Below are positions 1 to 64,000 of a DNA stretch of 64,000 nt, piece by piece (position 1 is the first letter of the stretch; every line of letters starts with the position of its first letter). The position numbers and the translations under genes were made by a program. This DNA is from Sipunculus nudus. Its lineage: Eukaryota > Annelida > Sipuncula > Golfingiida > Sipunculidae. Location: contig CM049317.1 in assembly GCA_026874595.1 (NCBI GenBank), forward strand, positions 42,122,401-42,186,400, in the 5' to 3' direction. A model generated the notes under the pieces. The model was not told the DNA's origin and ran no database searches. It was given only the letters and a program-made list of their open reading frames with translations.

Positions 1-267
1 CCTGTTAATGGACAGACTGCCCCGCCTGACAGCATAATGGCCGGACTGACAAACGATATTAATATTACATTACCACAACATAGCATTGTGGATTACTCCT
101 TGATTCAAAACAGTTTTGAACAATGGAGTTGAAACAGCTTCACAATTAAGGAAATAAATTTCAAACAATAACAATTTTTGCTTTACACTTTGGGGGGAGG
201 GGGAGGCTGATATGAAAATAACTGTAAACCTGTGACCCGTGCTCCCCAGTGACCCATTACAAATCTG
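1..267. other. Noncoding left flank, repeat-like
   Basis: No coding signal seen. Positions about 190-262 (a G-rich tract, then a gtgatatgaaaataactg-like stretch and a cagtgaccc/acaaatc motif) resemble 8633-8740, so this is probably dispersed repeat sequence. It abuts the 81-bp array directly. The normal downstream continuation of the RhoGAP exon is therefore not visible here. Confidence 0.5.
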
Positions 268-2302
268 GCCTGTTGAGGTGCGCCATCAGGTATTTGAGTG
301 TATTATAATGAGCTGTGAAGACATTATTTGCATATGTAGAGCTTTCTAACCTGTTGAGGTGAGCCATCAGGTATTTGAGTGTATGATAATGAGCTGTGAA
401 GAAATTATTTGCATATGTAGAGATTTCTGACCTGTTGAGGTGAGCCATCAGGTATTTGAGTGTATTATAATGAGCTGTGAAGACATTATTTGCATGTGTA
501 GAGAGCTTTCTGATCTGTTGAGGTGAGCCATCAGGTATTTGAGTGTATTATAATGAGCTGTGAAGACATTATTTGCATGTGTAGAGCTTTCTGACCTGTT
601 GAGGTGAGCCATCAGGTATTTGAGTGTATTATAATGAGCTGTGAAGACATTATTTGCATGTGTAGAGCTTTCTGACCTGTTGAGGTGAGCCATCAGGTAT
701 TTGAGTGTATAATAATGAGCTGTGAAGACATTATTTGCATATGTAGAGCTTTCTGACCTGTTGAGGTGAGCCATCAGGTATTTGAGTGTATTATAATGAG
801 CTGTGAAGACATTATTTGCATGTGTAGAGAGCTTTCTGACCTGTTGAGGTGAGCCATCAGGTATTTGAGTGTTTTATAATGAGCTGTGAAGACATTATTT
901 GCATGTGTAGAGCTTTCTGACCTGTTGAGGTGAGCCATCGGGTATTTGAGTGTATTATAATAAGCTGTGAAGACATTATTTGCATATGTAGAGCTTTCTG
1001 ACCTGTTGAGGTGAGCCATCGGGTATTTGAGTGTATTATAATGAGCTGTGAAGACATTATTTGCATATGTAGAGCTTTCTGACCTGTTGAGGTGAGCCAT
1101 CAGGTATTTGAGTGTATGATAATGAGCTGTGAAGACATTATTTGCATATGTAGAGCTTTCTGACCTGTTGAGGTGAGCCATCAGGTATTTGAGTGTATGA
1201 TAATGAGCTGTGAAGACATTATTTGCATATGTAGAGCTTTCTGACCTGTTGAGGTGAGCCATCAGGTATTTGAGTGTATGATAATGAGCTGTGAAGACAT
1301 TATTTGCATGTGTAGAGCTTTCTGACCTGTTGAGGTGAGCCATCAGGTATTTGAGTGTATTATAATGAGCTGTGAAGACATTATTTGCATGTGTAGAGCT
1401 TTCTGACCTGTTGAGGTGAGCCATCGGGTATTTGAGTTTATTATAATGAGCTGTGAAGACATTATTTGCATGTGTAGAGCTTTCTGACCTGTTGAGGTGA
1501 GCCATCAGGTATTTGAGTGTATTATAATGAGCTGTGAAGACATTATTTGCATATGTAGAGATTTCTGACCTGTTGAGGTGAGCCATCAGGTATTTGAGTG
1601 TATTATAATGAGCTGTGAAGACATTATTTGCATGTGTAGAGAGCTTTCTGACCTGTTGAGGTGAGCCATCAGGTATTTGAGTGTATTATAATGAGCTGTG
1701 AAGACATTATTTGCATGTGTAGAGCTTTCTGACCTGTTGAGGTGAGCCATCGGGTATTTGAGTGTATTATAATGAGCTGTGAAGACATTATTTGCATATG
1801 CAGAGCTTTCTGACCTGTTGAGGTGAGCCATCAGGTATTTGAGTGTATTATAATGAGCTGTGAAGACATTATTTGCATATGCAGAGCTTTCTGACCTGTT
1901 GAGGTGAGCCATCAGGTATTTGAGTGTATTATAATGAGCTGTGAAGACATTATTTGCATATGTAGAGCTTTCTGACCTGTTGAGGTGAGCCATCAGGTAT
2001 TTGAGTGTATTATAATGAGCTGTGAAGACATTATTTGCATATGTAGAGCTTTCTGACCTGTTGAGGTGAGCCATCAGGTATTTGAGTGTATTATAATGAG
2101 CTGTGAAGACATTATTTGCATGTGTAGAGAGCTTTCTGACCTGTTGAGGTGAGCCATCAGGTATTTGAGTGTATTATAATGAGCTGTGAAGACATTATTT
2201 GCATATGTAGAGCTTTCTGACCTGTTGAGGTGAGCCATCAGGTATTTGAGTGTATGATAATGAGCTGTGAAGACATTATTTGCATATGTAGAGCTTTCTG
2301 AC
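268..2302 (-). repeat. 81-bp minisatellite derived from a RhoGAP exon, about 26 copies
   Basis: Tandem array with an 81-bp period (27 codons). Read on the minus strand, each unit encodes TLKYLMAHLNR followed by SESSTYANNVFTAHY, and I count 26 copies of MAHLNR. The first half continues from the RhoGAP-like exon at 2303-2414. The second half may be former intron, because CAG/GTCAGA lies between them. Four units (near 497, 823, 1634 and 2124) carry two extra bases (gagagc for gagc) and shift the frame, splitting the array into five open blocks. Every unit contains ATTTGCAT. Units differ by only a few substitutions, so the amplification looks recent or homogenised. I do not claim that it is translated. 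Confidence 0.9.
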
Positions 2303-2414
2303 CTGTTGAGGTGAGCCATCAGGTATTTGAGTGTATGATAATGAGCTGGGGGAAGATGGACCATGGCTCTTCGCAGTTGATCAATCCTGTCCTCCTCACT
2401 TGCATATTCACTTT
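2303..2414 (-). CDS. Partial exon of a chimaerin-like RhoGAP domain
   Basis: The minus strand encodes EDRIDQLRRAMVHLPPAH followed by YHTLKYLMAHLNR. LPPAHxxTLxYLMAHLxR is the characteristic helix pair of RhoGAP domains and, from memory, fits chimaerins best; chimaerins are Rac-directed GTPase activators. A polypyrimidine tract ending in tatag precedes the exon at 2415-2426. The most natural 3' boundary is CAACAG/GTCAGA at 2303/2302. The residues FIES just upstream also match the family but would fall partly in the acceptor tract. The catalytic arginine lies in an earlier part of the domain and is not here, and no neighbouring RhoGAP exon was found in the window. This may be one exon of a live gene with large introns or a stranded fragment. 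Another RhoGAP subfamily is possible. Confidence 0.65.
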
Positions 2415-3982
2415 CTATAAAAAAAGGCATTCAATGGTCAATCTTAAATGTTAACATTATTTTCATTTCTTGTTTATTTGTTTTATACAATTTAAACCTG
2501 CCTTCACTTCAAACTAAACACATACAGGATTATGATAAAATATACAGTTACAAGAACATTCATGAATACTGCCTTCATTGAGATGAGACCTATAAACTCT
2601 GGTATAGGCGATGCCAAAGTCAGGTATACCCTTTTAATAATAAGACCCCTTCTTCTGACACTTTATAAGGTCATATTTTAAGGGGAAAAATAAGCAGTAC
2701 TTAAAAAAATATGAGTTTCCCAAAAAATCCTATGTTTCTGCAGATTTAACCTTGAAGATAAAGGCGAAGGTCACCTTTTTTAACTCCTCCAAGAGGTTTG
2801 TTGAAGAAAGTTTGTATGTCAGGTTTGAGGGAAAAAACTGTCATAGTGTTCAAAGAAAATCACTCAGGACAGGTCTGTAATTTTATAGGTCTGGAGCCCT
2901 CATAGACACCAGTCATCCCTATGAATTCAAGAAAGATCAAATGTATTCTTTTTGAGATATCAAACGTGAAAGAAAGTGTCACGGATGGACAGATGGAAGG
3001 ATGGAAGGACAATGTGATCACTATCGGACACTTTTCTAGCAAGGCCCTAATTGTTCTAAACATTGTATAATAAGTGTCAAATTCATGAAACACAAAATTA
3101 TTAGTAATAACTATACCCCTACTGGCCCATGGATTATATGATATGATCTTGTAAAATTACTAAAATCTTATACCATTTTTGGGCTATTACTTTTAAATTT
3201 TAGAATTTATAAGCTCAAATTCGCATGTATATAGAATACAAAAACTAAATTAAAGGACTTTTAGGAGAGATTTGTGCACAGTTCTAAATTGGAGGTAATT
3301 TTTGTTGGTGTTTTCAAATAATAGCCAAAAACTAATAACACTTACAAAACTATATCTTAACAATAACTGGTTATATTATATAAATGAACTTGATAATTTC
3401 AACAGTAAAAATCACTGCATGTCTCCACATTGGTTTGCTTTGTGGTCTTCTAAAATACCTGAATAAAAGATAAGATAAGATAAGATAAGCTAACATTTAT
3501 TAGCCTTCAGTTCCAGGAATTTGTCGTTGACTTGCAATTCATTACATGAAAATAAAGCTACAGTTTCTGATCATCTCCTAGCAAATTTCCAAATTTAAAA
3601 GTGTTAACAATTATATATGCATGATATGAAAATAAAATGAACATTGGTTACAGGAAAAAAGCCCCATTGTGAGATTTTACATTGTAGCTAAAAACATTTT
3701 TTAAAAATATAATTTTTATCTAATTTCTTATGTACCCAATATAAATAAAATCTAGATTTATTCTGGGTGAAGACTCCCTATCAATCACCAATAGTTCACA
3801 AATTAAGTGAGTAAACATCTTTCCTGTTGTTTCTTCTAGCCAAAGCAAGTTATCATTTCAAAATTATGCAATACCAACTTTAGTCCTAACTTGTACATAG
3901 GAACCATCATGTGACATGTGGACAAATTAACATTGCTCTTTTTCCATCTTGAAATGTAACAACAGGTTTTCAAGAGTGAAAA
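2415..3982. other. Noncoding AT-rich DNA with remnants of dispersed repeats
   Basis: No coding signal recognised. Positions about 2890-3015 resemble Hel-A interior ending in a ggatggacagatggaagg tract. A short (GATAA)n run lies near 3466-3488. Part may be intron of the RhoGAP-like gene. Confidence 0.5.
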
Positions 3983-4371
3983 CTAGATATTTCTTGGCAC
4001 CACAGGTGCCATAGTATCCCAAGACAATTGTCTCCCCCCCTCCCCCCCCCCCTTCCTTTTAAGAATAGGCCACCCATCTTCAGCAGTGTATACTGACACT
4101 TGGCAAGCGACTATGGTTTCTTCCATCTCTCAACTTCAGAAAAACAATAATCCCTCAAATATGGGGGCCCATACGGTGAATCACTCTTGAGAAAAGGGGA
4201 TTAGTTTATACTGTAAAAATGATAAGGTGGGTGGCAGCACCTGTCTGGTTGACGAGAAAACTTTCCAAGATGGATGTACATGCCAAAATAGATACCAACA
4301 CATTGAACAACTCCTAAGATATGAGCAATTTTCACCTAAAACAAATGGACAGATGGACACCACACAAAAAA
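3983..4371 (-). mobile_element. Hel-C fragment, 3' terminal part
   Basis: Begins with CTAGATATTTCTTGGCACC at 3983, followed by ggtgcc and a gtatccc motif, matching the CTAG ends of the complete copies at 51989 and 57614. Read on the minus strand this is a hairpin (GGCACC/GGTGCC) nine bases before a terminal CTAG, the classic Helitron 3' end. C-rich runs near 4030-4053 follow. The other end is missing. Confidence 0.65.
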
Positions 4372-4532
4372 CAAGGGATCCATGGGTCACTCTGCTCAGC
4401 TGAAGTTGACCTTGAAGGTAAAAATCTAAAATAATATCAAATGAGATAAAGTGTAAGAGGAAGAGGTAATATAGGCCATGGTTGGTTTATATGATTAGTT
4501 TGTATTGATGAGCAAGAAATTGTTGCAAATAA
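4372..4532 (-). mobile_element. Hel-A 3' end fragment
   Basis: Starts CAAGGGATCCATGGGTCAC and continues to GCTCAGCTGA, the terminal signature of Hel-A copies (compare 34573 and 46661). It is bounded on the right by the CTAG end of the next Hel-C copy. Confidence 0.6.
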
Positions 4533-6232
4533 CTAGATATTTCTTGGCACCTCAGGTGCCAGAGTATCCCCAGACATAGTACAGACCCCCCCCCCCCCCC
4601 TTTAAGAATAGGCCCCCATTTTTAGCAGCATATACTGACCCTTGGCAAGCAATTATTGTTTCTTCCATCTATCAATCCACAATCTTTTTGAAGATGTTGG
4701 TCCTGTGACCTTGACCTTTGACCTCATGACCCAAAAATCAATTGGAGTCTTGCTTTTTCAATGGGACATATATAAGTCAAGTTTGAAATCTATACATCAA
4801 TAAAAGCAGGAATTATCATCCAGAAACTAATTTTTTGACAGATGGCTCCTGTGGCCTTGACCTTTGACCTTGTGACCCCAAAATTGATATTGATCATCCA
4901 CTTTTATATATAAATCAATAGAGGTCTAGATTTATTGATGGGCCATATATAAGTCAGGTTTGAAATCCATATATTAATCCAAGCTTGAATTATCATCTCA
5001 GGAACTAATTTTTGGACAGATGGCTCCTGTGACCTTCACCTTTGACCTTGTGACCTCACAATTGACAGGTGTCTTCCTCTATTGGCAGGGGAACTGTATG
5101 TGCAAGATGAAATGTCTGAGATGAAATGTTTGGCTGAATATGCATCCACAATCTTTTTAAAGATGTTTCCTGTGACCTTGACCTTTGACTTCATGACCCT
5201 AAAATCAATTCGGGTCTTGCTTTTCCAATGGGACATATACAAGTCAAGTTTGAAATCTATACATCCATAAAAGCAGGAATTATCATACAGAAACTAATTT
5301 TTGGACAGATGGCTCCTGTGACCTTCACCTTTGACCTTGTGACCTCAAAATTGATAGGGTTCTTCTTCTCTTGGCAGGTAAACTATATGTGCAAGATGAA
5401 AGATCTGAGATGAAATGTTTGGCTGAAAATGCATCCATATCTTTTTAAAGATGTGTCCTGTGACCTTGACCTTTGACCTCATTACCCAAAAATCAATTCG
5501 GGTCTTGCTTTTCCAATGGGTCATATACAAGTCAAGTTTGAAATCCATACATCAATAAAAGCAGGAATTATCATCCAGAAACTAATTTTTGGATAGATGG
5601 CTCCTGTGACCTTCACCTTTGACCTTGTGACCTCAAAATTGATAGGGGTCTTCCTCTATTGGCAGATGAACTATATGTGCTAGATGAAAGGTCTGACATG
5701 AAATGTTTGGCTGAAAATGCATCCACAATCTTTTTAAAGATGTGTCCTGTGACCTTGACCTTTGACCTCATGACCCCAAAATCAATTCGGGTCTTGCTTT
5801 TCCAATAGGACATATACAAGTCAAGTTTGAAATCAATACATCAATTAAAGCAGAAATTATCATCCAGAAACTAATTTTTGGACAGATAGCTCCTGTGGCC
5901 TTGACCTTTGACCTTGTGACCCCAAAATTGATATGGATCATCCACTATTGGCAAGTGAGCTATATATTCAAGATGGAAGACCTGGGATGAAAGTTTGGCT
6001 TAAAATGCATCCACAGTATCTTTTAAGATGCAAGTCCAGTGACCTTGACCTTTGACCTCATGATCCTAGAACCTATAGGGTTGTTATTTTAGTGGTGGGC
6101 CATACATAAGTCACGTTTAAAATCCATATGGCTATCAACACTGGAGATATCATAAGAGGTGTGTGATTTTCACCAAATATGGACACATTAAAGGTCAAGG
6201 CCACTCTCATGGTAAAGGTCATAATGTTTATT
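4533..6232 (-). mobile_element. Hel-C copy with tandem internal units, 5' end lost
   Basis: Starts at 4533 with the CTAG hairpin end (CTAGATATTTCTTGGCACC, then GGTGCC and GTATCCCCAGACA). The interior matches the complete copy at 57614-60540, including the stretch 'ggctatcaacactggagatatcataagaggtg'-like at about 6130-6160. The opposite hairpin (GTATCCCC/GGGGATAC) is not found. The copy runs into reverse-oriented Hel-D-like sequence near 6233. No protein is encoded. Confidence 0.7.
4680..6060. repeat. About 290-bp tandem units rich in nuclear-receptor half-sites
   Basis: Repeated blocks carry gtgaccttgacctttgacct, then gtcttgcttttccaatggg, a ggaattatcatccagaaac stretch, then gaccttcacctttgacctt. 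Successive equivalents lie near 5177, 5466 and 5756. The short open frames seen here on both strands are translations of the repeat, not genes. Confidence 0.75.
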
Positions 6233-6414
6233 ATGTTCAGGTCACATGTGAACTGCTGCGCCCCGATTTTGTTTTGACCTCTGACCTTTCCGAGCATCCA
6301 TTTGTGTGTCTGTTTCCATACATAAACCCACATATCTCGGGAACCGTTTGACCGATCAGGAAAAAAATTTTTTGTACAAATGTTGTTCTTGGAAAGCTTT
6401 ATAACATACACAAA
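6233..6414 (+). mobile_element. Hel-D-like fragment in reverse orientation
   Basis: Carries motifs also seen, reverse-complemented, at about 39960-40085 inside the Hel-D copy: gcgccccgattttgttttga, acctctgacctttcc and a ggaaccgtttgaccgatcagg-like stretch. It has no terminus of its own. This is one of few pieces on the opposite strand from the bulk of the repeats. Confidence 0.6.
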
Positions 6415-6586
6415 CAAGGCCTACAGGCCTAATGCGAACCTGTGCAAAGTTTGGGAGTATAAATGGAGGTTTATTTTTTAAATTTAATATTGATCCTTTT
6501 AAGTCCTGCATATCTACCTTACTCATTATGATTTCAGCAAAATGGACATTTCGGACCTGCAAGTTTCAGACTAGGACATTTTAAAA
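6415..6586 (-). mobile_element. Hel-B 3' end fragment
   Basis: Starts CAAGGCCTACAGGCCTAATG and continues to GCGAACCTGTGC, the Hel-B terminal signature (compare 30083 and 37201). The body is truncated within about 170 bp. Confidence 0.65.
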
Positions 6587-7593
6587 CTAGAATATGGGTA
6601 GTCAACAAGCGACTATGTGTCCTAACCTTTTAAAGGTTTTCAGGCTTTTTCTCTATAAAATCTAAATTAATGCAGATACCAAATAATAAGCTCCAGGGCA
6701 CCAAGTTTCACATGTGACTAATTCTTACATGTAATTTAGTGCTGCTAGCTTCGACGGTTTCTGACTTACAGCCATGAACGGCGGAAAGCCAGCCCTGGAC
6801 GGCTGACGGCTATCACTCATATTTCGGCAGTGGTTTGACACATCTGCCTAAAATTTTGCAGTGTTATGCATCCTGGAAAGCTTTCTTGATTTTATGACAG
6901 GTGGCGCCACCTACATTCTAGTTTACACAGCAGACATCCCAGCTCATATCTCAGGAACCCTTGACCGATTGGGCCAAGATTTTGCATGTTGATAGATCTC
7001 ACATAGCTCTTTATCATACCCAAAACTTTTTGCACAGCGTCCATCTGTTTGTCTGCTGTGGGCTAAAATCACTCATATCTCTGTAGTGGTTTGACATAAC
7101 TGCCTTAAATTTTGCAGGTTTATACATCCTGGAAAGCTTTCTTGATTTTATTACAGGTGGCGCCACCTACATTCTAGTTTACGCTGCAGACATCCAAGCT
7201 CATATCTCAGGAACCGTTTGACTGATTGGGCCAAAATTTTGCACGTGTTTAGATCTCACATAGCTCTTTATCATACACTAAACTGGAGGGGCCACCTGCA
7301 ACTATTTTTGCAAAGCGTCTGTCTGTTTGTCTGCCGTGGGATAAAATCAATCTTACACATGAAGTGGTTTGACCTTTTGCCTAAAATTTTGCATATGTAT
7401 ACAACTTGTACAGCTTTCTGGATTTCTGGTAGGTGGCGCAACCTACATACACATTTTGGCTGCAGACATCCATGCTAATACGCAATACACCTCACTCTAT
7501 TTCCCCCTGCCACTCAATCCGTGCCTCACTTCACCTGTTCCACTCTGATTTAGGCGGATACACGTAGTCACTTGTCAACTACCCGTATTCTAG
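6587..7593. mobile_element. Inverted pair of Hel-D CTAG ends around a 1-kb core
   Basis: The left end CTAGAATATGGGTAGTCAAC and the right end (the reverse complement reads CTAGAATACGGGTAGTTGAC) form about 35-bp near-perfect inverted ends, each matching the Hel-D terminus at 39038. The core has Hel-B-like sequence near 6620-6690 and Hel-D-like sequence with gtggcgccacct motifs from about 6900 to 7460. It is either a foldback derivative or two Hel-D fragments meeting head to head. No obvious target-site duplication. Confidence 0.55.
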
Positions 7594-8928
7594 TTAAATA
7601 TGTGTATTTTTTATTTTATGAAATGTATACAGTTGAAATAAAACTGATGTCCCCAGTTCACAGATGAAAGGAATTGGTGGTGGTGGCGGGGAGATGTGTG
7701 GAATGGTTACAACATATCTGTATTATCATAGTGTATATACATAGGATTTTCACTTAATTCAACAATGCTTACAGGATAAAAAAGTTCATTCATAATCAAT
7801 TAATATTTAAAAAAGGACAGACAGACTGGTACACAGACAAAGCTGATAATATATGAAGTTTCAATTATTTCTTAATTTATTTATTATATTAAATTTTTAG
7901 TAGTTAAACATCTGCAATAATAAACAACTGAATATATAACTTGCTTTCAAATTTCAGACTTAAATAGCTTAATTCAAAACACAGCATATGAAAGTTATTT
8001 CAACAGTGCTTATAGGAAAAAATTTCATAATTAATACATATTTAAGATAACGGAGAGATGATGGACAGAGCTGACCACTTTATGTTCCATTCTCCTAAGG
8101 CGAGAATATGTTACAGTAAGATCTTAATTTTTCTTATCCTATTATTTTTTAAAATAAATAAATTATACACATTTACAATAAAAAATAATGTCCCAGTGTA
8201 TAGGAATCAATGGCAGCAGAAGGGGGGGGGGGGATGAGGTGGAAAGATGGGGGAGTGGAGACACTTCTGCATATACATACAGGGCAAACAAAGCCTGATC
8301 TCCAATTCTGCTGAGGCAGGAAAATAATGAACAAATGTTTGTATTAGATCCTCATTTTTTTTATCACATCAATTTTTTTTTATAATTTTATATTTCTTTA
8401 CATTTCCAATGTAACATATCTATCTGAATATAAAAGTTGATTCATAATTCTAAATTGCATCATCATAAATCTCAATCTTATCAGATAACACCACATCATG
8501 CATACAAATGTTTATTTATTTTTTACCACAAAAATATATCTTTTAAATTTGCAAAACAATAAATATCTAAAAAAATACTTGATTCAGATTTCACAATTTT
8601 AAATTGTGCCTTTATTTATCCATTATTTGCTGGGGGGGGGGGGGGGAAGGGGGTGGGATCGGGTGGTGATATGAGAACAACTGTACACCTGTCACAGCAG
8701 GGGATCTCCCCCAGTGACTGTAACAAATCAGAAACCCTGGCATAGCTGACTTCCAGTGACCTGGAGTGGGACCCTGCATCTGGACAAAGCAAATGACTAA
8801 AATAGAACCTAAAGAAACTAAGAACCCATGGGTCTCAAAACTCAGCTGAATTTGAATATAAGGATATTTTAAAAGAAATTTTTCAGAATGACAGACCTGT
8901 GACCTTAACCAATGACATTGTGACAAAA
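7594..8928. other. Noncoding AT-rich DNA with G-runs
   Basis: No coding signal recognised. G-runs occur at about 8221-8233 and 8632-8646. A degraded Hel-A-like end (aacccatgggtctcaaaact then cagctga) lies near 8823-8852, so this is probably old transposon sequence. Confidence 0.45.
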
Positions 8929-9179
8929 CAAGGCCTACAGGCTTAATGCGAACCTGTGCATTGGGAAATACACCTGGTATAATGCTTCAATGCTGGACCA
9001 TTACTTCTCATATAATGAACAATGCACGTACTAAACATTATGAATAAGAAACAATTACACAAACATCACTGCTGAAATTCTGGCATGGAAGCACACAACA
9101 CAAAAATGATTGTAACTGGCACCACCAGTCTTGTATACAACAAAGCTATCAGAGATATATATGTCAGAGACAAGATTGA
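8929..9179 (-). mobile_element. Hel-B 3' end fragment
   Basis: CAAGGCCTACAGGCTTAATG at 8929 is followed by about 240 bp matching 30083-30310. It breaks at about 9179, where the inverted-repeat cluster begins. The rest of a Hel-B body resumes after 13101, so the two may be one element interrupted by later insertions. Confidence 0.65.
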
Positions 9180-9450
9180 AATCCAGGCGGATTTTAAATT
9201 CGCCTAGACGAGATTGCGATTGTGATCTCGCCTAGACGAGATTACGATTGTGATCTCACCTAGACAGATTTTAAACTCGCCTAGACGAGATCACAATCGC
9301 AATCTCACCTAGGCGAGATTAAAATCCAACATGGAGCAGGCCAGGATTTTAATCTTGTCTAGGCAAGTTTAAAATCCGTCTGGTATCATCCAGGCGAGTT
9401 TAAAATCTGCCTGATATCACTTAGGCGAGTTTTAAATCTGCCTAGGAGAG
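9180..9450. repeat. Cluster of palindromic CCTAGRCGAGAT motifs
   Basis: A dense set of direct and inverted copies of a short motif of the CGCCTAGACGAGAT type, alternating with ATTTTAAA-type spacers. An exact 20-bp inverted pair lies at 9210-9229 and 9287-9306 (gagattgcgattgtgatctc and its reverse complement), extendable by CCTAG flanks. GC content and motif density differ sharply from the AT-rich neighbours. I do not recognise the family. Confidence 0.8.
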
Positions 9451-10089
9451 AATAAAATAGTGATCTAATCTAATTTTTTAATATATTATGCATTGTAATT
9501 GACATTTTTCAATTAAAAATGTTTTCAGTCAGATTTTCAATATTTTAAACACTGAATGGTGATGTATAGTTGACAGGTAATATATTTATTAATATTAACA
9601 GAATATTATAATATTAATGTAATAATTAACATTATTTTTGAAAATGGAATTTTTTCATTATAGTTTTATTAATATAGTTATGTATAGTTCACAAGTAATA
9701 TATTTATTAATATTTACAGAATATTATATTATCTATGAAATAATTTATATTATTTTTTATATTTATATTTTTATTAATAAACTAAGCAATAAGAAACTTA
9801 CATGGGTATTGTATATGGCATATCTAAGTGATATATGATGTGGGCTGCTGCTGATTATTTACATAATAATTTTGTTTTAATTAATAATTTGAAGTGAAAT
9901 TGGTATTAGTAATATTAATAATGTAGTAATTTAAAAAGACAAGAGGAGACTGAATATAACTCATTTATTATAGAACAATATAATTCAATGCATGTTCACA
10001 TCCATAAACGATCTATTAATCTATGAATCTAGAAATCATACCTTTTCTGATATGATATAATACTGTACAATGAGTAATATACTCATATT

Positions 10090-10190
10090 TAAATAGTGAA
10101 GTAATATCTATCTGTATATCTAGCTATAATCTAGCTATCTAATCTAGCTATCTAGCTATCGATCTATTGATCTATCTAACTATGATTGAT
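10090..10190. repeat. Imperfect (ATCT/AGCT)n microsatellite
   Basis: Runs of tatctatctg, tagctatctaat and gatctattgatc form a degenerate tetranucleotide tract inside the long-TIR element. Confidence 0.75.
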
Positions 10191-10482
10191 TCAATATGCA
10201 AGTGGATGACTTTTTTCTCCTAGATTTGCTCTTCATAAATATATCTCATAAATGTGCTTCAGTATACCTCTTGTTACTCTCTAATTTCCATATATTAAAT
10301 ACAATTACAGTTTTTTTTTGTAAAAATTATTGGTGATTTTTACAACTCCAAGGTTGTTAAGAAAACTGGGAAAAAAATAAAGATAAATTACTTTTCAGCA
10401 AATAATTGGTATGATCTGAATGCTGTAGACCACATGAATCACATCAAAGGTGCAAGTAATAATCAATGAATACCAAAAATAA

Positions 10483-12899
10483 CAAGTGACACATGGGTCA
10501 TGACGCTCAGCTGCCAAGCATGACCTGCGACATCATGGGCTGAGATTCATAACTTCCAGTCAAATTTTGAAGAACCAATTTGCCAATTTGTTGAAATTTT
10601 CTACAACAACAGAAATATATATCACCTATGTCTGATTAAAACACAGTGAATTGATGGTCTGAGGAAAATGTATGATTGTTAAGGTATCCAGAACTATTCC
10701 CATGGCTTACTTGATACCTGTCAGTCTCAAAAGGAACACCACAAAGGGCAAATATAAGATCAAAATATATAGCAAAAAATCAAGGAAATCCATGCAAGAA
10801 TTATTGAGAAACAGGTGCTTCTGTATGAATTTTTATTCAATACAAGCCAACTGTACTGCACTTTCATATATGATGATAATATTTATTAAGAAATATTTGA
10901 CCCAATCCTTTGCAAGATTACATTAATATACGTCCGACTGCCTTCACTTTAACAGTTCTTGAGATAATATGATCAAAAGGAATTTAAAGATGGTTGCCTG
11001 GTGGCCATATTGGACTTCTGACAGGTCTGAAATCAGACAACAACCATTCTCTAAATCGGACCAAAAATTGAAGAAAAATTACTGAAACTTCACTGAAAAA
11101 AGGATTTCTAAGGTGGCTAACTGGCAGACATAATGGATTTCTGACAAGTCTGACATTTGATATCACACATCCTCCAATAAGAGACCAAACTTGGGGCAAA
11201 TTCTCCAAATGATGTTACAGTAATAAATTTCCAAAACAATTCAAAAGGCATGTTCAGGCGCTCATATCAGATTAACAGATATGCAAATGTAAAAGTGTAG
11301 GTCCAATATTTTTTATTATCACTCTGCTTTTCAATGGGTCAGCAGGGTTGGTAAACTGCAAAACCTGAGAGAAAAGAAATGCAGAGAGCATGACTAAGAG
11401 TCTTGTAATAAAATAAAGCCATCCTAAATCAAGTACACATCCACATATTATGAGAACAAACACTTGCTTTTATATGTGGTGATTTATATAAAAATATTCC
11501 GATATCTAGGAAACTAAATTTATTGCTATGATTCCATAAAATAAACTGCAAAATGTTCCCATCATCTTATAAATCAGTAGCTAAACCTTAATACTATACT
11601 CTCATAGTGTTAATTCCTGGCTGAAGTATTCCAACAACAGTGTTTTGTTATGCAGTAAGGAGGTACTTATCACTCACTCTTATCACTTAATAGCCTGATA
11701 CAAAAGGGAGTCATATGTCACCAGTGTCACTCACAATTACAGCCACACAGTGAAATGTACCAGCTGGAGTGCAAGCTTATATATACAAGAAAAATAGGGA
11801 TGGTCTACAAAATAAGTTGACCTGACCTATGACCTTGGTCTTTTGCCCACATATCAACTGGAATCTTTCTAAATGATGGGCAACTACTAACCAACTACAC
11901 CTGGCCGGGTGTAATTACTTGGCAACTAATGAGTGAATAACTTAGACCTGCAACCTTTAACCTCCTGACCATCTGACCTCAAAATCAATTAGTTATTTCT
12001 TCATGCAAAAAGACCCATAAATATGAAGTTTGAATCACATTGAGTGATGCATAGATGTGGCATATGTGAAAGACTGAAGGTTTGGGTTGAACAGTTTTAC
12101 TTGAAATATGTTCACAAGCATTTAGAACAATATTGTGACCTTGACCTTTGACCTTTTGAACTCAACTTCAATAGGCTTCTTCCCTTATTGGTAGGTAAGC
12201 CATATATGACAGTTTGAAAGTATAGATTGAAAAGTTTGCCTGAAAATGACTCCACGCAAGAAGAGGGTGCTGTGAACTTGACCTTTGACCTCAAAATCAA
12301 CAGGTCTTTTCCCCTGTTGGCAGAGAAGCGATATCAGTGCTGAAAGGTTTGGAATGAAAGGTCTACCTTGAAATGTGTCCACAACCTTTTCAAAGAAGTG
12401 GATACTGTGACCCTGACCTTTGACCTTGTGACCTTTGTAGGTGAGCTATATGTGAAAGATCAAAGAATTGGGATGAAAGGTTTGGCTTAAAATGCATCCA
12501 CAGGCTTTTCAAAGAAGTTGGTTCTGTGACCTTGACCTTTGACCTTTGACCTTGTGACCTCAAAATAATTATGGTTCTTCCCCTGTTGGTAGGTGAGCTG
12601 TATGTGAAAGATGGAAGGTTTGGGATGAAAATTGTGGCTAAAAGAATTATTTCTGGGGGGTGCAAACACACCCCATAACTTGGAGAATATAGGTCGCAGT
12701 GACCTAATTTCAGGTTTGCAAGGAGATCTTTTTAGAACCTCTAAGACTGCGTAGGGTTCATGGCCCTTGCCCCTACGGTTAAGATTTGTGCCCTGCTAAC
12801 GGCCGGACTGCCGGCTGGACGGCCAGACGGACAGACGGAAGGACAACGGACAAAGACCCATCTCTATAGCCCAGCATGACTAAAAGTCAGCTGAGCTAA
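10483..12899 (-). mobile_element. Hel-A copy nested in the long-TIR element
   Basis: Bounded by CAAGTGACACATGGGTCATG on the left and AGTCAGCTGAGCTAA on the right, the two Hel-A termini. The opening CAGCTGCCAAGCATGACCTG matches the copy at 15726, so the two form one subfamily. The interior at 12120-12600 holds several tgacctttgacct sites, and a ggacggccagacggacagac-type tract lies just inside the right end. No coding capacity seen. Confidence 0.7.
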
Positions 12900-13101
12900 A
12901 AATCAAAATTAATGTTAATTATTACATTGATAATTATTACAGTACTGTACAAATTAATGTTTATTATTAAATTAATATTATAATTTCTGTAAATATTAAT
13001 AAATATATTACCTGTGAACTATATATAACCAATCAGTGTTAAAATATTGAAAATCTGACTGAAAACATTTTTCATATGTCAATTACAGTGCACAATATAT
13101 T

Positions 13102-15410
13102 AAAGGAACCTCTAGCCTGTAACATGTCAAATCTGAAATAGTAGCCACACCATTGCATAAGCTCATGCAGGGGCCCCGCCCTGAGGGGCATGTCACCCAT
13201 GAAGTGATAACATGGTGCCCATGAGGTGTTCACATGTCAGCTTTGAGGTGATCACATGCCTTGTGCTTGGCTGCACTGATTGAACTCTTGACCTATATCT
13301 AGCTGCACTGAATGAACTCTTGATCTGTTGCCAAATCTGAATTGGCAGTTTCTCAACCTATTTAAAGATACTGACACAATATTGACCTGTTGGTAAATCT
13401 GTTTACACATACTAAAAGACTTTGGCTAAAATGCTTTTTTTTCATGCTGACATATTCATAAACTTTATATCAAAATGTCTAGAATAATAAAAGATGCAGT
13501 CCTTTCATTGTAAAAGGTCCAATAATTCTGCCAAAAATCATTCAAGTAAACTTGAACAAAGGCCACCTAAGAATATTTTTTGTGCAATGTTACAGATGTT
13601 ATAAGTGAAACAATAATTTTGTAGAAGAACAGTTTTGCAGTCCACTGTTTAAAATAGACATGATAATGGCCATAAGACTAACTTAAGTTTTCTGATATGA
13701 CTGAAAGAACCATGTCCTAGGATAATTCTTTTGAAAAATTGAACAATTCATTTTGACAGTTTCATCATAAACATTTTAAGCCGAAAGAGGCTAAAATTAT
13801 GAGGGTTTGTCCATAAAAAAACAGGTCCAAGAAGGTGGCACCACAAAATTTGCAACTTCAAATATGAGTCATGTGACCAACATTTGCACAATACTTGGTA
13901 ATGCTAGCTACTGTCATTTCTGAGATTACACTGTCAGTATGCTTACCTGGCCAAATGACTGTTCAAATTCCTGTAACTCCACTAAAAGTAATCAAATGCA
14001 AACCATTTGAACAAACTTGAGAGGGTCTGCCTATGGGATCATTTCTGTAAAATATTGAACAATTTGGCTATACGGTTTACAAGGAAAAGACTTTTAAAAG
14101 TTGTTCAGCTTTTTCCCTATAAAATCTAAGTAAATGAAGATAGCAAAAAAATAAGCTGAATCCTACAATATTGGTATGTGAAAGATTCTTGCATAAAATC
14201 TTGGGATGGTAGCTCCTGCTATTCCTGAGATATTATGGGTTACTGTACAGATGACCAATGACCCCCGTACAAAAAAAGGTCAATGCAGGTTGCGCCACCA
14301 ATACCTGAATTTCATATATGACTTATGTGACCAACACTGGCATAAAATTTGGTGATGATACCTCCGGCTGTTTCTGAGACTGTCATTCTAGTATGCTTTT
14401 TATGACAGATGACTATGTTCAACTTCCTGTAACTTAGCCAAAATTCACCAAACTTGAACCATTCAAACAAACTTGAGGAAGATGGTATAAAAGATTATTT
14501 CTGTGAAATATTGAACAATTTGGCTTGACCGTTTAGGAGGAGAAGATTTTTAAAGGCTTTTTAGCTTTTTTCTCTAGTAAATCTAAGAAAATGCAGATTT
14601 TTCAGATGGCTAATTTTTACATTAAATTTCATGATGCTAGCTCCAGTCGTTTTTGAAATAGTATTGGTAACGTACAGATGACGGACGCCGCCACACCATC
14701 GCATTAGCTCATCAGTTCACTAAATATTACTACAGATGCATATTTAATGCAAAATTATAATACAGATATATACTGAACAGTGACCACTTGAACAAACTTC
14801 AGAAAGCACTACCCTAGGATCATATCTATGGGATAATAAACAAATTGGCCATATGGTTTCAGAGAAGTTTTTTGTAGCCCTCAGTATGATATAGGCACTG
14901 ATGACCCCTGTACAAAAAAGGCCGATGCAGGTGGCACCACCAATACCTCAATTTCAGATATGACTCAAGTGATCAACATTGGCATAAAATTTGGTGATGA
15001 TAGCTCCAGCCGTTTCTGAGATTGAAATTTTAGTATGCTTTTTTGGACAGATGACTAAGTTCAACTTCCTGTAACTCGGCCAAAAATCATCGAACTGCAA
15101 CCATTCGTACGAACTTGAGAGAGATTGTTTCTGGGATTATATCTGTGAAATATTGGACAATTAGCTGGACGGTTTCAGAGAAGAAGAATTTTAAAGGTTG
15201 TTAAGCTTTTCTCCCTATAAAATCTAATAAAATGCAGATTGCCAAAAAATAAACAAAATCCAATAGAGTTTTTTAGATGACTGATTTCTTGCATAAAGTT
15301 TGGTGATGCTAGCTCCTGCCATTTTTGAGATAGTATGTGTTAACATACGGACGATGGACGACACGTGACTTATAACGCTGCACCATCGCATAAGCTCACC
15401 GGTTCGGTAA
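13102..15410 (-). mobile_element. Hel-B body and 5' end
   Basis: Matches 31000-33353 in the complete Hel-B copy: the accattgcataagctcatgc internal motif near 13150, TGATCA-bearing subrepeats near 13190-13260, then ggtggcaccac and tagctcc-type segments. It ends with CACCATCGCATAAGCTCACC and GGTTCGGTAA at 15410. A second, degraded end-like motif at about 14690-14724 suggests internal duplication. Confidence 0.65.
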
Positions 15411-15589
15411 AAAATATACCAATGACCATTTTAAGAATCAAATTTGATAAAATTCCATTTCAGTTATCAGTTTTAAAGTGATAATTATGCTGACATAATG
15501 ATCCTTAGTAGCTGGCAGCTCCAAGATGCTAATAAATAAATTTTACCAAAATTTGAGGCTCAAAATTGGTCATCATATACACTAAGGAA

Positions 15590-15725
15590 CAAGTGGCCCA
15601 TGGGTGATGACGCTCAGCTGATTAACAATTGAATCTTGATTTAATAAAGTTATATTCCTGAAAAAAAGTCTCCAGCTTCAGCAATTCTCATGTTAGGTGA
15701 GTAAATATATTTCCTGATTTTAAAA
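15590..15725 (-). mobile_element. Hel-A 3' end fragment
   Basis: CAAGTGGCCCATGGGTGATG, then GCTCAGCTGATT, is a second Hel-A terminus only 136 bp before the next one. Its interior (aaagtctccagcttcagcaa) matches the inner part of other Hel-A copies, so the next element was inserted into it. Confidence 0.6.
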
Positions 15726-15893
15726 CAAGTGACCCATGGGTCATGACGCTCAGCTGACAAGCATGATCTGTATTTAAAGCCTTCCCCAACACCTGTCCTG
15801 CTATGGTATCAAAGGGCAAGCATATAACAATAATTGCATAACTATAACATTATATGTGAACTGTTAGATTACTATTTAAGTGAAGGCCTTATA

Positions 15894-17640
15894 TCAATTA
15901 ACTGAGTGAAACTGGAAAACATTTTTAGGAACAACAGTAAACAGGATTTTGTGATCAGACCAGGAACTCTCTATTACAGAAGTTGATGTATTAGGGAAGT
16001 TTGAAAACACAAGATCAATAATACTGCCATGATCATTTGTGTTTTCCGTCATAAGCTGCTGACACTGAAGAAGATGTGTGAGATCATCCAATACACAAGT
16101 ATTTTTTTTTATTACTGACATCAATGTTGAAATCTCCCATAACTAACAATGGTTTTTGTGTGTCCACAAATGTTAAAAGCTCTTCAAGTTTTGAAAGAAG
16201 GTCGGTCTGTTTAGATTGTGGTGATCTGTATATACTAATCAGTTGCAAGGTAGATGTTGGTTGATTTATTAATAACGCCGATGCATCAATCTTACCACTT
16301 GACCTGTGATGCATTTCAACAAATGGGTATAGATGTTCATGCACATAAAATGCTAATCCATAGGGTGATCGTTTGGTTGCAATGTGTCATACCCGTGTTG
16401 AGATGGTCATTTCTGATCAGTCTGAAATGTTGGATAAAATATGAATCATCAGTATCAGATGAGCATAGGCGTGTTTCAGCTAAAGCAATAATGTGAGTAT
16501 TGAGGATAAGGCAATCAGATGTAATATCTTTGAAATGCGAATGGAGAGATCGTGTATTATGGAATATTATTTTGAGTACATCATTTGGTATTGTTATTGG
16601 TGACATGAAATTTAGAGTAAGTTTGGCCCCGTGACGTAGCCTTGCCATCTCATTTGTCACCTGTGGATCAGTTGTTATTTTGCTTTCATTTAAATTTAAT
16701 ATGTAAAAACCATCCTTTTTTCTCGCACTGCTGAATGCAACATAATGTCCATGCATCAGTTTTCTGGTGCTTGTCATGTCAACAACCACTTGATCAAGTG
16801 AACTGCCTTGTGCTTTCCATATTGTTTTAGCAGCACCTATCTTCAATGGGAATTGTGAACGAGTTACCAGTATATGTCGCCTTCCTGTATGGAAGGTGCG
16901 TTTTATCACAAACAGTGGTGTCCATGATTTTGGCATGGCTTGATTGTAAAATGCAGCATAATTTCTTCTAGTGTCTGACCCAATGTCAACATTTTCAAAC
17001 TCGACCCAAAGAATGCTGGGAACAGTTTTGCTGTGAATATACTGTATATATTTCTAAACACAGGAACAACCATTTGTGATTCCATCATGAACTGCAACAT
17101 TGCAGGTGACATCATATGTTAAACCAACAGCTATCTGAAGTGTTTTTAGCAGACCAGCAGTTTTTGATGGGTTATCAGGTATTCTCAAAAGAATATCTTT
17201 CTTTACATTTTCTGTGACATCTGTTATTACTGTATCCATGGCTGTAATTATTACTTTGGTTGTATTTGTACACTGGAAAATTTGCATGTTATGGCTGTCT
17301 ACATTGGAGTTATTTGTATACAAATGTGTAACTGCCGATGGATATGATGAATTCACAGTGACAAGGCGAGATTTCAGCAGATCAATATCATTTTTTGTGT
17401 GGTGTCCTTCATGTAACCTATCAAGCAGTTGTGCATAGCCATTGTCATTTTTTTGTCGCATGATCTCAGTAAGCTCATACATGTAGAAATTGTCTGCCCA
17501 CAGGTTGAGTGCAAGAGGACCATAACTGTCGGACAAGTTTTTGAAAATCTAGTTGTCCATAACTGGTTGAAGTTGGAACAGGTCTCCAATGACTATTACA
17601 TGAATGTCACCAAATGGTTTTTTATAAAACAAACAGTTTC
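15894..17640 (-). pseudogene. Helitron helicase C-terminal half fused to AP-type endonuclease, broken
   Basis: Order on the minus strand: helicase motif II region (FGDIHVIVIGDLFQLQPV, near 17640-17540); ELTEIMRQK; a DILLRIPDNPSKTAG segment; VAVHDGITNG; motif V-like AAKTIWKAQGSSLDQVVV; motif VI-like HYVAFSSARKKDGFYIL. Then comes an endonuclease/exonuclease/phosphatase-type domain with LKIIFHNTRSLHSHF, ALAETRL, GDFNID and SWSDHKIL. The helicase part keeps one frame across two in-frame TAG codons (about 17538 and 17051). Two frameshifts follow in the endonuclease, near 16345-16400 and in the poly-T run at about 16100-16110. The N-terminal Rep (HUH) domain and helicase motif I are absent: the match stops at about 17640. 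A Helitron helicase followed by an endonuclease is typical of animal Helentron-type elements. Non-functional as it stands. Confidence 0.88.
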
Positions 17641-17876
17641 AAAATCGATCAAGAACTAAACAAGAAGAAGCAAAAGGAGAAGATTGCATAAATTTGCATA
17701 ATTATTGAATGTAAACATTTTTTGTACAATTTTGAAAAGCCACACTGGAGCCTATCAGATAAAACCAATAGAAGCAAAACCAGTCAAGAGATAAAAGAAT
17801 AGAAGCAGTTTTTATGATTTTGAAAAAGTTTGCATAAATGTGCATAATAAATGAATTTCAAAATTCTGTGTTTCAG

Positions 17877-18252
17877 TTTGATTGCCCACACCTGGCCCTA
17901 TCAGAGAGTGAGTGTTGTGGCCAAACAACAAAATCCAGCCACCAAAAAAACCAAAATAGCGCTGGCAGATACCACAGGATGCATTAAATGTGTAGCCAGT
18001 GTTGGAGAACAAGTGGACAAGTTAAAGGAGGGGAAATCCTACATTATAAGAAATTTCAATGTTGGCAGAAGAAATATGTTTTTCACAAGCTCAACGGCCA
18101 TAACTGCTTGTGCATCACAGACAATTCCAGTTGAAATCACTGCAAGTGCCAGAAGATTAGTGGATAACAAAACTCCACCATGACAAGATATTGTCCACAT
18201 AAAGAACAACACCCAGGACCAGCTGGTCACTCTAACTGGCGTTATAGAAAAG
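17877..18252 (+). pseudogene. RPA-like OB-fold protein, first visible exon (with a premature stop)
   Basis: After a tgtgtttcag acceptor, the plus strand encodes VSVVAKQQNPATKKTKIALA, then DTTGCIKCVASVGEQVDKLK and EGKSYIIRNFNVGRR. This is the OB-fold pattern of replication protein A large-subunit DNA-binding domains, which bind single-stranded DNA. A TGA at 18181 interrupts the frame, which then continues as QDIVHIKNNTQDQLVTLTGV and IEK to a GTAGGT donor at 18253, so the exon was once open throughout. RPA-like proteins are often carried by Helitrons, and the neighbourhood supports that, but the gene runs opposite to the helicase. An independent host paralogue is the alternative. Confidence 0.7.
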
Positions 18253-19854
18253 GTAGGTTTCACAGCGGTTATAAGTTCATAATGCACTTACTTAATCATT
18301 CCATTATTCTCATAACATAAATGACATGCACATATTTATTCACTCATATTACAAACATATTTTTCTGGTTGTACATTTTCTACAGTTCAAATATACTTTT
18401 ATTTCAGACGTATAATGTGCCAGAATTTTTTTTTCTGTAATGTGTATCGATCTTAGCAAGCTTTTCCCATTAATATCAAAGTGCACAAAAAGTCACACTG
18501 GCTTCTAATCCACCTGATCCTAATAAACTTCTGACCCATTTAGGTGTAAATAAATAGTGAGGTATTTCACCTGCATTAACTTAAACAGTTTAATCAGCCT
18601 GATTAGTATCACCTCAACTTCAATAAAAGGCATGTGTTATGCATGATAATTTTATTACATCCATTAACATCTGCATATATGGTTTTCCATTTATCTATTT
18701 TATAACTCAGATGCTGTGAGTTTGGGTACATTGTAGTGACTGTACACTCACAAATGATCCACTGGTTGCACAAAACACTCCATGATCCAAGGATCATTTG
18801 TCCACCATGGTACAGAATATTTCATACACTTGATGTTTATCATTATTACTCCTGCCAACGAAGGTGGCACAGGGTTATGGGATTGACAGTGTCCTTGTGT
18901 GCACGTGTGTCCGGGCCATATCTCCTAAAGTTCTCAGTGTATTTCGAGGAAATTTTGTGGATGGGTGGGCAATGGGTGAAAGTAGAAAAATTTTAAATAT
19001 GGGACAGCTTGGTTCAATTTAAATGCGGATACGGATCCAGATCCATCTGAAATTGTTGGTTTTTTGCCTGCCATCTCACATGTTTTTCCATACTCATCTC
19101 CAGAAATAAACCGATCTACCCCATCAAAGAAAGGGTTCTTTCTTTGTGTGTGGCCCACACTCCCACAAAAGTTCATTAAAATAAATAGTGAACTTTTTTA
19201 GATATCCTGCAGACAAGGAAGGTATATTTAATGTTCATTGGCTATATAGTTAGTAAAAGACCATTTGTCTTTGTCATGGTGACGTTGAAAGGGTAGAATG
19301 ATGAAGACCTCATAAAAACGTCATGTAGTCGTGACAAACTGCTGGTTGCTGGCATTCTGCACAGAGGTCTCTCCGCTACACTTTCGTATGAGTGTAGCGG
19401 AGAGATCCATGTGGGTGCTATGCAGGTGTCAATCACAGAAGACCCCAATTCCCCCCCCGTGATGTCACATGTATGCTCACACATGACCCGTTAGGCCCTT
19501 TTATAATTCATCATCAGTCAGTCAGAGCCTGTACAAAACAACATATACTATACATTTTTATAAGTTTTTCACAACAAAAAATCTCAAAATGCTAGATAAT
19601 GATTTTAAATGAACTTTTGTGGAAGGATGGGCAATAGGCATTTGTTTCAAATTATGTTAATAATCAATACTACCTAATGTTTTCAATTAATTTCACTGAT
19701 TAATGTGGGATGTCTGGATATGGGTTGAATACATACATTTTTGAGGAGGGCCTGGATTCCACGTGGATATATATAGTTGGCGGGGGTTTGCACTCTGTGT
19801 TTCCCACTCTTCCATGTTTTTGCTGACCTTTTGTTTACAACTTTTCTTTCTCAG
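18253..19854 (+). other. Intron of the RPA-like gene
   Basis: A GTAGGT donor at 18253 and a ttgtttacaacttttctttctcag-type acceptor ending at 19854 join two exons in phase 0. The interior is AT-rich and noncoding. It includes a ctcctgccaacgaaggtggc palindromic motif near 18850 and a 14-bp-stem hairpin at 19369-19404. Confidence 0.65.
19369..19404. other. Perfect hairpin, 14-bp stem and 8-base loop
   Basis: CTCTCCGCTACACT, loop TTCGTATG, AGTGTAGCGGAGAG. The stem is GC-rich in an AT-rich intron, which suggests the terminus or core of an unrecognised mobile element. Confidence 0.85.
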
Positions 19855-20076
19855 GATGAACCCGTCAAAACTGTGTACTCAGGTGGTGTACCAACCGATG
19901 TACGGAATATAGTCATCAAAGATGAGACGGGAGAACTAAAAGTGGCCCTTTGGAGGGACTCAGCCTCTTCACCTGTGAAGGCAGGTGACTGTGTCAGGTT
20001 TACTCACATGACCTGCCATGAGGACAAGTTCTATAAAGAGAGGATGATAGCCTCAACATCAAAATCAAAGATTAAG
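19855..20076 (+). CDS. RPA-like OB-fold protein, second exon
   Basis: Follows a strong pyrimidine-rich ctcag acceptor and encodes DEPVKTVYSGGVPTDVRNIV, then IKDETGELKVALWRDSASSP and VKAGDCVRFTHMTCHEDKFY, ending KSKIK before GTGAGT at 20077. Gxxxxxxxxxxx(V/I)KDETGELKVALW and GDxVRxTHM are characteristic of RPA-type OB folds. It is open throughout, with phase-0 boundaries that join cleanly to IEK of the previous exon and ITEP of the next. Intact splice sites and frame suggest decay is recent or limited to the single TGA upstream. Confidence 0.75.
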
Positions 20077-20624
20077 GTGAGTTATATAAGCTTCTGTTCA
20101 GGTATATGACCTTTCTTTCACACATTATAGATTTCAGTATTCTTAGATACTAACACTTTGCACATTTGTGCTCATTGATAAAAAACATTTAATAAATGTT
20201 CAGAAACATCATTTAAACAATTCTACTAGAACCTGTAACAGAACAGCTGGGATTCTGTACACTATCATGTAATGATATGGGTAACAAAAATCAATTTTGC
20301 AGCATGAATAATTTATAAATTAAAAGAGTAATCAGAGAGTTGAAGTTTGATTCAAACTTAGCTGTCAACTGGATCATGAGCAACACTAAAACAAGATGAC
20401 CTCTGGGCTTGTGCACCAACATATCAGATTCCTGTGATCCAAAATGAGAGTAAAATTTGTTTCATAATGTCTATAAATTAGTGTCTGTCATTTCTTGGAC
20501 TGAATACTATATAGTACATGGCTTTTCTCTTTTGAATATCCATGTTTCTGTTAATGTTGTTCAGAGTATAACCAAATTTACTTATTTATAATTCTAGTTC
20601 ATAAGTTAATTTTATCCTTTGCAG

Positions 20625-20838
20625 ATCACAGAGCCAGAGACCAAACATGTGAAATTGACATTCCTGGGGATTAACAGCAAAGAGGATGATGTGTATTCTT
20701 TGCTTGTTGAAACAGAAACGTCAGAATTCCTAACCATCCAAGCTAATAAAGCTATTCTGTATCAAACATTCAGAGCCAGTGATGATGAGGATTTGCTGAC
20801 ACACATGTGTGACAGACAACTGGCAAGTACACTGAAAG
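20625..20838 (+). CDS. RPA-like OB-fold protein, third exon
   Basis: A tatcctttgcag acceptor precedes ITEPETKHVKLTFLGINSKE, followed by DDVYSLLVETETSEFLTIQA. The exon ends TLKG at a GTAATG donor at 20839 (phase 1). It continues the reading frame of the exon at 19855-20076. The segment looks like the start of a further OB domain; later exons were not found before the MITE at 20997 or the element end at 21503. Functional status unknown. Confidence 0.65.
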
Positions 20839-20996
20839 GTAATGACTCGTCAATAATCTTTTCATATCCTGCTTACAACAGTAAAGTCTTTTACTCCCAA
20901 AACCAGTAGATAGCAACACACTTGCTGTTTTCCAATTCCCCAATTTAGATATTACTAATATTTATGTATCATAAGACAGATGTTCATCATGTATTA

Positions 20997-21303
20997 GGCC
21001 AAAAAAAATAAAAGGTGTGGTTCTCAGGCACCGCCCGCGTCAATTTAACCCTCCGCATCAAACAGTTTTAATTTGATTTTTATCTTTCAAGAAGATAAAA
21101 TAATAAAATTTTGATACGATTTCTTTTGTAATGTAGTGCTTTTACCTGTTTAGCAAAAACAACCTGTTATTTTTAATGCTTTTACCTGATCATATAACAT
21201 TTTTATCGAAACATACAAAAAAAGTAAAAAATAAAATACCAACCGCCCTCAGTGATTTCTGAAAAAAAGTGCCTGAGAAACAAACCTTTTTATTTTTTTG
21301 GCC
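20997..21303. mobile_element. PIF/Harbinger-like MITE, 307 bp
   Basis: Terminal inverted repeats of about 35 bp start GGCCAAAAAAAATAAAAGG on the left and, reverse-complemented, GGCCAAAAAAATAAAAAGG on the right; both reach TTCTCAGGCAC. Flanking TTA at 20994-20996 and 21304-21306 is a 3-bp target duplication. A TWA duplication with GG-starting TIRs is typical of the PIF/Harbinger superfamily. There is no coding capacity. Confidence 0.88.
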
Positions 21304-21503
21304 TTAAATTTATAATTTTTATCAACATGCAGACATCAACAGATAAGACATAAACAAATAAGACAATTCTGAAATGATTACAAATGATCCATTCAGTGTG
21401 TTCATGTAGTTTTATTGTACTTACAGGAACAAAGCACTTGATGGACGGAGGACGGACAATTGTGATCGCTATAGCTCAGATGACTTACAGTCAGCTGAGC
21501 TAA

Positions 21504-21638
21504 CAATATACTAACCGTATATAGAATTTAATATTTTTTAGGTCCAACAATTTCAAAATATTTGTTGTTAAAGGACAGTGAGACGGGTGACAAAGAACCA
21601 TCCCTACAGCTCAGATGACTTGCAGTCAATTGAGCTAA
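21504..21638 (-). mobile_element. Second Hel-A 5' end
   Basis: acgggtgacaaagaaccatc is followed by CAGCTCAGATGACTTGCAGT and CAATTGAGCTAA, a diverged copy of the terminus that ends at 21503. It may pair with the extra 3' end at 15590, giving one Hel-A nested in another. Confidence 0.55.
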
Positions 21639-21739
21639 AAATGGTCTGAAACTATAATGGTTTTTTTTTGTGCCCTCATGACAGACATCCAGCCTATGAT
21701 TTATAGTCACTTTACAGCCTCAGATGAAGTTTATCAGTA

Positions 21740-21770
21740 GCTTTTGGCAACTTCATGTTGCCTTCATCAG
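21740..21770 (-). ncRNA. Hammerhead-like motif, degenerate (speculative)
   Basis: The minus strand reads CTGATGA, then stem AGGCAAC/GTTGCC around ATGAA, then AAAA where a hammerhead needs GAAA. The order core-stem II-core is hammerhead-like, but a cleavage triplet and stems I and III are not convincing. It may equally be the conserved tail of an unrecognised retroelement. Confidence 0.25.
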
Positions 21771-21776
21771 CTAGCT

Positions 21777-22094
21777 TGTTAATGAACAAAAGATAAATCT
21801 GTTTTATCTTGTGAAAAGTACTTACTGCCAATCATTATGACAAGCATTACAGACCAACCGTTTTATCTTTGAAAATAAGTACTTACTGACAGTGACCATA
21901 ACCTCTGGATAAACATCAAAAGTGATGAGCGGGATGGGTAATGTCCTCAAGAAGAGCTTCAGGACACTGCTGATCGTATTGATGTCATCATATCGATTGG
22001 TTGAAATGTCTATTGTTTCAATATCTGCAATGATTAATAAATCATTTATAAATCATTTAATTATTTAATCACTGTGATCAGTATTGTAAAGGGC
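21777..22094. other. Noncoding, nothing recognised
   Basis: AT-rich sequence with no coding or repeat signature that I can name. Confidence 0.4.
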
Positions 22095-22122
22095 TGTATC
22101 AATATATCGATATATTGATACA
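22095..22122. other. Perfect 28-bp AT-rich palindrome
   Basis: TGTATCAATATATC is followed immediately by its exact reverse complement, with no spacer. Partial copies of TGATACA follow (22125-22145), so this may be a cruciform-forming core or a transposon end. Confidence 0.9.
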
Positions 22123-24628
22123 TATTGATACACAACGTTGATACATTTACCGATATGCAGTGCATGTTGTATCGTCATATCAAGGAAACATAATGACTGT
22201 TAATAAATATAAATACAACCCTGACTTGAATTATAATATAAACTATTTATATATGCTAAATCTATTATATATTTCTTATATTTGCCTTTAAGATGTATTC
22301 AGATCACACTGAATGTTCTGTGATGGACTGGGTGAGGAATGTATGTACACTATTCAATGCTTCCAATACAAGCCTATGACTGTGTGCAATGATTTAGGAA
22401 TTTATTACCATCAGTGCTCGTTACAGTTGAAATTTACATATAGCTACCATTCAAATATGAATCAATCTGTGATCTCAGTACCACACGCATTTAACTTTAT
22501 ATAATCCATTATTTTACATCTAATTAGTACATCAATTTCTCGAGGTCCATATTTACCTGCATATTTGGAACTACATGTATGGAAAAAGGTGAAACTTGTG
22601 CTCAAAACCTCTGGGATAAAATCACATACTATATCACTTGGGGAAATGAGATTAAGGGATTCACATTCCAAGAAGCACATAAACAAAGGTATATTAACAA
22701 GGTATAAAATATAACCTGTTTATCTTCCCCATAAAATGCTAACAAAATGGGGAAGGGGTCGGAGTGATGAGAGGAGGGCAAGGACAGTTAACAAAATGAT
22801 TGAGATTTTAATACCCAACAGTCTACTCAGTATACGAGGATAAGGAATAAGGAACCATTCATAAAACAAAAGATTTGACCAATCATTTGAAATGAGTGCC
22901 TACCATTCCCAAAGTGAGCAATGCAGCTTTTACCGAGCTCGGAGGGTATTGCGCCAACAACATGTGGCTTTTAATAATAAGAAAATAATACACAAAGAAA
23001 AAGGAAGCATATTGTCAAAACATATAAGACTTTAGTTTTGTATTATGTAAGTACTAGCTGATAAACCAGGCATACCGGGCTTTTTACCGCGGTTTGGGAG
23101 ATATATTTACTGAGATATAGAATGTTGGCCCCTTTTTTTATTATAAAAGTTAAAAGAAAATATAGATTTTTAGTGGGATACTCTCGGAATACGATATGTA
23201 CAAATAATTTGTTACTGTTATTTTGTGGCGCTGTGCTCGTGGCAAAAATCATATCCCGGTATGTTTACCTTGAAGACCTGGTCAGTGATGGTTTACATTG
23301 CGAACCGGAATGAGACGGGGAGGCATAGAGTGTTTTGTTGATATTTGACTGGTTTCTATCGTTGGACGTATAAAGAATAGGTTGGTGTGAGGAACACATG
23401 AAAGATTAATTAAATGTACGTTGCAAGGAAACTGTTCCTGAAGAAGGAAACAGAAATATGCATACATCGTAAGTAGCAATAGCGGACCCAGTAGGACTCC
23501 ATGCAGTGCGTCCGTATCCCATTTTCAGCTACCGTAACCTTTTTTTCATCGTATCAGACAAATTTTGAGGCCTGAAACCCCCGACACCACCCCAGCCCTG
23601 TTCCTGAAATTGGGACCTTGAATTAGGTTTTGTCATTAATCCTCCTGGGTTGAACTCTCCATTTCTTAAAGCGAGAAACATGTGTTTTTCTCTTTTACTG
23701 ACCACGCACGTGGGTCAAATCCCTTATTGAAGGCAAGCTTTATTCATATGAACAATAGTCCTTAGTGTTAGCGGTTAAGTGACCACGATGCATGCATTCC
23801 GGTGATTGCCGAAGGCAGTTCGGCTGTGCTCGGTAAAAAAACGGAAAAATCACTCAAAATTATATGTATATTAAAAATTATTTATTTTCATATTGCCTAT
23901 GTCACTGCGGGGATAATAACCTTTAAAATGATGTATGGCACAATATTATACACAACGCGGTTTTAGAGAACACTGCAAACAAATGTGAACCGAATACCTT
24001 TTATAAGTATTAGATTTAAATGCATAGCCTCTTTACAGCACAAGTTAAACCTCACAGAGAGCAGGCCACCACACATGCTGCCATTTGCGGGGGGAAAATC
24101 ACGAGTCACTTTTTTTTGTCTCTATTGTCAATATGTCTGCCAAATTTAGCACTTGATAACAGGTGAAGTGGTTCATAAGATAATAGGTACAAGTTTTCAC
24201 TACACAAGCAAACATGTGAATATATAAAATGCTGAGGTCAACAAATTCAAGGTTCTGTAGAAACAGCATTTTGAAAATTTAACATAGTATTCATTTAATT
24301 CCCCTTGCTCCAAGGAATCATCGTATGTGCTATGAAGACTTAAGTGTTTGCCTACATGAATGAAATTTATCAAATGCTGGCATACAGAAGAGTTTACAGT
24401 TTATTTTTCTATATTATTGCACTTGAAAAAGTAAATCCTATTGCTTCAGCCATTTGATGATATTAATAATTTATTAATAAGTCTGTCCTGCATCTATGGT
24501 TTCCTTTCTCTTAGTCCCAAATACATGCATGTGATTTTTGTTTGTGCATGCACTTACAACAATTATACATGAAACATGAGAGCATTTATTTTGCCTCTGT
24601 AAACAGAAAAGGGTTCCCATCCTGTTAA
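22123..24628. other. Noncoding stretch, no gene recognised
   Basis: The least repetitive long stretch of the window. Short open frames here show no recognisable motif. The ggcataccgggctttttaccg segment near 23070 and the somewhat higher GC at 23480-23720 could be diverged mobile sequence. Confidence 0.4.
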
Positions 24629-25672
24629 CAAGGGACCCATGGGTCATGGAGCTCAGCTGTTATTTATGATCATAACATATGATTTGGAAGAAGGGGTAGG
24701 CAAATGTTGGTTTTGTGTGGTAATATAAACTGATTTATCAGGATGATGGCGTTTAACTCAAGTTATGTAAAGATTTTGATAAAATCCTTGGAGAGGGAAG
24801 AGGGCTGATGTCATTTATATTATTTACATTTGGAAAAAGAGTGCTATTGTCACACAGGTATTGACTTGGCCAGATAACTTTATCTACACTGCAGCAGAAG
24901 TATTTGAAAACAAGGGACCCATGGGTCATGGCGCTCAGCTGATTGTGACAGTTATAACTGCATCACCATAGATTTTTTGAAGTTGCAATAAAAATACTAT
25001 CCTCAGTGCTCAGGAACTAGGGCTCAATGACTGGGGGGGGGGGGGGGGGGGGGGAGGGAGATTTACAACACCTTTGGATATAAATACAGAATACGGAATT
25101 AAATTCAATGGTGCTTACAGGGACTGGTCGAAGTAACAGCACCTCTGCATATACATAAAGGATAAAATTTAATTTAAATGAAATTATTTTTAAATATTTT
25201 AAAACAGGCAGAGAGATGGAAAACAAAGCAAATAACTTTAATTTCCATTCTACAGAAACAGTAAAATAATGAACAAATATTTGCATTAGATCCTATTTTT
25301 TCTTTTGTTAACTCATTTTTTTTAAAAATTAGTATAAGGGTAGGGCCCATGAGAATAAGTGTATGTTTATTACAGCAGGGGTGTTCTGCCAGTGCTGCAT
25401 CACTAATAAGGTTATACCTAGGCAAGGCTGTAGTGAGCAAGAGTGGGGTCTTTGATATACTAAATGCAAATACATTCGAGCATCTAAAAAGCTTCAATAA
25501 TTAGAATAATTTTTAAGTATTTACTTTCAAATTTCAGAATTCAATAGATTAAATACATATGTATCCCAGCTGTGAAAAATAAATTGAATATACTTACGAG
25601 AAAAAAACGTGCTATGGTCAAATTTGGGCATAATTTAAGGTACAAATTTTATATTTTTGCTAATATTTTAAA
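24629..25672 (-). mobile_element. Two successive Hel-A 3' end fragments
   Basis: Hel-A termini start at 24629 (CAAGGGACCCATGGGTCATG) and 24911 (the same, then GCGCTCAGCTGATT). Each is followed by truncated interior. A long G-run lies at about 25032-25056. The second fragment contains a further Hel-A 3' end at 25673. Confidence 0.65.
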
Positions 25673-28140
25673 CAAGGGACCTATGGGTCACGGCGCTCAG
25701 CTGTTATATATGATAAAAAAATATGATTTAGAAATGAGGCACATGCTGGTTTTATGTGGTAATAAAAATAAGCTGTATTATGAATTGTTGTTGTTTAGCT
25801 TATGTATGATTTTGATAGAACCTTTGGAGACAGGAAAGAGGATTAATTTCATTTATTTTATTAACAAATGGAGTGCCATTGTCACACAGATTTTGACTTG
25901 GCCATATAACTTATAAACAGAACATATAATATAAGAGTTTAACTATTTATTCAAAAAATTACAAATATTGTCCCCGGCAAATATAATTTTTATTAAAAAT
26001 AATAAGAGAATAGTATGATTTTTTCAAATAAAATATAACTGAAATGATTATTAAAATAATATTAAAGAATATATTCATGAATGCATTCATTAATACATTT
26101 TGAAAGTATTTGCACTGGTATTCATATACTTTCATTTTTACCTGAATTCCCATTCTTATGAAAGAAATTTTATAATGGAGTACATATTCATATTTGTGTT
26201 TAAATACAATTGTAAAGTATTCGCACCATGTCTGGTATTTATTCAGTTTTCACCATACAATGATGTTGAGAATCCAGAATATACAAAATTCACACATTTA
26301 AATAATGATCATAAGTACGTGGTTTTATGGCTTTTATTTATATTAAAAAAATGTAATATATTCATTTTGGACTAATTTCACATCAATGTACTAACTATAG
26401 ACACAGTAGGAATCTAGATAATAATATTATCAACGGCAACTTTGTCTTTCATTAATTTTCTTCATATGATCCCTAATGATTAGTAATGAATAATATGATT
26501 TACTTTTTTATCATTAAAATTGAACTGAAAAATACCATAGGTGACTGCATGGTGTTATTTGGAATAGGTGACATTCTATCCATCGATACAAGATTCTTAT
26601 ATCATCGGTAAATTTAATGTTTATTGTTATGTTGTTGGTTAAAACTACTAGATGAGTTGGGTTGGACACCTGGATCAACTGTGGCTGGCCATTATATAAT
26701 AAGCTGCCTGGAGCCCCAGTTTATGCCTCGCCTCAAGCATGCATAATTTGCTGAAAGTTCGACAAGGTCAACATACAGGTGACTCAAGAGGTGCTACAGA
26801 GAGCCAAGGTCTGACATGGTCTCATAATTACATTAATAAAAGCTACAATTTTTGGCCAATTTCTTTCAGCTTTTTAAACTAAAAAGCTGAAATCTTTATG
26901 TGTGCATGATATGAAAATTATATCAACAGTGCTCACAGGAAACAAACATGCCATGGTCAGTTGGGCAAAATTTAAGGTACTAATTTTATATTAATACTAA
27001 TAACTTATAAAATTTGAAAAATTCAGAACTAATTTTGGGTATTCAATTGAATCTTGATTAAATAATGTTACATCCCTGACAAAAAATCTCTAGCTTCAGC
27101 AATCCTCTTGTTAAGGGAGTAAATATATTTCTTGATTTTTTACAAAGTGCATTATGTTTGGGCCCATAACTTAAAACAATTACGCAATACTGACATCATT
27201 TCTGGCATGTGCATAGAGAATGTATAGAAAAATATGCATATTATATATGATTAAAGTCAGATCAGTGGTTTTGATATTAGGCAGTCTTGAAGTGTAACAA
27301 TGGGATTTTAATGGGAAAATGAAGATTTCATTAATATCTCGAAGGTATTAAGTCCTAGTGACCAAATTCTTGGCATGGTAGGGGATTTTTTAGACATCTA
27401 ATTGCATGCCAAATTTCAGGAACTGAGAGCTGAAGCTGGGGAGCTGAGCACTTGCAAACTGCATGACACTAGCTTGATGTAAACAATATGTTACATGGTG
27501 CTTGAAAACTTGAATAAAATCTACAGTTTTTGATCAACTGGTTTCAAATTTTTGGTGTTTACAGACAAAATGCTAAAAAAACATGCTGTGAAAATTAAAT
27601 CCACAGTACTTACAGGAAAAAAACGTGCCATGGTCAAAGTTGGGCAAAATTTAAGGTACCAATTTTTTATTTTTGTTAATATTTTAAAAAATTTAAAAGA
27701 TTTTCATCTAATTTTGGGTATACAATTTAATTTTGATTAATTAAAGTTATATTACTGGAAAAAAAGTTTATAGCTTTAACATATTTTGTGTTAAGTGATC
27801 AAATATCTTTCCTGATTTTTTACACAATGCATTATGTTTGGGCCCATAACTTTTTAAATTTACACAATACAGACCTAATTTCTGGCATGTACATAGGAAC
27901 TATATAGAGGAATATTTATGGTAAATATGAGGAAAAACAGATGAGTGGTTTTGATTTTAGGCAGTCCTGAAGTGTGAAAATAGGTTTTTAGAGGTTTTTC
28001 CTCAATTTCTCAAAGAAACGAAGTCACAAAGACCCAGTTTTAGGCTTGGTAGGAGATCTTGGGGACATCAACATTATGCTGAATTTTGGATTCCTAGGTC
28101 AGAGGATTACTGCTTGATGTCTGAGCAGAACTTCCTAATC
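25673..28140 (-). mobile_element. Hel-A copy, 5' end lost
   Basis: Starts CAAGGGACCTATGGGTCACG and is collinear with the complete 2.6-kb copy at 34573-37197 through the repeated segments near 26630, 27040, 27590 and 28030. The match ends at about 28095 (ggattcctaggtc), just before the microsatellite and terminal hairpin. No protein is encoded; a 114-residue open frame at its start is shared by sibling copies but has no recognisable domain. Confidence 0.75.
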
Positions 28141-28554
28141 TTGTACCGGTCAACCAGTGTACACTGTGCTTATATTACAGAATGTGTAAGTGTAAACATT
28201 AAGAAAAGTAAAATTTGTGCAAGCATTTTGAATCTAGTGGCCTAATTTTTATAATGGGTGAGGAACCCATTTTCCCTGTTTAGTCCAAGCAGTAATCCTC
28301 TGATTCCAATGACACATGGACTACAAGAACAATAGGCATTACAAGACCATAGAGAACAAATCCTGTAAGCAAGTAACACCCACCAGGAAACAACTACCAG
28401 GCTTCATTTACACCTGAAGAAGGGGGCTGTACCCCCCCCCCCCCCTGAAAGCTTGTGTCAAGAGTGACAACATCAGCCAGTCTACATTAAGGTATAATTT
28501 ATCTACTAAACAGACTAGCACGGCAATTCAAACCTTATAAAACAGATTAGGTAC
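28141..28554. other. Noncoding; holds a CTGAAGA/GAAA hairpin motif
   Basis: At 28414-28450 the plus strand reads CTGAAGA, a G5/C-run stem, then TGAAAGC, a hammerhead-like order with an uncertain cleavage site. The C-run is 14 long. Nothing else recognised. Confidence 0.35.
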
Positions 28555-29300
28555 ATTTGAAGCAGCCTCCTATCATGTGATCGCAGTTCCCATTTGCATA
28601 TGTCATTGTATTGAACTGGGAGTTTTTTATAACTGTTTTCTGTCTTTTCTGACCACAGAATATGTATGGAAATTCCATACATGGCCTTGTCATGAAATAC
28701 ACTGAACTGTCTTTAATTGGCCCTCTCAAGGGGCTAGCAAAATTACTTCACTAGTTATTTAAGACTGATCCAGCAGGGTATCCATATTTCCCCATGTTCA
28801 CCTTCTTGTACTTCTTCAAAGTGATCATCATTACAGTCCTGTTGTGTATTTATCTCACAGACATCATCATTGACATCATTAATGTCAGGACAATGACTAG
28901 AAACTGTATAAGCAAAAGTGGTCAACCAGTCAGTGTTGATAGTGATATCTGCCCTTTTGTAAAAATTGTTTTAGATCAGTAATGGAGAGCACATAGTATT
29001 ATGGTAGGCCGTACATTTTGTGTACATACTGTATTCTGGTAGGACAGTTTTCTCTTGACAAAGATATTGACAGTAGTATCAATCTGTTTTGGTACATTAA
29101 CCACAGAACCTTTTAATGATAACTGTGATTCTCTGGGCAACTCTCTTAACTGCATAAATAATAGGTAAACAATGCTACAAGTCTTTCCTCTAAAGGATAT
29201 ACCTCAAGACATTAGACCACTGACCTTTGCCACTCCCCAGGAATGCCTGAAAAGGCCCACAGACTTGCAGCTACGGTTGAGTAATGCTTGAAAAGACCTG
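28555..29300 (-). pseudogene. Helitron polyprotein N-terminal region, broken
   Basis: Reading the minus strand from about 29215: YPLEERLVAL, frameshift, FMQLRELPRESQLSLKG then SVVNVPKQIDTTVN and VKRKLSYQNT with VRPTIILCALHY. Then, in another frame, YKRADITINTDWLTTFAYTV. Finally EFPYIFCGQKRQ and, in a third frame, VQYNDICKWELRSHDRR. PLEERLV, FMQ(I/L)RELPR, LKGxVVNVP, VRP and HYxDICKWELRxxDRR are, from my knowledge of Helitron polyproteins, conserved marks of the region upstream of the Rep nuclease. Several frameshifts and stops and a deletion after TVN make it non-functional. It lies on the same strand as the C-terminal half at 15894-17640, in an order consistent with one split element, but the middle is absent. 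Confidence 0.82.
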
Positions 29301-29439
29301 ATTACATGTAGAGACAGAAGGAGCTGTTTCTAAACAGTATTTACATAACTGAGCAAAGATTTTAACATCTGAATCATTGACAGTTGTGTATGGAGATGTA
29401 GGAGTAGAGCTTCCCAAGCAACAGATGTATAACTGCATC

Positions 29440-30082
29440 AGCAGGGTCAGCCTGTAAATCTGTAGGGTGGTCCTGCGACCTTAACCTTTGATCCCAAAAT
29501 CAACATGGTTCTTCCCGTATCGTTCAGTGAGCCATAAGAGAGGGTGGAAGGTAAGGGATGAAGACTTTGCTCAAAATACATCCACCTACTTTTTCATGAA
29601 GTGGGTTGTGTGACTTTGACATTTTTACCTTGTGATCTCGAAATTGCACATATTCTTCTTCTATCAGTAGGGAAGCCATATGTGATAGATGGAAAGTTTG
29701 GAATTTAATCTTTAGTTTAAAATGTGTCCAGAAGTTTTTTTAGAGAAGTGGGGGAGTGACCTTGACCTTTGAGCATGAGACATCAAATCAACAGAGTTTA
29801 TCCCCCATTGGGGGGTGAGCCATGTGGAGCAAGATGGAAGGTTTTTTTAGTTAAATAATCTACCTTTAATTGTGTTCACAACCTTTTTTTAAAGAGCAGG
29901 TCTAGCAACTTTGACCTTTGATCTGGTGACCTCAAAATATACAGAGTTCTTCCAATATTGGAAGGTAATCATGTAAAGATGGAAGGTTTGTGATAAAAAG
30001 TTTTGGCTTAAAAAGCACCACAATCTTTTTAAAGATGTAGGTCCCATGACCTTCACCTTTGACCTGGTCATCCCAAAATCAA
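29440..30082. repeat. Diverged sequence with spaced tgacctttgacct-type sites
   Basis: Blocks with gtgaccttgacctttgagc, aactttgacctttgatct and gaccttcacctttgacct, each followed by 'caaaatcaaca' and 'ttcttcc...ttgg' motifs as in Hel-C. The sequence is interrupted by Hel-B after 30082 and resumes at 33354 (taggttcttccactactgg). Confidence 0.6.
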
Positions 30083-33000
30083 CAAGGCCTACAGGCCTAA
30101 TGCGAACCTGTGTACTGGGAAATACACCTGGTATAATGCTTCAATGCTGGACAAGTACTTTTCATGTATATGAACAATGCAAGTACTAAACATTTTGAAT
30201 AAGAAACAATTACATAAACATCACTGCTGAAATTCTGGCATGGGTGCACACAACACAAAAATGATTGTAGTTGACACCACCAGTCTTGTATACAACAAAG
30301 CTATCAGAGATATATAAATATGCCCAATTTCAGACTGATATATCAAACCCCTCCTGAAAATAAGCAGGGACACACACTGTGCAAAAATTATTGTAAGTGG
30401 CACCACCAGTCTTGCATACGACAAAGCTATTCGATATGTATATATATGCCCAATTTCAGGCTGATACATCACATTCCTCTGTAGAAATAAGCAGGCACAT
30501 ACACTGTGAAAAAGTCATTGTAGGTGGCAACACTTGTCTTGTGAACGAGAAAGCCATCAAAGACACATAGACAGGTCAAAATATCAGGCCAATACATCAA
30601 AATTACCTTGAGTCTGATGCATTGGGCTGACCAGGCTTAGGTGAGAAAGGCAGTTGCCCTGAGTGAACTGTGACAAATTTGCTCGCTTAGGCTACTGCAC
30701 TGAGTGAACTTATGACCTGCGCCTGGCTAGACTGAGTGAACTCTTGACCTGTTGCATAATCTGACACAGTTGGCAGTCTGCCAAAGCTATAAATTTGATC
30801 AAGGCTGAACGTTTGTGCCAAATCTGATGCAGTGGACAGTCTGCTAACACTATAAATAGAATGCAATTACTGCACTGAGTGAACTCCTGACCCATACCTG
30901 GCTGCACTGAGTGAACTCTTGACCTGTTGCCTAACCTGATACAGTTGGCAGTCTGCCAAAGCTATAAATAGATTGAGACTGACCTCTACCTGTTGCCAAG
31001 TCTGAAATAGTAGCCACACCATTGCATAAGCTCATGCAGGGGCCCTGCCCTGAGGGGCATGAGACCCATGAGGTGATCACATGGTGCCCAGGACGTGTTC
31101 ACATGTCGCCCATTAGGTGATCACATGTAACCCATGAGGTTATCACATGCCTTGTGCTTGGCTGCACTGATTGAACTCTTGACCTAAATCTGGCTGCACT
31201 GAATGAACTGTTGGTCTGTTGCTAAATCTGAAACAGTCTGTAGTTTCTCAACCTATTTAAAGAAACAGACATAATCTTGGAGTGTTGGTGAATCTGTTTA
31301 CACTTATTGAAAGACTTTGGCTAAAATGCTTTTTTTCAAGCTGACATATTCATAAACTTTTTATCGAAATATCTAGAATAATAAAAGATGCAGTTCTTTC
31401 ATTGTTAAAGGTCCAATAATTCTACCAAAAATCATTCAAGTAAACTTGAACAAAGGCCATCCAAGAATAATTTTTGTGCAATGTTACAGAAGTTATAATT
31501 GAAAGAATAATTTTGTAGAAGAACAGTTTTGCAGTCCTCAGTTTGAAATAGACATAATAATGGCCATAAGACTAACAAAAGCTTTTCTAATATGATTGAA
31601 AGAACCATGTCCTAGGATAATTCTTTTGAAAAATTGAACAATTCAACTTGACAGTTTCATCATAAACATTTTAAGCTGAAAGAGGCTAAAATTATGAGGT
31701 TTTTGCCCATAAAAACCGGTCAATGTAGGTGGCACCACAAAATCTGCAACTTCAAATATGAGTCAAGTGACCAACATTTGCACAATACTTGGTAATGCTA
31801 GCTTCTGTCATTTCTGAGATTACTATGTCTAAGCTTACTTGGCCAAATGACTGTTCAAATTCATGTAACTCCACTAAAATTCATCAAATCCAAACCATTT
31901 GAACAAACTTGAGAGGGCTAGCCTCTGGGATAATTTCTGCTAAATATTGAACAATTTGGCTGGACCGTTTACAAGAAGAAAACTTTTAAAGGTTTTTCAG
32001 CTTTTTCCCCATAAAATCTAAGTAAACATAGATAGCAAAAAAATAAGCTGAATCCCACAACATTTGATATGTGACAGATTATTTAAAAAAATCTGGGGAT
32101 GGTAGCTCCTGCCATTCCTGAGAAATTATGGGTTAATGTACAGATGACCAATGATCTCTGTACAAAAAAAGGTCAATGCAGGTGGGGCCACCAATACCTG
32201 AATTTCATATATGACTCATGTGACCAACACTGGCATGAAATTTGGTGATGATAGCTCCGGCCGTTTATGAGACTGTCATTTTAGTATGCTTTTTTTGCCA
32301 TATGACTTAGTTCAACTGGTAAAATGACTCAATTCAATCTTTATAATTCAGCCAAAATTCATTTTTTGGAACCATAAAAGACAATTATTATAAGAATTAT
32401 TCAGGGGATTATTCTTGTAAAATATTAAACAAATATGCCTAAGTGGCCTCAGTCAAAAAACGTTTTACAGGTTTATAACTCATATGGGAATATACAGCAA
32501 AATGGCTAAGATAAGCTTCTCATAACTCAGCCAAAAATCACTGAACCAAAACCATTTGAACAAACTTGAATTATCAACATCTAAGGATAATTAAAGAGTG
32601 AGATTTAAGAATTTGGCCATGTGGTTTTTGATCTTTGAGAAAGAAGATCTTTGTAGCCACTTAGCTAAAATGGGATGTTATGGCATATGACTAAATTCAG
32701 CTTTCCATAACTCAGCCAAAAGTCACTGAACTGAGACCATTTGAACAAACTTCAGAAAGCAATACCCTAGGATATCATTTCTGTGCGATATTAAACAATT
32801 TGGTCATATGATTTCAGAGAAGAAGTTTTTTGTAGCTGTCAGTATGATATAGGCACTGATGACCCCCGTACAAAAAAGGCCGATGCAGGTGGCGCCACAA
32901 ATACCTCAATTTCAGATATGACTCATGTGACCAACATTGGCAAAAATTTGGTGATGATAGCTCCAGCCGTTTCTGAGATTGTAATTTTACTATGCTTTAT

Positions 33001-33353
33001 TGGACAGATGACTAAGTTCAACTTCCTGTAACTCGGCCAAAAATCACTGAACTTAAACCATTCAAACAAACTTGAGAAAGATTGTTCCAGGAATCATTTC
33101 TGTGAAATACTGGACAATTTGGCTGAACAGTTTCATAGAAGAAGATTTTTAAAGTTTTTTCACAATAAAATCTAAGAAAATGCAGTTAGCCAAAAAATAA
33201 GCAAAATCTGATAGTTTTTTAGATGATTAATTTTTTGCATAAAATTTTCGTAATGCTTACTCTTGCCGTTTTCAAGATAGTATGGGTTAACGTACAGATG
33301 CCAGACAACAGACGATGCCACACCATCGCATAAGCTCACAGGTTTGCTAAAAA
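30083..33353 (-). mobile_element. Complete Hel-B copy, 3.27 kb
   Basis: Bounded by CAAGGCCTACAGGCCTAATG (left) and CACCATCGCATAAGCTCACA with GGTTTGCTAA (right). GCGAACCTGTG near the left end and CACAGGTTTGC at the right end are inverted copies of one motif. The flanking sequence rejoins as ccaaaatcaa/taggttcttcc, the consensus of the DR1-rich repeat, which shows insertion between A and T without target duplication. The interior has no open frame of note. An internal motif near 31012-31040 (cacaccattgcataagctca) mimics the right end, hinting at a composite origin. Confidence 0.8.
31065..31150. repeat. Short TGATCACATG subrepeats in Hel-B
   Basis: Imperfect copies of a roughly 24-bp unit of the type cccatgaggtgatcacatg. 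Equivalent tracts with different copy numbers lie at about 13190-13260, 41775-41880 and 56960-57205. Confidence 0.7.
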
Positions 33354-33391
33354 TAGGTTCTTCCACTACTGGCAACTGGGTTATATTTGGG

Positions 33392-34228
33392 AACAAGTTA
33401 TCATCCTGGGTACACAGATCAGACAGAGAAAAGTTATCATCCTGAGTAAACAGATCAAACAGAGACAAGTTATCATCCTGGCTAAACAGATCAGACAGAG
33501 ACAAGTTATCATCATGGATAAACAGATCAGACAAAAAAGTTATCATCCTGGCTAAACAGATCAGACAGAGACAATTTATCATCCTGGCTCAACAGATCAG
33601 ATAGAAACAAGTTATCATTCTTGCCAAACAGATCAGACAGAGACAAGCTATCAACCTGAGTAAACAAATCAGACAGAGACAAGTTACCATCCTGGATAAA
33701 CAGATCAGACAGAGACAAGTTGTCATCCTGGCTAAACAGATCAGACAGAGACAAGTTATCATCATGGCTTAACAGATCAGACAAAGACAAGTTATCATCC
33801 TGGCTTAACAGATCAGACAGACACAAGTTATTATACTGCATAAACAGATAAGATAGAGACATGTTATTATCATGGCTAAACAGATCAGAGAGAGACACGT
33901 TATCATTCTGGTTAAACAGATCAGACAGAGACATATTATCATCCTGGCTAAACAGATCAGACAGAGACATGTTATAATCCTGGCTAAACGTATCAGACAG
34001 AGACAAGTTATCATCCTGTGTAAACAGACCAGACAGAAAAGTTATAGTCCTGGCTAAATAGATCAGACAGAGACAAGTTATCATCATGGCTAAACAGATC
34101 AGATGGAGACATGTTATCATCCTGGCTAAAGAGATCAGACAGAGAAAAGTTATCATCCTGCTTTAACAGATCAGACAGAGACAAGTTATCATCATGGCTA
34201 AACAGATCAGACAGAGACAAGTTATCAT
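33392..34228. repeat. 36-bp minisatellite, left part (about 23 units)
   Basis: Unit: aagttatcatcctggctaaa then cagatcagacagagac. Minus-strand translation gives repeats of SLSDLFSQDDNL; the plus strand is also often open because 36 is a multiple of three. It stops exactly at gttatcat (34221-34228), where the hAT-like element begins, and resumes in phase at 44672. I treat the open frames as by-products of the unit length. Confidence 0.9.
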
Positions 34229-34572
34229 TAGTGGTGGGAGTCAGTTCCTTTTTTATAATCGATCATCGGTTTGGGCAAACCGATCAATGATCGATTCTTA
34301 ATCGGTTCAGACAAATATAAAGAAATGTGCAGTTATCTGTTGAACTGTACTCTCTTAACCCAGCCCGCATGTCTTAGTAATTCTACCTGATGAAAAGAAG
34401 TTTTTGCCTTTTTTATATATTCCTATTATTACCAGGATATGCTATTTAAAGTTTCATTTTAATTAATTATAATAATCAAGAACTAAACCACAGTCCAGGA
34501 CCTGTACTTGCTTGTTTCACAGGCCTGCCAGAAAAATTACAGGCCCATATAATTTTAGGTAAAAATTTAAAA

Positions 34573-37197
34573 CAAGGGACCTATGGGTCACGACGCTCAG
34601 CTGTTATATATGATAAAAAAATATTATTTAGAAATGAGGCACATGCTGGTTTTGTGTGGTAATAAATATAAGCTGTATTATGAGTTGTTGTTGTTTAGCT
34701 TATGTATGATTTTGATAGTACCTTTGGAGACAGTGAAGAGGATTGATTTCATTTATTTTATTAACAAATGGAGTACTACTGTCACACAGATTTTGACTTG
34801 GCCATATAACTTATAAGCAGAACATATAATATAAGAGTTTAACTATTTATTAAAAAAATTACAAATATTGTCCCAAATATAATTTTTATTATAAATAATA
34901 AGAGAATCATATGATTTTTTTAAAATGAAATATGACTGATATGATTATTAAAATAATATTAAAGAATATATTCATGAATGCATTCATGAATACATTTTGA
35001 AAGTATTTGCACGAGTATTCATATACTTTCATTTGTACCTGAATTCCCATTCTTTATGCAAGAAATTTTATAATGGAGTACATAATCATATTCGTATTTA
35101 AATACAATTACAAAGTATTCGCACCATGTCTGGTATTTATTCTGTTTTCACCAAACAATGATGTTGAGAATCCAGAATATACAAAATTCACACATTTAAA
35201 TAATGATCATAAGTACCTGGTTTAATGGCTTTTATTTATATTAAAAAATAACTGTAAAAAATTCATTTTGGACTAATTTCACATCAATGTACACACTAGA
35301 CACAGTAGGAATCTAGATTAATATTATCAACTGCATCTTTGTCTATCATTAATTTCCTTCATATAATCCTTAATGATTAGTAATGAATAATATGATTTAC
35401 TTCTTTATCATTAAAAATGAACTGAAAAATGCCATAGGTGACTGCATGGTGTTATTTGGAATATGTGACATTCTACCCATCGATACAAGATTCTTATATC
35501 ATCAGTAACTGCAAGTTAATTTCCTGTTATTATAAACTAACAAATTCCTTTTCTATTTTTCTTTAATTTATTATTAAAAACCAATAAAAATTTATTAATT
35601 TATTGTTTATTGTTATGTTGTTGGTTAAAACTACTAGATGAGTTGGGTTGAACACCTGGATCAACTGTGGCTGGCCATAAGCTGCCTGGATTCTCTCCTC
35701 AAGCGTGCATAATTTGATGAAAGGTCAACAAGGTCAACATACAGGTGACTCAAGAGGGGCTGGAGAGAGCCAAAGTCTGACAGGGTCTCATAAAAAACAT
35801 TAATAAAAGCTACAATATTTGGCAAATTTCTTTCAGCTTTCTAAACTAAAAAGCTGAAATCCTTATGTGTGCATGATATAAAAATTATATCAACAGTGCT
35901 CACGGGAAACAAACGTGCAATGGTCACAGTTGGGCAAAATTTAAGGTACTAATTTTATATTTATACTAATAACTTATAAAATTTGAAAAATTCAGAACTA
36001 ATTTTGGGTATTCAATTGAATCTTGATTAAATAATGTTACATCCCTGACAAAAAAGATCTCTAGCTTCAGCAATGCCCTTGTTAAGGGAGTAAATATATT
36101 TCTTGATTTTTTTACAAAGTGCATTATGTTTGGGCCCATAACTAAAAAAAAAACACACAATACTGACATCATTTCTGGCATGTGCATAGTGAATGTATAG
36201 AAAAATATGTATATTATATATGATCAAAGTCAGATCAGTGGTTTTGATATTAGGCAGTCTTAAAGTGTAACATTGGGTTTTTAATGGAAAAATGAAGTTT
36301 TTCATTGATATCTCAAAGGAATTAAGTCCTAGTGACCAAATTCTTGGCATGGTAGGGGATTTTGAGAAATCTAACTGTATGCCAAATTTAAGGAACTTAG
36401 AGCTGAAGCTCAGGAGCTGAGCTCTAGCAAACTGCATAACACTGGCAATAAGTGACATGGTGCTTGAAAACTTGAATAAAATCTACAGTTTTTGATCAAC
36501 TGGTTTCAAATTTTTGGTGTTAACAGTTAAAATGCTAACAAAAAACATGCTGTGAAAATTAAATCCACAGCAGTTACAGCAAAAAAACGTGCCATGGTCA
36601 AAGTTGGGCAAAATTTAAGGTACCAATTTTTTATTTTTTCTAATATTTTTAAAAATTTAAAAGATTTTGATCTAATTTTGGATATAAAATTTAATTTTGA
36701 TTAATTAAAGTAATATTACTGGAAAAAAAGTGCTTAGCTTTAACAAGTTTTGTGTTAAGTGATAAAATTTCTTTCCTGATTATTTACAAAATGCATTATG
36801 TTTGGGCCCATAACTTTTTTAAATTTAATAATACAGACCTAATTTCTGGCATGTACATAGGAATTATATAGAGGATTATTTATAGGAAATATGAGGAAAA
36901 ACAGATGAGTGGTTTTGATATTAGGCAGTCCTAAAGTGTGAAAATAGGTTTTTAATAAAAAATTGAGGTTTTTCCTTAATTTCTCAAAGGAATGAAGTCG
37001 CAAAGACCCAGTTTTCCGCTTGGTAGGAGATCTTGGGGACATCTAACATTATGCTGAATTTTGGATTCCTAGGTCTTACGGTTTCAAAACGTGCCACATC
37101 TACAGACGGACGGACGGACGGACGGACGGACAGACGGACGGACGACGGACAATGGACCACGACTATAGCTCAGATGACTTATCGTCAGCTGAGCTAA
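34573..37197 (-). mobile_element. Complete Hel-A copy, 2.6 kb
   Basis: Left terminus CAAGGGACCTATGGGTCACG, right terminus GTCAGCTGAGCTAA. The inverted motif CTCAGCTG/CAGCTGAG is present at both ends. The interior is collinear with 25673-28095 and with the outer copy 46379-55708. A (GGAC)n tract precedes the right hairpin. It is immediately followed by Hel-B at 37201. No coding domain recognised. Confidence 0.8.
37103..37152. repeat. (GGAC)n tract at the Hel-A 5' end
   Basis: cggacggacggacggacgga-type repeats lie some 45 bp inside the terminal hairpin. Equivalent tracts of differing length occur at about 40931-40976, 51797-51852, 55612-55662, 56158-56212 and 62827-62850. Confidence 0.85.
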
Positions 37198-37717
37198 AAA
37201 CAAGGCCTAAAGGCCTAATGCGAACCTGTGCATTGGGAAATACATTAGGTATAATGCTTCAATACTGGCTCATTACTTTTCATGTGTATGAACAAATTGC
37301 AAGTACTAAACATTTTGAATAAGAAACAATTACACAAACATCACTGCTGAAATTCTGGCACGGGTGCACACAACACAAAAACAAGGGACCCATGGGTCAC
37401 AGTGCTCAGCTGATCGTGATTGGACTATAAATGTTTCTCCACTGTAATACTATATCGAGTTGATAAAGCTTATGAATATCATGGACATGTTGGGCTATTA
37501 AAAAGGAATGTAATGTAATATGTGAGTAAATGATAAATGAAATTACCTGACTGATGGATTAATAGAGTCAAATATAGTGGTTTATTTTTTATTTATTTAG
37601 GAGGGGTTGAAAATTGTGATATATTTGAGCAAATATGAATGCAATGACAGCAGTAATAAGCAGTAGTAGAATGATGATAAGGCTATTTGTTGAAGGATCT
37701 AAAGTGTATGGTAGTCT

Positions 37718-38173
37718 GCAAGCTTTCAATTTGACAGATATAATGTTATGATTAACTATGCTGATGAAGTGATTTATGACTTTGTGACTGTGTGACACAA
37801 TATCTCTTTAGTCTTGACAAGGTACATTATTGTGATGCCCACTATGTCTACATATTACACAATATTGACATAATTTCTGGCATGTACATAGGTACCTATG
37901 GACGAATAGTTATACAAAATATTAAAGTATGAATATATCTGATTCATCTTGTTCTTGCTTACTGAGGCTGACTTTGGAATGGGGTTCGGAGAAGGGAAAA
38001 GTGAGGGCAGCACGAAGGTGGATGTAGAAATATTCTATTGTAATGTTTTTTATTTATATAAGAATATGAAAAGCTAAGAGGAAAGAGGCCCTCCAACTTG
38101 GTTATAGTAAAGTTCTAAATATATGATTGCAAACTAATACTCTGACAAGACTGTCATGAAGAAAAACAGTAAA
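37718..38173. repeat. Single copy of the 459-bp monomer
   Basis: From gcaagctttcaatttgacag to the gtcatgaagaaaaacagtaa motif. The same sequence is present six times in tandem at 46997-49745, in the same position of a sibling element. Confidence 0.85.
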
Positions 38174-39037
38174 ATTTTGAGATACTGTGATGCATATGAA
38201 AATTTACAGATGGACAGGCAAGTGGACAGAATGGACTAATACCTTTATTTCACTTTCAAGGGAATAATGCATTCAAGTTTATATATAATCCTATTTTTTT
38301 TAAGCATATCCACTTTTTCCATTAAGAAGTTTTTATCTGAATCATTTTTTTATTTACAGGTTTTATAAATTTTTAATAAAAAAAACCTGAAAATATAAGT
38401 TAAAATATTAGAATTGTTGCAAAAGTTGCAATCATTATATATACAGAGTAAAAAACTGAAACTATAAGTTAAAATATTAGAATTGCTGCAAAAGTTGCAA
38501 TCATCATATATCCAGAGTGAAGCTCATATTGGGTCATATTATGCATACACATATATTTTGTTATTTTTAAATCATAAATGTTTAAACTGAATTTTAAAGA
38601 TAATAATGCCACAACATGGCATCTACAAGAATATTCCTTGAATCACTATTAAAAAGTTTTGCACATTGGAGTTTTCAGTGCATGCTTAATTTTATTCACC
38701 AAAATAAAATAAAAGTAAATTTGATAAAATAAAACATCTTTTCAAATAAAGTATACACACTGTTGGTTGAATGAGGGACAAACAATATCATTGTGCTAAT
38801 TACTATCCCAGTTTTAATTTATTACTGGAATTAATAGTCAATTTCACACCTGGTGAAGTTTTTACTCTTCTGAAGTAAGGAATTACTTATCTGATGAACA
38901 TCCACACTTTCATAGCAATACACCACTTTGTGGACACAATTAAATGTACACTTTAATCATTGTAACCCTGGTGGTACAATACAAAATCTAAAATGTAGCA
39001 TAGCCTGGAATAAGAATGAATCAAATACAGAAAATAA

Positions 39038-40219
39038 CTAGAATACGGGTAGTCGACAAGCGACTACGTGTATCCGCCTAAATCAGAGTGGAATGGGTGA
39101 AGTGAGGCATGGATTGAGTGGCAAGGGGAAATAGAGTGAAGTGTTGCATATTAGCATGGATGTCTGCAGCCAAATTGTGCATGTAGGTTGCCCCCCCACC
39201 ACAAAATCCAGAAAGCCGTCCAAGTTGTATACATATGCAAAATTTAAGGCAGATAAGTCAAAACACTACATGTATATGAGTGATTTTAGCCCGTGGCAGA
39301 CAAACAGATGGACGCTGAGCAAAAATGGTTGCAGGTGACGCCACCAGTTTTGCATATGATGAAGAGCTATGTGAGATCTATACACATGCAAAATTTAGGC
39401 CCAATCGGTCAAACGGTTCCTGAGATATAAGCTTGGATGTCTGCAGCGTAAACGTGAATGTAGGTGGCACCACCTGTCATAAAATCAGAAAAGCTATCCA
39501 GGATGTATATGCATGCCGAATTTCAGGTGAATTAGTCAAGTCAATGCAGAGATATGAGTGATTTTAACCCAAGGCACACAAACAAATGGACACTGTGCAA
39601 ACATGGTTGCAGGTGGCGCCACCATTTTTTGTGTATGTTATAAAGCTCTCCAAGGGCTACATTTGTGCAAAAAAAATTTTCCTGATCGGTCAAACGGTTC
39701 CCGAGATATGAGCTTTGATGTCTGCAGCATAAACGTGAACGAAGTGTGGCGCCACCTGTCACAAAATCAGAAAAGCTATCCAGGATGTATACGCATGCCA
39801 AATTTCAGGTGAATTAGTCAAGTCATTGCAGAGATATGAGTGATTTTAACCCAAGGCAGACGAACAGATGGACACTATGCAAACATGGTTGCAGGTGGCG
39901 CCACCATTTTTTGTGTATGTTATAAAGCTCTCCAAGGGCTACATTTGTGCAAAAAAATTTTCCTGATCCTTCAAACGGTTCCCGAGATATGTGGCTTTAT
40001 GTGTGTAAACAGACGCACAAACGGACGCAGAGCGCAGAGGAAAGGTCAGAGGTCAAAACAAAATCGGGGCGCAGCAGTTCACACATGACCCGAACATAAT
40101 CCCGGGTTTCGTAAAATTATGCCCAGCGGTTACGGAGGAGTTCTCCGGAAACCTACGCCGCGGCGGCGGCGTGCAGCTGAAAACATAGTATCCGCAAAAC
40201 TCTGTTTTGGCGGATACAA
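39038..40219 (-). mobile_element. Complete Hel-D copy, 1.18 kb
   Basis: On the minus strand the 3' end has a 7-bp-stem hairpin (GTAGTCG/CGACTAC), seven bases, then CTAG. The 5' end carries the hairpin GTATCCGC/GCGGATAC near 40190-40217. GTATCCGCC occurs near the left end and GGCGGATAC at the right end as inverted motifs. Flanks are A and T. The interior has repeated gtggcgccacc segments and no open frame of note. Confidence 0.75.
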
Positions 40220-41774
40220 TAATGCCAACAGCCTGGGGAGCATAGACATGTGCACTGAATGACCTACAGTCATCAAAGTGGACTGCTTGACAATGTAAGG
40301 GAATACAACAAGAGCCTCCAAAAAAGTTCAATAACTAGCCTAATTTTGCAGCTTTTATTTTCAAATTTCAGATTTTAACAGATTAAATCCTTATGTATAC
40401 ATGCTGTGAAAATTAAATCCACAGTGCTTACAGGAAAAAAAACGTGCTGGGCCAAAGTTGGGCAAAATTTAAGGTACAAATTTTATATTTTTGCTAATAT
40501 TTAAAAAAATTTAACAGATTTTGATCTAATTTTTGGTATACAATTAAATTTTGATTAATAAAAGTTGTATTCCTGGAAAAAAAAGTCCTTTAACACTTTT
40601 GGTCTTAAGTGACCAAATATCTTCCTGATTTTTTTACAAAGTCCATTATGTTTGGGCCCATAACTTTTTTAAATTATATAATACTGACTTAATATCTGGC
40701 ATGTACATAGGAACTATACAGAAGAATATTTATAGTAAATATGAAGAAAACCTGATGAGTGGTTTTGATATTAGGCAGTCCTGAAGTGTGAAAATAGATT
40801 TCTAATAAAAAATTGAGGTTTTTCCTTAATATCTCGAAGGAACTAAGACCTATTGACCCAATTTTCAGCATGGTAGGAGATTTTGGGGACATCTAACTGT
40901 ATGCTGAATTTCAGATTCGTAGGTTGCCAGTCTGACGGACGGACATCCGGACAGACGGATGGATGGACGACGGACAATGGACCACGACTATAGCTCAGAT
41001 GACTTATAGTCAGCTGAGCTAATGATTGTAGTTGGCACCACCAGTCTTGTATACAACAAAGCTATCAAAGATATATAAATATGCCCAATTTCAGAATGAT
41101 ATATCAAACCCCTCCTGAGAAATAAGCAGGGACACACATTGTGCAAAAATTATTGTTGGTGGCACCACCAGTCTTGTATATGACAAAGCTATTCGATATG
41201 TATAACTTGCCCAATTTCAGGCTGATTATATCAAATTCCTCTGTAGAAATAAGGAGGCACATAGATTGTGCAAAAGTCATTGTAGGTGGCGACACCTGTC
41301 TTGTGAACGAGAAAGCCATCAATGACACATAGACAGGCCAAAATATCAGGCCACTACATCAAACTTACCTTGAGTCTGATGCATGGGGCTGACTAGGCTT
41401 AGGTGAGAAAGGCAGTTGCCCCAAGTGAACTGTGACAAATTGCTAGCTCAGGCTACTGCACTGAGTGAACTCATAACCTGCACCTGGCTAGACTGAGTGA
41501 ACTTTTGACCTGTACCTGGCTGCACTGAGTGAACTCTTGACCTATTGCATAATCTGACACAGTGGGCAGTCTGCCAATGCTATAAATAGAATGCAGCTAC
41601 TGCACTGAGTGAACTCCTGACCTATACCTGCCTGTTCTGAGTGACCGGTTACCGAATCTGATACAGTTGGCAGTCTGCCAAAGCTATAAATAGATCCAGA
41701 CTTACCTTTGGCCTGTAGCCAAATCTGAAATAGTAGCCACATCATTGCATTAGCTCACAGATTGGCTCCACATG

Positions 41775-41880
41775 CAGCCCTGAGGGGCATGACACCCATG
41801 AGGTGATCACATGATACTCATGAGATGATCACATGCTACCCATGAGGTGATCACATGCTGCCCATGAGGTGTTTACATGC
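41775..41880. repeat. TGATCACATG subrepeats in Hel-B
   Basis: Four imperfect units of about 24 bp, each containing the palindrome TGATCA within atgaggtgatcacatg. Confidence 0.7.
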
Positions 41881-44671
41881 CTTGTGCTTGGCTGCACTGA
41901 TTGAACTCTTGACCTATATCTGGCTGCACTGAATGAACTCTTGATCTGTTGCAAAATCTGAAACAGTCTGCAGTTTTTCAACCTATTTAATGATACAGAC
42001 ACAATCTTTGCCTGTTGGTAAATCTGTTTACACAAACTGAAAGACTTTGGCTAAAATGCTTTTTTTTCAAGCTGACATATTCATAAACTTTTTACCAAAA
42101 ATATCTATAATAATAAAAGATGCAGTCCTTTGGCTGTTTAAGGTCCAATAATTCTGCCAAAAATCATTCAAGTAAACTTGAACAAAGGCCACCTAAACAA
42201 TTTTGTAGAAGAACACTATTGCAGTGCTCAGTTTGAAATAAACATAATAATGGCCATAAGACCAACTTAAGCTTTTCACGACTCAACAAAAAATCAACAA
42301 ACTCAATCTATTCTTATATGATTGAAAGAACCATGTCCTAGAAAAATTCTTTTGAAAAATTGAATGATTCAACTTGACAGTTTCATCATAAACATTATAA
42401 GCTGAAAGAGGCTAAAGTTATGACGTTTTTGCCAATAAAAACAGGTCAATGTAGGTGGCACCACAAAATCTGCAACTTCAAATATAAGTCATGTGACCAA
42501 CATTTGCACAATTCTTGGTAATGCTAGGTTCTGTCATTTCTGAGATTACTATGTCAGTATGCCTACTTGGCAAAATGACTAAGTTCAAATTTGTGTAACT
42601 CCGCTAATATTCATCAAATGCAAACCATTTGAACAAACTTGGGAAAGCTTGCCTCTGGGATCATTTCTGTAAAATATTGAACAATTTGGCTGGACTGTTT
42701 TCAAGAAGAAGACTTTTAGAGGTTTTTCAGCCTTTTCACTATAAAATTTAAGTTAATGCAGATAACAAAAAAATAAGCTGAATCCCACAACATATAATAT
42801 GTGACAGATTATTGCATAAAATCTGGGGATGGTAGTTCCTGCTATTCCTGAGAAATTATGGGTTGATATACAGATGACCAATGACCCCAGTACAAAAAAG
42901 GTCAATGCAAGTGGCGCCACCAATACCTGAATTTCATATATGACTCATGTGACCAACACTGGCATAAAATTTGGTGATGATAGCTCAGGCTGTTTCTGAG
43001 ATTGTCATTTTAGTATGCCTTTTTGGACAGATGACTTAGTTCAACTTCCTGTAACTCGGCCAAATTCACCCAAATTTAACCATTTGAATAAATTTGTGAG
43101 AGATGGTATAAGAGATTATTTCTGTGAAATATTGAACAATTTGCCTTGACCATTTCGGAGAAGAAGATTTCAAACAGTTTTTTAGCTTTTTTATAAAATC
43201 TAAGAAAATGCAGAGTTTCTCAGACGGCTAATTTTTTGCATTTAATTTAATGATGCTAGCTCCAGTCGTTGTAAAATATTAAACAAATTAGCCTCAGTTG
43301 TGTCAGTCAAAAATGTTTTGCAGGTTTATAACTCATATAGGAAAATATAGAAAAATTGCTAAGTTAAGCTTCCCATAACTCGGCGAAAAAACACTGAACC
43401 AAAACCATTTGAACAAACTTGAATTATCAACATCTAAGGATAATTAATGTGTGAGATTTATGAATTCTGCCTGGTGGTTTTTGAGAAGAAGATCTTTGTA
43501 GCCACTGAGCTAAACTGGGCTGTCATGGCATATGACTAAATTCAGCATCCCATAACTTAGCCAAAAGTCCCTGAACTGAGATCATTTGAACAAAATTCAG
43601 AAAGCAGTACCCTAAGATCATTTCTTTGCGATATTAAACAATTTGGCCATATGGTTTCAGAGAAGAAGTTTTTTGTAGCCCTCAGTTTGACACGGGCACT
43701 GATGACCCCCATACAAAAAGGCTGATGCAGGTGGCACTACCAATACCTCAATTTCAGATATGACTCATGTGACAAACATTCACATATAATTTGGTGATGA
43801 TAGCTCCAGCCGTTTCTGAGATTGTAATTTAAGTATGCTTTTTTGGACAGATGACTAAGTTTAACTTTTTGTAACTCGGCCAAAAATTACCGAACTTAAA
43901 CCATTCGAACAAACTTGAGAGAGATTGTTCCAGAGTTCATTTCTGTAAAATATTGGACAATTTGGCTGAACAGTTTCAGAAAAGTAGATTTTTAAAGGTT
44001 TTTAAGCCTTTTCCCTATAAACTCTAAGAAAATGCAGTTGGCCAAAAAATAAGCAAAATCCAATAGAGTTTTTTAGATGACTAATTTTTTGCATAAAATT
44101 TTGTAATGCTAACTCATGCCGTTTTCAAGACAGTATGGGTTAATGTACAGACGACGGCTGACGGCCGACGGACGCCACACCATCGCATAAGCTCACAGGT
44201 TCGCTAAAAAGCACTTGAAAGCTAAAAATATAATTACTATTGTAACTAATGCAGCAGTGGCACCTGCCATCAGTTGAGCAGATTATTTCTAATAGAATCT
44301 CCCAAAATTTGCATATAGACCTGGAAAATGATGGAGCATTTTAAAGCCATACCGCCCATATTTTGGAAAGAAACTCTGCACTAATTCTGCAGCTGCCTGC
44401 CAGTTCACAGAAGTTTAATAAGTCCTCCGTTCTCTTATCTACGGTATCATACTCAGTTATATATGAAGGCTATTTGGGAACACAGACTCATTATACAAAG
44501 CGCAGAATGTTGTAAGAAATGGAAGAATAATTTTTGCCTTTAACATAAAGACATTCTGGTAAAACAATCAGGAGTATGATGTAATCGATAGTTGCCTTTG
44601 GTAAGCAAGCGCTTGAAAGTCGCAGCAAACCGACTGACTTTCGAAAAAACTCGATGATCGGCCCACCACTA

Positions 44672-45790
44672 GTTATCATCCTGGCTAAACAGATCAGACA
44701 GGGACAAGTTATCATCATGGCTAAACAGATCAGACAGAGGCATGTTTTCATCCTGGCTGAACAGATCAGACAGAGACAAGTTATCATCCTGGCTTAACAG
44801 ATCAGAGAGAGACAAGTTATCATCCTGGCTTAACAGATCAGACAGGGAAAGTTATCATCCGGGCTTAACAGATCAGACAAAGACAAGTTATCATACTGCA
44901 CAAACAGATAAGACAGAGATATATTATCAACCATTGCTAAAGAGATCAGACAGAGACATGTTATAATCCTGGTTAAACGTATCAGACAGAGACAAGATAT
45001 CATCCTAGCTTAACAGATTAGACAGAGACAAGTTATCATCCTAGTTAAACAAATCAGACAGAGACAAATTATCATCATGGCTAAACAGATCAGACAGAGA
45101 CAAGTAATCATCCTGGCTGAACAGATCAGACAGAGACAAGTTTCATCCTGGCTCAACAGATCAGACAGAGACAAGTTATCATATTGCATAAACAGATTAG
45201 AAAGAGACAATTTATCATCCTGGATTAACAGATCAAACATAGACAAGTTATCATACTGCATAAACAGATCAGACAGAGAAATGTTATCATAATGGCTAAA
45301 CAGATCAGTGAGAGACACGTTATCATTCTGGCTAAACAGATCAGACAGAGACATGTTATCTCCTGGCTAAACAGATCAGACAGAGACAAGTTACCATCCT
45401 GGCTAAACAGATCAGGCAGACACATGTTATCATCCTGGCTTAACAGATCAGACAGAGACAAGTTATCATCCTGGCTTAACAGATTATACAGAGACAAGTT
45501 ATCATACTGCATAAACAGATAAGACAGGGACATGTTATCATCATGGCTAAACAGATCCGACAGAGACAAGTTATCATCCTGGCTTAACAGATCAGACAGA
45601 TACATGTTATCATCCTGGCTTAACAGATCAGACAGAGACAAGTTATCATCCTTGCTCAACAGATCAGACAGAGACAAGTTATCATATTGGCTCAACAGAT
45701 CAGACAGAAGCAATTTATCATTTTTGCCAAACAGATCAGACTGAGACAAGTTATTGTCCTGTGTTTACAGATCAGACAGAGACAGGTTGG
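44672..45790. repeat. 36-bp minisatellite, right part (about 31 units)
   Basis: Continuation of the array at 33392-34228 after the hAT-like insertion, beginning with the duplicated gttatcat. It ends near 45790 (cagagacaggttggcatc). Units vary by substitutions and occasional 1-bp deletions that shift frame. Confidence 0.9.
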
Positions 45791-46378
45791 CATCTAGGTT
45801 GCCATGTTTATTACAACAGAAGTAATGTTAGAAGTAAAGTAAAGTAGAAGTTGCCATATTTAAAGGAATGTTTCAACATATCAATATTTAGAATCTATAA
45901 TGTTTTTTTCATGATTGTGAGGATCATTCATTCAGTGCATTACAGTTAACTGGTTTATGGATACAGAGCCAGGGAGATTAATTGGTTCATCAGTATCTTA
46001 TGATAATTCAGATAATTATACAGCCTTATTGGAACTCTCAAAAATGGGCATTAAATTGATCTATATGATGAAATAGTCAGAAAATGTTTATATATGTCTG
46101 GAAATAAGACTGAAGTCAAATTACATGTGAACATGTATTTGGTTAATATATTCTTACATAAAAAGACGACATGCATACTTAAGTCAAATGTCAGGTCATC
46201 TTTACCACCCTCTCCAATAGGCACCAGTTTCAAAGAGGTAACAAAGGGTCAATGAATATGTATCGATAATGTCATTCCAAATTCTGTATCAAAAAGCATG
46301 CATGGTGTGCAGTTCTGCCAAGAATAAGACGGAACAGAGATTGAGGGAGACTTCCCTTCTGCTGTCAACTGATAAAAA
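45791..46378. other. Noncoding flank of the minisatellite
   Basis: No repeat or coding signature recognised. It includes an agaagtaaagtaaagtagaag run near 45830. Confidence 0.4.
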
Positions 46379-46660
46379 CAAGGGACCTATGGGTCACGGC
46401 GCTCAGCTGTTATATATGATAAAAAAATATGATTTAGAAATGAGGCACATGCTGGTTTTGTGTGGTAATAAGTATAAGCTGTATTATGAGTTGTTGTTGT
46501 TTAGCTTATGTATGATTTTGATAGTACCTTTGGAGACAGAGAAGAGAATTGATTTAATTTATTTTATTAACAAATGGAGTACTATTGTCACACAGATTTT
46601 GACTTGGCCATATGACTTATAAGCAGAACATATAATATAAGAGTTTAACTATTTATTAAA

Positions 46661-49600
46661 CAAGGGACCCATGGGTCACGGCGCTCAGCTGATTGTGATT
46701 GGACTATAAATGGTTCTCCACTGTGATACTATATTGAGTCGATAAAGCTTATGAATATCATGGACATGTTGGGCTATTATAAAGGAATGTAATGTAATAT
46801 GTGAGTAAATGATAAATGAAATAACCTGACTGATGGATTAATAGAGTCAAATATAGTGGTTTATTTTTTATTTATTTAGGAGGGGTTGAAAATTGTGATA
46901 TATTTGAGCAAATATGAATGCAATGACAGCAGTAATATGCAGTAGTAGAATGATTTTAAGGCTATTTGTTGAAGGATCTAAAGTGTATAGTAGTCTGCAA
47001 GCTTTCAATTTGACAGGTATGATGTTATGATTAACTATGCTGATGAAGTGATTTATGAATTTGTGACTGTATGACACAATATCTCTTTAGTCTTGACAGA
47101 GTACATTATTGTGATGCCCACAATGTCTACATATTACACAATACTGACATAATTTCTGGCAAGTACATAGGTACCTATGGACGAATAGTTATACAAAATA
47201 TTAAAGTATGAATATATCTGATTCATCTTGTTCTTGCTTACTGAGGCTGACTTTGGGATGGGGTTCCGAGAAGGGAAAAGTGAGGGCAGCACAAAGGTGG
47301 ATGTAGAAATATTCTATTGTAATGTTTTTCATTTATATAAGAATATGAAAAGCTAAGAGGAAAGGGGCCCTCCTACTTGGTTATAGTAAAGTTCTAAATA
47401 TATGATTGCAAACTAATACTCTGACAAGACTGTCATGAAGTAAAAAACAGTAAATGCAAGCTTTCAATTTGACAGATATGATGTTATGATTAACTATGCT
47501 GATGAAGTGATTTATGAATCTGTGACTGTATGACACAATATCTCTTTAGTCTTGACAAGGTACATTATTGTGATGCCCACTATGTCTACATATTACACAA
47601 TATTGACATAATTTCTGGCATGTACATAGGTACCTATGGACGAATAGTTTTACAAAATATTAAAGTATGAATATATCTGATTCATCTTGTTCTTGCTTAC
47701 TGAGGCTGACTTTGGGATGGGGTTTGGAGAAGGGAAAAGTGAGGGCAGCACGAAGGTGGATGTAGAAATATTATATTGTAATGTTTTTCATTTATATAAG
47801 AATATGAAAAGCTAAGAGGAAAGGGGCCCTCCTACTTGGTTATAGTAAAGTTCTAAATATATGATTGCAAACAAATACTCTGACAAGACTGTCATGAAGT
47901 AAAAAACAGTAAAATGCAAGCTTTCAATTTGACAGATATGATGTTATGATTAACTATGCTGATGAAGTGATTTATGAATTTGTGACTGTATGACACAATA
48001 TCTCTTTAGTCTTGACAAGGTACATTATTGTGATGCCCACTATGTCTACATATTACACAATATTGACATAATTTCTGGCATGTACATAGGTACCTATGGA
48101 TGAATAGTTTTACAAAATATTAAAGTATGAATATATCTGATTCATCTTGTTCTTGCTTACTGAGGCTGACTTTGGGATGGGGCTTGGAGAAGGGAAAAGT
48201 GAGGGCAGCACGAAGGTGGATGTAGAAATATTCTATTGTAATGTTTTCATTTATATAAGAATATGAAAAGCTAAGAGGAAAGGGGCCCTCCTACTTGGTT
48301 ATAGTAAAGTTCTAAATATATGATTGCAAACTAATACTCTGACAAGACTGTCATGAAGAAAAACAGTAAATGCAAGCTTTCAATTTGACAGATATGATGT
48401 TATGATTAACTATGCTGATGAAGTGATTTATGAATCTGTGACTGTATGACACAATATCTCTTTAGTCTTGACAAGGTAAATTATTGTGATGCCCACTATG
48501 TCTTCATATTACACAATATTGACATTATTTCTGGCATGTACATAGGTACCTTTGGACGAATATTTATACAAAATATTAAAGTATGAATATATCTGTTTCA
48601 TCTTGTTCTTGCTTACTGAGGCTGACTTTGAGATGGGGTTCAGAGAAGGGAAAAGTGAGGGCAGCATGAAGGTGGATGTAGAAATATTCTATTGTAATGT
48701 TTTTCATTTATATATGAATATGAAAAGCTAAGAGGAAAGGGGCCCTCCTACTTGGTTATAGTAAAGTTCTAAATATATGATTGCAAACTAATACTCTGAC
48801 AAGACTGTCATGAAGTAAAAAACAGTAAATGCAAGCTTTCAATTTGACAGATATGATGTTATGATTAACTATGCTGATGAAGTGATTTATGAATCTGTGA
48901 CTGTATGACACAATATCTCTTTAGTCTTGACAAGGTAAATTATTGTGATGCCCACTATGTCTACATATTACACAATATTGACATAATTTCTGGCATGTAC
49001 ATAGGTACCTATGGACGAATAGTTATACAAAATATTAAAGTATGAATATATCTGTTTCATCTTGTTCTTGCTTACTGAGGCTGACTTTGAGATGGGGTTC
49101 AGAGAAGGGAAAAGTGAGGGCAGCACGAAGGTGGATGTAGAAATATTCTATTGTAATGTTTTTCATTTATATAAGAATATTAAAAGCTAAGAGGAAAGGG
49201 GCCCTCCTACTTGGTTATAGTAAAGTTCTAAATATATGATTGCAAACTAATACTCTGACAAGACTGTCATGAAGTAAAAAACAGTAAATGCAAGCTTTCA
49301 ATTTGACAGATATGATGTTATGATTAACTATGCTGATGAAGTGATTTATGAATTTGTGACTGTATTACACAATATCTCTTTAGTCTTGACAAGGTACATT
49401 ATTATGATGCCCACTATGTCTACATATTACACAATATTGACATAATTTCTGGCATGTACATAGGTACCTATGGACGAATAGTTATACAAAATATTAAAGT
49501 ATGAATATATCTGATTCATCTTGTTCTTGCTTACTGAGGCTGACTTTGGGATGGGGTTCGGAGAAGGGAAAAGTGAGGGCAGCACAAAGGTGGATGTAGA

Positions 49601-51811
49601 AATATTCTATTGTAATGTTTTTCATTTATATAAGAATATGAAAAGCTAAGAGGAAAGGGACCCTCCTACTTGGTTATAGTAAAGTTCTAAATATATGATT
49701 GCAAACTAATACTCTGACAAGACTGTCATGAAGAAAAACAGTAAAAGTTTTGAGATACTGTAATGCATATGAAAATTTACAGATGGACAGGCAAGTGGAC
49801 AGAATGGACTAATACCTTTATTTCACTTTCAAGGGAATAATGCATTTAAGTTTATATATAAGCCTATCTTTTTAAAGCATATCCACTTTTTCCATTAAGA
49901 AGTTTTTATCTGAATCATTTTTTTTATTTACAGGTTTTATAAATTTTTAATAAAAAAACCTGAAAATATAAGTTAAAATATTAGAATTGTTGCAAAAGCT
50001 GCAATCATTATATATACAGAGTAAAAAACTGAAAGTATAAGTAAAAATATTAGATTTGTTGCAAAAGTTGCAATCATCATATATCCAGAGTGTAGCTCAT
50101 ATTGGGTCATATTATGCATACACATATATTTTATTATTTTAAATCATAAATGTTTAAACTGAATTTAAAGGAAAATAATGCCACAACATGGCATCTACAA
50201 GAATATTCCTTGAATCACTATTAAAAAGTTTTGCACATTGGAGTTTTCAGTACATGCTTAATTTTATTCACCAAAATAAAATAAATGATTCAGTAAATTT
50301 GATAAAATAAAACATCTTTTCAAATAAAGTGCATAATAAAGGAAATAATATGCACCATCTGGGGGGGGGGAGTGCAGGGCAGAGGGGAAGCCTGCTGGTA
50401 GTGGCCAAGCTGACCCAAGGCAAGCTGCCTGGGATGGGTTACATAATGCAAGTGAAGGCTGTACTACTAGGTGGGCTAGATGTAAACAACACTTGACATG
50501 GTGTATGAAAACATGAATAAAAGCTATTCTTTCCAATCAATATCTTTGAAATTTCAGATTTTAAAAGATTAAATTCTTATGTATATATGCTGTGAAAATT
50601 AAATCAACAGTGCCAAAGTTGGACAAAATTTAAGGTATTGATTTTTTATTTATGCTAATAACTTGAAAAATTTGCAAAATTCAGATCTAATTTTGGGTAA
50701 ACAATTGAATCTTGATTAAATAAAGTTATATTCCTGAAAAAAAGTCTCTAGGTTCAGCAATTCTCATGTTAGGTGAGTAAATATATTTCCTGATTTTTTA
50801 AAAAATTGCATTATGTTTTGGCCCATAACTTCAAAATAATACCCAATATTGACCTAATTTTTGGTATGTTCATGGAAAATGTATGAAAGAATGTGAATAC
50901 TATATACGATCAAAAACAGATCAGTGGTTTTGATATTAGGCAGCCCTGAAGTGTAACAATGGCTTTTTTTATGGAAAATGGAGTTTTTTCCTTAATATCT
51001 CGAAGGAACGAAGTCCTAATGACCCAATTTTCGGTATGGTAGGAGATTTTGGGGACATCTAAAATTATGCCAACAGCCTGGGGAGCATAGAGATGTGCAC
51101 TGAATGACCTACAGTCATCGAAGTGGACTGCTTGACAATGTAAGGGAATACTACAAGAGCCTCCAAAAAAATTCAATAACAAGCCTAATTTTGCAGCTTT
51201 TATTTTCAAATTTCAGATTTGAACAGATTAAATCCTTATATATACATGCTGTGAAAATTAAATCCACAGTACTTACAGGAAAAAAATGTGCCGCGGCCAA
51301 AGTTGGGCAAAATTCAAGGTACCAATTTTATATTTTTGTCAATATTTAAAAAATTTAACAGATTTCGATCTAATTTTTGGTATACAATTAAATTTTGATT
51401 AATTAAAGTTGTATTACTGGAAAAAAGTCCCTACCTTTAACACTTTTGGTCTTAAGTGACCAAATATCTTCCTGAATTTTTTACAAAGTCCATTATGTTT
51501 GGGCCCATAACTTTTTTAAATTATATAATACTGACTTAATATCTGGCATGTACATAGGAACTATATAGAGGAACATTTATGGTAAATATGAAGAAAACCA
51601 GATGAGTGGTTTTGATATTAGGCAGTCCTGAAGTGTGAAAATAGATTTCTAATAAAAAATTGAAGTTTTTCTTTAATATCTTGAAGAAACGAAGTCCTAT
51701 TGACCCAATTTTCGGCATGGTAGGAGATTTTGGGGACATCTAACTGTATGCCCAATTTCAGATTCGTAGGTCCAACGGTGTCAAAACGTACCAGTCTGAC
51801 GGGCGGACATC

Positions 51812-51845
<34 letters not shown>

Positions 51846-51902
51846 GACGACGGACAATGGACCACGACTATAGCTCAGATGACTTATAGTCAGCTGAGCT
51901 AA
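46661..51902 (-). mobile_element. Nested Hel-A copy with amplified 459-bp monomer
   Basis: Bounded by CAAGGGACCCATGGGTCACG and CAGCTGAGCTAA. The host sequence resumes as aaattacaaatattgtccc, intact at 34858-34876. It is a sibling of 37382-41022, with the monomer block expanded to six. A G-run and a non-shared segment lie at about 50360-50530. Confidence 0.82.
46997..49745. repeat. 459-bp tandem repeat, six units
   Basis: Unit starts (gcaagctttcaatttgacag) lie at 46997, 47456, 47916, 48372, 48831 and 49290, giving periods of 456-460 bp. Units differ by few substitutions. No coding potential shared by all. Confidence 0.92.
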
Positions 51903-51988
51903 AAAAATTACAAATATTGTCCCAGATATTATTTTTATTAAAGATAACAAGAGAATCGTATGATTTTTAAAATGAAATATAACTGAAA

Positions 51989-53425
51989 CTAGACATTTCT
52001 TGGCACCGTTGGTGCCAGAGTATCCCGAGACATAGTAGGCCCCCCCTTTATGAATAGACCCTCATTTTTAGCAGCATATACTGACACTTGGCATATTTAT
52101 TGCTTCTTCCATCTAACAATCCACAATCTTGTTGAAGATGTTGGTCCTGTGACCTTGATCTTTTTAAAGATGTGTCCTGTGACCTTTCCCTTTGACCTCA
52201 TGACCCCAAAATCAATTTGGGTCTTACTTTTCCAATGGGACAAATACAAGTCAAGTTTGAAATCCATACATAAATAAAAGCAGGAATTATCATCCAGAAA
52301 CTATTTTTTGGACAGATGGCTTGTGTGACCTTCACCTTTGACCTTGTGACCTCAAAATTGATAGGGGTCTTCCACTCTTGGCAGGTGAACTATATGTGCA
52401 AGATGAAAGATCTGAGAAGAATTGTTTGGCTGAAAATGCATCCACAATCTTTTTAAAGATGTGTCCTGTGACCTTGACCTTTGACCTCATGACCCCAAAA
52501 TCAATTTGGTCTTGCTTTTCCAATGGGACATATACAAGTCAAGTTTGAAATCAATACATCAATAAAAGAAGGAATTATCATCTAGAAACTAATTTTTGGA
52601 CAGATAGCTCCTGTGGCCTTGACCTTGTGACCCCAAAATTTATATGGATCATCCACTATTGGCAAGTGAGCTATATATTCAAGATGGAAGACCTGGGATG
52701 AAAGTTTGGCTTAAAATGCATCCACAGTATCTTTTAAAATGCCAGTCCAGTGACCTTGACCTTTGACCTCATTACTCTAGAACCTATAGGGTTCTTACTT
52801 TAGTGGTGGGCCATACATAAGTCATGTTTGAAATCCATATGGCTATCAACACTGGAGATATCATAAGAGGTGTGTGATTTTCACCATATATGGCAATATT
52901 CAATGTCAAGGCCACTATCATAGTGACCACAATTTAAATAAACATCATCCCATAACCCATACCTATGTATATGCATAATATAAAAGAAATCTGTCCATTA
53001 GTTTTTGACTTATAATGCTCACAGTACTGTAAGGTGGCAATTTTGAGGGTGTTTAACGGCACGAAAACAAGTAAAGAATAATAGGTGGCGCCACCAGTTT
53101 CTGGAACATGACAACCCTATCAATGATCTTCCATCAGCTTGATTTTGGGATAAATCCATGCAAGATTTCTTGAGATATTAAAGAATTTGTGTGATTTTCC
53201 CCAAAATTGGACCTATTCAAGGTCAAGGACACTCTCCTAGTAAAGGTCATGACCTAATTTTAAATAGGCTTCGTCCTCTTACCCATATCTATACATATAC
53301 CAAGTTTGGTAAAGTTCCGTGAAATATTTTTTGGGTTATCGCGCCAACAAGATTTATATGCGGCGGCGGTGGCGGGGGGATCGGTATGAAAACATAGTAT
53401 CCCCCGACTTTGTCTGGGGATACAA
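51989..53425 (-). mobile_element. Complete Hel-C copy, 1.44 kb
   Basis: CTAGACATTTCTTGGCACC on the left; hairpin GTATCCCC/GGGGATAC then AA on the right. The host reads actgaaa/tgatt, intact at about 26038-26048 (actgaaatgatt), so insertion was between A and T without duplication. It carries about four DR1-type sites, fewer than the copy at 57614. Confidence 0.85.
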
Positions 53426-55708
53426 TGATTCTTAAAATAATATTAAAGAATATATTCATAAATGCATTCATGAATACATTTGGAAAGTATTTGACTGGTA
53501 TTCATATACTTTCATTTTTACCTGAATTCCCATTCTTTATGCAAGAAATTTTATAATGGAGTACATATTCATATTCGTATTTAAATACAATTGCAAAGAA
53601 TTCCCACCATGTCTGGTATTTATTCAGTTTTCACCAAACAATGGTGTTGCGAATCCAGAAAGTACAAAATTTACCCATTTAAATAATGATCATAAGTACC
53701 TGGTTTTATGGCTTTTATTTATATTAAAAAAAATAAATGTGATATATTCATTTTGGACTAATTTCACATCAATGTACACACTAGACACAGTAGGAATCTA
53801 GATTAATATTATCAACTGCATCTTTGCCTATCATTAATTTCCTTCATATGATCCCTAATGATTAGTAATGAATAATATGATATTCCTCTTTTATCATTAA
53901 AATTGAACTGAAAAATGCCATAGGTGACTGCATGGTGTTATTTGGAATACGTGACATTCTATCCATCGATACAAGATTCTTATATCATCAGCAACTGCAA
54001 GTTAATTCCCTATTATAATAAACTAACAAATTCCTTTTCTATTTTTCTTTAATTTGTTATTAAAAACTAATAAAAATGATTAATTTATTGTTTATTGTTA
54101 TGTTGTTGGTTAAAACTACTAGATGAGTTGGGTTGGACACCTGGATCAACTGTGGCTGGCCATAAGCTGCCTGGCTGCCCCAGTATATGCCTTGCCTCAA
54201 GTGTGCATAATTTGCTGAAAGTTCAACAAGGTCAACATACAGGTGACTCAAGAGTGGCTGGAGAGAGCCAAGGTCTGACATGGTCTCATAAAAACATTAA
54301 TAAAAGCTACAATTTTTGGCCAATTTCTTTCAGCTTTCTAAACTAAAAAGCTGAAATCCTTATGTGTGCATGATATGAAAATTATATAAACAGAGCTCAC
54401 ATGAAACAAAAGTGATATGGTCAAAGTGGGGCATAATTTAAGGTACTAATTTTATATTTATACTAATAACATATAAAATTTGAAAAATTCAGAACTAATT
54501 TTGGGTATTCAATTGAATCTTGATTAAATAATGTCACATCCCTGACAAAAAATTTCTAGCTTAAGCAAGCCCCTTGTTAAGGGAGTAAATATATTTCTTG
54601 ATTTTTTACAAAGTGCACTATGTTTGTACCCATAACTTAAAACAATTACGCAATACTGACATCATTTCTGGCATGTGCACACAGAATGTATAGAAAAACA
54701 TGTATATTATATATGATTAAAGTCAGATCAGTGGTTTTGATATTAGGCAGTATTGGAGTGTAACAATGGGTTTTTAATTGAAAAATGAAGTTTTTCATTA
54801 ATATCTAAAAGGTATTAAGTCCTAGTGACCAAATTCTTGGCATGGTAGGGAATTTTGGAGACATCTAATTGTATGCCAAATTTTAGGAACTGAGAGCTTA
54901 AGCTGAGGAGCTGAGCTCTTGCAAACTGCATAACACTAGCCTGATGTAAACAAAATGTTACATGGTGGTTGAAAACTTGTATAAAATCTACAGTTTTTGA
55001 TCTACTGGTTTCAAATTTTTGGTGTTAACAGACAAAATGCTAACAAAAACATGTTGTGAAAATTAAATCCACAGTACTTACAGGAAAAAAACGTGCCATG
55101 GTCAAACTTGGGAAAATTTAAGGTACCAATTTTATATTTTTGCCAATATTTAAAAAAATGTAACAGATTTTGATCTAACTTTTGGTATACAATTAAATTT
55201 TGATCAATTTAAGTTGTATTACTGAAAAAAAGTCCCTACCTTGAACACTTTTGGTCTTAAGTGACCAAATATCTTTCCTGATTTTTTTACAAAGTCTATT
55301 ATGTTTGGGCCCATAACTTTTTTAAATTAAATAATACTGACTTAATTTCTGGCATGTTCATAGGAACTATATAGAGGAATATTTATGGTAAATATGAAGA
55401 AAACCAGATGAGTGGTTTTGATATTAGGCAGTCATGAAGTGTGAAAATAGAATTCTAATAAAAAATTGAGGTTTTTCCTTAATATCTCCAAGGAACGAAG
55501 TCCTATTGACCCAATTTTAGGCATGGTAGGAGATTTTTGGGACATCTAACTGTATGGCAAATTTCAGATTCGTAGGTCCAATGGTGTCGAAATGTGCCAG
55601 TCTTACGGACGTACATCCGGACAGACGGACAGACGGACAGACAGACAGACGGACGACAGACAATGGACCAAGACTATAGCTCAGATGACTTATAGTCAGC
55701 TGAGCTAA

Positions 55709-56260
55709 AAATTCAAAAGATTTTCATCTAATTTTGGGTATACAATTTAATTTTGATTAATTTAAGTTATATTACTGGAAAAAAGGTCCATAGCTTTAAC
55801 ATGTTTTGTGTTAAGTGATCAAATATCTTTCCTGATTTTTTACAAAATGCATTATGTTTGGGCCCATAACTTTTTTAAATTAAATAATACAGGCATAATT
55901 TCTGGCATGTACATAGGAACTATATAGAGGAATATTTATGGTAAATATGAGGAAAAACAGATGAGTGGTTTTGATATTAGGCAGTCCTGAAGTGTGAAAA
56001 TAGGTTTTTAAAAAAAAATTGAGGTTTTTCCTTAATTTCTCAAAGGAACAAAGTTGCAAAGACCCAGTTTTCGGCTTGGTAGGAGATCTTGGGGAAATCT
56101 AACATTATGCCGAATTTTGGATTCCTAGGTCTTACGGTTTCAAAATGGCCACATCTACGGACGGACGGACGGCTAGACAGAAGGACGGACGGATAGATGG
56201 ACGGACGACGGACAATGGACCACGACTATGGCTCAGATGACTTATAGTCAGCTGAGCTAA
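55709..56260 (-). mobile_element. Hel-A 5' end fragment
   Basis: About 550 bp matching 27690-28095 and the terminal region of other copies, with a long ggacggacgg-type tract and CAGCTGAGCTAA at 56260. It is followed directly by Hel-B sequence tgattgtagctggcacc, the same junction as at 41022. Confidence 0.75.
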
Positions 56261-56959
56261 TGATTGTAGCTGGCACCACCAGTCTTGTAGACAACAAAGC
56301 TATCAGAGATATATACATATGCACAATTTCAGACTGATATATCAAACCCCTCCTGAGAAAAAACGCAGGGACACACTGTGCAAAAGTCATTGTAGGTTGA
56401 AACACCTGTCTCGTGAGCGAGAAAGTCATTAAAGACACGTAGACAGGTCAAAATACTAGACCAATACATCAAACTTACCTAGAGTTTGATGCATGGGGCT
56501 GACCAGGCTTAGGTGAGAAAGGCAGTTGCCCCGAGTGAACTGTGACAAATTGCTTGCTCAGGCTACTGCACTGAGTGAACTCATGACCTGCACCTGGCAA
56601 GACTGAGTGAACTTTTGACCTGTACCTGGCTGCACTGAGTGAACTCCTGACCTGTTGCATAAACTGACAGCTATTCTGCCAAAGCTATAAATAGATCCAG
56701 GCTGAACTTTGGTGCCAAATCTGATGCATTGGGCAGTCTGCCAATGCTATAAATAGAATGCAGCTACTGCACTGAGTAAACTCCTGACCTATACCTGGCT
56801 GCACTGAGTGAACTCTTGACCTGTTGCCTAATCTGATACAGTTATCAGTCTGACAATACCATAAATAGATCCAGACTGACCTTTGGCCTGTTGCCAAATC
56901 TGAAATAGTAGCCACACCTATGCATAAGCTCTCAGATTGGCTCCGCATGCAGCCCTGAG

Positions 56960-57205
56960 GGGCATGACACACATGAGGTGATCACATGATATTCATGAGT
57001 TGATCACATGCTACCTATGAGTTGATCATATAGTGCCCATGAGGTGTTCACATGTCACACATGAGGTGATCACATGCCTTGTGCTTGGCTGCACTGATTG
57101 AACTCTTTACCTATATCTGGCTGCACTGAATGAACTCTTGATCTGTTGAGGTGATCACATGGTGCCCATGAGGTGTTCACATGTCACCCATGAGGGGATC
57201 ACATG
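56960..57205. repeat. Expanded TGATCACATG subrepeats in Hel-B
   Basis: More units than in the other Hel-B copies, with an extra block near 57150-57200 that repeats the flanking gcactgaatgaactcttgat segment. Confidence 0.65.
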
Positions 57206-57613
57206 CCTTGTGCTTGACTGCACTGACTGAAGTCTTGACCTATATCTGGCTGCACTGAATGAACTCTTGATCTATTGCGAAATCTGAAACAGTTGGCAGT
57301 TTCTTAACCTATGTAAATATACAGACACAATCTTGGCCTGTTGGCAAATCTGTTTACACATACTGAAAGACTTTGGCTAAAATACTTTTTTTCAAGCTGA
57401 AATATTCATAAACTTTTTATCAAAATATCTAGAAAAATAAAAGATTCAGTTCTTTTATTGTTAAAGTTCCAATAATTCTGCCAAAAATCATTCAACTAAA
57501 CTTGAACAAAGGCCACCTAAGAATAATTTTGGTGACATGTAACAGAAGTTATAACTGAAACAATAATTTTGTAGAAGAACAGTTTTGCAGTCCTCAGTTT
57601 GAGTTAGACATAA

Positions 57614-60540
57614 CTAGACATTTCTTGGCACCGCAGGTGCCAGAGTATCCCCAGACATAGTACTGCCCCTCTTTAAGAATAGGCCCCCATTTTAAGCTCC
57701 TGTGACCTTCACCTTTGACCTTGTGACCTCAAAATTGATAGGGGTCTTACTCTCTTGGCAGGTGAACTATATGTGCAAGATGAAAGGTCTGAGGTGAAAT
57801 GTTTGGCTGAAATTGCATCCACAACCTTTTTTAAAGAGGTTTCCTGTGACCTTGACCTTTGACCTCATGACCCCAAAATCAATTCGGGTCTTGCTTTTTC
57901 AAATGGGTCAAATACAAGTCAAGTTTGAAATCCATACATCAATAAAAGAAGGAATTATCATCCAGAAACTAATTTTTGGACAGATGGCTCCTGTGACCTT
58001 CACCTTTGACCTTGTGACCTCAAAATTGATAGGGTTCTTCCTCTCTTGGCAGGTGAACTATATGTGCAAGATGAAAGATCTGAGATGAAATGTTTGGCTG
58101 AAAATGCATCCACATCTTTTTAAAGAAGTGTCCTGTGACCTTTACCTTTGACCTCATGACCCCAAAATCAATTCAGGTCTTGCTTTTCCAATGGGACATA
58201 TACAAGTCAAGTTTGAAATCCATACATCAATAAAAGCAGGAATTATCATCCAGAAACTAATTTTTGGACAGATGGCTCCTGTGACCTTCACCTTTGACCT
58301 TGTGACCTCAAAATTGATAGGGGTCTTCCACTCTTGGCAGGTGAACTATATGTGCAAGATAAAAGATCTGAGATGAATTGTTTGGCTGAAATTGCATCCA
58401 CAACCTTTTTAAAGAGGTTTCCTGTGACCTTGACCTTTGACCTCATGACCCCAAAATCAATTTGGGTCTTGCTTTTCAAATGGGTCAAATACAAGTCAAG
58501 TTTGAAATTCATACATCAATAAAAGAAGGAATTATCATCCAGAAACTAATTTTTGGACAGATAGCTCCTGTGGCCTTGACCTTTGACCTTGTGACCCCAA
58601 AATTTATATGGATTATCCACTATTGGCAAGTGAGCTATATGTGCAAGATGAAAGATCTGAGATGAAATGTTTGGCTGAAAATGCATCCACATCTTTTTAA
58701 AGATGTGTCCTGTGACCTTGAACTTTGACCTCATGACCCCAAAATCAATTCAGGTCTTGCTTTTCCAATGGGACATATACAAGTCAAGTTTGAAATCCAT
58801 ACATCAATAAAAGCAGGAATTATCATCCAGAAACTAATTTTATGACAGATGGCTCCTGTGACCTTCACCTTTGACCTAGTGACCTCAAAATTGATAGGGG
58901 TCTTCCACTCTTGGCAGGTGAACTATATGTGCAAGATGAAAGATCTGAGATGAATTGTTTGGCTGAAATTGCATCCACAACCTTTTTAAAGAGGTTTCCT
59001 GTGACCTTGACCTTTGACCTCATGACCCCAAAATCAATTCGGGTCTTGCTTTTCCAATGGGTCAAATACAAGTCAAGTTTGAAATCCATACATCAATAAA
59101 AGAAGGAATTATCATCCAGAAACTAATTTTTGGACAGATAGCTTCTGTGGCCTTGACCTTTGACCCAAAAATTTATATGGATTATCCACTATTGGCAAGT
59201 GAGCTATATATTCAAGATGGAAGACCTGGGATGAAAGTTTGGCTTAAAATGCATCCACATTTTTTTAAAGATGTGTCCTGTGACCTTGACCTTTGACCTC
59301 ATGACCTCAAAATCAATTTGGGTCTTGCTTTTCCAATGGGACATATACAAGTCAAGTTTGAAATCCATACATCAATAAAAGGAGGAATTATCATCCAGGA
59401 ACTAATTTTTGGACAGATGGCTCCTGTGACCTTCACCTTTGACCTTGTGACCTCAAAACTGATAGGGGTCTTCTGCCATTGGCAGATGACTTATATGTGC
59501 AAGATGAAAGGTCTGAGATGAAATGTTTGGCTGAAAATGCATCCACAATCTTTTTAAAGATGTGTCCTGTGACCTTGACCTTTGACCGCATGACCCCAAA
59601 ATCAATTGGAGTTTTGCTTTTTCAATGGGACATATATAAGTCAAATTTGAAATCAATACATCAATAAAAGCAGGAATTATCATCCAAAAACTAATTTTTG
59701 GACAGATAGCACCTGTGGCCTTGACCTTTGACCTTGTGACCCCAAAATTTATATGGATCATCCACTATTGGCAAGTGAGCTATATATTCAAGATGGAAGA
59801 CCTGGAATGAAAGTTTGGCTTAAAATGCATCCACAGTATCTTTTAAAATGCCAGTCCAGTGACCTTGACCTTTGACCTCATGACCCTAGAACCTATAGGG
59901 TTCTTACTTTAGTGGTGGGCCATACATAAGTCATGTTTGAAATCCATATGGCTATCAACACTGGAGATATCATAAGAGGTGTGTGATTTTCACCATATAT
60001 GGCAATATTCAAGGTCAAGGCCACTATCTTAGGAAAGGTCATGACCCCAATTTAAATAAACATCATCCCATAGCCCATACCTATGTATATGCATAATATA
60101 AAAGAAATCTGTCCATCAGTTTTTGACTTATAATGCTCACAGTACTGTAAGGTGGCAATTTTGGGGATATTAAACGGCATGAAAACAAGTAAAGAATAAT
60201 AGGTGGCGCCACCAGTTTCAGGAACATGACAACCCTATCCATGATCTTCCATCAACTTGATTTTGGGATAAATCCATGCAAGATTTCTTGAGATATTAAA
60301 GAATTTGTGTGATTTTCCCCAAAATTGGACCTATTCAAGGTCAAGGACACTCTCCTAGTAAAGGTCATGACCTAATTTTAAATAGGCTTCGTCCTCTTAC
60401 CCATATCTATACATATACCAAGTTTGGTAAAGTTCCGTGAAATATTTTTTGGGTTATTGCGCCAACAAGATTTATATGCGGGGGCGGCGGCGGGACCGGT
60501 ATGAAAACATAGTATCCCCCGACTTTGTCTGGGGATACAA
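57614..60540 (-). mobile_element. Complete Hel-C copy, 2.93 kb
   Basis: CTAGACATTTCTTGGCACC, GGTGCC and GTATCCCCAGACA at the left; GTATCCCC, loop, GGGGATAC, AA at the right. The host reads gacataa/taatggcc, intact at about 31550-31563. Twice the length of the copy at 51989, owing to additional 290-bp internal units. Non-coding. Confidence 0.87.
57700..59890. repeat. About 290-bp Hel-C units, roughly seven, with DR1-type sites
   Basis: Sixteen close variants of acctttgacc, alternating between gtgaccttgacctttgacct and gaccttcacctttgacctt contexts about 145 bp apart. The reverse complement of the first contains AGGTCAAAGGTCAAGGTCA. Short open frames on both strands are repeat translations. Confidence 0.85.
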
Positions 60541-62687
60541 TAATGGCCATAAGACCAACTTAAGTTTTTCTGATGTTATTGAAAGAACCATGTCCTACGA
60601 TAATTCTTTTGAAAAATTGAACGATTCAACTTGACAGTTTCATCATAAACATTTTAAGCTGAAAGAGGCTAAAAATATGAGGTTTTTGCCCATAAAAAAC
60701 AGGTCAATGTAGGTGGCACATCAAAATCTGCAACTTCAAATATGAGTCATGTGACCAACATTTGCACAATACTTGGTAATGCTAGCTTCTGTCATTTCTG
60801 AGATAACTATGTCAGTATGCTTACTTGGCCAAATGACCGTTCAAATGCAAACCATTTGAACAAACTTGAGAGTGCTTGCCTCTGGGATCATTTCTGTAAA
60901 ATATTGAACAATTTGGCTAGACCTTTTACAAGAAGACTTTTAAAGGTTTTTCAGCTTATCCCCTATAAAATCTAAGTAAATGCAGATAGCAAAAAACATA
61001 AGCTGAATCCCACAACATTTGATATGTGACAGATAATTGCATAAAATCTGAGGATGGTAGCTCCTGCAATTCCGGAGAAATTATGGGTTGATATACAGAT
61101 AACCAATGACCCCCGTTCAAAAAATGGTCAATGCAGGTGGCGTCACCAATACCTGAATTTCATATATAACTGAGATAGTCATTTTAGTATGCTTTTTTGG
61201 ACAGATGACTAGGTTCAACTTCCTGTAATTCGGCCAAAATTCACATAACTTGAACCATTTGAGCAAACTTGAGAGAGATGGTATAAAAGATTATTTCTGT
61301 GAAATATTGAACAAATTGGCTTTACCATTTCAGAGGAGAAGATTTTTAAAGGTTTTTAGCTTTTTCTCTATAAAATCTAAGAAAATGCAGATTTTTTTTC
61401 TGATGGCTAATTTTTTGCATTAAATTTCATGACGCTAGCTCCAATCATTTTCGAAATAGTATGGGTTAACTTATACCTGTGATTGTAAACATTGCCTGGC
61501 ATAAGGAATATCTAAAATCATAAAGCTACATCTTTTTTTTTAAGTTTTTAAAAAAACATTCTTGTCAATGATAACCAAAGATAACCTGAAATCTAAATGT
61601 CTGGAGGCATGATGAAACGGATGCTGGTAAACTGGTTCCAGGCTAGATGTATCTGCTTCACACAGCTAACATATATGGTAAAATGACTCAATTCAATCTT
61701 TATTATTCAGCCAAAATTCATTCTTTGGAACCATAAAAGACAATTATTATAAGAATTATTCAGGGGATTATTCTTGTAAAATATTAAACAAATTGGCCTC
61801 AGTGGCATCAGTCAAAAAACTCATATGGGAAAATAAAGCAAAATGGCTAAGTTAAGCTTCCAATAACTCAGCCAAAAATCACTGAACCAAAACCATTTGA
61901 ACAAACTTGAATTATCAACATCTAAAGATAATTAATGTGTGAGATTTAAGAATTTGGCCCAGTGGTTTTTGAGAAGAAGATCTTTGTAGCAACTGAGCTA
62001 AAATGGGCTGTTATGGCATATGACTAAATTCAGCTTCCCATAACTGAACTGAGACCATTTGAACAAACTTCAGAAAGCACTACCCAAGGATCATTTCTGT
62101 GCGATATTAAACAATTTGGCCAAATGATTTCAGAGAAGAAGTTTTTTGTAGCTGTCAGTATGATACCGGCACTGATGACCCCCGTTCAAAAAAGGCCCAT
62201 GCAGGTGGTGCCACCAATACCTGAATTTCAGACATGACTCATATGACCAACATTGGCATAAAATTTGGTGATGACAGCTCCAGTCGTTACTAAGATTGTA
62301 ATTTTAGTATGCTTTTTTGGACAGATGACTAAGTTCAACTAGCTGTAACTCGGCCAAAAATCACCGAACTTAAACCATTCCAACAAACTTGAAAGAGATT
62401 GTTCCAGGGATCATTTCTGTGAAATATTGGACAATTTGGCTGAACAGTTTCGAAGAAGAAGATTTTAAAATTTTTTTTAGCTTTTTCTCTATAAAATCTA
62501 AGAAAATGCAGTTAGCCAAAAAATAAGCTAAATCCAATAGAGTTTTTAGATGACTAATTTTTTGCAGAAAATTTCTTGATGCTAACTCTTGCCGTTTTCA
62601 AGATGGGTATGGGTTAACGTACAGACGACGGACGACGGCCGCCGGACGACGCCACACCATCGCATAAGCTCACAGGTTTGCTAAAAA

Positions 62688-62899
62688 TTGAGGTTTTTCC
62701 TTAATTTCTCAAAGGAACAAAGTCGCAAAGACCCAGTTTTCGGATTGGTAGGAGATCTTGGGGACATCTAACACTATGCTGAATTTTGGATTCCTAGGTC
62801 TTACGGTTTCAAAACGTGCCACATCTACGGACGGACGGACTGACAGACGGACAATGGACCACGACTATAGCTCAGATGATTTATAGTCAGCTGAGCTAA
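62688..62899 (-). mobile_element. Hel-A 5' end fragment flanking Hel-B
   Basis: ttgaggtttttccttaattt through a ggacggacgg-type tract to CAGCTGAGCTAA. It is the right part of a Hel-A copy into which the Hel-B at 56261-62687 was inserted. Confidence 0.75.
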
Positions 62900-62985
62900 A
62901 AAAGGGAGAGTGTCCACCAATCCTTGTCTTACATCTCTCTCACCCTGTATTACACGTATACACACACACACAAACTACTTTGTAA

Positions 62986-63982
62986 AGCCATGGTCACACT
63001 AGAGATAGGACCAGGTTATAACCTGTCCACGACTGAAAATTTGAGGAATCGCTGGACAATCATGACCAAAACATGCATCCAATCACAGAGGTCGTGGCTG
63101 ATCACTGGGTGAAAAATCAGTTGCAGGTGGTTTTTGAACATGTTCAAAATCCAGTTGCGACTGATTTGTAAATTTCGAGGTCGTAGGATCTTGCAAGAAG
63201 GTTGTACCACCAGTCTTTAGTCATCGCATGACCAGTCGTGCATCATCATGCGACAACTTGTTGTACAATTGGTCGTGCTACTGCTCGTGCCACCTTGCGA
63301 TTGGTGGCACCACTGGTCGTACGACCTTCTGATCAGAATTGCGACTAGCCAAGATCTCTCCTGACTTGTGGCCAACCATACGACTGGTCGTGCTATCATT
63401 TCGGCAACTGATATTAAATTGTTGGGATCTATGGCTAAGCTTGGTCAGCTGTATTTACCTCCAATTGTCAGTTTGGATCAGCTGATGCCACCCTGTAGAC
63501 TTGAGTGTATGCTACAGCTGGAACAACAACAGCTTGGCGTTTTTGCCACAGCTGTACTTGTGCACCGAAGAAGCAAGCGAAGACAAAGAAGAAAACGTAA
63601 GTACTGGGAACGAATGACTAGGGCTGATATCGGGCCCAGGAATACATATCCATACGATCGATGGCATGACCAGTTGAACGACTAGTTGTAGGTCATTACA
63701 ACAAGTCATACGATTGGTCACTGGTGACTAAGACTTGTCGTACGATCAATATTAATAACAATGACTTGACGCACAACTGATCTTGTGACCGATCGTCACT
63801 AGTCCTGGTTGATCGTGCAACTGAGCGTGCCACCCGTCATACAATTACCTACCACCAGTATCAATTAAGTACTCACGACCATTTCAGAATCAGGACAAAT
63901 TTGTGGAGACTGGTTGTGCAACTCCCTGATTGCAGGTCAATCGCGCAATAAAAGAGTTGTACGATTCAGTGTGACCGTGGCT
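62986..63982. mobile_element. 1-kb DNA transposon with TAA target duplication, Harbinger-like
   Basis: Left AGCCATGGTCACACT and right AGTGTGACCGTGGCT are 15-bp inverted ends with one mismatch. TAA at 62983-62985 and 63983-63985 is the target duplication. A 3-bp TAA/TTA duplication fits PIF/Harbinger. Both flanks of the interior are crowded with GGTCGT, CGACCAGT and GTCGTACGAC-type motifs in both orientations. A short basic ORF lies in the middle. Confidence 0.78.
63368..63685 (+). CDS. Short basic ORF inside the Harbinger-like element
   Basis: 105 residues. QLEQQQLGVFATAVLVHRRS is followed by the basic run KRRQRRKRKYWERMTRADIG and Y-rich PRNTYPYDRWHDQL. A basic stretch followed by (Y/W)W.R...R...G..Y is reminiscent of the N-terminus of Harbinger transposases, which would make this a remnant of the first transposase exon; a GTAAGT donor-like site occurs at about 63597. 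The resemblance is weak and I cannot see the DDE catalytic region. It could be a chance ORF. Confidence 0.35.
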   Translation: MANHTTGRAIISATDIKLLGSMAKLGQLYLPPIVSLDQLMPPCRLECMLQLEQQQLGVFATAVLVHRRSKRRQRRKRKYWERMTRADIGPRNTYPYDRWHDQLND

Positions 63983-64000
63983 TAACAGTAATATGTATAT

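Follow-up and report, generated by a model that had tools for sequence, protein, structure and literature searches.

At a RhoGAP exon of Sipunculus nudus, the coding sequence runs directly into a tandem array of 81-bp units, each of which repeats the end of the exon. This raises the question of how the array arose and what it does to the gene that carries it. Exon and array lie at the beginning of the window, the stretch of 64,000 nucleotides that was analysed (GCA_026874595.1, contig CM049317.1, positions 42,122,401 to 42,186,400). In an initial annotation, made from the letters of the DNA, the exon was compared to chimaerin, and the array was described as an unusual tandem expansion of a RhoGAP domain exon. 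The array is here very probably an intronic minisatellite, which arose from a chimaerin exon end and is spliced out via the first donor.

The parent exon of 112 nt (window 2303..2414, minus strand) was delimited by its splice signals and reading frame, and was identified by Pfam and PDB matches. It is bordered by the acceptor TTTTTTTATAG|AAAGTG and the donor CAACAG|GTCAGA, is entered in phase 1 and left in phase 2, and encodes the peptide KSEYASEEDRIDQLRRAMVHLPPAHYHTLKYLMAHLNR. By itself, the exon matches the Pfam RhoGAP family PF00620 with an E value of 1.6e-7, and its best PDB matches, the nearest solved relatives, are chimaerins. The exons of the gene were placed with a chimaerin sequence, which served as query only. 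Their order on the minus strand is C1, C1 and RhoGAP exons, and after splicing they give the C1 domain followed by a RhoGAP domain by which chimaerins are recognised. The spliced reading scored 58.6 bits for C1 (E 5.6e-16) and 160.8 bits for RhoGAP (E 2.6e-47, positions 1-147 of 148), and it matched N-chimaerin with an E value of 2e-99, the next family following at 2e-31. Both the RhoGAP identity of the exon and its kinship to chimaerin, as proposed initially, were thereby confirmed. No match to an N-terminal SH2 domain, which is present only in long chimaerin isoforms, was found in the stretch read, up to C12:42266400.

The RhoGAP exon that precedes the 112-nt exon in the gene is located at window 21887..22024 on the minus strand, with ends taken from the splice signals. 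The last exon, followed by the stop, was identified about 28 kb beyond the array at C12:42094360-42094175 on the minus strand, and continues the 112-nt exon in frame (LNR|VTKHK). With exon and donor intact and the next exon in frame, the array forms the start of the last intron, which has a length of about 30 kb; the array accounts for 2 kb of this and the sequence behind it for 28 kb. By its sequence, the chimaerin gene looks intact. The proposed tandem expansion of the domain exon was not found: the array is intronic, the exon is not enlarged, and the last exon continues the domain without the array. From the sequence, a coding expansion was also rejected on the ground that read-through into the array stops in unit 3.

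The array itself (window 270..2302, minus strand) was defined by TRF, unit parsing and genome search. It consists of 25 complete units, 21 of 81 bp and four of 83 bp, arranged head-to-tail between the donors at 2302 and 269; TRF called window 264-2348 with a period of 81, 25.6 copies and 97% matches. Together with the native exon end, this gives the 26 copies, continuous with the exon end, that had been reported initially. In a donor-to-donor alignment, each unit is composed of 38-40 bp from the intron start, followed by 43 bp from the exon end. The unit therefore spans the exon-intron junction, and what has been multiplied is a 5' splice site. The exon end recurring in each unit (2303..2345, minus strand, from the unit alignment) is CTCATTATCATACACTCAAATACCTGATGGCTCACCTCAACAG. 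Over these 43 nt, the units show 0-3 differences to the exon, with units 1, 13, 14, 15 and 24 being identical to it. The mean unit-to-unit divergence is 2.6 of 81 bases, and the variation falls on 14 alignment columns, comprises substitutions and length, and follows a non-repeating order. A higher-order structure with a period of 488 bp, indicated by TRF, was rejected, because it is unsupported by the unit distances; here, the best lag was 10 units, but it was weak (P 0.05 over all lags).

When one unit was used as query for the complete 1.43-Gb genome, 26 matches were obtained, all at the chimaerin locus, the 26th being the exon itself. The array is thus specific to this locus, and a chance resemblance is excluded. 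Conservation of the exon as far as human chimaerin identifies it as the source from which the array was copied. The initial proposal of a satellite born from coding sequence is in agreement with this search and with the identity over 43 nt, both of which point to the chimaerin exon.

The array probably started with a single tandem duplication across the exon-intron junction, about 81 bp long, to which the exon contributed 43 bp and the intron 38 bp. Such a duplication would have been tolerated, since it would leave the original exon and donor whole upstream of the new copy. By slippage or unequal exchange, the array would then have expanded within the last intron until it comprised 25 units. 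During RNA processing, the first donor and the exon's own acceptor would most likely define the exon, and the array would be removed as intron. Exon definition and the precedents with undisturbed splicing in amphioxus suggest that the first donor is most likely the one used. The array is most likely near-neutral.

At the exon-side breakpoint, only CAG is held in common (CCCCCAG / TTCACAG). The distal end of the array is truncated by a dispersed repeat (window 61..268), for which many copies with 81-90% identity exist genome-wide. The junction is located at about 264-268, within a few bases of the last exon-end copy, and other copies of this repeat run past the junction point without an array. 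Since the original flanking intron was lost at this junction, the first duplication and the distal breakpoint are beyond reconstruction. A paralogous chimaerin without the array, representing the ancestral intron, was not found, the next RhoGAP matches being 26-51% identical.

Further repeats are present in the window. Two long arrays with a common 36-bp unit lie 11 kb apart at 33393-34228 and 44671-45788, and their surroundings are partly duplicated (30260-32317 and 41021-43046 at 84%, 37717-38752 and 49289-50330 at 96%). Six units of 459 bp, 97% alike, adjoin the second of these arrays at 46996-49745. Arrays with units of 288-289 bp, which are rich in TGACCTTGACCTTTGACC, were identified at 4938-6063, 52158-52772 and 57696-59948.

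The comparison was extended to 30 other RhoGAP-exon loci, which were obtained by a family search and carry nine arrays. The same anatomy, with an array over the 5' splice site, was identified at two of the 30 loci, L040 and L035. In L040, an exon at C17:8984652, with a resemblance to RICS-type RhoGAP judged by eye only, is followed by about 99 units of 55 bp (C17:8984761-8990192, L040 1610-3150) that contain the exon end and the donor A|GTGAGT. This unit was found nowhere else in the genome except for a fragment 1.5 kb further on. In L035, about 30 units of 56 bp span the 5' splice site (C4:93041403-93043118, L035 1616-3147) of an exon at C4:93041288. Here, the copied donors are weakened from GTTTGT to GTTTAT by a change of the fifth base from G to A. 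The L035 copies also show a CTTACAG acceptor-like motif, which has arisen just before the donor. At a further locus, L046 (C5, near 58460886), six copies of the 24-bp unit TGTCAGCAGTTTGTCTTACCTTAG, at 1358-1509 in gene orientation, abut the 3' splice site of the RhoGAP exon and multiply the intron end. The presence of locus-specific 5'-splice-site arrays in two more RhoGAP genes implies that the process recurs in this genome, and the shared anatomy counts in favour of an intronic minisatellite at the chimaerin locus. Boundary-spanning repeats look common in the Sipunculus nudus genome.

Arrays of this kind have been described in amphioxus as 'mirages', in which exon-intron boundaries of Adh3, the globins BflGb6 and BflGb9, troponin C and PGBD5 are tandemly duplicated; splicing was tested there by RT-PCR and is reported to be undisturbed (PMC3087553, PMC3902484). 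Mirages are recognised by boundary-spanning units, copied splice signals, undisturbed splicing, and a length that is unstable between haplotypes or somatic cells. As in mirages, which carry copied AG/GT signals in many of their boundary-spanning tandem units (PMC3087553, PMC3902484), the units of the chimaerin array combine 43 nt of exon with 38-40 nt of intron, and 22 of the 25 later donors match the native donor exactly. Mirages also vary in length, the units in BflGb6 are 81-100% identical, and in BflGb9, as in the chimaerin array, it is the 3' end of an exon that is duplicated (PMC3087553, PMC3902484). Mirages, however, are reported from cephalochordates and number 3-6 units in BflGb6, whereas the three RhoGAP genes described here from genomic sequence carry arrays with between 25 and about 99 units. 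The genome is probably not that of a cephalochordate, as one of its genes (C9:1755849-1760425) agrees over the full length with the scallop half of a joint scallop/human query for the myosin essential light chain, at 55-58%.

A similar likeness exists to human segmentally duplicated genes, in which minisatellite units at exon-intron boundaries can alter splicing (PMC2812944). The human repeats have units of 30 bp on average in 4 copies and occur in recent paralogues (PMC2812944), whereas no close paralogue of the chimaerin gene was found. In the Rogers model of intron gain, the tandem duplication of an AGGT-containing segment, exemplified by potato RdRp and ATP2A1, provides duplicated AG|GT motifs as possible new splice sites, as is also the case here (PMC4974935). 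In contrast to this model, an existing intron has been enlarged, and a new intron was not seen. The array was called unusual in the initial annotation; its kind had already been described with the amphioxus mirages, and two further RhoGAP genes in the same genome are alike. What appears to be new from the sequence comparison are the two additional RhoGAP genes with 5'-splice-site arrays and thus a recurrence beyond amphioxus. A molluscan case of such arrays was not found reported in the open literature, which is itself only a part of the literature.

The positions of these arrays might suggest that duplications are seeded in a targeted manner, with the tandem duplications being made by a process that is linked to transcription or to 5' splice sites, so that arrays accumulate at exon ends throughout the genome. 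This concerns the reason why the array arose and is compatible with an intronic minisatellite that is spliced out. When the nine arrays were placed at random, 0.15 were expected over the 5' splice site and the probability of finding two or more was 0.009, a value which comes from a small sample of one domain family and a test made after seeing the data. The array of L046, which reaches a 3' splice site, is also in line with targeted seeding. Minisatellites are, however, abundant in the genome generally, and selection would remove duplications within exons. Since the first copy stays whole when a duplication spans the splice site, survival alone can make arrays appear to sit at splice sites. 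Targeted seeding is therefore regarded as unlikely.

For the intronic minisatellite, the native 5' splice site CAG|GTCAGA (window 2297..2305, minus strand) was compared to the donors of the array. The three later donors that differ from it are ATCAGA, GTTAGA and GCCAGA. With an approximate weight matrix, the array donors reach the score of the native donor, 7.9 bits. GT sites of the same or a higher score occur 0.46 times per kb in the remaining intron but about 12 times per kb in the array, a density about 25 times higher. With later donors equal to the native one in score and so much denser, mis-splicing is possible. The reading frame of the exon is open for two units only, until a 2-bp insertion brings the first in-frame stop in unit 3 (window 2074..2076, minus strand, starting at 2076). 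Use of the donor one or two units in is predicted to add 27 or 54 residues in frame, the residues of the first unit being SESSTYANNVFTAHYHTLKYLMAHLNR and those of the second the same with one change. For any donor from the third unit on, a premature stop is predicted 113 residues from the start of the 112-nt exon. The later donors would thus act as decoys, and an occasional use of the next two would place the 27 or 54 extra residues inside the RhoGAP domain. The exon phases and the open frame are compatible with regular splicing.

These donors could also be taken for a functional device of alternative splicing. Tissue-specific use of the donors one or two units in would then yield RhoGAP isoforms with 27 or 54 additional residues, or later donors would yield unproductive transcripts that tune the protein amount. 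A unit of 27 codons that is open in the exon frame, the predicted complete proteins from the first two of these donors, the stop after 113 residues for all others, and the conservation of 22 of 25 donors are consistent with this. The insertion would, however, follow and duplicate the TLKYLMAHLNR helix. Minority letters occur at 0.013 per site in the copied exon part and at 0.019 in the intron part, which is about alike, and amino-acid changes are present in the copies (H to N in 19 of 25, L to P in 4). Since the variation in the exon part is not clearly lower and the 83-bp units break the frame in addition, the copies look unselected as coding sequence. Moreover, the units of the two sister arrays, with 55 and 56 bp, are not multiples of three, and the donors of one of these arrays have decayed. 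A role as splicing device is therefore judged improbable.

The use of a single assembly might raise the suspicion of an assembly artefact, which is very improbable in view of the variation at 14 columns in non-repeating order and of independent arrays of the same kind at two other loci. An unrelated satellite or transposon-borne repeat that landed against the exon, in favour of which the dispersed repeat bordering the distal end could be cited, was ruled out by the genome-wide unit search and the unit alignment, since the unit holds 43 nt identical to the exon end and coding for a conserved chimaerin peptide, the array is unique to the locus, and the dispersed repeat occurs elsewhere without it.

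The chimaerin array is thus best described as an intronic minisatellite of exonic origin. Tentatively, exon-intron junctions, chiefly 5' splice sites, may serve as recurrent seeds of minisatellites genome-wide and outside the cephalochordates, so that many genes might carry tens of decoy donors at the mouth of an intron. How the spliceosome chooses one donor among 26 to 100 near-identical tandem ones is a testable question. Such arrays represent natural experiments on exon definition and on the idea that new introns or exons are formed by the tandem duplication of splice signals. If the pattern is genome-wide, a phenomenon described mainly from amphioxus would be broader, and genomes of this type would call for care with gene models and with exon-based repeat masks.
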